This document shows, piece after piece, positions 1-45,646 of a DNA stretch of 45,646 nucleotides (position 1 is its first letter; every line of letters begins with the position of its first letter). The DNA is from Psychromonas sp. SA13A (GTDB taxonomy: Bacteria; Pseudomonadota; Gammaproteobacteria; Enterobacterales; Psychromonadaceae). Both the position numbers and the translations under genes were made by a program. The stretch lies in contig NZ_WTKU01000030.1 in the NCBI RefSeq assembly GCF_011378715.1, positions 1 through 45,646 on the forward strand, in the 5' to 3' direction. The notes under the pieces were generated by a model. That model ran no database searches. It worked only from the letters and a program-made list of their open reading frames with translations, and was not told the DNA's origin.

Positions 1-21
1 TTGCGTTCCGTCCCGTGTCTG

Positions 22-92
22 TGGATGCGCATTATAGGGATCTTGAAAAGGTAAGCAAGCGTTAATTAAGGTTTTTTATGAAAATTTTTCTG
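22..92 (-). promoter_or_regulatory. Probable rRNA operon P1 promoter with UP element, reading out of the window
   Basis: Read on the minus strand, there is a -10 TATAAT (31-36), a 16-bp spacer and a -35 TTGCTT (53-58). The -10 is followed by GCGCATCC and a likely start A at position 22. The initial transcript carries GACACGG, as in E. coli rrn P1 leaders. E. coli rrnB P1 has the same 16-bp spacer, TATAAT and a GCGC discriminator. An A/T-rich block resembling an UP element lies at about 59-92. The rRNA genes themselves would lie left of base 1, so the operon is inferred. rseC ends only about 50 bases upstream and reads in the same direction. Confidence 0.78.
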
Positions 93-141
93 AAAGCTTA
101 TTTAATAAACAGATTGATTAAATAAGCACAATTTTGCGATG

Positions 142-579
142 TTATTTTGTACTGATCAACTTACTAATACTGTTATTAGGGTAGAGCTTAGATGACACAG
201 CTTTAGCGATAAGTGTACCAATAAATAATGAAAGTAATGAAATAGCGATCACGAGGGGCTCATTGTTGGTGAACAAGTAACTAATTGAGCAACCAGAAAC
301 AAATAACAGTAGAGGAATGATATAGACAATCATTGAACTTTTAACGATATCTTTATTTTCAATGAATAATTCTATTGACTCGTTAATTTCCATTCCTTGT
401 TTATAGGGCATCGATAGATGATGAGCTCTATTTGTTAGCCCTTTCGCCACAACGCCAACCCCACAGTTGTCGTTACTACTACAAGATTTGCATGCAGACT
501 TTGAAATACACTCTACAACTACTGTTTTTTCACCATTAATTTCTTTGATTTCAATAATGCGTCCAGTTTCTTGAATCAT
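142..579 (-). CDS. rseC: RseC/MucC family inner-membrane protein
   Basis: This is the last gene of the rpoE-rseA-rseB-rseC operon. The 145-residue protein has the RseC layout: an N-terminal cytoplasmic part with clustered cysteines (C24, C30, C33, C39), then two membrane segments at about 81-103 and 108-128 and a short basic tail. In E. coli, RseC has been linked to modulation of sigma-E and to the Rsx/RseC system that reduces SoxR; whether it does so here is not shown. The ATG overlaps the rseB stop codon as TAATG, implying translational coupling. lepA, the usual next gene in vibrios, does not follow; an rRNA-type promoter does. Confidence 0.9.
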   Translation of the reverse strand: MIQETGRIIEIKEINGEKTVVVECISKSACKSCSSNDNCGVGVVAKGLTNRAHHLSMPYKQGMEINESIELFIENKDIVKSSMIVYIIPLLLFVSGCSISYLFTNNEPLVIAISLLSLFIGTLIAKAVSSKLYPNNSISKLISTK

Positions 580-1583
580 TATTTTACAGCCTTAATTGAA
601 GATGCAATCTTTTCCGCTGTGAGCAACGGAATTTCGCCGATCACGTTAACTTCAACATTTCCCTGTTGTTTTGTATACAGCAAGGTCCCACCACGTTGAA
701 TAATATTTTGTTGCTTTGTCAGGTTGGTCATTTTAGTTGATATGTAAATAGACACTGAAACAATGCCATCATTAAGCATAATATATGAAATAGGATCAGT
801 ATCATGGACCATCAGTTTATGTTGGTCATCTTTTATAATTTTAAAGCCAGGAGGCAACCAAGTTAACTCCCATGGAGCCACATCTTTTACTGTAGTTTTA
901 GGTAAATGCAGTACGTCAGGTGCTTTCTGATCACTCATCCTTTTAATCCAAGGATTAATTGACTCAGTGACATTCAATGAAACAACCATAGTTTGTTCAA
1001 GTATCAGGTTAGATTTGTTAATTGTTTCCAAACGCAGTGGTAAATAACTACCTAGATCCAACCAAATAATATAACTATAACGGTACATATCTTTGCTTGT
1101 CATTCTAATAGCAATAGATTTTTTACCTGCAATTCTGCTTTTTCCTAAAATAAGATATTCATAGTTTTTATTGCCGCTATCAAAATCAAAATTAGCAATA
1201 TTGGCAAACACACTGTGGTCTCGATTTGTGACTAAGCTATAGGCTTGATTACCCTGTTGGTAATAGCTTATTTTACCATCAAATTGTAAGGACTCACGTA
1301 TCCCGCCATTTAGATAACTAAAATATGCAATACGTTGTCCATCAAGAACACCATGAATAAGTTGTTTAGGCTCTATTTGATTTTGTGCTGTATTAAGATA
1401 GAGCAGCTCATAATTTAATTCTTTATAAGCTTGCTTCATCTTTTTTAAATAAGTTAACGCTGATGGTTGAACTTGTTTTGTTATGGTTTGTTGTGACGTT
1501 TCTTCTTGACTCGCAAGTAATTGCGGCGAAACTAAGAATACAATTACTGAAAATAGTACAACTAAAAATGATCGATGTTTCAT
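579..1583 (-). CDS. rseB: Periplasmic sigma-E regulatory protein RseB
   Basis: MucB/RseB family, 334 residues. RseB binds the periplasmic part of the anti-sigma factor RseA and shields it from DegS until misplaced lipopolysaccharide or lipoprotein signals release it. The N-terminus is a clear signal peptide: basic MKHR, a hydrophobic stretch to about residue 20, and a likely cleavage site near LLAS-QE. The large N-terminal beta domain and smaller C-terminal domain have the expected lengths. An AAGG ribosome-binding site sits just before the ATG. It lies 8 bases after rseA and overlaps rseC by one base, all in one operon. Confidence 0.93.
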   Translation of the reverse strand: MKHRSFLVVLFSVIVFLVSPQLLASQEETSQQTITKQVQPSALTYLKKMKQAYKELNYELLYLNTAQNQIEPKQLIHGVLDGQRIAYFSYLNGGIRESLQFDGKISYYQQGNQAYSLVTNRDHSVFANIANFDFDSGNKNYEYLILGKSRIAGKKSIAIRMTSKDMYRYSYIIWLDLGSYLPLRLETINKSNLILEQTMVVSLNVTESINPWIKRMSDQKAPDVLHLPKTTVKDVAPWELTWLPPGFKIIKDDQHKLMVHDTDPISYIMLNDGIVSVSIYISTKMTNLTKQQNIIQRGGTLLYTKQQGNVEVNVIGEIPLLTAEKIASSIKAVK

Positions 1584-1591
1584 CGTTAACC

Positions 1592-2122
1592 TTAAGGCTG
1601 TACTTGCAACTGTAGCTGATGATCTTTAAGCAGCGCTTCTAAATGTTCATTACGCTCTTTGATACCACTTTTAGTTTGTACGGGTGTAGCTTGTAAACTG
1701 ACTGGTGCAGCAGCGCCACCAAAAGGTACAGTATTAAGTACAGGTGTCACACTTGGGTCTGTTACTGCATTTTGATTGATCATTAAACTACTGACCACTA
1801 CAACGCCAGCCACTGAAGCTGCAATTGCATATTGCCCAAAGCGCTTCATAAAAGGCACAACATTACTTTCTACCTTTTCAGGTGTAGCAATCGGTACAAT
1901 TTTATTATCTTGGGTTTCATTAACAATGGCCGCCATTACGCTGTCGGTAATATCAATTCGTAAATCCAAGCCTTCGCTTTCGTCACGCATTACATCGCCG
2001 ATTAATTGATATCTTGAAAACTGTTTCTGTGACTCAGTATCATCAAGAATATGTTTAATCACCATGTCATCATGCAACTCATTATCAATGAGTGTTGATA
2101 TATCTTGTGAGTATTCTTTCAT
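1592..2122 (-). CDS. rseA: Anti-sigma-E factor RseA
   Basis: RseA is an inner-membrane protein whose cytoplasmic N-terminus holds sigma-E; stress-triggered proteolysis by DegS and RseP frees the sigma factor. The N-terminal domain starts MKEYSQDISTLIDNEL, typical of the family, and one membrane segment lies about 95 residues in (YAIAASVAGVVVVSSLMI). The periplasmic tail is short, so the protein is about 176 residues against 216 in E. coli. I chose the ATG at 2122 because a GGA-containing ribosome-binding site precedes it. An upstream TTG at 2134 would add four residues and abut the rpoE stop. It is cotranscribed with rpoE. Confidence 0.92.
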   Translation of the reverse strand: MKEYSQDISTLIDNELHDDMVIKHILDDTESQKQFSRYQLIGDVMRDESEGLDLRIDITDSVMAAIVNETQDNKIVPIATPEKVESNVVPFMKRFGQYAIAASVAGVVVVSSLMINQNAVTDPSVTPVLNTVPFGGAAAPVSLQATPVQTKSGIKERNEHLEALLKDHQLQLQVQP

Positions 2123-2134
2123 TATTAATTCCAA

Positions 2135-2713
2135 TTAATTTTCTAATAAAGGTTTTAACTGTTTATCTATCGCTTCACGTGCTCTGAAAATACGAGATCT
2201 AACGGTACCAATTGGGCAATTTTCAATTTGCGCAATTTCGTCATAACTCATGCCTTCTAGTTCACGTAATGTAATTGCTGACTTTAACTCGTCAGGCAAA
2301 TCTCCAATCACTTTTAAGATCACTTGCTTTACTTCCTGAGAATGTAAAATAGCCTCAGGGTTTGCATCATCTTTTAAAGCTCCACTGCCATCATAGCTAT
2401 CTGCCTCTTCTGCATCGATGTCTGATGCTGGCGGGCGACGGCTTTGACTTGTTAAATAGTTCTTAGCTGTATTCACTGTTATTCGAAACAACCAAGTATA
2501 AAAAGCACTATCACCTCGAAAATTGGGTAATGACTTATACACTTTAATAAACACTTCTTGTGATACATCTGGTATATCACCAGAGCTGCGCACGTAACGT
2601 GTTAATATATTAGCCACACGTGTCTGGTACTTACGTACTAATAATGCAAATGCTTGTTGCTCACCATTTTGTATACGCTGTATTAATTGTAAATCTAATT
2701 CACGCTCATTCAT
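2135..2713 (-). CDS. rpoE: RNA polymerase sigma factor RpoE (sigma-E)
   Basis: Extracytoplasmic-function sigma factor of 192 residues, very close to E. coli RpoE throughout. The region 2 motif FRGDSAFYTWLFRI is followed by region 4 with ITLRELEGMSYDEIAQI and a helix-turn-helix ending GTVRSRIFRAREAI. It directs transcription of outer-membrane protein folding and repair genes when envelope stress releases it from RseA. It is the first gene of the rpoE-rseABC operon. An upstream promoter of its own class suggests positive autoregulation. An AGG-type ribosome-binding site precedes the ATG. Confidence 0.97.
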   Translation of the reverse strand: MNERELDLQLIQRIQNGEQQAFALLVRKYQTRVANILTRYVRSSGDIPDVSQEVFIKVYKSLPNFRGDSAFYTWLFRITVNTAKNYLTSQSRRPPASDIDAEEADSYDGSGALKDDANPEAILHSQEVKQVILKVIGDLPDELKSAITLRELEGMSYDEIAQIENCPIGTVRSRIFRAREAIDKQLKPLLEN

Positions 2714-2758
2714 TGAGCTTTTCTACCTATATTTATAGTGAGCTATCGATTCTCACAG

Positions 2759-2787
2759 TTATGACTTTTATAAAAAAAGAAAGTTCC
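2759..2787 (-). promoter_or_regulatory. Sigma-E-type promoter of the rpoE operon
   Basis: On the minus strand a -35 GGAACTT (2781-2787) is followed by 16 bases and a -10-like TCATAA (2759-2764). This fits the known sigma-E consensus of GGAACTT, about 16 bases, then TCnnA. It lies 46 bases upstream of the rpoE start codon. Autoregulation by sigma-E is known in E. coli and Vibrio and is inferred here. Confidence 0.8.
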
Positions 2788-2881
2788 AAATAAATTCAAA
2801 ACAAAGGGATTTTTGGATAGACTCAATGAGTACTCGGAATTGTTAGTTAATCATTTTACCCAAAATAGAGCATATAATGCC

Positions 2882-4510
2882 ATGGCAGAAAATAAAACAA
2901 CAACTGAACATCAATATACTTGTGACGTTTTAATTATCGGAGCAGGCGCAGCCGGTTTATCTTTAGCATTAAAAATAGCCACTCACAGCGATGTGAGAGT
3001 ATTAAGTAAAGGTAAACTTTCAGAAGGTTCAACCTACTATGCACAAGGAGGTGTTGCTGCTGTTTTCTCAGATGATGACAGTACCGACTCGCATTTTGAA
3101 GATACGCTTGTTGCCGGTGCAGGTTTGTGCGACGAAGACGCAGTTCGTTTCACAGTCAATAATGCTAAAGCAAGCATGCAATGGTTAATTGATACCGGCG
3201 TTAATTTTGATACTGAAGTTAATGACCAAGAAGAAACACAATACCACCTTACTCGTGAAGGCGGTCACTCTCACCGTAGAATTTTACACGCTGCAGATGC
3301 AACGGGTCGAGAAATTGAAGAGTCATTACTTTCAGCAGTCAAAAAACATCCTAGAATTACTTTAATGGAAGGCTTCAATGCCATTGACTTAATCACCACT
3401 CGAAAACTAAACCTCCCTGCTAATAGAGTATTAGGTGCTTACGTTTGGAACCGAACAGCGGAACGTGTCGAAACAATCAAAGCACACTTTGTGACACTGG
3501 CAACCGGTGGGGCGAGTAAAGTATATCAATATACTAGTAACCCTGATGTTTCTAGCGGTGATGGTGTTGCATTAGCTTGGCGTAGCGGTTGTCGCGTAGC
3601 CAATATGGAATTTAATCAATTTCATCCAACTTGTTTATATCATGCTGACGCTAAGAACTTCTTATTAACAGAAGCATTACGCGGCGAAGGAGCGCTGTTA
3701 TTACGCCCCGATGGCACTCGATTTATGCCGGATTTCGATGAACGTGGCGAATTAGCACCGCGAGATATTGTTGCACGTGCAATAGACTACGAAATGAAGC
3801 GTTTAGGTGTTGATTGTATGTACCTAGATATTAGCCATAGACCTAAAGAATTTATTGTTAAACACTTTCCGACAATATATCGCCGCTGCCTACTACTCGG
3901 CCTTGATATTGCTCACCAACCAATGCCAATTGTTCCAGCTGCGCATTATACCTGTGGCGGTGTCATGATTGATCATCATGGGCAAACTGATATCGATGGC
4001 CTATATGCCATTGGAGAAGTAACCTATACCGGCTTACATGGAGCAAATCGATTGGCTTCAAACTCACTGTTAGAATGTATTGTATACGCACATGCTTGTG
4101 CCAAAGATATTCTTAATCGTATCCCTTTTTATGAGAATAGAAAGTTTGCAACCATTCCAGATTGGGATGATAGCCAGGTTGAAAATTCAGATGAACAAGT
4201 AGTTATTCAACATAACTGGCACGAATTACGTTTATTTATGTGGGATTATGTTGGAATTGTACGTACCGATAAACGCTTACAAAGAGCATTACATCGCGTT
4301 GAACTTTTACAAAGCGAAATATCTGAATATTATAGTAACTTTAAAGTTGGTAACAATTTACTCGAGCTAAGAAATTTAGTTCAAGTAGCTGAATTGATTA
4401 TAAAAAGTGCCATACAAAGAAAGGAAAGTCGTGGCCTACATTATAACTTAGATTATCCTGAGCAAAATGGTGATCCAAAACCAACTATTTTAAATCCAGA
4501 TAAAAACTAG
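2882..4510 (+). CDS. nadB: L-aspartate oxidase NadB
   Basis: FAD-dependent oxidase that converts aspartate to iminoaspartate, the first step of de novo NAD synthesis, feeding quinolinate synthase NadA. The dinucleotide-binding motif [16 protein letters not shown] lies near the N-terminus. Other conserved blocks are [30 protein letters not shown] (MEFNQFHPT), [20 protein letters not shown] and [19 protein letters not shown]. From the ATG at 2882 the protein is 542 residues, matching E. coli (540). An upstream in-frame TTG at 2813 has a purine-rich AAAGGGA before it and would add 23 atypical residues, so the start is uncertain. It is divergent from rpoE, an arrangement shared with E. coli. Confidence 0.95.
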
Positions 4511-4512
4511 TG

Positions 4513-4968
4513 TTAACTGGTGCTGTTGATGAGCCGCGCAAGTAACCGATACTCGCTATCAGTAACACTATCATGAAACACAATAAACCACTTCCTAGGT
4601 TTATTGTGTTTATGTTTGTTGTGCTTATCGCTCACGAATAATGCATGGTTCACTTCTACACATAAGAATAAGACCCAGCCATTATAAAATGAGCGCGCAC
4701 TGATATCGCCAGTAACCTTAATGGGTTGATTAATTTCAATCTCACCGCTTTCGGATAATCGACTTGAAAAAGGCAAAAAGGGTAAGGAGTAAACAATATA
4801 GAAGGCCGTACTCAAATAAGCCAATAGACATAAAAGACTAACCCACCCTATTCCCCATAACAGGACGAATAAAAAAGCGATGGCCAAGAAAAAGAACATC
4901 GCCAAAGCTTTGGCGATGAACGAGGGTTTATTGTGAATATTATATTTTAACGCGCTTGAGGATGACAT
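4513..4968 (-). CDS. ygfX: YgfX/CptA family inner-membrane protein
   Basis: A 151-residue protein with two adjacent membrane segments in its first 65 residues (about 17-38 and 40-62) and a soluble C-terminal part. This layout, and its place directly downstream of and overlapping sdhE by 29 bases, identify it as YgfX. E. coli YgfX was proposed to be a membrane toxin acting on MreB and FtsZ, with SdhE (CptB) as its partner, but SdhE's flavinylation role makes the toxin-antitoxin reading disputed. The sequence cannot decide. It ends tail-to-tail with nadB, two bases apart. Confidence 0.8.
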   Translation of the reverse strand: MSSSSALKYNIHNKPSFIAKALAMFFFLAIAFLFVLLWGIGWVSLLCLLAYLSTAFYIVYSLPFLPFSSRLSESGEIEINQPIKVTGDISARSFYNGWVLFLCVEVNHALFVSDKHNKHKHNKPRKWFIVFHDSVTDSEYRLLARLINSTS

Positions 4969-5191
4969 CTACAATTTCTGCAAGTTCAGGATCAGGACAA
5001 ACTTCATGCCCCATAAACCAAGCAAATAATTCAGGATCTTCACATGTTAATAAACGGCGAAAATATAATTTATGTTGATCACTTAACTCGCTATAGGCCT
5101 CTTTTACAAAAGGCATGAACAATACATCAAGCTCTAACATACCACGACGACAAGCCCATAATAAACGAGAAAGAGAAAACTCTTCTGGCAT
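4940..5191 (-). CDS. sdhE: FAD assembly factor SdhE
   Basis: An 83-residue helical protein of the SdhE/YgfY/CptB family, which promotes covalent attachment of FAD to succinate dehydrogenase and fumarate reductase flavoproteins. The family signature RGMLELD (residues 16-22, the functional RGxxE motif) is intact. A conserved central stretch, LTCEDPELFAWFMG, follows. It is the first gene of the sdhE-ygfX pair and is divergent from ygfZ, as in E. coli. Its 3' end overlaps ygfX. Confidence 0.95.
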   Translation of the reverse strand: MPEEFSLSRLLWACRRGMLELDVLFMPFVKEAYSELSDQHKLYFRRLLTCEDPELFAWFMGHEVCPDPELAEIVDVILKRVKI

Positions 5192-5349
5192 GACTGATAC
5201 TTCCTTTTAAAAATATGAAAAAATGGAGGAATTTTATATAAAGTGCACAACATCATAACAACAACATTTTATTAACAGCAACTACTGACAAAATAGGTTG
5301 TGAGCTATAACATTGTAAAAAACAAATTCGTCCAATAATGAGGCCAAAC

Positions 5350-6327
5350 ATGCTAACACTTAGTCAACTTGAGAACATTAGCCAACTACCCGACTTAGTT
5401 CTTTGCCCACTTAATAGCTGGGATTTAATCAGTGTAACAGGCGAAGATCGTGTTGCCTTTTTACAAGGCCAATTAACCTGTGATTTAGAAAAATTAATTC
5501 CCGGTGAACAAACTTTAGCTGCCCATTGTAACCCTCAAGGTAAAGCATGGAGTGTTGCACGGGTTATTATTTTAGAAGATCGCATTTTATTAGTTCAACC
5601 CAGTTCTGTATCAACGGTGCAATTACCGGAATTAAAAAAATACGCCGCTTTCTCAAAAGTAACCATACAAAAAGAAACAGAGTACCAAGCATTTGGTTTA
5701 GCGGGATGTAAATCTGCACAATATATTGCAGAGCAAGTAGATACTGCTGCGACTCATGATAATAGTCGATTACTTGATACTGGAACAGTACTAATAAAGC
5801 AACCTTACCCTTCATTACGCTATTTAGTGATCATGAAAAATGAAGCTGCCGAAGAATTATTACTCGACTTAAAAGATAAAGCTGATGTCTTCGATGATAG
5901 CTTATGGAATGCCATGAACATTGCTGCAGGCACAGGTTTTATTCAAGCAGAAACCTCTGCACAATTTGTTCCGCAAATGCTTAACCTACAAGCACTAAAC
6001 GCGATTAGCTTTACAAAGGGCTGTTATATCGGCCAAGAAACTGTTGCACGAGCTAAATATAGGGGAGCGAATAAACGCGCCTTATTTATTTTGACAGGAC
6101 GCTCACCAGTAAGCCCAAAAACAGGACAAACAATCGAAGTATTATTAAATAATAACTGGAAGCGAGTCGGCACTATTATTTCTGCATGCCAATATGGAGA
6201 TGGTCATATTGAGCTTTTAGCCGTTCTACCAAAAGACACCAATCCTGCGGATATTTTTCAAGTAAAAGAGATTGAAGGCTCTACTCTTTATTATGCTCCA
6301 CTTCCTTATCAAATTACTGAAGATTAA
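5350..6327 (+). CDS. ygfZ: tRNA-modifying / Fe-S cluster protein YgfZ
   Basis: A folate-binding protein of the GcvT-like family that supports maturation or repair of certain Fe-S enzymes, including the tRNA methylthiotransferase MiaB. The diagnostic motif KGCYIGQE, with its functional cysteine, is present at about residues 224-231. The N-terminal part carries FLQGQLTCDL and CNPQGKAW. I prefer the ATG at 5350 (325 residues) because GAGG lies six bases before it. An ATG at 5338, four codons earlier, has no such site. It is followed by a terminator-like hairpin, and sdhE-ygfX diverge from it. Confidence 0.93.
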   Translation: MLTLSQLENISQLPDLVLCPLNSWDLISVTGEDRVAFLQGQLTCDLEKLIPGEQTLAAHCNPQGKAWSVARVIILEDRILLVQPSSVSTVQLPELKKYAAFSKVTIQKETEYQAFGLAGCKSAQYIAEQVDTAATHDNSRLLDTGTVLIKQPYPSLRYLVIMKNEAAEELLLDLKDKADVFDDSLWNAMNIAAGTGFIQAETSAQFVPQMLNLQALNAISFTKGCYIGQETVARAKYRGANKRALFILTGRSPVSPKTGQTIEVLLNNNWKRVGTIISACQYGDGHIELLAVLPKDTNPADIFQVKEIEGSTLYYAPLPYQITED

Positions 6328-6337
6328 AAATAAAATG

Positions 6338-6370
6338 GCCTCTGGTATTCTAGGGGCTTTCTTTATTTTC
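6338..6370 (+). terminator. Terminator-like hairpin after ygfZ
   Basis: The arms GCCTCTGG (6338-6345) and CTAGGGGC (6350-6357) pair over eight positions, two of them G-U wobbles, around a TATT loop. A T-rich tract (TTTCTTTATTTTC) follows. It lies 10 bases after the ygfZ stop. Confidence 0.65.
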
Positions 6371-6483
6371 TGATACTTTCAAGTTATCAAACCATACCTG
6401 TTACCGATCCAAATGCATTATTTTTTTATACCGGAGTGCTAACGGGTATATATTTCCAACAACATGAATTAATGCTATTATGG

Positions 6484-6510
6484 TCACACTTTTTTTATGG
6501 TGAAGTGTGA
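6484..6510. repeat. 7-bp inverted repeat in the cyaA leader
   Basis: TCACACT (6484-6490) and AGTGTGA (6504-6510) are perfect complements 13 bases apart, ending 15 bases before the cyaA start. They contain TCACA and TGTGA, the two CRP half-sites, but in reversed order and with the wrong spacing for a standard CRP site. It could be an RNA hairpin that hides the weak start region. Function is unknown. Confidence 0.45.
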
Positions 6511-6525
6511 TAAACACCAGTATTA

Positions 6526-9060
6526 ATGGAACATAGCTTGAATCAAGAAATCATCCAATTACGTGACAAATCAGACGAGTTTTCTCGGCTACGCGTAAGA
6601 TCTGCTTTAGCGTTAATGAAAAAAGATGAAGCGGATGTTTTTCAAAGTTTTCCATTATTACTCCACTTTAATACCCCTTCAATGCCCGGTTATATCGAAG
6701 GCGATGTGCCGACCGGTATTTGTCAGTTTAGCCCAACCAAAAAACACCAACTATTAGCTCAACAATTATTTGCTACCGAATTACCTGATAATGAAGCGAC
6801 ACATTGTGAAATTATTGGTTTATATGCAATGGGTAGTACGTCATCTATTGGGCAGTGCTCTGAAAGTGATTTTGATGTTTGGATTTGTTATTCACATACT
6901 CTTGACAGCAAACGCGTTGCGTTGCTTCATAATAAAGCATGGGAAATAACTTACTGGGCGGAAAGCTTAGGTGTCGAATTAAACTTCTTCCTCATCCCTG
7001 ATAATAAGTTTCGCGTTAACAATCAATCAGAACTAAGTAATGAGTCTTGCGGTACCTCGCAACATATGTTGCTCTTGGATGAGTTTTATCGCACCTCTTT
7101 GCGTGTCGCCGGTCGACGCATTTTATGGCGTCAAATCCCGCACCAACATGAACAAGATTATGATGAGTATGTAAAAATGCTACATCAGACAGGTCAAATC
7201 AATATTGACGATTGGTTAGATTTAGGTGGGTTGCATTGCGTGCCCGCGGAAGAGTTATTTGGTGCCACGTTATGGCAATTGTACAAAGGTATTGATAACC
7301 CTTATAAAGCAACATTAAAAACTATTTTAATGGAGGCTTATTCTTGGGAATACCCAAATACTGAACTAATTTCAACCTCCTACAAAAAAAGCTTTCAAGA
7401 ACAAGATTCCTATGATGAAGAGTTAGATCCTTATTGCTTAATGTTAAAGAAAGTGAGCGATTATTTAATCAGTATTAATGATTTACAACGCCTAGAATTA
7501 GTTCGAGTCTGTTTTTATTTTAAAACAGAAGAGATGATATCTAAGCCTTCTTGTAATGATAATAGCGCTTGGCGCCGAACTATATTAAACAAGCTGATTA
7601 AAGAATGGGGTTGGACTGATAATCAAATAGCAGACCTAGATAATCGTAATAATTGGAAAATTCGAGAAGTACAACAAGCCAATGATTTACTACTCGACTC
7701 GCTAATGCTCAGTTACAGCAATCTGATTAAATTTGCACGTGACAACAATATTAGTGAATCAATTAGCGCCGAAGATATTGGGATTTTATCACGTAAGCTT
7801 TATGCCGCACATGAAACGTTACCAGGTAAAGTCGCTATAATTAACCCTAATATTTCGCCTAACTTGATGGAAAATAACCTCAGCTTAATCCAAATTCCAG
7901 AACACCGAAAAAATAAAGCGGGTTGGTACTTATTTAACAGTACGTTAGATACCTTTGAGTTAGCCACTACTCCTTGTATTGGTTATTCTCCGTATTTGTC
8001 AAAATTAGTAGCTTGGAGTTATGTAAATGGACTTTATGATGAAGATACAATGCTGCATTTATATAACCAAGGTTCTGATTTAGTAGATAAAAACCTTAAC
8101 CAATTTGCAAAAGATTTATATGCAGTTTTTCCTATCTATGAACCTAAAGCAAGTGATAAAGCATTAAGTGCCCCCTGTGCGATTAAACATTTATCAATAT
8201 TCTTAAATGTAGAAAAAGACCCGACACGACACTGGCAAGATACTGAAGAAAGTGAGCTAAACCAAATTGATAATGTAATGGCCTATGGCGAGCACAAAGA
8301 AAGTTTGATAGGTAGTATCGACTTTATCTACCGGAATTCATGGAATGAAGTGCGTACCTTACACTTTAATAGTCAATTCTCAGTCGTTGAAGCATTGAAT
8401 ACCATTCTTTCAAAAATGCATCAAGATGCATCACCGCCTAACCAAATTGATTTATTTTGTTATAGCAGACATTTTAGTGAACAAATATGTCAATCTTTTG
8501 GAAGTAAGTTGAATGAGTTTATTCAATTGCGCTTACATACTGTTCATACTCGCTCCGTACAAACATTATGGACCGGTGGTAGAAAATTTGGCTTTTACTT
8601 TGAACGTAAAGGCGTTTCACTACAGCACTTAGAAAGTGCAGTAGATATCTATAGCCATATTTCTAAAAAGAAACTATCGGCGAGCACTGTAAATTTAAAG
8701 AATACACACTTTGATCAAACAGCCAATGTGATCGAATCCCATATCAGTGAAGGTCTGATTCAGTTCTTCTTTGAAAACTATAGCAGTGGGTTTAATGTTT
8801 ATATTGCCAATGCAGAAAATGATATTGAGACATTTTTAAACTTTGCAGGATCTAAAAATGAGTTTGTACAGAACGTAAATCGTTTTTATGCTTCCAACAG
8901 CCATGTTTCCAGTCAACAAGATGATCAAATTAACTTTAACTTGCCACAGTTTTATGACATTACTCTAAATGAAGATAAAACCTTATCTTTAAATCCATTT
9001 AAAAGCGTAACACTTACCACTTCTAGTGAAGATTTACTGTCTGCACTTAGTAGCCAATAG
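6526..9060 (+). CDS. cyaA: Class I adenylate cyclase CyaA
   Basis: Makes cyclic AMP from ATP; cAMP activates CRP, whose probable sites occur in this window at the alginate and mannitol loci. The 844-residue protein matches enterobacterial CyaA (848) along its length. The N-terminal catalytic half holds the nucleotidyltransferase motif GSTSSIGQCSESDFDVW near residues 105-121, and the block GTSQHMLLLDEFYRTSLRVAGRRILW is well kept. The C-terminal regulatory half includes HFNSQFSVVEALNTILSKMHQDA and FNLPQFYDI. No good ribosome-binding site is visible before the ATG, and a stop codon five codons upstream excludes a longer form. In E. coli cyaA is next to cyaY; here cyaY is about 20 kb away. Confidence 0.96.
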   Translation: MEHSLNQEIIQLRDKSDEFSRLRVRSALALMKKDEADVFQSFPLLLHFNTPSMPGYIEGDVPTGICQFSPTKKHQLLAQQLFATELPDNEATHCEIIGLYAMGSTSSIGQCSESDFDVWICYSHTLDSKRVALLHNKAWEITYWAESLGVELNFFLIPDNKFRVNNQSELSNESCGTSQHMLLLDEFYRTSLRVAGRRILWRQIPHQHEQDYDEYVKMLHQTGQINIDDWLDLGGLHCVPAEELFGATLWQLYKGIDNPYKATLKTILMEAYSWEYPNTELISTSYKKSFQEQDSYDEELDPYCLMLKKVSDYLISINDLQRLELVRVCFYFKTEEMISKPSCNDNSAWRRTILNKLIKEWGWTDNQIADLDNRNNWKIREVQQANDLLLDSLMLSYSNLIKFARDNNISESISAEDIGILSRKLYAAHETLPGKVAIINPNISPNLMENNLSLIQIPEHRKNKAGWYLFNSTLDTFELATTPCIGYSPYLSKLVAWSYVNGLYDEDTMLHLYNQGSDLVDKNLNQFAKDLYAVFPIYEPKASDKALSAPCAIKHLSIFLNVEKDPTRHWQDTEESELNQIDNVMAYGEHKESLIGSIDFIYRNSWNEVRTLHFNSQFSVVEALNTILSKMHQDASPPNQIDLFCYSRHFSEQICQSFGSKLNEFIQLRLHTVHTRSVQTLWTGGRKFGFYFERKGVSLQHLESAVDIYSHISKKKLSASTVNLKNTHFDQTANVIESHISEGLIQFFFENYSSGFNVYIANAENDIETFLNFAGSKNEFVQNVNRFYASNSHVSSQQDDQINFNLPQFYDITLNEDKTLSLNPFKSVTLTTSSEDLLSALSSQ

Positions 9061-9114
9061 CCCCACTGTAAAATTAAGCATTTACTTCAGCTCAAATTAA
9101 AAAAAGTAAGCATT

Positions 9115-9154
9115 AGATTGCTAGACTTCTAGCCCTCTTTACGTTCAGATTGCT
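9115..9154 (+). promoter_or_regulatory. MetJ operator: five tandem 8-bp met-box units
   Basis: Consecutive 8-mers in one register resemble the met box AGACGTCT: AGATTGCT (9115, 5/8), AGACTTCT (9123, 7/8), AGCCCTCT (9131, 6/8), TTACGTTC (9139, 4/8) and AGATTGCT again (9147, 5/8). MetJ binds as dimers to two or more adjacent boxes with S-adenosylmethionine as corepressor. The last box overlaps the metJ -35 region, so autoregulation is the natural reading. Confidence 0.75.
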
Positions 9155-9178
9155 ATGTTAAAAGTCTCAGGGTAAAAT
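9150..9178 (+). promoter_or_regulatory. metJ promoter
   Basis: A -35 TTGCTA (9150-9155), a 17-bp spacer and a -10 TAAAAT (9173-9178) would start transcription near 9185, some 22 bases before the metJ start codon. The -35 overlaps the last met-box unit. Confidence 0.6.
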
Positions 9179-9206
9179 GAAGCATATTTTTTAAAAGGTT
9201 ATTATT

Positions 9207-9488
9207 ATGTCAACAAAATGGAATGGTGAATATATTAGCCCTTATGCTGAACACGGCAAAAAGAGTGAACAAGTAAAGAAAGTGACGGTATCTATCCCTA
9301 CTAAAGTCCTTAAAATATTGACCGATGAGCGCACTAGACGTCAAGTTAATAACCTACGTCACGCGACTAATAGCGAATTATTATGTGAAGCATTTTTACA
9401 TGCATACACAGGGCAACCGCTGCCTGAGGATGATGAGCTAGATAAAACGCAAACAGCGCTGACAACGGACACACTAGAGAAAGAATAA
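9207..9488 (+). CDS. metJ: Methionine regulon repressor MetJ, short C-terminus
   Basis: Ribbon-helix-helix repressor of methionine biosynthesis and transport genes, using S-adenosylmethionine as corepressor. The DNA-binding strand [51 protein letters not shown] is nearly identical to E. coli over its length (written here as motifs: [28 protein letters not shown]). The protein is 93 residues against 104-105 in E. coli and Vibrio. The usual final helix and tail (family ...IMREMGI...) are absent, replaced by an unrelated stretch ending TLEKE. No frame in the next bases restores it. An AAGG site precedes the ATG. metB is not divergent from it, unlike in E. coli. Confidence 0.93.
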
Positions 9489-9849
9489 ATACTCCATTAG
9501 TAGCAAAAAATGCACTAGCATACTGCTTCTTTGTTGTAGGCGCCCACTGATCTTTAATTATCAATATATGATATGACAGTGTAAATTTAACGCTCGCCAC
9601 CTTGCCGAAAACTGGCGAGAAGCTTTATAATAAAAAATATCAACCTCAAATTGATCTCTTCACATGCACTAAAATAATTTACCCATTATAATTTTTGTTA
9701 ACTACAATTATTGATGATAATTCAGGCCATAGTCGTTGGCCGTAATGAGAGCCGTAAATATATTCTATGATTATGAATTATTTCATCGATTAACGGATTA
9801 ATTGAAGAGAGGCATGAATAGTCCTATTCAATTAACAGGCATGCTTTAA
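9489..9849. other. Intergenic region after metJ
   Basis: No convincing gene. It contains a 7-bp perfect stem, CTCGCCA (9593-9599) with TGGCGAG (9613-9619), around a 13-base loop and without a clear T tract. A smaller stem, GGCCA (9725-9729) with TGGCC (9737-9741), lies further on. The first could end metJ transcription. The rest is A/T-rich leader of the next gene. Confidence 0.5.
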
Positions 9850-9861
9850 ATGGGGGTAATA

Positions 9862-10173
9862 GTGCAAGATTTTATTCAGTATATTATTTTTGGAGGTGGT
9901 TTATTTGCCGCTCTCTCTCTTTATTATTTTACATTTCATCAATCACCTAATGTAGAAAATTGGCAAGATCTGCCTTATTTGGAAGATTATTTAAAAATCC
10001 ATCCTGATTGTGAAATCAAAGGGAAAAAAAATGTTAAATGTTGCTACTGCCATTCAGATAAGGTGCAATATAAAGCAGCAAAATCAAATAAAGAACATCA
10101 TTATCTACACTTTTGTAGTGCTTGCAAAAAAAACTTATTTAGAAGCCGTACGTTAAACCCTAGATTCGCATAA
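9862..10173 (+). CDS. Membrane-anchored zinc-ribbon protein of unknown function
   Basis: I do not recognise a named family. The protein has one N-terminal membrane segment (QYIIFGGGLFAALSLYYFTF) followed by a cytoplasmic part. That part holds two CxxC pairs, CCYC in CCYCHSD and CSAC, about 21 residues apart: a zinc ribbon. The GTG at 9862 is preceded by GGGGGT at good spacing, giving 103 residues. An ATG at 9850 would give 107 but has no ribosome-binding site. It stands alone between metJ and the kdgK-eda operon and shares the bidirectional terminator with eda. Zinc binding is inferred; the partner or substrate is unknown. Confidence 0.65.
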   Translation: MQDFIQYIIFGGGLFAALSLYYFTFHQSPNVENWQDLPYLEDYLKIHPDCEIKGKKNVKCCYCHSDKVQYKAAKSNKEHHYLHFCSACKKNLFRSRTLNPRFA

Positions 10174-10194
10174 AAAGTGCAATTTATAATACTG

Positions 10195-10234
10195 AAAAAA
10201 AAGCCTCGATTAAATCAATAATCAAGGCTTTGTT
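10195..10234. terminator. Bidirectional terminator between the zinc-ribbon gene and eda
   Basis: AAGCCTCGATT (10201-10211) pairs with AATCAAGGCTT (10220-10230) at 10 of 11 positions. On the minus strand it runs into a long T tract (complement of 10195-10202), ending kdgK-eda. On the plus strand TTTGTTT follows. Confidence 0.85.
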
Positions 10235-10256
10235 TATAAAAGTCAGTAGTAAGTAA

Positions 10257-10880
10257 TTAAGCTAGAGATGCAACTGCTTCTTTAACTAATTCAGCAATTT
10301 TATCCCACTCACGATTATCAACTAAATTCGCAGGAACCATCCAAGTACCACCACATGCTATTACTGCATCAATATCTAAGTAGTTATTGATATTAGATGG
10401 TGAAACACCGCCAGTAGGCATAATGTTTACTGGGTAAACAGCGGTTAGTGATTTCAACATTGCAACACCACCAGAAGGTTCAGCAGGGAAGAATTTAACG
10501 GTATCTAATCCCATTTCCATTGCTTGCTCAACTAAAGATGGGCTATTTATACCAGGAATAATTGGCATATTACGTTGTTGACAGTATTTAACCGTTGTTG
10601 GATTAAAACCAGGGCTAACCACAAAATCAACACCGGCATCAATTGCAGCATCAACCGTTGCAGTGTTTAATACAGTACCAGCACCGATTAACATATCAGG
10701 AAATGCTTCACGCATATTTTTAATTGCTTGTGCAGCAGCAGGCGTACGGAATGTGATTTCTGCACAGGGCATACCATTTTCAACTAATACTTTACCTAGT
10801 GGTACCGCATCGTCAGCATCTTTAATTGCAATAACAGGGATAACTTTTAGAGCTTGTAGTTTTTCATTTAATGTTGTCAT
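10257..10880 (-). CDS. eda: KDPG/KHG aldolase Eda
   Basis: Cleaves 2-keto-3-deoxy-6-phosphogluconate to pyruvate and glyceraldehyde 3-phosphate, the last step for alginate-derived KDG and the Entner-Doudoroff path. The 207-residue class I aldolase has the Schiff-base lysine in DTVKFFPAEPSGG (K129) and the general-base glutamate in AEITFRTP (E41). GAGTVL and GGVSPSNINNYL also fit. It sits 30 bases after kdgK in one leftward operon and ends in a strong terminator. Its placement opposite oligoalginate lyases points to alginate use rather than gluconate. Confidence 0.96.
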   Translation of the reverse strand: MTTLNEKLQALKVIPVIAIKDADDAVPLGKVLVENGMPCAEITFRTPAAAQAIKNMREAFPDMLIGAGTVLNTATVDAAIDAGVDFVVSPGFNPTTVKYCQQRNMPIIPGINSPSLVEQAMEMGLDTVKFFPAEPSGGVAMLKSLTAVYPVNIMPTGGVSPSNINNYLDIDAVIACGGTWMVPANLVDNREWDKIAELVKEAVASLA

Positions 10881-10910
10881 TTTTAATCCTATTGAATATT
10901 TTAATAAACT

Positions 10911-11846
10911 TTAATCGACAAAAGGTGCTGTATATTGCACATCAATTAACGCACCTTTATGCTGAATAACTGTACCTGCTAACTGGTGACCTTTTTCAGC
11001 CGCAACAATACTTGACTCACCTAATATACGTTTTGACATATAACCTGCAGCAAAAGAGTCACCAGCAGCCGTTGTATCAATTACATTTTCAGGAGATATT
11101 TTAGTCGCAGCAACACTGGTAGACTGATCACCTGTAACAATTAAACACTCACTGCCACCCTGCTTAATTACAATCTCTTGCACACCTAAAGCGCGCGTAC
11201 GGGCAAGGCAATCTTCAATACAAGTATCACCAAAAAGTGCTTGTTCATCATCAAAAGTTAACAAACCTGTATGAGTAACAGAGAGAATTCGTTTAAAACT
11301 TTCGGCGGCTTGCTCTGCAGAATCCCACAATTTAGGTCGGTAATTGTTATCGAAATAAACTTTACCACCATTCGATTTATAACGACTCAATAGATCATAA
11401 AGTTTTTCGCGACTCTGGAGCGGTAAAATTGCGAGACTAATACCAGATAAATAAATTGCATCCTGAGCTAGCAATTTTTCAATAAGTTCATCACTCGCTG
11501 TTTCAAGCCAATATTTTGCAGCGGCATCATCGCGCCAGTATAAAAAGCTACGTTCGCCAGTTTCATCTGTTTCAACCATATATAAACCAGGTTGCTTAGT
11601 AGCAGAGCGTTGTACAAACTGAGCATTAATACCCTCTAAAGACCAACTATCAATCATTTCTTGACTTATTTTATCCTGACCTAATGCAGTAACGTAACTA
11701 ACATTAACGGCTTTACCTTCGCTTAAGCGCGATAAATAAACAGCGGTATTTAATGTGTCACCGCCGAAGCTTTTACGCCAAACACCATTAATTTCTTGCA
11801 ATTCAATCATACATTCGCCGATTAAAGCGATATTTAGCTCACCCAT
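10911..11846 (-). CDS. kdgK: 2-keto-3-deoxygluconate kinase KdgK
   Basis: PfkB/ribokinase-family kinase that phosphorylates KDG to KDPG for Eda. The N-terminal GGDTLNTAVYLSRL is the sugar-binding glycine-rich segment. The C-terminal signature DTTAAGDSFAAGYM carries the catalytic aspartate. At 311 residues it has the usual KdgK length. An AGAGGTG ribosome-binding site stands just before the ATG. It is the first gene of kdgK-eda, divergent from the PL17 lyases across a 606-bp control region. Confidence 0.94.
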   Translation of the reverse strand: MGELNIALIGECMIELQEINGVWRKSFGGDTLNTAVYLSRLSEGKAVNVSYVTALGQDKISQEMIDSWSLEGINAQFVQRSATKQPGLYMVETDETGERSFLYWRDDAAAKYWLETASDELIEKLLAQDAIYLSGISLAILPLQSREKLYDLLSRYKSNGGKVYFDNNYRPKLWDSAEQAAESFKRILSVTHTGLLTFDDEQALFGDTCIEDCLARTRALGVQEIVIKQGGSECLIVTGDQSTSVAATKISPENVIDTTAAGDSFAAGYMSKRILGESSIVAAEKGHQLAGTVIQHKGALIDVQYTAPFVD

Positions 11847-12113
11847 TAGTCACCTCTTTTATAAAAAATGGAACCATTACTACCCTCTACTCATTAAAAT
11901 TATTACTCATCTCAGAGTTATTTCTGGTTTTATTTATAAAATCAGCAGTTTATTTTTAATAATGTAAAAGCATTTTATGCACAAGTTACTTCACTGTGCT
12001 TATCCATATTATGGTATTGGTTGGAGTAAACTGTTTTCAATTGCTTAACTCAACCTTATCTCTGTTTGTTTCCGTTCTTTAAATAGGGTTTAAATTGTAC
12101 ATTACGCATGCCA

Positions 12114-12128
12114 TTTTGTAATACAAAA
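12114..12128. promoter_or_regulatory. Perfect palindrome, candidate GntR-family operator
   Basis: TTTTGTA-A-TACAAAA has 7-bp arms around one base. Short palindromes of the TTGTA...TACAA type are what GntR/FCD repressors commonly bind. A weaker relative, TTTGTATTAC, lies at 12400-12409, just upstream of the first lyase. A TTGTACATTAC lies at about 12095. Assignment to the GntR protein encoded at 16964-17677 is inference from context. Confidence 0.6.
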
Positions 12129-12136
12129 AGACACTA

Positions 12137-12156
12137 TGTGTGATCCAGATCATCAG
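12137..12156. promoter_or_regulatory. CRP-cAMP binding site
   Basis: TGTGA (12139-12143), six bases TCCAGA, then TCATC (12150-12154). This matches the CRP consensus TGTGA-N6-TCACA at 8 of 10 core positions, and the centre also fits. It lies between kdgK and the lyases, so it could serve both directions. Confidence 0.7.
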
Positions 12157-12452
12157 CGAATATAACAATCAAAATAAACACTTTAAGATCAAAAAGATAA
12201 AATAGACCAAATTATAAAAGTTTAATCTATCAATTAAACATATCTATAAAATTTATAACCAACCCATTGAAAATAAGCAGCTAAAAAATTAAAAAAGAGG
12301 AAATAAATAATAATTTAATAGTGAGTGTTATACATTTAAAAGTATAAAAATAGAGATCTCATTCTTAAAAATAAAAAAAACTTATGATTTAAAGCCTTAT
12401 TTGTATTACTTTATAACATGAATCTTTTACTTAAATATGCAATGAGGTAATA

Positions 12453-14591
12453 ATGTCTAGCAACGTCAACGCAGTGCTTATGGACCAACAAGAAATCAAA
12501 GCAATCCAACAACAACTTGGTAAGCAAAGTTTAATGGGCCGCAGCCTTGATGCACTTATTATCGATACAGATAACTACCTTTCTTTAGTCATTGATGTAC
12601 CAGGTCACAGCCCTGCAGGCGGTTATGCACATAATAAACATCAACAAAATTATAAATATATTGATCAAGCAGGTCGTTTATTTTTAATCACTGGTGAAGA
12701 AAAGTATGCACAATTTGCAGCAGATCTATTAACTCAATATGCAGATAAATATTTAGCACTAGGGTTTCAAGTACAAAGAAACACTAATCCACCAGGGCGT
12801 TTGTTTCACCAAATGTTAAATGAACATGTTTGGTTATTATATTCGAGCTTAGGTTATAGCTGTATTAAACACTGGTTAACTGAGACACAGCGCAAACACA
12901 TTATTGAACAATTATTTGAACCCATGTTAGAAGTAGCAACGGTCAAATATGACTTTGATTTTGATCGCATTCATAACCACGGTGTGTGGGCAGTTGCGGC
13001 AACAGCGGCATGTGGAGCAGCAATTGAACAAGAGAAATATATTGATTTAGCGTTACATGGTTTAGCTGGTGATGACATACAAGGTGGCTTTCTTGCACAA
13101 CTAAGCAATTTATTTGCGCCTTCAGGTTATTACATTGAAGGGCCTTATTACCACCGTTATGCGATTCGTCCTTTATGTTTATTAGCGGAGCTAACTCAAC
13201 GATACCGTCCAGAGTTAGATATATTTAACTTTAAAGGCCAAGTGATTGGTAAAACAATTCAATCTTTATTATCTACTGCTTACCCGAACGGTGTATTCCC
13301 ATCATTAAACGATGCTTCAAAAAGCATGGATATTAAAGATGAAGGTGTCGTGATTGCAGTGAGTTTATATGCAAAACATTATCCTGAAGATACAAACTTA
13401 TTTGGTATTGTTAAAATTCAACAACAAATTTGGATCAGTGGTTGTGGCGTTGCTTTATCACAAGCTTACCAAGCACAAGACTCAGTTGAAACTCCTTGCT
13501 TACCAAGTGTTGAGTTAAGCGAAGGTCCTAATGGTGACAAAGGTGCACAAGGCTTTATTCGCATGCAAAATACAAAGGGTGATATTAGCCAACTCGTGAT
13601 GAACTATGGTCAACATGGTATGGGACACGGCCACTTCGATACATTAGGGATGACTTACTTTAATAACAATCAAGAAGTATTACGTGATTACGGGTTTGGG
13701 CGTTGGGTGAACATAGAACCTAAATTTGGTGGTCGTTATCTTGATGAAAATAAATCTTATGCGCGCCAAACTATCGCACATAACTTAGTATCTGTTGATG
13801 CTAGCTGTCAAAACAACTTTGATGTTGATACAGCTGATAGTAAACACGGCACGCCGCACTTCTTTGTTGGTCACGGTAAAACACAAGCAATGAGCGCTTA
13901 TGCTGTTGGCTTTTATCCTGGTGTTGACCAACAACGCTCACTTATTTTAATTGAGCATGAGCAATTAGAAAAACCACTGTTGATTGATTTATTCCGATTA
14001 ATCAGTGAAGAAACACATCAATACGACTACTCCCTACAGTATCAAGGTCAAATCATTCGTACCAATGTTGAGCACAAACAACACGCAATATTAAATCCAA
14101 TGGGTGATGATGCAGGTTACCAACACTTATGGAACGAAAGTGAAGGCCCAGCAGCAAAAGGCACAAATTTGGTCAGTTGGTTACAAGGTAGCAGTTATTA
14201 CACATGGTTAAGTGCATCCTCTTCTGACGATACTTTATTCTTCACTCGTACTGGTGCTAACGATCCATCATTTAACTTACGTAGCGAAACCAGTTTAATT
14301 TTACGTCGCGAAGCTAAAAATGCACTATTTGCTAATGTGATAGAAACGCATGGTTACTTTAATGAAGCGATTGAAGCTAGCTTAGATGCACGCGGTAAAA
14401 TTCATTCAATTAATATTGTTGGTTTTAACGACGATGCAACCGTTGTCGATCTTGTAGGTGACGGTATTGCACTCACAGTGATGGTTAATAATGACCGTAA
14501 TGCAACAGCTGACAGTCAAACAACTATCGAATTTAATAATCAATCGTACAGCTTCCAAGGTTTTGTTGCTGTAGAAAGTAAAGAGGTTTAA
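12453..14591 (+). CDS. PL17 family oligoalginate lyase, first copy
   Basis: Exolytic lyase that degrades alginate oligomers to unsaturated monouronate (DEH). The 712-residue protein aligns by eye with Saccharophagus Alg17C. It has an alpha-toroid N-terminal half and a heparinase II/III-like beta half with GQHGMGHGHFD and NVEPKFGGRY-type (NIEPKFGGRYLDENKSYARQTIAHN) blocks. The catalytic Asn-His lie in IHNHG (N175, H176), and a catalytic tyrosine in EGPYYHRY (about residue 233). There is no signal peptide, so it should act in the cytoplasm on imported oligomers. GAGGT precedes the ATG. It lies two bases before its paralogue, in one operon. The exact substrate preference (M or G) cannot be read. 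Confidence 0.92.
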   Translation: MSSNVNAVLMDQQEIKAIQQQLGKQSLMGRSLDALIIDTDNYLSLVIDVPGHSPAGGYAHNKHQQNYKYIDQAGRLFLITGEEKYAQFAADLLTQYADKYLALGFQVQRNTNPPGRLFHQMLNEHVWLLYSSLGYSCIKHWLTETQRKHIIEQLFEPMLEVATVKYDFDFDRIHNHGVWAVAATAACGAAIEQEKYIDLALHGLAGDDIQGGFLAQLSNLFAPSGYYIEGPYYHRYAIRPLCLLAELTQRYRPELDIFNFKGQVIGKTIQSLLSTAYPNGVFPSLNDASKSMDIKDEGVVIAVSLYAKHYPEDTNLFGIVKIQQQIWISGCGVALSQAYQAQDSVETPCLPSVELSEGPNGDKGAQGFIRMQNTKGDISQLVMNYGQHGMGHGHFDTLGMTYFNNNQEVLRDYGFGRWVNIEPKFGGRYLDENKSYARQTIAHNLVSVDASCQNNFDVDTADSKHGTPHFFVGHGKTQAMSAYAVGFYPGVDQQRSLILIEHEQLEKPLLIDLFRLISEETHQYDYSLQYQGQIIRTNVEHKQHAILNPMGDDAGYQHLWNESEGPAAKGTNLVSWLQGSSYYTWLSASSSDDTLFFTRTGANDPSFNLRSETSLILRREAKNALFANVIETHGYFNEAIEASLDARGKIHSINIVGFNDDATVVDLVGDGIALTVMVNNDRNATADSQTTIEFNNQSYSFQGFVAVESKEV

Positions 14592-14593
14592 TC

Positions 14594-16774
14594 ATGAGTT
14601 ACCAACCATTACTAATGAGCTATGAACAAGCAGCTGACTTACGTCAATACGTAGGCACTGACTCACTAATTGGTCGCTCTATTGCTGAAGAAATTGAAGC
14701 ACTTGAAGCTTACATGCCAATGGGTATTGAAATTCCAGGGCATGGTGAAGCAGGCGGTTACGAACATAACCGTCATAAGCAAAACTATATTCATTTAGAC
14801 TTAGCGGGTCGTTTGTACTTAATCACTGAAGATAAACGTTACCTAGACTACGCAACAACCATGTTAGTTGAATATGCAAAGGTTTATAAGCATCGCGAGT
14901 TGAACATTAGCCGTGACTCGAATAAACCAGGTCGTTTATTTCACCAAACATTAAACGAAAATATGTGGATGTTATATTCATCGTGCGCTTACTCTTGTAT
15001 TCGCCATGAGTTAACAGAAGATCAACAACAACTTATAGAAAATGACTTGTTTAAAGTCATGCTTGAAATGTTTGTTGTCACCTATGCCGAGAACTTCGAT
15101 ATTATCCATAACCACGGTTTATGGTCAGTAGCCAGTGCAGGTATTTGTGCTTACGCTATCAATGATCAAGCTACAGTCGACAAAGCAATCTATGGCCTAA
15201 AAGGTGACAGTGTTTCTGGTGGTTTTATTGCACAATTAACGCAATTATTCTCGCCAGATGGTTACTACATGGAAGGTCCGTACTACCACCGTTTCTCACT
15301 ACGACCAATCTTCCTGTTCGCTGAAACCATTGAACGTCGTCAACCAGAGGTCGGCATCTACCAATTAAAAGATGAAGTGATTAAAACAACTGCATACGCA
15401 GTCATGTCCACAGCATTCCCTAATGGTACGTTACCCGCATTAAATGACTCATCTCGTACAATGGACATTAAAGATCTAGGTATTTTATTAGCGACTAACA
15501 TCTGTTTCGACCGTTACGAGCAAAATGAAACATTATTAGCGATGGCTAAACACCAAGATCATGTTTGGGTTCATAACACTGGCGCAGCCCTATCTAATGC
15601 ATTAGATAGCAATGCCGAAGTAGCAAACTTTAACTGGGGCAGCTTAAGTCTCACAGATGGCGCTGAAGGCGAGTGTGGGGGAGTAACGATTCTTCGTCAT
15701 CGTGATGCCAAATCAGACGATAGCATGGCGCTACTTTGGTACGGTCAGCATGGTAGTGATGCAAAACTTCACTCGGCATTAGATCATGGTCATTTTGATG
15801 GTTTGCATTTAAGCCTATTTAACAATAATCAAGAATTCATTAATGATTATGGTTATGGTCGTTGGGTTAATATCGAGCCTAAATTTGGTGGTCGTTACAT
15901 TCCTGAAAATAAAAGTTACTGTAAACAAACTATTGCGCACAACACCGTTGTGGTTGATCAAATCAGCCAAAACCAAGGTAGTACAGCGATTGCACAACAG
16001 CATAATGGAGAGAAGCATTTCACTCTATTAGGTAATGAAACAAGTGATAGGAAACTACAAGCAATGAGTGCATTTGCTCGTGATTACTATGCTGGAGTTG
16101 ACCAACAACGTACGGTTATCATGCTTGAGTCTGAAGAGTTTGAAAAACCATTGATTATTGATCTATTCCGAATGATCAGTGAAGAAGAGCATAGCTACGA
16201 TTATCCTGTTCATTACAAAGGCCAAATCATTCGTACTAACTTTGAATATCAAGCACATAAAAGCTTAAGCACAGTAGGTGATGACCATGGTTACCAACAC
16301 CTTTGGAATCTTGGTCAAGGTAAAGTAGAGGGTTCATCACTAACAACTTGGTTAATGGGAAATAGTTACTATTCATTGATCAGCAGTGCAAATAAAGGCA
16401 GTGAAGTTATCTTTGCTCGTACTGGTGCGAATGATCCTGACTTCAACTTACGTAATGAGCCAATGTTCATTCTTCGCCAAAAAGCAGCCAACCATTTATT
16501 TGCTAACGTATATGAAACACACGGTTACTTTAATGAAGCGATAGAAGCGAGCTTAAATGCACGAGGACAAGTTGATTCAGTTACCGTGTTACATGCAGAT
16601 GATACCGCTTCTGTTATTAGCCTTAATCTAATGGATAACAAGCAAATTAAAATCTGTGTAAGTAACCTTATCGATGTAGATAAACATACTCAAAATAGTG
16701 TACTCATTAAAGATGAAGTGATTACTTGGACTGGACCTATTGCAATATTTAATGATTCGATGGCAAAGCATTAA
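14594..16774 (+). CDS. PL17 family oligoalginate lyase, second copy
   Basis: Tandem paralogue of the preceding gene, 726 residues, again without a signal peptide. The conserved features repeat: IHNHGLWSVAS with the catalytic Asn-His (N173, H174), MEGPYYHRF with the tyrosine, LDHGHFDGLHLSLFNNNQEF, and NIEPKFGGRYIPENKSYCKQ. It carries a short insertion near DAKSDDSMALLWYGQHGSDAKLHSA that the first copy lacks. AGAGGT precedes the ATG, two bases after the first gene, so the two are cotranslated from one message. Split specificity between the copies is a reasonable guess. The strong terminator after it ends the operon. Confidence 0.92.
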   Translation: MSYQPLLMSYEQAADLRQYVGTDSLIGRSIAEEIEALEAYMPMGIEIPGHGEAGGYEHNRHKQNYIHLDLAGRLYLITEDKRYLDYATTMLVEYAKVYKHRELNISRDSNKPGRLFHQTLNENMWMLYSSCAYSCIRHELTEDQQQLIENDLFKVMLEMFVVTYAENFDIIHNHGLWSVASAGICAYAINDQATVDKAIYGLKGDSVSGGFIAQLTQLFSPDGYYMEGPYYHRFSLRPIFLFAETIERRQPEVGIYQLKDEVIKTTAYAVMSTAFPNGTLPALNDSSRTMDIKDLGILLATNICFDRYEQNETLLAMAKHQDHVWVHNTGAALSNALDSNAEVANFNWGSLSLTDGAEGECGGVTILRHRDAKSDDSMALLWYGQHGSDAKLHSALDHGHFDGLHLSLFNNNQEFINDYGYGRWVNIEPKFGGRYIPENKSYCKQTIAHNTVVVDQISQNQGSTAIAQQHNGEKHFTLLGNETSDRKLQAMSAFARDYYAGVDQQRTVIMLESEEFEKPLIIDLFRMISEEEHSYDYPVHYKGQIIRTNFEYQAHKSLSTVGDDHGYQHLWNLGQGKVEGSSLTTWLMGNSYYSLISSANKGSEVIFARTGANDPDFNLRNEPMFILRQKAANHLFANVYETHGYFNEAIEASLNARGQVDSVTVLHADDTASVISLNLMDNKQIKICVSNLIDVDKHTQNSVLIKDEVITWTGPIAIFNDSMAKH

Positions 16775-16862
16775 TAGCCATCTGTAATAGATAACGTTTA
16801 ATAGAGAATGTGTAATGAATAGTAGGCATTTATTACCATTGTGAAGTACCTTAATAAAAGTG

Positions 16863-16901
16863 AAAAACCGCTGTTAGTCATAAACTAACAGCGGTTTTTT
16901 T
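16863..16901. terminator. Strong bidirectional terminator between lyases and gntR
   Basis: AAAAACCGCTGTTAG (16863-16877) and CTAACAGCGGTTTTT (16885-16899) form a perfect 15-bp stem with a 7-base loop. T/A tracts lie on both sides. It serves both the lyase operon and the convergent regulator gene. Confidence 0.95.
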
Positions 16902-16963
16902 CAATCTTAGCCTGCTACCAATACTTGTTAAGTAATCACTAGCTAAGCAATAATTAAGTAATA

Positions 16964-17677
16964 TTAATTGCTAGTAGGAAGACGATGATTAGTGTTTTTC
17001 AATAAAATCGCATTTGCTTCGCGCGCTTTATCTGCATCACCAGCCATAATGGCGGAATAAATGGCACGATGTTCACCAATACAAGTACCGCCCTTCTCTG
17101 AAGAATGGCTGATGAAACTTCTAAACATGGTGCATAAGACGTTGGCAAACGGTAAATAAAAGCTATTACCCGTTGATAAAAAAACAAGGCGATGAAACTC
17201 CATATCAACTTCCATCCATTTTTGCGCATCGAAGTTTTTAGAAATATAATCCATTTGTTGAAAAGTCGCAGATAACAAAATTCTTTGTTGTGCCGTTGCG
17301 TTTTTTGCAGCAAGAGCCGCAGCTTCAGGTTCAATGGCTTTTCTTAATGCTAAAAACTCTTGGTAAACGACTTCGTTATCACCAAGATCAATAACCCAAT
17401 CCAGTAATTGAGCATCTAAAAAATTCCAATTTTCTCTACTTTTAACACGCGTACCAACTTTAGGTTTAGATTCTAATAAACCCTTTGAAGTTAATAATTT
17501 AATGGCTTCACGCAAAGCTGTACGACTAACACTAAATTGCTCACATAAGACCATTTCACTAGGAATAATCTCATTTTGAGCCGCTTCACCAGATAAAATT
17601 TTACGTGCAATTTCACGTGCAACTTGAACATGTAGGCTGCGTTTTGATCCTGCAATCTGTATGAATGGGTTATGCAT
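16964..17677 (-). CDS. GntR/FadR-subfamily (FCD) regulator, likely of the alginate genes
   Basis: N-terminal winged helix (PSEMVLCEQFSVSRTALREAIKLLTSKGLL, with IPSE and SRTALREA the diagnostic parts) and a C-terminal all-helical FCD domain. The FCD domain keeps metal-ligand candidates: D and H in MEVDMEFHRLVF and H in GEHRAIY. Such proteins typically bind acidic sugars or their breakdown products and release DNA. Convergence with the PL17 operon suggests it senses DEH, KDG or a similar uronate and controls both kdgK-eda and the lyases. I take the ATG at 17677 (237 residues), preceded by AGAGA. An ATG at 17692 adds five residues but lacks a ribosome-binding site. Confidence 0.88.
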   Translation of the reverse strand: MHNPFIQIAGSKRSLHVQVAREIARKILSGEAAQNEIIPSEMVLCEQFSVSRTALREAIKLLTSKGLLESKPKVGTRVKSRENWNFLDAQLLDWVIDLGDNEVVYQEFLALRKAIEPEAAALAAKNATAQQRILLSATFQQMDYISKNFDAQKWMEVDMEFHRLVFLSTGNSFYLPFANVLCTMFRSFISHSSEKGGTCIGEHRAIYSAIMAGDADKAREANAILLKNTNHRLPTSN

Positions 17678-17692
17678 AATTTCTCTTTTCAT

Positions 17693-18101
17693 TTAACAAT
17701 CAAGGTTTATTATAGGATAAATATAAATGGTTAGATATAATTAACTAAGCCAACAACTGTAAGCGATTAATGTTATACCTAGTCAATTTTTATCTCATTA
17801 TTTAATGACTGATATTATCTATTGACGGATTATCTATTGATGATTTCGCTATTGATTAATTAGCTACTGCAGATACTACACCACTTCTCTATTCACAACA
17901 TATTTTTTGTGGGCTTTAACCTTGATTCAGAGAATCATGGTTAAAGAGTGTAGGCGAGATCAAACTTATATGCTCATTACTTCTCAAAATGAATTGTTTT
18001 CAAAGATTACAGATCACGATATAAGTCCTTAAATATGGCAAGTTTCTAATTGTAAAACACTAAAAATAATTACAAACAAATAAATAGACACTGCCAAAAA
18101 T
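17693..18101. other. Intergenic region upstream of gntR
   Basis: No gene seen. Around 17815-17860 three imperfect copies of a 15-base phrase containing CTATTGA run in tandem. At 17914-17946 lies a large hairpin, listed separately. The rest is A/T-rich and presumably holds the gntR promoter. Confidence 0.5.
17914..17946. repeat. Long near-perfect palindrome (hairpin)
   Basis: Arms of 15 bases (17914-17928 and 17932-17946) pair at 14 positions around an AGA loop. The outer part is CTTTAACC/GGTTAAAG and the inner part TGATTC/GAATCA, with one T-T mismatch between. No T tract follows on either strand, so it is not a standard terminator. It lies about 235 bases upstream of gntR and could be an operator, an RNA structure or a dispersed repeat. 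Confidence 0.6.
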
Positions 18102-18130
18102 AAAAAACCAGCTTAAAAAGCTGGTTTTTT
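18102..18130. terminator. Terminator after mscS, bidirectional
   Basis: A 13-bp perfect stem (18102-18114 with 18118-18130; core AACCAGCTT/AAGCTGGTT) has a 3-base loop and flanking A/T runs. It lies 20 bases past the mscS stop on the minus strand. Confidence 0.92.
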
Positions 18131-18150
18131 ATTCTGGTAATAGTGATGCA

Positions 18151-19035
18151 CTACTTATCCATATGCACATCCATTTGTGGAAATGGTATTTCAATTCCGG
18201 CTTCATCTAAAGCATTTTTAATCGCTTCCATTAATTCAAAGCGAACAGGCCAATAATCAGGTCCGTTAACCCATGGACGAACCACCAAGTTCACACTTGA
18301 GTCGCCTAACTCCGCGACTGCAACTTGTGGTTCAGGAGACTTTAAAACAGCATCATTGGCTTTAATAACAGCTTCTAACACAGCTTTTGTCTTTGCTAAA
18401 TCTGCGTTATAGCTCACTCCGATAATTAAATCGATACGACGCGTAGGTTTACGAGAATAATTGATTATATTACCACCTAAAATGGCTGAATTAGGCACTA
18501 CAACATATTTATTATCGGCCGTAGTTAATGTTGTTGAAAATATCTGTACAGACTCGACAACTCCCGCTGTGCCTGCAGCTTCAATATATTCCCCAGCTTT
18601 AAATGGGCGCAAAGCAATAATCAAAACACCCGATGCAAAGTTAGATAAAGAACCCTGCAATGCTAAACCAACAGCTAAACCAGCAGCACCAATAATCGCT
18701 ACAAAGGAGGTAGTTTCAACGCCAATTCGCCCTAATGCAGCAATAACAACAAATGCAATAATGACATAACGTACCATATGTGAAACAAAATCAACGATCG
18801 TACTATCTAACTTACGCTTAGTTAGAATCTTATGTAATGTGCCAGCGATAAAACGAGCAACCATCAGGCCCAAAACAAGTGTTGCAATGGCAAAAACAAT
18901 ATTCATACAATAAGCAATAATAAGTTCTTGATTATCTGCTATCCACTCTACGCTATTGTTTAATACGTCCACATTTTGTTCAATCGTATTGGCAACTGCA
19001 TCAACTGCCGATGCAACACTTCCTTCCTGTGACAT
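18151..19035 (-). CDS. mscS: Small-conductance mechanosensitive channel MscS
   Basis: Inner-membrane channel that opens under membrane tension and releases solutes during osmotic downshock. It has 294 residues (E. coli 286) and three membrane segments in the first 140 residues. The third is the pore-lining Gly/Ala-rich helix AIIGAAGLAVGLALQGSLSNFASGV, of which GLAVGLALQGSLSNFASG is diagnostic. The soluble beta and alpha/beta vestibule follows (RPFKAGEYIEAAGTAG, VVVPNSAI, PFPQMDVH). AGAGGAG lies before the ATG. slmA lies 20 bases upstream on the same strand, so the two may be cotranscribed. Confidence 0.95.
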   Translation of the reverse strand: MSQEGSVASAVDAVANTIEQNVDVLNNSVEWIADNQELIIAYCMNIVFAIATLVLGLMVARFIAGTLHKILTKRKLDSTIVDFVSHMVRYVIIAFVVIAALGRIGVETTSFVAIIGAAGLAVGLALQGSLSNFASGVLIIALRPFKAGEYIEAAGTAGVVESVQIFSTTLTTADNKYVVVPNSAILGGNIINYSRKPTRRIDLIIGVSYNADLAKTKAVLEAVIKANDAVLKSPEPQVAVAELGDSSVNLVVRPWVNGPDYWPVRFELMEAIKNALDEAGIEIPFPQMDVHMDK

Positions 19036-19055
19036 TATATGACTCCTCTAATTAA

Positions 19056-19658
19056 TTAACTTTGTAATAACTGCTTATGAAAAAACAGCCATTGACTTTT
19101 AAAATGCTGAGTTGGTTTTTGTTTGAATTGAGAACGAACGAATTGATTAATACGCCCTTCTATATAGGCCAATAACAAATTAGCTAAGACACCTTCATCC
19201 ATATCAAATTTTTGACCATCTGATGTAGGACGCTCGCGCAGCGTTTGTTTTAATTGGGTTTCAAGTTTAGAAAAAACATGTTCGATACGGTGTTGTAATC
19301 GTTCATTTTCCCCTAACAATGCATCACCACTTAAAATACGTGTAATGCCGGGATTTTGCTCTGCAAAGCCCAATAAAAAATGCACAATATGTTCAATTCT
19401 CACAAAGGTATCTTTCTTTTGCTCTTTGATAAGGTTGATCTGACTAAAAATAGCGCTTTCTGTAAAGTCAATCAAACCCTCAAACATGCGCGCTTTACTT
19501 GGAAAATGACGATATAAAGCGGCCTCTGATACTCCCACTTCTGCAGCTAATTTAGCCGTTGTGATACGTTGACCAGGTTTTCCTTCAAGCATAATAGCTA
19601 GCGCACTTAAAATATCATCCTTTCGGTTTGCTTTTTTATTATTGTTTTTTGCAACCAT
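19056..19658 (-). CDS. slmA: Nucleoid occlusion factor SlmA
   Basis: TetR-family DNA-binding protein that, bound at chromosomal SlmA sites, blocks FtsZ assembly over the nucleoid. The 200-residue sequence closely follows E. coli Slm[35 protein letters not shown] is the helix-turn-helix region (key part [12 protein letters not shown]), then [15 protein letters not shown] and the C-terminal [25 protein letters not shown] precedes the ATG. In E. coli the order is coaBC-dut-slmA; here dut is decayed (see next entry) but the order is otherwise kept. Confidence 0.95.
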
Positions 19659-19723
19659 CTTAATAACTTCCTTTGTTATCTTTACTTATCTTTTTATTTT
19701 TATTGTCATTATTTTTTTTGTAA

Positions 19724-20056
19724 CTATTTATCTGAATGCACAACGCCACTTTTACCACGATCTGTTTCCTCAAAAATACTCACCACGTCACTACTATTTT
19801 TATAGTGATTGAAAATTAACCGCCTCATCATTTAGTGATCATTAGGTTGAACGCTAATTAACTATCGGTGCAACAACAAGGCATCAATATTCATTAACAC
19901 CTTCATAACCCCCCCATAAAATCAATTATTTTACGCTATTTTCATGATCAAACCACTAAAAGCACATTAGCGATGATTAGTGCAGGGGCAGCTATATGAA
20001 TTGCAATCTTTGTCTAACTCAACAATGTTGAAATACAACTTAGTCTCTATTACAGT
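19724..20056 (-). pseudogene. dut: Decayed dut (dUTPase) gene
   Basis: On the minus strand between coaBC and slmA, where dut sits in E. coli, dut-like blocks appear in the right order but in shifting frames. At about 20004 AIHIAAPALIIANVLL parallels AIHIADPSLAAMMLPR. Next AGTGGTTTG parallels the SGLG codons, and TATGAAGGTGTTAATG the DYQGQLM codons. Then TTCAACCT parallels the QP codons. Near the end, in frame to a TAG at 19724-19726, IFEETDRGKSGVVHSDK parallels DFDATDRGEGGFGHSGR. Internal stops and frame breaks are many, and about 38 N-terminal codons are missing. The glycine-rich last motif GGFGSTG, needed for nucleotide binding, is destroyed. Identification is by eye against remembered E. 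coli Dut. Confidence 0.75.
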
Positions 20057-20098
20057 AAAACTAAAAAAGCGCATAACTTGCTTTAGCAATAAGTGAGT

Positions 20099-21346
20099 TT
20101 AATTTGTGTCGTTACTAGGGCCTTGAGAAGCAGATTTAAACTGCTCACTAATAACTTTAAGTAGCTGAATAGCAACTTCTTTCTTGCTACTTAATGCAAT
20201 ATCAAAACGCTGTTTTTTAGAAAAAACAGTCAATGCATTATTATCGCTATTAAACCCTTGATCACTTATTGAAACATCATTTGCAGCAATTAAGTCTAAA
20301 TTTTTACGTTGTAGTTTCCCTAATGCATAAGCCTCTACATCATTTGTTTCAGCAGCAAAGCCCACGCAAAAAGGACGATTAACTGACTTCGCCACATCGG
20401 CAATAATATCTGGATTTTTAACCAAGGTTAATGTGATTGAATCAGTACCACTTTGTTTCTTCATTTTTTCATCATGGACTTGCTGTGCACGATAATCAGC
20501 CACTGCAGCACAAGCAATGAATATATCTGCATCAACAATTGAAGCAAGTGCTGCTTGATGCATATCAATCGCACTTTTTACATCTATGCGTTTAATATTA
20601 GAAGGTAGAGTTAATTGAACTGGTCCAGCAATTACGGTTACATTCGCGCCCATATTTGACGCAGCTTGCGCCAATGAAAAGCCCATTTTTCCAGAACTAT
20701 GATTACTTATATAACGCACAGGATCGATCGCTTCTTGGGTTGGTCCCGCAGTGATCACAACATTAACACCTGCTAAAGACTGATCCGCAGGCGCAAAAAA
20801 TTTACAACATAATTGAACCAAGTCAGGTACTTCAAGTAAGCGACCAGGACCAACGTCTCCACAGGCTTGTAAGCCTTGAGCGGGCCCCCATATATGTAAC
20901 CCTCGAGCTTTTAATACCTTCAAATTTTCTTGTGTTGCAGCCGCTAAATACATCTGTTGATTCATGGCTGGAGCAATCGCAATAGGCGATGGACTAGCTA
21001 AACATAAAGTTGTAAGCAACTCATCGGCCATGCCAGCGCGTAAACGAGCAATCGCATTAGCAGTTGCAGGTGCAATTAAAATTAAATCAGCCCATTTAGC
21101 TAATTCAATGTGACCCATACCAGCTTCTGCTTGGGGATCTAATAAGTCATCGTAAATGACATGACCGGAAACAGCTTGCATCGTTAAAGGGGTAATAAAC
21201 TGTTTAGCTGAAGCAGTCATTACAATACGAACTTGCGCGCCTTGATCAATTAAACGACGGGTTAATTCAGCACTTTTGTAAGCAGCAATCCCACCACAAA
21301 CACCCAACAGTATCTTTTTCCCTTCAAGGGGTAATATTGACAACAT
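20099..21346 (-). CDS. coaBC: Bifunctional phosphopantothenoylcysteine decarboxylase/synthetase CoaBC
   Basis: Two successive steps of coenzyme A synthesis. The CoaC half (about residues 1-190) is a flavoprotein decarboxylase with [13 protein letters not shown] ([14 protein letters not shown]), the active histidine in [10 protein letters not shown], the substrate-recognition PAMN and the catalytic cysteine in [10 protein letters not shown]. The CoaB half follows with [24 protein letters not shown] and AAVADYR, then KNPDII. At 415 residues the length is normal. It is divergent from radC. The normal neighbour dut is reduced to remnants just downstream. Confidence 0.96.
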
Positions 21347-21463
21347 AAGCTTCTCAACAAAAATAATAAAAAAATGGGCGTTACAATAGCATAAAAATAT
21401 TACGCAATATGTGACAACTTCAACTAGATTTAAGGCTCTTATCTTTTATTGAGGTATTCAAAT

Positions 21464-22141
21464 TTGACATCAATAAAACAATGGCCAAAACAAGAGAGGC
21501 CTCGTGAAAAATTAATTCAGCAAGGTGCAAATAGTTTAACTGATAGTGAATTATTAGCTATTTTTTTGCGTACTGGTTGCCAAGGAATCGATGTCGTTAC
21601 TTTATCTCGCCAATTATTAACTGATTTTGGATCTTTACGCGCTTTATTTTCCGCCTCTGAAAGCGATTTTTGTGTACATAAAGGATTAGGACAAGCTAAA
21701 TATGTACAATTGCAGGCTGTACTAGAAATGTCGCGTCGTTATTTACAAGAACCTTTGATGAAAGGGGACCCTTTAACCAGCGCAGCACAAACACAACAAT
21801 TTTTAAATGCAAAAATGCGAGATTACCCCTATGAAGTCTTCGCCGCATTATTATTAGATAGCCAACATAGAGTTATTCGCTTTCACGAATTTTTCTTTGG
21901 TACCATCAATAGTGCCAATGTACATCCACGTATTATCGTGCAAAAAGTATTGCAGGAAAATGCCGCAGCCGTCATTTTGGTCCATAACCATCCTTCAGGT
22001 GATCCAACCGCCAGTGAATCAGATAAAAAGATAACTGAAAAACTAGTGAATACACTGCAATTAATTGATGTTAAAATACTGGACCATTTCATCATTGGTG
22101 ATGGAAAATACACCTCATTTGCGGAAAAAGGGTGGATTTAA
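21464..22141 (+). CDS. radC: RadC family JAMM-domain protein
   Basis: UPF0758 protein; despite its name, the role in repair is unproven. The N-terminal helix-hairpin-helix-like region (LTDSELLAIFLRTG) is followed by a C-terminal MPN/JAB domain. Its metal motif is intact: HNHPSGDPTASESD (H-x-H-P...D), with an upstream glutamate in the DSQHRVIRFHEFFFGT region. I place the start at the TTG at 21464 because GAGGT lies eight bases before it (225 residues). An earlier TTG at 21449 lacks a site. It precedes rpmB as in E. coli and is divergent from coaBC. Confidence 0.92.
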   Translation: MTSIKQWPKQERPREKLIQQGANSLTDSELLAIFLRTGCQGIDVVTLSRQLLTDFGSLRALFSASESDFCVHKGLGQAKYVQLQAVLEMSRRYLQEPLMKGDPLTSAAQTQQFLNAKMRDYPYEVFAALLLDSQHRVIRFHEFFFGTINSANVHPRIIVQKVLQENAAAVILVHNHPSGDPTASESDKKITEKLVNTLQLIDVKILDHFIIGDGKYTSFAEKGWI

Positions 22142-22161
22142 AGCATTTATTGTCACAATTG

Positions 22162-22190
22162 TTGATCTTTTAATCTCAATCATGTATAAA
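22162..22190 (+). promoter_or_regulatory. Promoter of the rpmB-rpmG operon
   Basis: A -35 TTGATC (22162-22167), a 17-bp spacer and a -10 TATAAA (22185-22190) preceded by TG. The G/C-rich discriminator ATGCGCCC that follows is typical of ribosomal promoters under stringent control. The leader then holds a small CGCC-TTT-GGCG hairpin near 22202. Confidence 0.7.
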
Positions 22191-22276
22191 ATGCGCCCTC
22201 GACGCCTTTGGCGACGGCTAAAAAAGGTGTTCGACTATTTTGCTCGAGTAAAACTAATATTTTTGGAGATTTCGAC

Positions 22277-22513
22277 ATGTCTAGAGTATGTCAAGTTACA
22301 GGCAAGCGTCCAGCTGTTGGTAACAATGTATCACACGCAAAGAACCGTACACGACGTCGTTTCTTACCTAACCTACAAACACACCGTTTTTGGGTTGAGA
22401 GTGAGAACCGTTTTGTTAAATTACGCCTAACTACTAAAGGTATGCGTATCATCGACAAAAAAGGTATTGATTCAGTTTTAACTGATATCCGTGCTAATGG
22501 CGTTAAAGTTTAA
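22277..22513 (+). CDS. rpmB: 50S ribosomal protein L28
   Basis: The 78-residue protein starts [21 protein letters not shown] and ends RANGVKV, as in other gammaproteobacterial L28. The true start is the ATG at 22277, preceded by TTTGGAGA. An open frame extending 23 codons upstream is not family-like. It forms an operon with rpmG 11 bases downstream. Confidence 0.97.
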
Positions 22514-22524
22514 GGAGCTTACAA

Positions 22525-22680
22525 ATGCGTGATAAAATTCGTTTAAATTCAAGCGCTGGCACTGGTCATTTTTATACTACTGATAAAAATAAAAAGAACA
22601 TGCCTGAAAAGTTTGAAATCAAAAAGTTTGACCCTGTAGTACGTAAACACGTTATCTACAAAGAAGGCAAAATCAAGTAA
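22525..22680 (+). CDS. rpmG: 50S ribosomal protein L33
   Basis: A 51-residue protein beginning [20 protein letters not shown] and ending VIYKEGKIK. It lacks the CxxC pairs, so it is the zinc-independent form, as in E. coli. TAAGGAG precedes the ATG. A strong terminator follows. Confidence 0.97.
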
Positions 22681-22695
22681 TTTTGATTTAACCTT

Positions 22696-22724
22696 AAAAA
22701 ACCCAGTTTATACTGGGTTTTTTT
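22696..22724 (+). terminator. Terminator after rpmG
   Basis: ACCCAGT (22701-22707) pairs with ACTGGGT (22712-22718) around a 4-base loop, extended by flanking A and T runs to a stem of 12 or more and ending in seven Ts. Confidence 0.95.
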
Positions 22725-22747
22725 ATACCTACAAAAAAGGAATTAGC

Positions 22748-23200
22748 ATGCGCTTATCCAAAAAAGGCTGGAATAATGTACTTATTTTTGGTGTTTTGCT
22801 GATCATCTTTATCTTTAACTTCAGCCAAGAATTGCGTTTATCTTCCAAAACATCACAGCGTCACGTGATTGCTAATGACTTAACCATTGTAGAAATAGAT
22901 ACACCTGATTATGTAATAACTCGTGTAGGTCGAAATTGGCAAAGTAAGCCCAATAGAGGCATTTCCAGCACACAACTACAGAATGTAGTGAATAACTGGC
23001 AAACAGTTCCCCTTGATGTGTTAACGCTCCAAAGCTTGCCTACTTCAAGTTTTATTATTAAGTTTTTTGTCGCTGAACAAACGCAACCAATTATTGTGCA
23101 ACTCCACCAGCTGCAAGATGACCAGTATATATTGCAAGTCGATGAACAACTTTTTCTATCATTACCCGCGAAACAGCTGACACAATTTTTAGGTCAGTAG
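22748..23200 (+). CDS. Small single-span membrane protein, function unknown
   Basis: 150 residues with one N-terminal membrane anchor (NVLIFGVLLIIFIFNF, about residues 9-26) and a soluble, presumably periplasmic remainder of mixed strands and helices. That part includes FIIKFFVAEQTQPIIVQLHQLQDD and a C-terminal FLSLPAKQLTQFL. AAAAAAGG precedes the ATG. It sits between rpmG and mutM, where several marine relatives carry an uncharacterised gene of this size, so it is likely a real lineage gene. I do not recognise a domain. Confidence 0.65.
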   Translation: MRLSKKGWNNVLIFGVLLIIFIFNFSQELRLSSKTSQRHVIANDLTIVEIDTPDYVITRVGRNWQSKPNRGISSTQLQNVVNNWQTVPLDVLTLQSLPTSSFIIKFFVAEQTQPIIVQLHQLQDDQYILQVDEQLFLSLPAKQLTQFLGQ

Positions 23201-23254
23201 TCCTCGGGTTGAAATAATTGGCTTCCTTTTTAATTAAATTCATAACTTAATTAA

Positions 23255-23764
23255 TTATGATTTACGACTTAAATCTCGTGCGAGTATTAGTGATAGACCG
23301 ATCATTTGTAAGAAAATAGACCAATTCCGTAAACTCGATATGGATTTTTTATATATGCCTTCTCTCTCTTTGTAATCTAGATTGGTTAAAAAACGTTGAT
23401 CGATCTGCTCTCTGATAAGATGTTGGTATTGATTGATTTCTCTATTTACAAACTGAAAATCATTTAATTCTGTGATACTAAGTTTACGTTGTAAGTGAGC
23501 GGCAAAAATAGAAGATAATACAGGTATCAGCGAAGGTTTAATTTCTCCCTGTTGAGTTATCAATAATAAGGTATCTCTTTTTTGTTCAATGGCTTCCATT
23601 TGAGACCACAACAATTCAATTTGATTGCTATTTTCAGTAGCTCGCATATTAAGTGCGGATAACTTTTCGTTTTTTTCTTCAATAAAAAAATGTGTCACTA
23701 ATGCAGATGAAATATTAAACACTAACCCAATCATTACGATCGCCCAAGTAGGAATATTCTTCAT
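23255..23764 (-). CDS. Two-span membrane protein, function unknown
   Basis: 169 residues from the ATG at 23764, which has AAAGGA at ideal spacing; a TTG-type extension to 23782 is less likely. The N-terminus spans the membrane (IPTWAIVMIGLVFNISSALVTHFF). A long polar, mainly helical middle of about 110 residues may be coiled (KLSALNMRATENSNQIELLWSQMEAIEQKRD). A second hydrophobic segment closes the chain (WSIFLQMIGLSLILA). It faces against the neighbouring genes, suggesting an independent unit. No family recognised. Confidence 0.6.
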   Translation of the reverse strand: MKNIPTWAIVMIGLVFNISSALVTHFFIEEKNEKLSALNMRATENSNQIELLWSQMEAIEQKRDTLLLITQQGEIKPSLIPVLSSIFAAHLQRKLSITELNDFQFVNREINQYQHLIREQIDQRFLTNLDYKEREGIYKKSISSLRNWSIFLQMIGLSLILARDLSRKS

Positions 23765-23856
23765 ATTATTTCCTTTTAGCATTTACTAATTTTATTAATT
23801 GCACTTATTATGCGAATCTAGGGTTTTAATTAATTTTATTTAATAACGAGATCAAA

Positions 23857-24669
23857 ATGCCAGAATTACCAGAGGTAGAAACTAGCCGTCGAGGCATTAG
23901 CCCACATATTGTTGATCAAAAAATATCCGGTGTGGTACTCCGTCATCATCAACTACGCTGGCCGATCCCCAGTAACTTATTGACCCTATTAAAAAATAGA
24001 GTTTTATTAGCAGTAGACCGACGAGCTAAATATCTACTGCTACGCTTTGAAAATGGCACCTTACTGATCCACCTTGGTATGTCTGGTAGTTTGCGTATTT
24101 GCGAATTAGGTGATTCACCTCAAAAACATGATCATGTTGACTTTGAGTTTCAGCATTGTTTATTGCGTTATAAAGATCCCAGACGTTTTGGTGCCATTTT
24201 ATGGTTAGGCGAAGCACCACAGGAATGCCCTTTATTAAGCATACTCGGTCCAGAACCATTGTCAGAGGAGTTCACTGCAGAAATGCTTTATGAACAAGCT
24301 AAAAATAGAAAAATACCGGTTAAACAATTTATTATGGAACAAAAAGTAGTGACTGGTATAGGTAATATTTACGCAACGGAAGCCTTATTTAGTGCAAAAA
24401 TAAGCCCCATTAGAGCGGCTAACAATATTAGTTTAAAGCGTTATCAACTATTAGTTATTGCCATTAAAAAAATCTTAGAAGAGGCGATTAAACAAGGTGG
24501 AACAACATTGAAGGACTTTGTTGGAGGAGATGGTAAACCAGGTTATTTTCAACAAACGTTACATGTATACGGTAAAACAGGGGAATTATGTCCCGGCTGT
24601 GATAAACCATTAACATCAGTGAAATTAGCAGCCAGAAACAGTGTCTATTGTAGTCACTGCCAGCATTAA
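23857..24669 (+). CDS. mutM: Formamidopyrimidine-DNA glycosylase MutM (Fpg)
   Basis: Removes 8-oxoguanine and formamidopyrimidines and nicks the site by beta,delta-elimination. The N-terminal catalytic PELPEVE, with Pro2 and Glu3, is intact. LLIHLGMSGSLRI and the helix-two-turn-helix follow (TGIGNIYATEALF). The C-terminal zinc finger is complete: C-x2-C (CPGC) and C-x2-C (CSHC), 16 residues apart. Length is 270 residues against 269 in E. coli. It stands in the conserved radC-rpmB-rpmG-mutM-coaD neighbourhood. Confidence 0.97.
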   Translation: MPELPEVETSRRGISPHIVDQKISGVVLRHHQLRWPIPSNLLTLLKNRVLLAVDRRAKYLLLRFENGTLLIHLGMSGSLRICELGDSPQKHDHVDFEFQHCLLRYKDPRRFGAILWLGEAPQECPLLSILGPEPLSEEFTAEMLYEQAKNRKIPVKQFIMEQKVVTGIGNIYATEALFSAKISPIRAANNISLKRYQLLVIAIKKILEEAIKQGGTTLKDFVGGDGKPGYFQQTLHVYGKTGELCPGCDKPLTSVKLAARNSVYCSHCQH

Positions 24670-24674
24670 AAAAT

Positions 24675-24726
24675 AAAGGCCTGTTGCAGACACTGTAAAT
24701 AATTCAGCTGCGCAACAAGGCCTTTT
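24675..24726. terminator. Bidirectional terminator between mutM and ushA
   Basis: AAAGGCCTGTTGC (24675-24687) pairs with GCAACAAGGCCTTT (24712-24725) with one bulge. The loop is 24 bases. T and A runs lie on the outer sides for both converging genes. Confidence 0.8.
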
Positions 24727-24744
24727 ATAATCTATCTGAATAAA

Positions 24745-26403
24745 TTATTTATAGTTAATTTCACCTGCAGCATCATAATCAGAAACGTTTAGAGGAGTAT
24801 GCGACTCAAGGTAGTCTTTTAATACCTCAGCATCTACAAATCCAGTATTTACAAAACCTGCATGATTTGTGATTTTAGGATACCCATCGCCACCAGCTGC
24901 ATTAAAACTTGGAATGGTGAAGCGATACGTTTGCATTAAATCAATTGCTTTTCCATTGATTTTCACTTCACTTACAGAGTTCTTACTGACAACCATGCTA
25001 ATGCCATAGAATTGAGCATAGGCACCTGTATCAACAGGTTTAGTTGCAACCGCATTAAGATATTCTATAACTTCAGCACCTTTCATATCAACGTAGGTTA
25101 ATTGATTTGCAAAAGGTTGTACTTTTAAAACATCTTTGTAGGTAACGCTACCCGCTTCGATTGAATCACGCACACCACCGGAGTTCATCACACTAAAATC
25201 TGCCTTCGCTCTTTCTTTATGTGCTTTAGCAATTAATCGACCTAAGTTGGTTTGTTTAAAACGCACCACATTGCGGTCACCTTCAAGTTTGCCATTAATT
25301 TCTGCTACTTGGTTATTTAACTCAACCTGACCTTTTTCTTGGTAAGGTGTCAAAAATGCTAATAGCGCTGGATCTTGTGCAATCTGTGATTGAATCAATA
25401 CACGTTTTGACTCCCCATCCACTTTTATTTTTTTCACTAAATTAACAGGAATTAAGCGGTAATTAACTAATGCTAGTTCGCCATTTTTAAATTTATAATC
25501 TGCACGTCCAACATATTTACCCCACTCATGGGCTTGAACAATGTAAGTACCATTTTGTTTGTCTGGTACACAATCATCACCTGGTTTAAATTGACTATTA
25601 ACAACATTCACTCCCTCCATACAAACCGGTTCCTGTGAATGTCCACCAATAATCATGTCCAGAGCGCCTTCAGGTAGAGAGCGTGCAAGGCTAACATCTC
25701 CAGGTGCATTAACACCAAAGCCTGCATCTTGATAATGCCCCATATGCGTTACAGCAAAAATCAAATCGGGTTGTTCATTTTTTTCAAGTTCAACGATAAC
25801 TTTGGCGGCTTCTATCTTTGGATCTCGAAAGTCAATACCACTAATGTATTCTGGATTACCAATTTTAGCCGTGTCTTCTGTTGTTAACCCAATAACAGCG
25901 ATCTTTACTCCTTGTTTAACAAAAACCTGATAAGGCTGGAATAAACGCTGACCTGTTTTTTTATTATAGATATTCGCCGACAACATTGGGAAGTTTGCCC
26001 ACTTTCCCTGTTTTTCAAGTACAGATAACGGATTATCAAATTCATGGTTACCTAATGCCATTGCATCGTAACCAATCATGCTCATGCCTTTAAAATCTGG
26101 CTCTGCATCTTGTAAATCAGATTCTGGCACTCCTGTGTTGATATCACCACCGGAGAGTAATAAAACACTGCCTCCTACCCCTTCAACTTCTTGACGAATT
26201 TGATCAATTAAGGTTTTACGCGCAGCCATGCCATATTCACCATGGCGGTTTTGCCAAAAGCGGCCATGATGATCGTTAGTATGTAGTACAGTTAAATCAT
26301 AGCTTTTATCTGCTTGCCATTGATGTTGTGGTGCAGAAGAGCATCCCCAAAGGGCTGCACTGAAGAGGGTAGCCAATATGATAGGCTTAACGCTTGTTCT
26401 CAT
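24745..26403 (-). CDS. ushA: UshA-type 5'-nucleotidase/UDP-sugar hydrolase, lipoprotein form
   Basis: Hydrolyses extracellular or periplasmic nucleotides and UDP-sugars to nucleosides for uptake. The metallophosphoesterase domain has TVLHTNDHHGRF, SGGDINTGVPESD, GNHEFDNPLSVL and GGHSQEPVC as metal-binding blocks. The C-terminal substrate domain has VMNSGGVRDSIEAG and FNAAGGDGYPK. It closely follows E. coli UshA. Unlike E. coli UshA it starts with a lipoprotein signal (lipobox LWGC), as in Vibrio NutA, so it should be lipid-anchored. I chose the ATG at 26403 (552 residues), preceded by AAGGAATT. A TTG eight codons earlier is less likely. Confidence 0.94.
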   Translation of the reverse strand: MRTSVKPIILATLFSAALWGCSSAPQHQWQADKSYDLTVLHTNDHHGRFWQNRHGEYGMAARKTLIDQIRQEVEGVGGSVLLLSGGDINTGVPESDLQDAEPDFKGMSMIGYDAMALGNHEFDNPLSVLEKQGKWANFPMLSANIYNKKTGQRLFQPYQVFVKQGVKIAVIGLTTEDTAKIGNPEYISGIDFRDPKIEAAKVIVELEKNEQPDLIFAVTHMGHYQDAGFGVNAPGDVSLARSLPEGALDMIIGGHSQEPVCMEGVNVVNSQFKPGDDCVPDKQNGTYIVQAHEWGKYVGRADYKFKNGELALVNYRLIPVNLVKKIKVDGESKRVLIQSQIAQDPALLAFLTPYQEKGQVELNNQVAEINGKLEGDRNVVRFKQTNLGRLIAKAHKERAKADFSVMNSGGVRDSIEAGSVTYKDVLKVQPFANQLTYVDMKGAEVIEYLNAVATKPVDTGAYAQFYGISMVVSKNSVSEVKINGKAIDLMQTYRFTIPSFNAAGGDGYPKITNHAGFVNTGFVDAEVLKDYLESHTPLNVSDYDAAGEINYK

Positions 26404-26514
26404 AATAATTCCTTTTTTATGTGTCAAGTGACTTGGTGTTTGCTATCTACTATTGAAAATGAGGTCGACCACCAGCACCATAAATACTTGTCAGGATCTG
26501 AAACGGATTAAAAC

Positions 26515-26557
26515 AGTAGAGACCTTTGTCATTACAAAGGTCTCTACTTTAATTTTT
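26515..26557 (+). terminator. Strong orphan terminator hairpin
   Basis: AGTAGAGACCTTTGT (26515-26529) and ACAAAGGTCTCTACT (26534-26548) form a perfect 15-bp stem around CATT, followed by TTAATTTTT on the plus strand. No plus-strand gene lies upstream within 1.8 kb and mutM already has its own terminator. It may end an unrecognised small RNA or act in the ushA leader. Confidence 0.75.
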
Positions 26558-26747
26558 ATAATACCAATATTCCTGAATATGTGATCAAATATTGAGCAGA
26601 GAAAATAAACCCATTTCAAATAGAAGTGGTACATTTTAACCAACAATATTAATCAACTAGCAGAATTGGCATAGCTAGGAATCAGTGTATGCAACTCTTA
26701 CAATGCTTAACAGCATTGTCATAGAGAAATGAGACAAAAAGAGATGA

Positions 26748-26782
26748 AAGTCCCAAATGAGTTCATTGTAATTGGGGCTTTT
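26748..26782 (-). terminator. Probable terminator after coaD
   Basis: On the minus strand AAAGCCCCAAT pairs imperfectly with ATTTGGGACTTT around a loop of about 13 bases, then CATCTCTTTTTG follows. It lies 19 bases past the coaD stop. Confidence 0.55.
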
Positions 26783-26800
26783 AGAAAAATAACAGCATTT

Positions 26801-27274
26801 TTACTGGCGGTCGATAAATGCTTGTTGCACACATGTCGGCGCTAATAAGCTAATATCACCTTGATGTTTAAAGACTTCTTTAACAATAGTTGAAGATATA
26901 AAAGCAGTGCGTGCATGTGCAGGCAATAAAATAGTCTCTAATTCAGGATTGAGGGTGTGATTTACTTGCGATAATTGAATTTCATAATCAGCGTCAGTTC
27001 CACCACGAATACCACGTATTAATGCCTGTGCTTGATGCGTTTTTGCGAACTCAGCCAACAAACCGTTGAATGGCACAATCTCCACACCATTTAGGTGTTT
27101 AGTGGCTTCGGAAAGTAAATCACAGCGGGTTTGCAAATCAAACCAAGGTTTTTTGCTACTATTGATAGCCACCGCAACAATCACCCGATCAGCTAAACAA
27201 CTCGCACGAGTGATAAGATCAAGGTGGCCATTAGTAACGGGATCAAAGGATCCAGGAAAGACAACTGTATTCAT
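26801..27274 (-). CDS. coaD: Phosphopantetheine adenylyltransferase CoaD
   Basis: Penultimate step of coenzyme A synthesis: joins 4'-phosphopantetheine and ATP to dephospho-CoA. The nucleotidyltransferase signature GSFDPVTNGHLDLI carries the T/SxGH histidine at residue 18. ALIRGIRGGTDADYE and FISSTIVKEV are the other family blocks. 157 residues, normal length. Its ATG overlaps the stop codon of the small gene upstream (TAATG), so the two are translationally coupled. coaBC, another CoA gene, is 6 kb away in the same window. Confidence 0.96.
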   Translation of the reverse strand: MNTVVFPGSFDPVTNGHLDLITRASCLADRVIVAVAINSSKKPWFDLQTRCDLLSEATKHLNGVEIVPFNGLLAEFAKTHQAQALIRGIRGGTDADYEIQLSQVNHTLNPELETILLPAHARTAFISSTIVKEVFKHQGDISLLAPTCVQQAFIDRQ

Positions 27275-27504
27275 TATTCATCCTCTAAAGGTATCTTATG
27301 TTGTTGCTCATTATCTTGCTCAACCATTGGCCAATAAAACTCAAACCAAGGATCTGATTGTTCTGCCCTTAAACTCGCTTGTGGGAACTGAATCGAAAAC
27401 TGACTCTGCTTAAATGCTTTTAAGGAGGTTGTGATCTCAATATCACTCGCTAACCAAAAGCACACCAAAAAAATAAACGGGTAACCGAAAAAAGATTTAA
27501 ACAT
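27274..27504 (-). CDS. Small membrane or exported protein coupled to coaD
   Basis: 76 residues starting MFKSFFGYPFIFLVCFWLASD, a hydrophobic N-terminus that could be a signal peptide or anchor. A polar tail rich in Gln, Glu and aromatic residues follows (DPWFEFYWPMVEQDNEQQ). I do not recognise it. The stop codon overlaps the coaD start by one base, a sign of a real, coupled gene. Its ribosome-binding site is weak. Role unknown. Confidence 0.55.
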   Translation of the reverse strand: MFKSFFGYPFIFLVCFWLASDIEITTSLKAFKQSQFSIQFPQASLRAEQSDPWFEFYWPMVEQDNEQQHKIPLEDE

Positions 27505-27586
27505 ATTTAATGACCGCTTTTACTATTAAAAATGGCTATTTAAATAGCAACTATCGCGAAATGCGATTCAACTTAGTACTCTGAAA

Positions 27587-27901
27587 CTATTCAAAGATTA
27601 TTTTTTCACCTGATTGCTTACTAATCGCCGCAGATAAGAAACTTAAAAACTCTGCCCCACTTCGGTCATCAATCCAGAAGCCATCTTTAAAATCATAATG
27701 ATGGCCATTTTCTAATGTGGCTAACCACACTTGATGTAATGGTTGTTGGCGATTAATAATCAATTTAGTTCTATTCTCAAACTCCAAGGTTAGCAAAGCA
27801 CCGTTTTGGTCATAATCTATATCAGCACCTGACGCTTCAATGTTATCTTCGATTTTTTGGTACAACATATCCGCTAATTCAAGAAATTCGCTATCCGTCA
27901 T
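27587..27901 (-). CDS. cyaY: Iron donor protein CyaY (frataxin)
   Basis: Bacterial frataxin, 104 residues, which binds iron and modulates Fe-S cluster assembly by IscS. The acidic N-terminal helix (MTDSEFLELADMLYQKIEDNIE) and the central sheet with LTLEFENRTKLIINRQQPLHQVWLA (diagnostic INRQxPLHQVWLA) match the family, as does FKDGFWIDDRSG. AAGGAGAA precedes the ATG. It is divergent from lptM, as in E. coli, but its usual opposite neighbour cyaA is elsewhere. Confidence 0.95.
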   Translation of the reverse strand: MTDSEFLELADMLYQKIEDNIEASGADIDYDQNGALLTLEFENRTKLIINRQQPLHQVWLATLENGHHYDFKDGFWIDDRSGAEFLSFLSAAISKQSGEKIIFE

Positions 27902-27972
27902 TTACTTCTCCTTTGCTTTTTACCGATGAAATGCGATTATAGAGGGCTAAAAATATTTAACTAGGAGAAGGT

Positions 27973-28143
27973 ATGAAAAAACTGAATTTATCGTTAATAG
28001 CCCTGCTTTTTTCAAGTTTATTGATAGGTTGTGGTATGAAAGGCCCACTTTATAGAGAAGCGCCACCAGCACCTAAAGAACAACCGGTGCAAAACAACGC
28101 AACCGAAGCAGATACAACAGATGCCTTAAATACTTCACAATAA
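27973..28143 (+). CDS. lptM: LptM (YifL) lipoprotein
   Basis: A 56-residue lipoprotein: signal MKKLNLSLIALLFSSLLIGC with lipobox LIGC, then GMKGPLYREAPPAP. GxKGPLYxP just after the lipidated cysteine is the family signature. E. coli LptM helps mature the LptDE lipopolysaccharide export complex in the outer membrane. AGGAGAAGGT precedes the ATG. It is followed by lysA and dapF, as in other gammaproteobacteria. Confidence 0.93.
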   Translation: MKKLNLSLIALLFSSLLIGCGMKGPLYREAPPAPKEQPVQNNATEADTTDALNTSQ

Positions 28144-28204
28144 AACATGCATGAAGGCAGTGACAATAACCAATAAACTACAGAATCAACAAAAGGATTT
28201 CAAA

Positions 28205-29467
28205 TTGGATCATTTTAATTACCATAGCGATGGCCGTCTATTAGTCGAAGACACTGCAATTGAAGATATCATCAAGAAATCAGGTACGCCTGCGTATGTA
28301 TACTCTCGTGCGACTATCGAGCGTCATTGGAAAGCTTTTGATAATGCTGCCGGATCTCATCCTCATTTAATTTGTTACGCAGTTAAAGCAAACTCAAACC
28401 TAGGTGTACTTAATCTAATGGCTCGCTTGGGTTCAGGTTTTGATATTGTATCGGTTGGTGAGTTATTGCGTGTTATTCAAGCTGGCGGAGACCCTAAAAA
28501 AGTTGTTTTCTCTGGTGTAGGCAAAACTGAAATTGAAATATCGACCGCATTACAAGCAGGGATCCACTGTTTCAATGTTGAATCTATCTCTGAGTTGTAC
28601 CGTATTAATGAAGTAGCTGGCTGTTTAAACAAGAAAGCCCCTATTTCGATTCGAATTAATCCAAATATCGATGCAGGTACACATCCTTATATTTCTACAG
28701 GATTAAAAGAGAATAAATTTGGTATTGAAATAGAGCAAGCATCGACAGTTTATAATATCGCTAGTGAATTGCCTTTCTTAGAAGTAAAAGGGGTAGATTG
28801 CCACATTGGTTCTCAGCTAACTGAAATTGAACCATTCTTAGAAGCGTTAGATAAACTACTTATCTTAATTGATAGCCTAGCAACACAGGGCATTACAATC
28901 GAACACCTTGATTTAGGCGGCGGCTTAGGCGTGCCATACAATGGCGAAACACCACCACAGCCTGCACAATACATGCACGCTATTATTGAACGTATGAACG
29001 GCCGTAAACTAAAACTTATTTTTGAACCAGGCCGAGCAATTATGGCCAATGCGGGTGTTTTAGTGACTAAAGTTGAGTTTTTAAAATTAAACGACCATAA
29101 GAACTTTGCGATTGTAGATGCAGCAATGAATGATTTAATTCGTCCTGCGTTATACAGTGCATGGCAAAATATCATTCCACTTAATAATAAATTAAACGAT
29201 CCTGAAACACGTCCAAGTCGTGTTTACGATGTTGTTGGCCCTATTTGTGAAACAGGTGACTTTTTAGGTAAAGATCGCTCACTAACCATTGCTGAAGGTG
29301 ATCATTTAGTGATCCGTAGTGCAGGTGCTTACGGTGCAACTATGAGTTCAAATTACAACTCTCGTTGTCGTCCAGCAGAAATAATGGTTGATGGTGATAA
29401 AGCCTTTGTTGTACGTCAACGTGAAAAACACATTGAACTATGGCGCGGTGAGCATGTTTTACCTTAG
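28205..29467 (+). CDS. lysA: Diaminopimelate decarboxylase LysA
   Basis: PLP enzyme making lysine from meso-diaminopimelate. The PLP lysine is in CYAVKANSN. HIGSQLTEI, LDLGGGLGVPY, FEPGRAI and GPICETGDF are the other cofactor and substrate blocks; YGATMSSNYNSR closes the active site. I place the start at the TTG at 28205 (MDHFNYHSDGRLLVED, 420 residues). AAAAGGA lies seven bases before it and this matches the family N-terminus. An ATG at 28151 would add 18 atypical residues. It is cotranscribed with lptM and dapF. Confidence 0.95.
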   Translation: MDHFNYHSDGRLLVEDTAIEDIIKKSGTPAYVYSRATIERHWKAFDNAAGSHPHLICYAVKANSNLGVLNLMARLGSGFDIVSVGELLRVIQAGGDPKKVVFSGVGKTEIEISTALQAGIHCFNVESISELYRINEVAGCLNKKAPISIRINPNIDAGTHPYISTGLKENKFGIEIEQASTVYNIASELPFLEVKGVDCHIGSQLTEIEPFLEALDKLLILIDSLATQGITIEHLDLGGGLGVPYNGETPPQPAQYMHAIIERMNGRKLKLIFEPGRAIMANAGVLVTKVEFLKLNDHKNFAIVDAAMNDLIRPALYSAWQNIIPLNNKLNDPETRPSRVYDVVGPICETGDFLGKDRSLTIAEGDHLVIRSAGAYGATMSSNYNSRCRPAEIMVDGDKAFVVRQREKHIELWRGEHVLP

Positions 29468-29542
29468 TTAAAACTTATGCGCTATCTCGGGGAGTATTAA
29501 CTCCCTATTTTAATAGGTTTTATTGGTAAAAGTAGAGCGAAG

Positions 29543-30370
29543 ATGAATATTGAATTTTCTAAAATGCACGGCTTGGGTAATGACTTTATGGTTATTAACA
29601 ACGTCACGCAAAATGTCTTTCTATCTAAAGAGACGATCTGCAGGTTAGCAGATCGTAACTTTGGCATAGGCTTTGACCAATTATTAATGGTTGAACCACC
29701 CTATGATCCAGACTTAGACTTTCATTACCGCATCTTTAATGCTGATGGTAGTGAAGTAGAGCAATGTGGCAATGGCGCTCGTTGTTTTGCTCGTTTTGTT
29801 AAACTAAAAGGATTAACCCACAAACGCGTGATTAACGTCAGTACTGCAAAGGGTAAAATTCAACTAAAAATAGAACAAGATGGCAATATTATTGTGGATA
29901 TGGGCAAGCCTATTTTAGAGCCAGCAAAAGTGCCCTTTGAAGCGCAGAAAGAAGAAAAAACATATATTCTACGTGTTGAAGACCACACTGTTCTATGTGG
30001 CGTGGTTTCAATGGGTAATCCACACTGTGTTGTACTTGTTGATGATATAGAAACAGCTCCGGTTGAAACATTGGGTCCGTTACTAGAAGTACATGAACGC
30101 TTTCCAAACAAAGTGAATGTTGGTTTTTTACAAATAATAGACCGTGGTTATGCAAAGCTGCGCGTATGGGAACGTGGTGTAGGAGAAACCTTAGCTTGTG
30201 GCACCGGCGCTTGTGCGGCTGCTGTGGTTGGTCAATTACAAGGCAAATTAGATACACATTGCCGTATTGAATTACCCGGTGGCGAGTTGCGCTTTTTTTG
30301 GCAGCCAGGACAAAGTGTGCGCATGAGTGGTCCCGCTGAGTTTGTCTTTGATGGACAAATTCAAATATAA
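29543..30370 (+). CDS. dapF: Diaminopimelate epimerase DapF
   Basis: Converts LL- to meso-diaminopimelate, the substrate of the lysA product just upstream and a cell-wall precursor. The 275-residue protein has both catalytic cysteines: one in [13 protein letters not shown] and one in [20 protein letters not shown] and NADGSEVEQ are intact. It follows lysA by 75 bases and ends at a strong hairpin terminator. The DUF484 gene usual between dapF and xerC is not present. Confidence 0.97.
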
Positions 30371-30446
30371 ACAGATCCTGTTATTATTTTATAGCGCGCT
30401 ATCCATAACATTGACTGTAACGATGCAATGCTAAAACAACGATCTT

Positions 30447-30494
30447 AAAAAGTGCATGGTTAATTCATTTGAGAATTGTCCTATGCACTTTTTT
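30447..30494 (+). terminator. Terminator after dapF
   Basis: AAAAAGTGCATGG (30447-30459) pairs with CCTATGCACTTTTTT (30480-30494) with a small bulge, and the loop holds an inner stem AATTC/GAATT. A T run follows. It stands 18 bases before the xerC start. Confidence 0.85.
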
Positions 30495-30511
30495 ATTATC
30501 TAGGATTGACC

Positions 30512-31411
30512 ATGAGTTCCTTATTACCAGATACACAACGCTATTTGTTACATATTGCTAGCCAACGTGGCTTAAGCCCTGTCACTATCAATAATTACCA
30601 ACGTCATCTTAATGAGTTTATTGCATTATTAAAGCTTCAAAACATACAAACATGGCAACAGCTTGATACACACCAAGTACGCTTATTAGCTAAACAGTTA
30701 CATCAAAATGGTATTAAAGCACGTTCCATTGCTACCAAACTTTCTGCATTACGCTCTTTTCTAGAATACCTAGTTAAGAACGATCAACTCACCTTTAATC
30801 CCGCTAAAGGCGTTGCCGCGCCAAAATTAGATAAACCGCTACCTAAAAACATCAGTGTCGACGATATGGATCAGCTATTAGATATTAATGGCGAAGACCC
30901 GCTTACCATTCGAGATCATTGTATGATGGAACTCATGTATTCTTCTGGATTAAGGTTAAGTGAGTTAGTGGGTATTAACTTAAAAGATATAAAGTTATCG
31001 GAAAAAGAGATAATGGTAACTGGTAAAGGCAGTAAACAGCGTCTGTTACCTATTACTAAGAGTGCTGTTAGTACCATTAAACTATGGTTAAAGATCAGAC
31101 CTGAATTTGCGGAAGCCGGTGAAACAGCACTCTTTTTATCTAAACAAAAAAGACGAATTTCAGCGCGTAGTGTGCAAATGCGTATGGAAAAATGGGGGCT
31201 ACAGCAGGCATTACCAAGCCACGTTAATCCCCACAAATTACGACATTCATTTGCAACCCATATGCTGGAATCCAGTGGTAATCTACGAGCGGTACAAACC
31301 TTATTAGGCCATGCAGACCTAGCCACGACACAAATTTATACGCATTTAGATTTTCAGCATTTAGCAGAAGTGTATGATAAAGCACACCCTCGCGCTAAGC
31401 GTAAAAAATAA
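30512..31411 (+). CDS. xerC: Tyrosine recombinase XerC
   Basis: With XerD, resolves chromosome dimers at dif. The N-terminal SAM-like core-binding domain (LSPVTINNYQRHLNEF) is followed by the catalytic domain. Its catalytic residues are visible: Arg in SSGLRLSELVGI, Lys in VTGKGSKQR, H-x-x-R in HKLRHSFATHML, His in LLGHADLATTQIYTH, and the Tyr in QIYTHL. 299 residues from the ATG at 30512, which has AGGA at good spacing. An open frame starting at 30476 would read through the terminator hairpin. It is followed by yigB and uvrD, as in E. coli. Confidence 0.95.
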   Translation: MSSLLPDTQRYLLHIASQRGLSPVTINNYQRHLNEFIALLKLQNIQTWQQLDTHQVRLLAKQLHQNGIKARSIATKLSALRSFLEYLVKNDQLTFNPAKGVAAPKLDKPLPKNISVDDMDQLLDINGEDPLTIRDHCMMELMYSSGLRLSELVGINLKDIKLSEKEIMVTGKGSKQRLLPITKSAVSTIKLWLKIRPEFAEAGETALFLSKQKRRISARSVQMRMEKWGLQQALPSHVNPHKLRHSFATHMLESSGNLRAVQTLLGHADLATTQIYTHLDFQHLAEVYDKAHPRAKRKK

Positions 31412-31431
31412 TATTATTAATAGGGACAAAA

Positions 31432-32139
31432 ATGAAATTTTATAAACCCCTTCGCCCTTTCAAAGCAATTAGCTTTGATTTGGATGATACCTTATATGAC
31501 AACCACCCGATCATCATAAAGGCGGAAGCGGACTTCCTTGTCTATTTACGTACAACCTATCAGCAATTAGCAGAGTTAGATGCCCGTAAATGGGGTTTAT
31601 ATAGAGATTTACTGATAAAAGAAAATCCGGCATTACAACATGATGTATCGCTATGGCGTAAAGAAATTATTCAACGCATCATGGTGGTTTATGGTATTGC
31701 AATGGTTAATGCTATTAAGTATGCCGATAATGCATTACAGGTATTTCTGCAATTACGCAGTGATTTCACGGTGCCAGAAAAAAGTATTAAATTATTACAA
31801 CAACTCGCATTGCATTACCCTGTCATCGCATTAACCAATGGTAACGTGAATGTGAAACAGATCGGTCTCCATGATAAATTTCAATTTGTGATAAAAGCGG
31901 GCGATGGATTACGTAGCAAACCACATTTAGATATGTTTCAACAAGCGGCATCAAAGTTGGATATCAAGGTAGAGGACATATTACACGTGGGTGATCACTT
32001 GATCTCAGACGTATATGGGGCACAAAATAATAAAGCACAAGCAGTTTGGTTTAACCCTAACCATACAAAACTTGAGCGCGCCAAGTTACTACCGACTTTG
32101 GAAATGGCCGACCTACAAGACTTATTAGCTATTTTATAG
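31432..32139 (+). CDS. yigB: HAD-family phosphatase YigB
   Basis: HAD superfamily hydrolase with motif I SFDLDDTLYDNHPII, motif II LTNGN and motif IV VGDHLISDVYGA. E. coli YigB dephosphorylates the riboflavin precursor 5-amino-6-(5-phosphoribitylamino)uracil among other substrates; that activity is assumed from family membership and the xerC-yigB-uvrD order. 235 residues, about the E. coli size. It lies 20 bases after xerC, likely in one operon. Confidence 0.9.
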   Translation: MKFYKPLRPFKAISFDLDDTLYDNHPIIIKAEADFLVYLRTTYQQLAELDARKWGLYRDLLIKENPALQHDVSLWRKEIIQRIMVVYGIAMVNAIKYADNALQVFLQLRSDFTVPEKSIKLLQQLALHYPVIALTNGNVNVKQIGLHDKFQFVIKAGDGLRSKPHLDMFQQAASKLDIKVEDILHVGDHLISDVYGAQNNKAQAVWFNPNHTKLERAKLLPTLEMADLQDLLAIL

Positions 32140-32239
32140 CCTGCTGCTGATCCTTCAGAACAACCGTTCTGCGACTATCAATAATCGTTACCACGGTATT
32201 TCAGCAGAGGTTCTTTGGCATATACTAAAATATAGAATA

Positions 32240-32268
32240 TTCACATTTATGCGATGTTTCGGTATAGT
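32240..32268 (+). promoter_or_regulatory. uvrD promoter
   Basis: A -35 TTCACA (32240-32245), a 17-bp spacer and a -10 TATAGT (32263-32268) would start transcription near 32275, next to the LexA box. Confidence 0.55.
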
Positions 32269-32277
32269 TCCTTTCTA

Positions 32278-32293
32278 CTGAATAAATAAACAG
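32278..32293. promoter_or_regulatory. LexA (SOS) box upstream of uvrD
   Basis: CTG-AATAAATAAA-CAG fits the LexA pattern CTG-N10-CAG with an A/T-rich centre, and is flanked by TA as in the extended consensus. It ends eight bases before the uvrD start and overlaps the predicted transcription start. E. coli uvrD is likewise LexA-controlled. Confidence 0.8.
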
Positions 32294-32301
32294 GCATTTT
32301 T

Positions 32302-34467
32302 ATGGACGTATCTTACCTTATCGATGATTTAAATGATCATCAACGCGCTGCCGTATCAGCACCAGAACAAAATATGCTGGTGTTAGCCGGCGCCGGTAGT
32401 GGTAAAACACGTGTTTTAACCCATAGAATCGCATGGCTTATGCAAGTTAATCAAATACCTACCTACGGTATTTTAGCGGTTACTTTTACCAACAAAGCAG
32501 CAAAAGAGATGCGTGGACGTATTGCTGATATTTGCCCACAGCAAATAGGCAGTATGTGGATTGGTACTTTCCACGGTATTGCCCATCGTTTATTGCGCTT
32601 GCATCATCAAGAAGCAAACTTACCAGAGCAATTCCAAATTATTGATAGTGATGACCAACAAAAGATGGTTAAGCGCATAATCAAAAGCTTAGGGTTAGAT
32701 GAAAAGTATTACCCTGCAAAAGAGTTGCAATGGTATATCAACGATAAAAAAGACGAAGGATTACGTGCTAAACATATCGACCCAGGTTTCGGCGTACAAG
32801 ATAAGCACCGCTTGCAAGTCTATCAAGCCTATGAAGCCGCTTGCCAATTAGCTGGATTAGTCGACTTTGCAGAATTATTATTGCGTGCGCATGAGTTGTT
32901 ATTAAATAACGCCGCACTATTGCTTCATTATCAACAGCGTTTTCAACATGTTTTAGTTGACGAGTTTCAAGATACGAATAAATTACAATACGCTTGGTTA
33001 ACACTATTAACTGATAACAATAATTACCTAACCATTGTCGGTGATGATGATCAATCTATCTACGGTTGGCGTGGCGCAGATATTGAAAATATTCAACGTT
33101 TTTTAAAAGAGAAAACGTCACCCGTTACTATTCGTTTAGAGCAAAATTATCGCTCCACAGGCAATATCCTAAAAGCCTCAAATCAATTAATTCAAAATAA
33201 CAGCGATCGTTTAGGAAAAGTTCTGTGGACTGACGGGGATGATGGCGAGCCAATCTCCATCTATAGTGCCTTCAATGATTATGATGAAGTGCGTTATGTC
33301 ACTAGCCAGTTGCAAACATGGGAAAAGGCAGGTAACAAACTCAGCGAATGTGCCATTTTATACCGCAGCAATGCACAATCGCGTTTATTTGAAGAACAAT
33401 TAATGGCGCAGCAAATTCCTTATCATATTTATGGTGGGCAACGCTTCTTCGACCGCTTGGAAATTAAAGACAGCATTGCCTATTTACGATTAATGAATAA
33501 CCATCAAGACGACGCGGCTTTCGAACGAATTGTTAACAAGCCTAAACGAAAAATAGGTAATACTAGCTTAGATAAAATAAGAATTTGTGCCCGTGAGCAA
33601 GGTTATACGCTATGGCAAGCTAGCCAATACTTAATTGAAAACAAACAATTAAGTCCTGCTGCTAAGGCGTCATTAAGTGGTTTCTTAACTTTAATTAACC
33701 GCTTTAAAAATGAAACCTCAGAATTACCTTTATTCCAAATGGTGGATCACATCAATAAACACTCAGGTTTAGAGGCGATGTATGAAGCTGAAAAAGGAGA
33801 GAAATCCCGTAGCCGAATCGAGAACTTACAAGAATTAGTGTCAGCGACTAAAGGATTTGTTATTCCCGAAGAAGAGCAAGAGATGGAAGAGTTGACTGCC
33901 TTTTTAGCTTACGCAGCTTTAGAATCAGGTGATAATCAAGCCGATGAGTTTGAAGATGCAGTTCAATTAATGACTATGCATGCAGCTAAAGGGTTAGAGT
34001 TTCCACAGGTATTTATTGTTGGAGTAGAAGAAGGCATGTTCCCTGGGCAGCAATCAGCTACCGATGAAACACGAATGGCCGAAGAGCGCCGCTTATGTTA
34101 TGTGGGCTTAACACGAGCAATGACAAAATTAACGCTTTGTCATGCTGAAAGTCGCCGCTTGTATGGACAAGAAAAGTTTCATCCACCATCGCGTTTTATT
34201 AGTGAGCTTCCAGAAGAGAATATTGAATATATTCGTTTAAAAACCCAAGTTCGAAGAGCACAACCCGTTATACAGAAACCAAAGCTAGCTATCACTCAAG
34301 ATATTCAGGGGTTCAAACTAGGACAACAAGTGATGCATCCCAAGTTTGGAGAAGGCACGATTACAGCGCAAGAAGGTAGTGGTGAAAATAGTCGTTTACA
34401 AGTTCACTTTATGGGTGTAGGTAGCAAATGGTTGATGACAACCTATGCTCGCTTAGAAGTCATATAA
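32302..34467 (+). CDS. uvrD: DNA helicase II UvrD
   Basis: Superfamily 1 3'-5' helicase for mismatch and nucleotide-excision repair. Helicase motifs in order: Walker A AGAGSGKTRVL (about residues 30-40), TFTNKAAKEMRGR, motif II VDEFQDTN, motif III GDDDQSIYGWRGA, motif IV QNYRST, motif V MTMHAAKGLEFPQVFIVG, motif VI YVGLTRAM. The C-terminal tail GQQVMHPKFGEGTI and the RLQVHF block form the UvrD Tudor-like RNA polymerase-binding region. 721 residues against 720 in E. coli. It is probably SOS-inducible through the LexA box just upstream. Confidence 0.97.
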   Translation: MDVSYLIDDLNDHQRAAVSAPEQNMLVLAGAGSGKTRVLTHRIAWLMQVNQIPTYGILAVTFTNKAAKEMRGRIADICPQQIGSMWIGTFHGIAHRLLRLHHQEANLPEQFQIIDSDDQQKMVKRIIKSLGLDEKYYPAKELQWYINDKKDEGLRAKHIDPGFGVQDKHRLQVYQAYEAACQLAGLVDFAELLLRAHELLLNNAALLLHYQQRFQHVLVDEFQDTNKLQYAWLTLLTDNNNYLTIVGDDDQSIYGWRGADIENIQRFLKEKTSPVTIRLEQNYRSTGNILKASNQLIQNNSDRLGKVLWTDGDDGEPISIYSAFNDYDEVRYVTSQLQTWEKAGNKLSECAILYRSNAQSRLFEEQLMAQQIPYHIYGGQRFFDRLEIKDSIAYLRLMNNHQDDAAFERIVNKPKRKIGNTSLDKIRICAREQGYTLWQASQYLIENKQLSPAAKASLSGFLTLINRFKNETSELPLFQMVDHINKHSGLEAMYEAEKGEKSRSRIENLQELVSATKGFVIPEEEQEMEELTAFLAYAALESGDNQADEFEDAVQLMTMHAAKGLEFPQVFIVGVEEGMFPGQQSATDETRMAEERRLCYVGLTRAMTKLTLCHAESRRLYGQEKFHPPSRFISELPEENIEYIRLKTQVRRAQPVIQKPKLAITQDIQGFKLGQQVMHPKFGEGTITAQEGSGENSRLQVHFMGVGSKWLMTTYARLEVI

Positions 34468-34613
34468 TCGATGAGAGTGTCCAAGTTAATGGCTAAATAA
34501 TGCGTCTTGCTTGATAACGGCTATGAAGGTCTCGATGTTAATACGAGGCGCTAGCATAAGAATTATCGGTGTTGGCGCTTTTATTTAAACGCAATCAACA
34601 ACGTTGAAGCATA

Positions 34614-34655
34614 ATCAAAACTGTGATTATCATTCGATAAACAAGCAGTTTTGAT
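34614..34655. repeat. 10-bp inverted repeat downstream of uvrD
   Basis: ATCAAAACTG (34614-34623) and CAGTTTTGAT (34646-34655) are perfect complements with a 22-base loop. The next bases (CTTTATAAG) are not a clear T tract. It could end uvrD transcription or regulate the gene at 34749. Confidence 0.45.
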
Positions 34656-34748
34656 CTTTATAAGATGCTAAAAAATGAAAACTAATTACACTGGTTTAGT
34701 GCCTATTTTTTAATAGTTGCGCTAAGCACATAATACAGGGAGTGAATT

Positions 34749-35204
34749 ATGCGTTCTAAACTGATCAAAGACTTTTTAGTTTATATTGAAGACTGCCATA
34801 AAGCCTTAGCCGACCTTTATCAGCGGTTGGGTGAAGAAGCCAGCGACCGAAAAACAAAATTATTATTAGAATACATGAAAAACAGAGAGCAAATCTCTCA
34901 TCTCAATTTACATCAATACATTAAACTCGCTCCCGTTAGTTTATTAGACACCCTGTTAGATAACTTCTTCGACCAAAGTTTTCCACAACGCTGCAAAGAC
35001 CTTGAGCTAAAAACAGATTTAGAGTTAGAAGACATTGTGACTTTAGCAATACAATTAGATATGCAATTAATTGAAGCAATGAAAGCGGTTGCTAATAACA
35101 GCCCTACTTTAGAAGCAGAAACGGCTATCGGGCAATTAACCAGTAAAGAAGAAGAAATGCTGTATCAAGTTGTTATCGCCAGTCATGAATTTGAGTACTT
35201 ATAG
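34749..35204 (+). CDS. All-helical protein of unknown function
   Basis: 151 residues, predicted entirely helical by composition, with regular Leu/Ile/Glu/Lys periodicity and no signal or membrane segment. Histidine and glutamate pairs are spaced as in ferritin-like bundles (YIEDCHKAL, EEASDRKTKLLLEYMKNREQISHL, AIQLDMQLIEAM, EEEMLYQVVIASHEFEYL). A four-helix ferritin or rubrerythrin-like fold is therefore possible but unproven. GGGAG precedes the ATG. It stands alone between uvrD and argS. Confidence 0.7.
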   Translation: MRSKLIKDFLVYIEDCHKALADLYQRLGEEASDRKTKLLLEYMKNREQISHLNLHQYIKLAPVSLLDTLLDNFFDQSFPQRCKDLELKTDLELEDIVTLAIQLDMQLIEAMKAVANNSPTLEAETAIGQLTSKEEEMLYQVVIASHEFEYL

Positions 35205-35342
35205 TTTCATCTGCCGCTAATATTAAAAGTATTCCTGATATTGGACTTTTAAGGCTTGTTATTAACTTCCTCGCTAGTCTTCACCAACGATAAACGGTAG
35301 AATCTGACTACTTTATTTGTCGAATCAATTGGTGAGTTACCC

Positions 35343-37091
35343 ATGAAAGCATTAATCCAAACCCTCCTTGAACAAGCAGTTGCTTCTTTACAGACACAAC
35401 AAATTTTACCTGCCGATGTTCAACCACGCATCACGATTGATCGCACTAAAGACAAATCACATGGCGACTTTGCTAATAACTTAGCTTTAATGCTAGCAAA
35501 ACCAGCAAAACAAAATCCACGCGCCCTTGCTGAGCTAATCGTAAAAAACTTACCGGCTTCAGAATTAGTTCTCAAAACAGAGATCGCAGGTCCTGGTTTT
35601 ATTAATTTTTTCATCAACCCTCACTATATCGAAAAACAAATTGATAGCGCTTTTGCAGATGAGCGTTTAAATGTGCAAGTAACTGACACTCCACAAACGG
35701 TAGTGATCGATTACTCATCGCCTAACCTTGCCAAAGAAATGCACGTAGGTCATTTACGCTCAACGATTATCGGTGACTCAGTAACCCGTACGCTAGAGTT
35801 TCAAGGGCATAATGTTGTTCGCCAAAATCACGTGGGTGATTGGGGAACTCAATTTGGTATGCTTTTAGCCTATATGGAAGAGTTACGAGCAAAAGGGGAA
35901 GAGATTAATAAAAACCTTGCCAACCTAGAAGTATTCTACCGCGCCGCAAAAGGACGTTTTGATGAGTCAGAAGTCTTTGCTAACCGAGCCCGTGATCTAG
36001 TAGTTGCTCTACAAAGCGGTGATAGCGAATGCTTAGCCCTATGGAAAGAATTCAAAGAAATTAGTATTGCACACTGTCAAGAAGCCTATGATCGTTTAGG
36101 GGTAAGCTTAAGTTTAGATGATGTGCGCGGAGAAAGTGCATATGATAAAGACTTGTCAGTCGTTGTCAGCGACCTAGATGCAAAAGGTCTATTACAAGAA
36201 AGCCAAGGTGCTAAATGTGTTTTCTTAGATGAATTTAAAAATAAAGAAGGCGAACCTCTACCTGTTATTATCAAGAAAAAAGATGGTGGATTTTTATATG
36301 CGACGTCTGATTTAGCAGCCATCCGCTACCGTCAATCGGTATTAAATGCGGATCGCGTTTTATACTTTGTCGATGCACGTCAAGGGTTACATTTCCAGCA
36401 AGTCTTTCAAGTTGCACGCTTAGCTGAGTTTGTTAAAGCAGGCACCTCACTTGAACATATGCCGTTTGGTACGGTAATGGGAGAGGATGGAAAACCATTC
36501 AAAACACGTGCAGGTTCAACACCAAAACTAGCTGACTTACTTACCGAAGCAGAACAACGTGCTTACCAATTAGTAAAAGAAAAAAATCAAGATATGGCAG
36601 AAGACGAACTACGTCATATTGCCTCAATCGTTGGCATTTCTTCTGTAAAGTATGCAGACTTATCAAAAAACCGCACCAGCGATTACACCTTTAGTTTTGA
36701 TAGCATGTTAAGTTTTGAAGGAAATACTGCTCCTTATTTATTATATGCTTACACACGTGTAGCCAGTATCTTTAATAAAGCAGGTATCGAAATAAATAGT
36801 GTCACTGCTGATGTTTCATTTAGCGAAGAAAAAGAGATCGATCTAGCTAACAAACTGATGCAGTTTAATGAAATTATTGATCAAGTTGGTAAACAAGGAA
36901 TGCCACACTTCTTATGTGCTTACCTGTTTGAGTTAGCCGGTTTATTCTCAAGTTTTTACGAAGCTTGCCCAATATTAATCGCAGAGAATGAAACACAAAA
37001 ACAAAGCCGTTTAAAACTAGCTGGTTTAACGGCTAAAACGCTGCAACAAGGTTTAGCTCTGTTAGGCATTAACACATTGGAACGTATGTAA
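35343..37091 (+). CDS. argS: Arginyl-tRNA synthetase ArgS
   Basis: Class I aminoacyl-tRNA synthetase, 582 residues (E. coli 577). The ArgRS-specific N-terminal Add-1 domain precedes the catalytic core with [24 protein letters not shown], where HVGH is the HIGH motif. [12 protein letters not shown] and [17 protein letters not shown] replace the usual KMSKS loop, as in many ArgRS. The C-terminal anticodon-binding domain includes [13 protein letters not shown]. It lies two bases before ftsN, so the two are probably cotranscribed. Confidence 0.97.
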
Positions 37092-37093
37092 TA

Positions 37094-37615
37094 ATGGCCA
37101 AGGTAACACGAAGAAAACCTGCTAAACGCGGGGCAAATAAAAGAAATAATAAACGTAAACCTAATCAACAAGGGTTTCCATATATTGCTTGTTTTTTTGC
37201 GCTCGTGTTAATCGCTTTTATTGGCTATTTTGTTTTTGCTGTCGATAAACCAGCACCTCAAGTTAAGCCTAAGAAAAGCATGGTTAAAAATGAAGAAGTG
37301 CTACCTGAAAAACCCCAACCACAATGGGATTACGTTGATATATTAAAAACCAAAGAAGTAACCGTTGAAATACCTGAACAAAAAAAATCAACTCGACCTT
37401 ATCAAATGCAATGTGGTTCATTTAGACATCAGGGTGATGCTGAGTCTTTGAAAGCAAAAATAGCTTTTCAAGGGCTAGAAAGTCAGGTAAAAAAGACCGG
37501 CAATTGGTATCGCGTTATTTTGGGCCCATACGAACGTAAGCGCTTAGCAGAAAAGCAACGGCATAAACTACAACGAGCCAAAATAAATGGCTGTCAAATA
37601 TGGTATTGGCGTTAA
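37094..37615 (+). CDS. ftsN: Cell division protein FtsN, short form
   Basis: Bitopic division protein that triggers septal synthesis through FtsA and FtsWI. It has a basic cytoplasmic tail of about 28 residues, one membrane span (YIACFFALVLIAFIGYFVFAV), a periplasmic stretch LPEKPQPQWDYVDILK resembling the essential FtsN helix, then a C-terminal SPOR domain (MQCGSFRHQGDAESLKAKIAFQG, GNWYRVILGPY). At 173 residues it is far shorter than E. coli FtsN (319) because the Gln-rich linker is nearly absent. Position next to hslVU supports the call. The start lies two bases after argS. Confidence 0.85.
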   Translation: MAKVTRRKPAKRGANKRNNKRKPNQQGFPYIACFFALVLIAFIGYFVFAVDKPAPQVKPKKSMVKNEEVLPEKPQPQWDYVDILKTKEVTVEIPEQKKSTRPYQMQCGSFRHQGDAESLKAKIAFQGLESQVKKTGNWYRVILGPYERKRLAEKQRHKLQRAKINGCQIWYWR

Positions 37616-37622
37616 TCATTTT

Positions 37623-37650
37623 AAAGGAGAACCTAGGTTCTCCTTTTCTT
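37623..37650 (+). terminator. Terminator after ftsN
   Basis: AAAGGAGAAC (37623-37632) and GTTCTCCTTT (37637-37646) form a perfect 10-bp stem around CTAG, followed by TTCTTT. It separates argS-ftsN from the heat-shock promoter of hslVU. Confidence 0.88.
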
Positions 37651-37662
37651 TGCCTATTTCCC

Positions 37663-37690
37663 CTTGAATTCAATAAAAACCACCCCATTT
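37663..37690 (+). promoter_or_regulatory. Sigma-32 heat-shock promoter of hslVU
   Basis: CTTGAAT (37663-37669), a 13-base spacer and CCCCATTT (37683-37690) match the RpoH consensus CTTGAAA-N(11-16)-CCCCATnT with one mismatch. It lies about 60 bases before hslV. Confidence 0.88.
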
Positions 37691-37752
37691 TATATTTATC
37701 AGCCAATAATTTGGCCTACTCATTTAGTTAACAAACAACAAAAGGGTTCAAT

Positions 37753-38301
37753 ATGACGACTATTGTTTCTGTACGACGCGGTAATCAAGTGGTTATCGGT
37801 GGTGATGGTCAGGTATCACTCGGTAACACCGTAATGAAAGGCAATGCACGCAAAGTACACCGTTTATACAATGATCAAGTCATTGCAGGCTTTGCGGGAG
37901 GCACTGCGGATGCTTTTACTTTGTTAGAGCGTTTTGAAGCCAAGCTACAAGCCCACCAAGGTAACCTTGAACGCGCAGCGGTTGAATTAGCCAAAGATTG
38001 GCGTACCGATCGCATGTTAAGAAAATTAGAAGCATTATTAGCCGTCGCAGATAAAAAACATTCCTATATTATTACCGGTAATGGTGATGTAGTTAGACCT
38101 GAAAATGACTTAATTGCCATTGGTTCAGGTGGTAATTTCGCACAATCTGCAGCCATGGCTTTATTAGAAAATACTGATTTATCTGCGCAGGAAATAGTTG
38201 AAAAAGCACTCACTATCGCCGGCAACATATGTGTATTTACTAACACTAACCAAACGATTGAATGTATCGACATTGATGCTGAAATAGCAACAAAAAAATA
38301 G
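37753..38301 (+). CDS. hslV: ATP-dependent protease peptidase subunit HslV
   Basis: Proteasome beta-type threonine peptidase that assembles as two hexamers and works with HslU. Met1 is followed by TTIVSVRRG; Thr2 is the catalytic nucleophile after Met removal. [19 protein letters not shown]-type (RKVHRL) and AGGTADAF are conserved. 182 residues; E. coli has 176. It is the first gene of hslVU, eight bases before hslU, and is heat-shock controlled by the promoter just upstream. Confidence 0.97.
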
Positions 38302-38309
38302 GAATACAC

Positions 38310-39656
38310 ATGACTAACAATATGACTCCGCAACAAATAGCGCATGAATTAGATCGCCACATAATAGGCCAAAGCAAAGCTAAACGCGCCGTTGCTATCG
38401 CATTACGTAATCGCTGGCGTCGCATGCAACTTGATGAAGATATTCGTCATGAAGTAACGCCTAAAAATATTTTAATGATAGGTCCAACGGGTGTTGGTAA
38501 AACTGAAATTGCACGCCGCTTAGCAAAATTAGCCAATGCACCCTTCATTAAAGTTGAAGCGACAAAATTTACTGAAGTAGGTTATGTCGGTAAAGAAGTT
38601 GAAAGTATCGTTAAAGATTTAGTTGAAGCTGCAATTAAAATAACAAAAGAGCAAGAATTAGCAAAAGTAACTGCAAAAGCAGAAGATTTAGCTGAAGAGC
38701 GTATTTTAGATATTCTTATTCCACCGGCTAAAACAGCAACTGAATGGGATGTGAACAATTCAGAAGTTGTTGAAGAAGGGCCTGCGAGACAGTCTTTCCG
38801 TAAAAAATTACGAGAAGGAAAATTAGACGATAAAGAAGTTGAAATTGATGTGCCAGCACCACAAATTGGTGTAGAAATAATGGCGCCTCCTGGTATGGAG
38901 GAGATGACGAACCAACTACAAGGCATGTTCCAAAACTTAGGTAATAAGAGCGAGTCTAAAAAACGTAAAATGAAAATTAAGGACGCATTAAAAGCATTAA
39001 TAGAAAGCGAAGCGTCAAAACTGATTAACCAAGAAGACTTAAAAGAAAAAGCCATTTTCGCAGCAGAAAACAATGGCATTATCTTTATAGATGAAATAGA
39101 TAAAATATGTAAACGTGGTGAGTCATCTGGCCCTGATGTTTCACGTGAAGGCGTACAGCGTGACCTACTTCCTTTAATTGAAGGTTCAACAGTACAAACT
39201 AAACATGGCATGGTGAAAACAGACCACATGCTGTTTATCGCTTCTGGTGCATTCCAAGTGGCGAAACCTTCTGACTTGATCCCTGAGTTACAAGGTCGTT
39301 TACCAATCAGAGTTGAATTAGAAGCATTACGTGAAGAAGATTTAGCACGTATTTTAACCGAGCCTAAAGCTTCTCTAAGCGAACAGTACCAAGCTTTATT
39401 AGCGACTGAAGGAGTGACCATTACTTTCACTCAATGCGGTATCAATAAAATAGCGAAGTCTGCATGGCATGTGAATGAAACGACCGAAAATATCGGAGCA
39501 CGACGTTTACATACTATGATGGAGCACATTATGGATGAGCTATCTTATGAAGCCACTGAACGTTCAGGTGAGTCAATTACGATTGATGAAGCCTATGTGG
39601 CTAGTATGCTAGATGAAGTCGTTCAAGATGAAGATTTAACTCGTTATATATTATAA
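38310..39656 (+). CDS. hslU: HslU unfoldase ATPase subunit
   Basis: AAA+ ATPase that unfolds substrates and feeds them to HslV. Walker A is [14 protein letters not shown] (about residues 56-64), followed by the pore loop in [16 protein letters not shown] with its GYVG motif. An intermediate I-domain spans about 110-240. Walker B is [13 protein letters not shown], followed by sensor and C-terminal blocks [21 protein letters not shown] and EDLTRYIL. 448 residues (E. coli 443). A strong terminator follows. Confidence 0.97.
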
Positions 39657-39680
39657 AGTAAGCATTTATATAGTATAAAT

Positions 39681-39720
39681 AAAAAGGCTCTGGTACCTAT
39701 CGGTATCAGAGCCTTTTTTT
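39681..39720. terminator. Bidirectional terminator between hslU and mtlR
   Basis: AAAAAGGCTCTGGTACC (39681-39697) pairs with GGTATCAGAGCCTTTTT (39702-39718) around TATC with one mismatch. T runs follow on both strands. Confidence 0.9.
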
Positions 39721-39812
39721 ATTTCATAAACTAGACATTGCTAATAGCATTTAATCAATATCTATTATTAGCGAGTTTAAAGTCTTATCACTATCGTTTT
39801 ATTAATGAAGTA

Positions 39813-40346
39813 TTAAAAAGGACTTTCTTTATTTAAAGTTTCGCAGAGAGAAATAATTTCAAGCGCTAAGGATGACTTGATCACTTGTTGCTGTCTATCT
39901 AATTGCATTTTATAAAAAGTTAAATCTATATCATCTTGTGCAACAGCTACTAAATCAAAAATACCCATATTCATATTTTTAGCTAAATGCAGAGATTTAA
40001 TGGCATCAGCAATTAACTGATCGGTAAAGTGGTATTCGGCACTATCATTACTGAGTAAATTTTTTAATTTTATAATGCTTTCTATATCTTGATAAATAGG
40101 ATGAGGTATCACCCCTAAACCAAATAATAGTTTTAAACGAACAGACAACTCACCTAAAGGCCCTGAATTATGTAGTAGTGGACCCACAACAGATTGAACA
40201 GCAAAATCATTTTTCAGAAAAATACGTTCAATTAACCCTTGAATCAGTTGTTCAAAGATATCCACTGTAGAGATAAAAAAACCACGAGCAGTCAGGCTCG
40301 TATTCAGACATTCTAGTATTTCAGTTTCTTGCAGTTGTTTTGACAT
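39813..40346 (-). CDS. mtlR: Mannitol operon repressor MtlR
   Basis: 177 residues, all helical, of the MtlR family that negatively controls the mannitol operon in enterobacteria and vibrios. It lacks a recognisable DNA-binding helix-turn-helix, as do its relatives, so it likely acts with another factor. Conserved parts include SVVGPLLHNSGPLGELSVRLKLLFGLGVI and YQDIESIIKLKNLL. It is the third gene of mtlA-mtlD-mtlR, 52 bases after mtlD, the gap holding a 12-bp hairpin. Confidence 0.9.
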   Translation of the reverse strand: MSKQLQETEILECLNTSLTARGFFISTVDIFEQLIQGLIERIFLKNDFAVQSVVGPLLHNSGPLGELSVRLKLLFGLGVIPHPIYQDIESIIKLKNLLSNDSAEYHFTDQLIADAIKSLHLAKNMNMGIFDLVAVAQDDIDLTFYKMQLDRQQQVIKSSLALEIISLCETLNKESPF

Positions 40347-40363
40347 AAGCTCAGCTAGGTTAG

Positions 40364-40390
40364 GTTGTACGAGATAGGATCTCGTACAAC
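40364..40390. repeat. Perfect 12-bp hairpin between mtlD and mtlR
   Basis: GTTGTACGAGAT (40364-40375) and ATCTCGTACAAC (40379-40390) are perfect complements around AGG. No T tract follows on the minus strand, so it is more likely an RNA-processing or stability hairpin lowering mtlR output than a full terminator. Confidence 0.8.
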
Positions 40391-40398
40391 TATTTCTT

Positions 40399-41541
40399 TT
40401 AAGCCATCGCTAGGTATAGCTGTTCTATTTTGAACGCTTCATTACTATCCGCTGGTAAACCAGTGTATTTAGACAGTGTTGCAATAAAGCCAATCTCTTC
40501 TAATGACGCTTGTAATTCAATTGCTTGAGGATCGTCGCTATTTTTATATTTAAATGCAGCAGCGATACCTTTTAGTAACATATCATTAGCAGTAGCGTAT
40601 TCAATTGTACCTAATAGAGGTTTAACTAAACGATCATTCTCTCCTAACTTACGGATAGGTTGACGGCCTACACGGTCAATTTCATCATGTAGATAAGGGT
40701 TTGCAAAGCGACCGATAATTTTGTCAATGTAAGCATTGTGTGCATCACGCTCAAAACCATAACGGTTAATCAATACTTCACCACTTTCTTGCATTGCTTG
40801 TTTTACCTGAGAACAAATAGCATCATCATCAATAGCATCTTTAACTGTTTCATGACCTGCTAATGCACCTAAATAAGCAGTCATGATATGACCCGTATTT
40901 AAGGTAAATAATTTACGTTCGATGAAAGCCATTAAGTTATCAGTTTTCTGCATGCCTTCAATAACAGGTATTTCACCTCTAAATTGTTGCTCATCAACAA
41001 TCCACTCACTGAAGCTTTCCACTGTCACTTCAAGAGGATCATCAGATTCAGAAGGAGGTACAATACGGTCTACGGCAGAATCAACAAAACCAACTAAACG
41101 CTCTGCTTGCTCATGGTACTTTTCATCTAAATGCTTATAGACTTCTGCTTTAAGAAAAGTCGTACCACGGATCATGTTTTCACATGCGATGATATTAAGG
41201 AATTGCTCGTTTTTAGCATCAAAACGTAATGCTAAGCCTTGTGCAATTTTGTTAGCGATAATAACTAATACATTAGGGCCAACGGCTGTAGTGATTAAAT
41301 CTGTTTCACTGATAAGAGCAACTAACTCTTCACTTGTTGAATTAATTGCATTAACACCAGAAACAACTTCTGTTTTACATTCTGCACCAACTACTTTTAC
41401 ATTGTAAGTATTCAGTGTATTTAGCAAATTAATAACTTTTTCATCGACATCAGCAAAAGTAACTTTTATGCCAGCATCTGCTAATAATTTACCAATAAAG
41501 CCACGGCCAATATTACCCGCGCCAAAATGAATTGATTTCAT
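40399..41541 (-). CDS. mtlD: Mannitol-1-phosphate 5-dehydrogenase MtlD
   Basis: Oxidises mannitol 1-phosphate to fructose 6-phosphate with NAD. The 380-residue protein has the N-terminal nucleotide site [12 protein letters not shown], the [11 protein letters not shown] segment, [13 protein letters not shown], and the polyol dehydrogenase catalytic region [14 protein letters not shown] with the active-site Lys in [11 protein letters not shown]. Length and ends match E. coli MtlD (382). AAGGA precedes the ATG. It is downstream of mtlA after a hairpin that may reduce readthrough. Confidence 0.97.
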
Positions 41542-41573
41542 TGTTTTTTCCTTATGAAAGTAATCTAAAACGA

Positions 41574-41599
41574 AAAACGCTGGTAAAAACCAGCGTTTT
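41574..41599. terminator. Intercistronic hairpin between mtlA and mtlD
   Basis: AAAACGCTGG (41574-41583) and CCAGCGTTTT (41590-41599) are perfect complements with a 6-base loop. On the minus strand TTTTTCGTTTT overlaps and follows the stem. It looks like a partial terminator that would make the transporter message more abundant than mtlD. Confidence 0.75.
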
Positions 41600-41616
41600 A
41601 ATTAAGTCTGATTTGA

Positions 41617-43512
41617 CTAACTTAATATACTTAATACTTTTTGAACATCTTTACTATTGATCAATGTTTCGATAGCTTCTGGGTCATCAAGTGCATTAGT
41701 TATAGTTGTGATTACGCTAATATGTTCATCATTCTTAGCAGCAATACCAATAACTAGTTTAGCGATATCATCTGCTTCATCACCAAACAGTATACCGTCT
41801 GAATATTGACATACGACAATACCCGTTTTAATAACACTTTCTTTTGCTTCAATCGTACCATGTGGTACTGCAATTGATTCACCAAGATACGTTGTTACTA
41901 GTTTTTCACGCTCAAACATACCTTCAATGTAAGCTGGTTCTGCATAACCTAATTTTACAAGTTGCTCACCTGCAAATTGGATTGCTTGTTGTTTGTTTTC
42001 AGCTTTCAAACCTAAATAAATATTCTTTTCAGTTAATTCAAATACAGGCTTTGCAGTAGGTTCTTCAACAACTGCAGCAGGTTGACTGCTTGGTGCAGGC
42101 GTTCCTGATGCTGCGATGATTTCTGCTACTAGTCCATCATAAAGAGTACTGTCTAAGAAGTTAGTTAAAGATAAATGCTTAGCTTGAGCTGCATGCTTAA
42201 TTGCACGAGGAGTTAAATCTTTATGCGTAATAACAATATCAACATCACCAGGAAGGTTGTTAATTGCACAGTTAGTAACACTAATATTTAATCCTGCAGA
42301 TTTAACTTTTTTGGCTAATAAACTTGCGCCCATTGCACTAGAACCCATACCAGCATCACAAGCAACAATGATTTTATTCACGTTAGCCATATCTACATTT
42401 GCACTACCTTGAGCCGCTGCTGCAGGTGCATTTTTAAGATTTTTCATTTGGTTAGAAGCTTCAGCTAGTTTATCGCCTTCATCTTCACCTAAATCTTTTT
42501 GCGTTTTCATTAATAAAGAAGCAACAAGGAAAGATACAGAGGCAGATAAAACAACAGATAAGATAACACCAATTAATGACGCTTTAGGTGTTAGCAATAA
42601 TACAGCGAAGATAGAACCAGGTGATGCAGGAGAAAGAAGACCAGCATTAAATAATGTTAAAGTGAATACACCAGTCATACCACCTGCAATAACAGCAAGG
42701 ATTAGACGAGGATTCATTAACACATATGGGAAGTAAATTTCATGGATACCACCAAAGAAGTGGATGATTGAAGCACCACTAGCAGTTTGTTTAGCAGTAC
42801 CTTTACCAAATACCATGTATGCAAGTAATAAACCTAAACCAGGACCAGGGTTTGCTTCAATTAAGAAGAAAATAGATTGACCTAATTCAGTAGATTGTTG
42901 AATACCTAATGGCGAGAAGATACCGTGGTTGATTGCATTATTTAAGAATAATATTTTAGCTGGTTCAACAAAAATAGAAGTAAGAGGTAATAAACCTGCT
43001 TGAACTAAGAAGTTTACACCGGCAGCAAGACCTTCAGAAAGAACGAAAACAGCTGGACCGATTAAGTAGTAAGAAAGAATAGCTAAGATCATCCCGATAA
43101 TACCAGATGAGAAGTTATTCACTAACATTTCAAAACCGCTCTTAATTTTACCGTGAACAGCTTTATCAAATTTACTGATTGCCCAGCCACCTAAAGGACC
43201 AACAATCATTGCACCGAGGAACATTGGAATTTCAGTACCAACGATAACACCCATTGTAGTAATCGCACCAACTACAGCACCACGATCACCACCAACTAAT
43301 TTACCACCGGTGTAACCGATTAATAAAGGAAGAAGGAATTTAATCATTGGGCCAACTAAAGCAGCTAGACCTTCATTAGGGAACCAACCTGTTGGTATAA
43401 ATAGTGCTGTAATAAAACCCCAGGCAATAAATGCCCCAATATTTGGCATAACCATGTTTGATAGGAACCTACCAAAGTTTTGTACTCTGATTTTACTCTC
43501 GGATGATATCAT
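41617..43512 (-). CDS. mtlA: Mannitol-specific PTS EIICBA component MtlA
   Basis: Transports and phosphorylates mannitol. Three fused domains: the EIIC channel (about residues 1-340, many membrane spans, with FGGIHEIYFPYVLMNP and GHGIFSP-type NHGIFSPLGIQQ), EIIB with the phospho-cysteine in IIVACDAGMGSSAMGASLLAKK, and EIIA with the phospho-histidine in AVPHGTIEAKESV. 631 residues against 637 in E. coli, so all domains are complete. GGGGA stands before the ATG. It heads the operon with mtlD and mtlR. Probable CRP sites upstream suggest cAMP control. Confidence 0.97.
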   Translation of the reverse strand: MISSESKIRVQNFGRFLSNMVMPNIGAFIAWGFITALFIPTGWFPNEGLAALVGPMIKFLLPLLIGYTGGKLVGGDRGAVVGAITTMGVIVGTEIPMFLGAMIVGPLGGWAISKFDKAVHGKIKSGFEMLVNNFSSGIIGMILAILSYYLIGPAVFVLSEGLAAGVNFLVQAGLLPLTSIFVEPAKILFLNNAINHGIFSPLGIQQSTELGQSIFFLIEANPGPGLGLLLAYMVFGKGTAKQTASGASIIHFFGGIHEIYFPYVLMNPRLILAVIAGGMTGVFTLTLFNAGLLSPASPGSIFAVLLLTPKASLIGVILSVVLSASVSFLVASLLMKTQKDLGEDEGDKLAEASNQMKNLKNAPAAAAQGSANVDMANVNKIIVACDAGMGSSAMGASLLAKKVKSAGLNISVTNCAINNLPGDVDIVITHKDLTPRAIKHAAQAKHLSLTNFLDSTLYDGLVAEIIAASGTPAPSSQPAAVVEEPTAKPVFELTEKNIYLGLKAENKQQAIQFAGEQLVKLGYAEPAYIEGMFEREKLVTTYLGESIAVPHGTIEAKESVIKTGIVVCQYSDGILFGDEADDIAKLVIGIAAKNDEHISVITTITNALDDPEAIETLINSKDVQKVLSILS

Positions 43513-43636
43513 GTCATTTCCCCGTTCAATTTTATTATAAGTAATGTTAAGTAACAGTTAATTAAAAACCGTTATATTCCGTTTGATACAATTAATTTAG
43601 CACATTCAAAAAAATATAAAACAGAGTCTCACTTCA

Positions 43637-43652
43637 TGTGAACTTGGTCACC
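43637..43652. promoter_or_regulatory. CRP site upstream of mtlA (proximal)
   Basis: TGTGA (43637-43641), six bases, then TCACC (43648-43652): 9 of 10 core positions of TGTGA-N6-TCACA. It lies about 125-140 bases upstream of the mtlA start codon. E. coli mtlA also has several CRP sites. Confidence 0.75.
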
Positions 43653-43750
43653 AAAAAGAAACTAAAATCACAATTTTTGATACTTGAGTCACTTTAATAA
43701 GATGTACTATTGCGACAAATTAAATACAAAGTTATCAACTGGCTAAATTT

Positions 43751-43766
43751 AGTGATTTGAATCACA
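43751..43766. promoter_or_regulatory. CRP site upstream of mtlA (distal)
   Basis: AGTGA (43751-43755), TTTGAA, then TCACA (43762-43766): 9 of 10 core positions, with extra A/T flanks as in the 22-bp consensus. It lies about 115 bases further upstream than the proximal site. Confidence 0.75.
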
Positions 43767-43792
43767 TTTAGCATGACCTGCAAAATATCACA

Positions 43793-43812
43793 AACGAGAC
43801 ATATGTCTCGTT
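43793..43812. promoter_or_regulatory. Perfect 20-bp palindrome, candidate operator
   Basis: AACGAGACATATGTCTCGTT reads the same on both strands. It lies about 280 bases upstream of mtlA, 27 bases beyond the distal CRP site. A perfect palindrome of this length with no loop suggests a dimeric DNA-binding protein rather than an RNA hairpin. The binding protein is unknown. Confidence 0.6.
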
Positions 43813-44744
43813 AAATTGCATTTAAAATGAAGTTACAATTAATTAGAGTGATATAGATCTCTTTATTAATGCTAATATTTATACAGTGTAATTTAATTAC
43901 ATAATTTAAAATTCCAATATCAGTAACCTAAGCACAGCATTTATGATTAAAAAAAATACAGGTAGTTACATTTTTATACAAAAAAAGTCACATGAAAAAC
44001 AACAAAAAACATGATTAAAATATCAAAACACCTATTCTATTTCTAAAATACAGAACCAAAATGACCCAGCGATTTTTACTTATCCATCGGGATAATCTAC
44101 ATATAATTAACAATGTAATACAAAATAGTTATTCACTATTAGAGCCATAAACAAAAAGAATATCTATCGATCTAATACAAGCTTTACACTGAGATTTAAT
44201 ATCAGCCAATTGTTACTGTAAAACTTAGTGATGCACCTACATTTGTAAAACTATTCAAACACCCAGAAAGATTATCACTAAGGTCCTAAAACAAAATTTT
44301 TGGTATCAGTCAGGTCTGAATGATATGAATAATTGGTATTAGGTATATGACTGCAGTGTAAATAGATGCTGTTTTCACATTATTAAAAAGAATTTAATTA
44401 TCAATAAAGCACTAAAAAATAACCCCTACGCATCATATTTTTTACTCTTTATCCTCGTAGGTAATTATTTTTCAACCACTAAAATAAAAAGTGAATTGGC
44501 GTTATTCACTAGCATTTTTCTAGATCCCGAGCAAAATTTGCAATGAAAAAGAGTTCGTAGTCATACATAAACTTGCAGATCGAAACTACAGAGCAGACAA
44601 AGTATCCCCCATGCGCTAGCAGACCATTTTTCACACAACCCTGCTGACACGATTCAAGGAGGTTATTCTAAATGCGATGAAAAAAAGATAATTTTATTAA
44701 GTCTCCATCTGTTTTGAAAAGCACTTGGCAAGAGAAATCGTCGA

Positions 44745-44930
44745 AGCCCTTCTTTGCTCGCAGAACATCGCTGTCATGAAAATACTAGGAGACTTATCGA
44801 TTGATCTTGCTGTATTAAAAAGTCGACTTGCTATGCAAAGGCACTAGTAATGGAAAGGTGTTGCAGAACTCCTCTGCTCGTGAAGCATTACAGCCATAAA
44901 AACAATAGGACACTTAAGGATTTTCTCATT
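44745..44930 (+). repeat. Diverged direct repeat pair
   Basis: A stretch near 44753-44808 (CTTCTTTGCTCGCAGAACAT onward to GGAGACTTATCGATT) is repeated in diverged form at 44868-44923 (CTCCTCTGCTCGTGAAGCAT onward to GGACACTTAAGGATT), about 115 bases later. Both copies keep TGCTCG, CATAAAA/CATGAAA and TAGGAnACTTA. It looks like an old duplication; origin unknown. Confidence 0.55.
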
Positions 44931-45060
44931 TTTATAGATATCAACCTATTCAATAGAGTGTTAGTCGAAGGAAAGTTATCACACTTAAAGATAACGACTG
45001 CGTGGCGCTTTGTTTATCTCATGCTCGCTCATTCATCACTAAACAAAGATCTAAACGCTC

Positions 45061-45115
45061 CCCTGCTGACGTCAGTCAACAGGGATGTCTCTGAATATTA
45101 TACAAGCTTGGTGAT
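45061..45115 (+). repeat. Hairpin repeat, copy A
   Basis: Starts with the hairpin CCCTG-c-TGAC-GTCA-GTCA-a-CAGGG (45061-45084), followed by about 30 bases similar to copy B, with ATTATACAAGCTTGGTGAT at the end. Copy B starts 204 bases later. The first 26 bases are identical between the copies. Confidence 0.8.
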
Positions 45116-45264
45116 TGTGTTTGGTATCTACCTGTTTCGCAGAATACTTGATGATGGGGAAAAATTGCTGTCGGGATACCACAAGGACACGCTAAGCTTA
45201 GTCCGCTCATAATATGATGCTGTCGCACTGAAGGAGACCACTAAAAAGCCCTAAACGAAAAAAT

Positions 45265-45319
45265 CCCTGCTGACGTCAGTCAACAGGGATTGTTCTAAAT
45301 ACTATGCAAGCTTGTCGAT
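45265..45319 (+). repeat. Hairpin repeat, copy B
   Basis: The same hairpin (45265-45288) followed by the similar tail ending CTATGCAAGCTTGTCGAT. It ends about 40 bases before the transposase stop codon, so it borders the IS630-type element. A degenerate third copy at 44639-44690 keeps CCCTGCTGAC and TTCTAAATGCGATG. Confidence 0.8.
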
Positions 45320-45357
45320 GGGTGAGCATGGCTCAATGTAGATCATACCAAAGGAAT

Positions 45358-45646
45358 TTAATTTATGATCAGATTCGCCCAGTCTCTTTTACAAAGAGAT
45401 TTTACATGATCAACTTGATGCCTAAAGTTATTCCAGGCCCGACTTACTTGATCAACAATATCTTCATAATTTTTAAATGCGAAGTTTCCTAAGTCATTTG
45501 CTCTTAACCAAGCCCAAACTTGTTCAATAGGATTAAGCTCCGGAGAATAAGGTGGGAGATGCATGATTGATAAATTCTTAAATCGACTATTTAGTTTGAT
45601 TGAATGCCAACTAGCACAATCCATAATAACAAGTGCGTGCCTTCCA
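45358..45646 (-). mobile_element. IS630-type transposase, 3' part, cut by the window edge
   Basis: The open frame runs from the window edge leftward to a TAA at 45358-45360, about 95 codons. It starts GRHALVIMDCASWHS, which includes a DDE catalytic aspartate after hydrophobic residues. It then reads FKNLSIMHLPPYSPELNPIEQVWAWLRAND, where LPPYSPELNPIEQVW contains the third catalytic acidic residue (the E of NPIE) of IS630/Tc1-type transposases. The first half and the inverted ends lie outside or are not recognisable, so activity cannot be judged. The frame is intact as far as it is visible. Confidence 0.88.

Follow-up and report, generated by a model that had tools for sequence, protein, structure and literature searches.

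Decay of dut in Psychromonas within lineages that lack dcd and carry a dCMP deaminase homologue

In Psychromonas sp. SA13A (genome G000) the feature between coaBC and slmA is, judged by its sequence, a dut pseudogene, and all ten genomes of the genus that lack dut also lack dcd, the gene for dCTP deaminase; nine of these ten carry a homologue of dCMP deaminase. dUTPase (Dut) keeps uracil out of DNA and is usually described as essential. Its loss here is probably explained by a move of thymidylate supply to dCMP deaminase, after which dcd was lost, the dUTP load fell and dut became expendable. The initial annotation of the window (the whole stretch of DNA analysed, 45,646 nt) had recognised the dead dut, and had overlooked the joint absence of dcd and presence of the dCMP deaminase homologue. 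The features of the locus are:

20099..21346, minus strand: coaBC, intact upstream neighbour, a 415-aa ORF with a match in all 24 genomes of the genus
19724..20098, minus strand: dut remnant in neutral decay, bounded by the stop codons of coaBC and of the former dut
~19960..20007, minus strand: upstream Dut block IAIHIAAPALIIANVL of weaker significance, in a different frame and in the correct order, seen in translation
19727..19855, minus strand: C-terminal third of Dut, still recognisable (residues 109-150), with degraded motif V and an in-frame TAA at 19832-19834
19724..19726, minus strand: old dut stop codon TAG, from the sequence and the end of the alignment
19659..19677, minus strand: leader directly before slmA, AACAAAGGAAGTTATTAAG, identical or one base off in the other six clade-A dut-less genomes
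19056..19658, minus strand: slmA (TetR-type), intact downstream neighbour, a 200-aa ORF, supported by relatives

The name slmA for the ORF at 19056..19658 is assumed from synteny; the leader AACAAAGGAAGTTATTAAG may be a ribosome-binding site.

The coaBC-slmA interval is 440 nt long and contains no ORF of at least 70 aa. A frameshift-tolerant alignment of positions 19659-20098 (minus strand) with the Dut protein of the relative G007 gave a score of 63, which was reached by 0 of 100 dinucleotide shuffles (24.4 on average, sd 3.2, at most 35); the antisense strand gave 24, and the intact dut regions of relatives scored 666-684 in the same alignment. The dead dut proposed initially at the conserved coaBC-dut-slmA position is thereby borne out, both by its place between the two neighbours and by homology above chance. 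Within the C-terminal part, Dut residues 109-115 align at 19835-19855, residues 116-128 at 19790-19828 and residues 130-150 at 19727-19789; the TAA at 19832-19834 separates the first two of these blocks, and the alignment ends at the TAG at 19724-19726. The block at ~19960-20007 reads IAIHIAAPALIIANVL here versus VAIHIADPTLAATILP in relatives. The upstream part as a whole scored 38-40, a value equalled by 0-2 of 200 mononucleotide shuffles per setting (8 settings), and yielded short blastn matches with E 0.008-0.03 in a database of only 13 regions. Several frames, internal stops and a correct order of blocks had been described from the letters, and the alignment agrees, with two frames, one in-frame stop and a statistically weaker upstream block; the full motifs I-V in a single open frame are not present. 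The tail had been said to have lost the glycine-rich last motif, but it is that motif itself, degraded: RGKSGVVHSDK in the remnant versus RGEGGFGHSGK (motif V) in relatives. A blastn search of the remnant against E. coli gave no match.

The sister genome G003 shares the remnant, as the comparison of sister strains proposed in the initial annotation brought out. The two are 89.2% identical across the remnant and 89.4% and 88.6% identical at third codon positions of coaBC and slmA, respectively; because these values are equal, the remnant evolves neutrally. The same equality makes it highly improbable that the stretch is kept as a functional short peptide or an slmA leader RNA, as does the loss of most or all of it from G013, G014, G016, G017 and G018, although its 3' end adjoining slmA is kept in the clade-A relatives. 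That dut is intact in the cell and was lost to an assembly or sequencing artefact is scarcely credible: G000 is indeed a draft of 51 contigs, but the locus is continuous, the remnant is common to G003, PF00692 finds no match in G019, a genome of two contigs, and seven species of one clade lack dut.

For the 24 genomes of the genus, dut was defined as a PF00692 match of >110 bits and real dcd as a PF22769 match of >130 bits. Under these thresholds dut occurs in 14 genomes and dcd in nine, all nine with dut. Five genomes have dut without dcd (G002, G007, G008, G010 and G012), ten have neither (G000, G003, G009, G013, G014, G016, G017, G018, G019 and G020), and dcd without dut was found in 0 of the 24. 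An intact 151-aa dut lies at the coaBC-slmA position in the 13 dut-bearing relatives with a readable locus, where coaBC and slmA are 445-687 nt apart; in the remaining one, G001, slmA lies beyond the fetched stretch and the dut match begins at base 4 of another contig. Among dut-less genomes the gap measures 440 nt in G000, 396 in G003, 297 in G009 and in G020, 284 in G019, 195-196 in G018 and G014, 179 in G013 and ~30-45 in G016 and G017, the values for G003 and G016 depending on which slmA start is taken. The gap of G013 holds readable Dut pieces (score 122), and remnants score 45 in G003, 49 in G009, 43 in G019, 41 in G020 and 36 in G018 (0 of 100 shuffles each); the score of 31 in G014 is not significant alone, since 3 of 100 shuffles equal it. 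The genus thus shows the stages side by side, from dcd with dut through dut without dcd and a remnant to a clean deletion.

A tree was built from 13 genes (3,519 columns). In it, the seven species of clade A without dut form a clade (UFBoot 100) beside the dut-bearing G007, G002 and G012, within a clade that lacks dcd (100). A second clade without dcd (UFBoot 100) unites the dut-bearing G008 and G010 with the dut-less G013 and G016, the pairing of the latter two being supported by just 75. G017 stands on a long branch, and its absence of dcd could reflect genome incompleteness. The loss of dut is therefore nested inside clades without dcd at least twice. Monophyly of the nine dut-less genomes of clades A and B was rejected (p-AU 2.6e-45), and monophyly of the genomes without dcd (A and B) was rejected by p-AU (0.001) but not by p-SH (0.08), in tests that used fast constrained searches and a model simpler than that of the main tree, with 5,000 replicates, too few for the AU test according to iqtree. 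A two-gene tree agrees on clades A and B and has a weak backbone (31-75 at several nodes). As dut is absent from the whole seven-species clade, its loss is probably not recent at strain level, and the initial description of it as fairly recent is doubtful.

A second dUTPase had been proposed to account for the decay, and searches of the whole G000 genome (4.57 Mb, 51 contigs, 99.98% complete) lend it no support. There was no match to PF00692 (trimeric dUTPase), to PF08761 (dimeric dUTPase) or to PF22769 (DCD or bifunctional DCD-DUT), and no extra MazG-like pyrophosphatase; the two PF03819 matches share one 309-aa frame of canonical size, as expected for the canonical two-domain MazG. ThyA is present, so that thymidylate auxotrophy was rejected as an explanation; it is matched in 23 of the 24 genus genomes, the match in G017 being a 74-aa fragment near a contig end. 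UDG-superfamily searches of G000 gave three matches, one of them below the family cut-off. An extra UDG-superfamily protein of ~195 aa (85-88 bits) was observed in G000 (L135:1405-1992, on G000:C49), G003, G009, G018, G019 and G020. These are all but one of the seven dut-less genomes in clade A, and no other genome of the genus has it at that score; the one copy scanned falls under all NCBIfam cut-offs.

The dCMP deaminase homologue, ~146 aa long, was found by a PF00383 search; the G000 copy lies outside the window (G000:C1:122350-122781). It occurs in 13 of 15 genus genomes without dcd versus 0 of 9 with dcd, at 87-100% identity to the G000 copy. The two genomes without dcd in which it was missed are G012 (51% complete) and G017 (a 500-contig draft, 93% complete), the latter with a partial, different deaminase-superfamily ORF (L213). 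The homologue matches phrog_174 (dCMP deaminase) with E 2.2e-48 and the solved deoxycytidylate deaminase 2w4l with E 3.4e-20, its best structure match being 7fh4 (a CMP/dCMP-type deaminase, E 6.5e-22). The motifs HAE and PCxxC, presumably its zinc-binding residues, are unchanged in 13 of 13 homologues. It would be expected to make dUMP from dCMP without dUTP as an intermediate. It falls under every NCBIfam cut-off, with a best score of 66 of the 400 bits required by an anti-phage dCTP deaminase model; because no NCBIfam model passes its cut-off, the homologue may instead act on dCTP, which would reverse the logic of the explanation preferred here. Among the best 120 of 1381 matches, the genera named are Psychromonas, Vibrio, Photobacterium, Grimontia, Agarivorans, Motilimonas, Shewanella and others, and the nearest phage relative in all 1057 matched records has <60% identity. 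A recent transfer between the two Psychromonas clades is unsupported: the proteins are sister groups (UFBoot 96), and at third codon positions the clades agree in only about half of the sites. Ancestral presence or an old transfer would fit equally well.

A census was taken of 295 genomes of the order, with G012 left out and with counts that ignore kinship. A single list of PF22769 matches served for both genes, strong matches being taken as Dcd and those of E 2.6e-7 to 3.3e-12 as Dut; 170 of the 222 genomes with dcd had at least two matches, and in these the second, not inspected one by one, counted as Dut, and 16 match-less genomes were identified by elimination. Calls of trimeric Dut agreed with a direct PF00692 search in 36 of the 36 non-genus genomes covered by both. 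This gave 222 genomes with dcd, 35 with dut and without dcd, and 38 with neither, the last comprising 36 match-less genomes together with G018 and G107, whose weak matches were not counted as Dut or Dcd (PF22769, E 6.5e-4 in G107; a 307-aa protein matching the phrog_1663 dCTP deaminase with E 6.8e-6 in G018). The deaminase homologue (E <= 1e-20; close at E <1e-80, distant at about 1e-29 to 1e-33) was present in 11 of the 222, all 11 with a second match taken as Dut, in 22 of the 35 (17 close, 5 distant) and in 31 of the 38 (28 close, 3 distant); of all 64 bearers in the order, 55 carry a close and nine a distant one. Ten genomes, all of family f6, combine a close homologue with dcd and a second match taken as dut, and this would be the starting state. 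The seven genomes with neither gene that lack the homologue are G017, G051 (92% complete, 5% contaminated), four tiny genomes of f24, and G132, whose row is unlisted and which is presumed to be a fifth of f24. At E <= 1e-20 the homologue is also missing from 13 of the 35 with dut and without dcd, 11 of these in family f3. Family f21, with 18 genomes lacking both genes, is presumably Vibrionaceae.

Dimeric dUTPase (PF08761) was found in 47 of 47 tested genomes with dcd and no detected trimeric Dut (47 of the 52 with a single Dcd-type match, the other five lying outside the test) and in 0 of 33 tested genomes with neither gene, 31 of which carry the dCMP deaminase homologue. No genome with dcd was seen to lack every described dUTPase, a statement that for most of the 170 rests on the second match, and every genome found without a described dUTPase also lacks dcd. 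Families f7, f8, f16, f4 and f13 retain Dcd and have the dimeric enzyme in place of a detected trimeric one. With Dut as the query, tblastn gave no match at the coaBC-slmA loci that bear the names Colwellia and Pseudidiomarina.

We infer that the homologue deaminates dCMP, that the dUTP level is low and that selection on dut was relaxed as a result. The dCMP deaminase would convert dCMP directly to dUMP, making dCTP deaminase unneeded and allowing dcd to be lost. The flux from dCTP to dUTP, which is the major dUTP route in Gram-negatives (PMC10733785), would then be gone, leaving only dUTP made via UDP reduction and subsequent kinase action, and uracil incorporation would drop to a level at which dut is expendable. 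The sequence would be a ratchet, with dCMP deaminase present, then dcd lost, and dut lost last. Ung repair, together with promiscuous pyrophosphatases (MazG, for example), would probably deal with the residual dUTP, the least supported step; UDP reduction, which still gives dUDP, is a point against the scheme. The rerouted state is permissive and not sufficient, because 17 genomes of the order with a close homologue and without dcd retain dut, and because yeast and C. elegans, although they possess dCMP deaminase, survive inactivation of dut only when ung is inhibited (PMC5519681).

Replacement of Dut by some other pyrophosphatase, undescribed or promiscuous (MazG-like, Nudix or of another kind), with an incidental pattern of dcd and dCMP deaminase, is unlikely. 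MazG-like enzymes have been suggested as possible substitutes (PMC5122711), 23 of the 24 genus genomes have a PF03819 match (22 of them a canonical two-domain MazG of >85 bits), and the dUTPase searches covered described families only, with Nudix and others outside them. The canonical MazG is, however, also present in 12 of the 14 genomes with dut, and a small extra MazG-like protein (frames of 124-137 aa), which occurs only in G007 (with dut), G009, G018 and G020 and not in G000, does not track with dut loss. Nor would an unrelated replacement of Dut predict the split of the dimeric dUTPase, 47 of 47 against 0 of 33. A tolerance of uracil in DNA through lost or weak uracil excision is less likely still. 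G016, with no match to dut, dcd or the UDG superfamily, would suit it, but nine of the ten dut-less genus genomes have UDG-superfamily matches and six of the seven in clade A have the additional one; such genes are present in G000, so its route does not run through loss of uracil excision, and as a general answer that loss was rejected, G016 being the exception. G016 itself is 99% complete and is a candidate for unusually high genomic uracil. A rerouted thymidylate supply thus remains the preferred reading.

Mutations in dcd are said to suppress lethal dut in E. coli (attributed to Wang and Weiss, 1992), and the likeness is that loss of dcd lets loss of dut survive; those are laboratory mutants, whereas the lineages here are natural and also bear the dCMP deaminase homologue. 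The supply of dUMP from dCMP and not from dUTP is shared with the Gram-positive and eukaryotic route (PMC10733785), but here it is proposed for Gram-negative marine bacteria, several of which also lack dut. Natural absence of dut in prokaryotes has already been published ('Life without dUTPase', Kerepesi et al. 2016, PMC5122711), with Vibrionaceae listed as lacking dut and having ung, with ung often retained in such prokaryotes, as here, and, again as here, with no described dUTPase; to explain survival, that paper proposes that ung is lost or inhibited, or that phage or novel enzymes step in. What differs is that a decaying dut is visible in the present genomes, tied to the absence of dcd and to a dCMP deaminase homologue; 'dCMP deaminase' and 'Psychromonas' are absent from the main text of that paper. 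A 2025 review (PMC12524310) names dut-less phyla, suggests unidentified enzymes and leaves the reason for dut absence open; its text never mentions 'dcd'. No link between dut loss and dcd or dCMP deaminase was found among the top-listed papers of the open-licence literature, and it may be in print elsewhere.

Many bacteria lack dut despite its label as essential, and the proposed link yields a simple genetic prediction that is testable in laboratory E. coli. More tentatively, though with a chance not far short of even, the rule may extend to free-living bacteria in general: dUTPase would be dispensable only in lineages that have lost dcd and draw their thymidylate from dCMP, in a one-way ratchet with dut last, and low dUTP production, not hidden dUTPases or uracil-tolerant DNA, would explain much of the natural absence of dUTPase.

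Two minor observations concern single genomes. The 307-aa protein of G018 (L125:1345-2268) has a hydrophobic segment after a stretch that resembles Dut/DCD, is neighboured by a 422-aa ORF and is possibly a mobile or defence gene. In G022, a genome of one contig, two overlapping frames share CoaBC between them (G022:C1:2816881-2818094), owing to a frameshift or a sequencing error.
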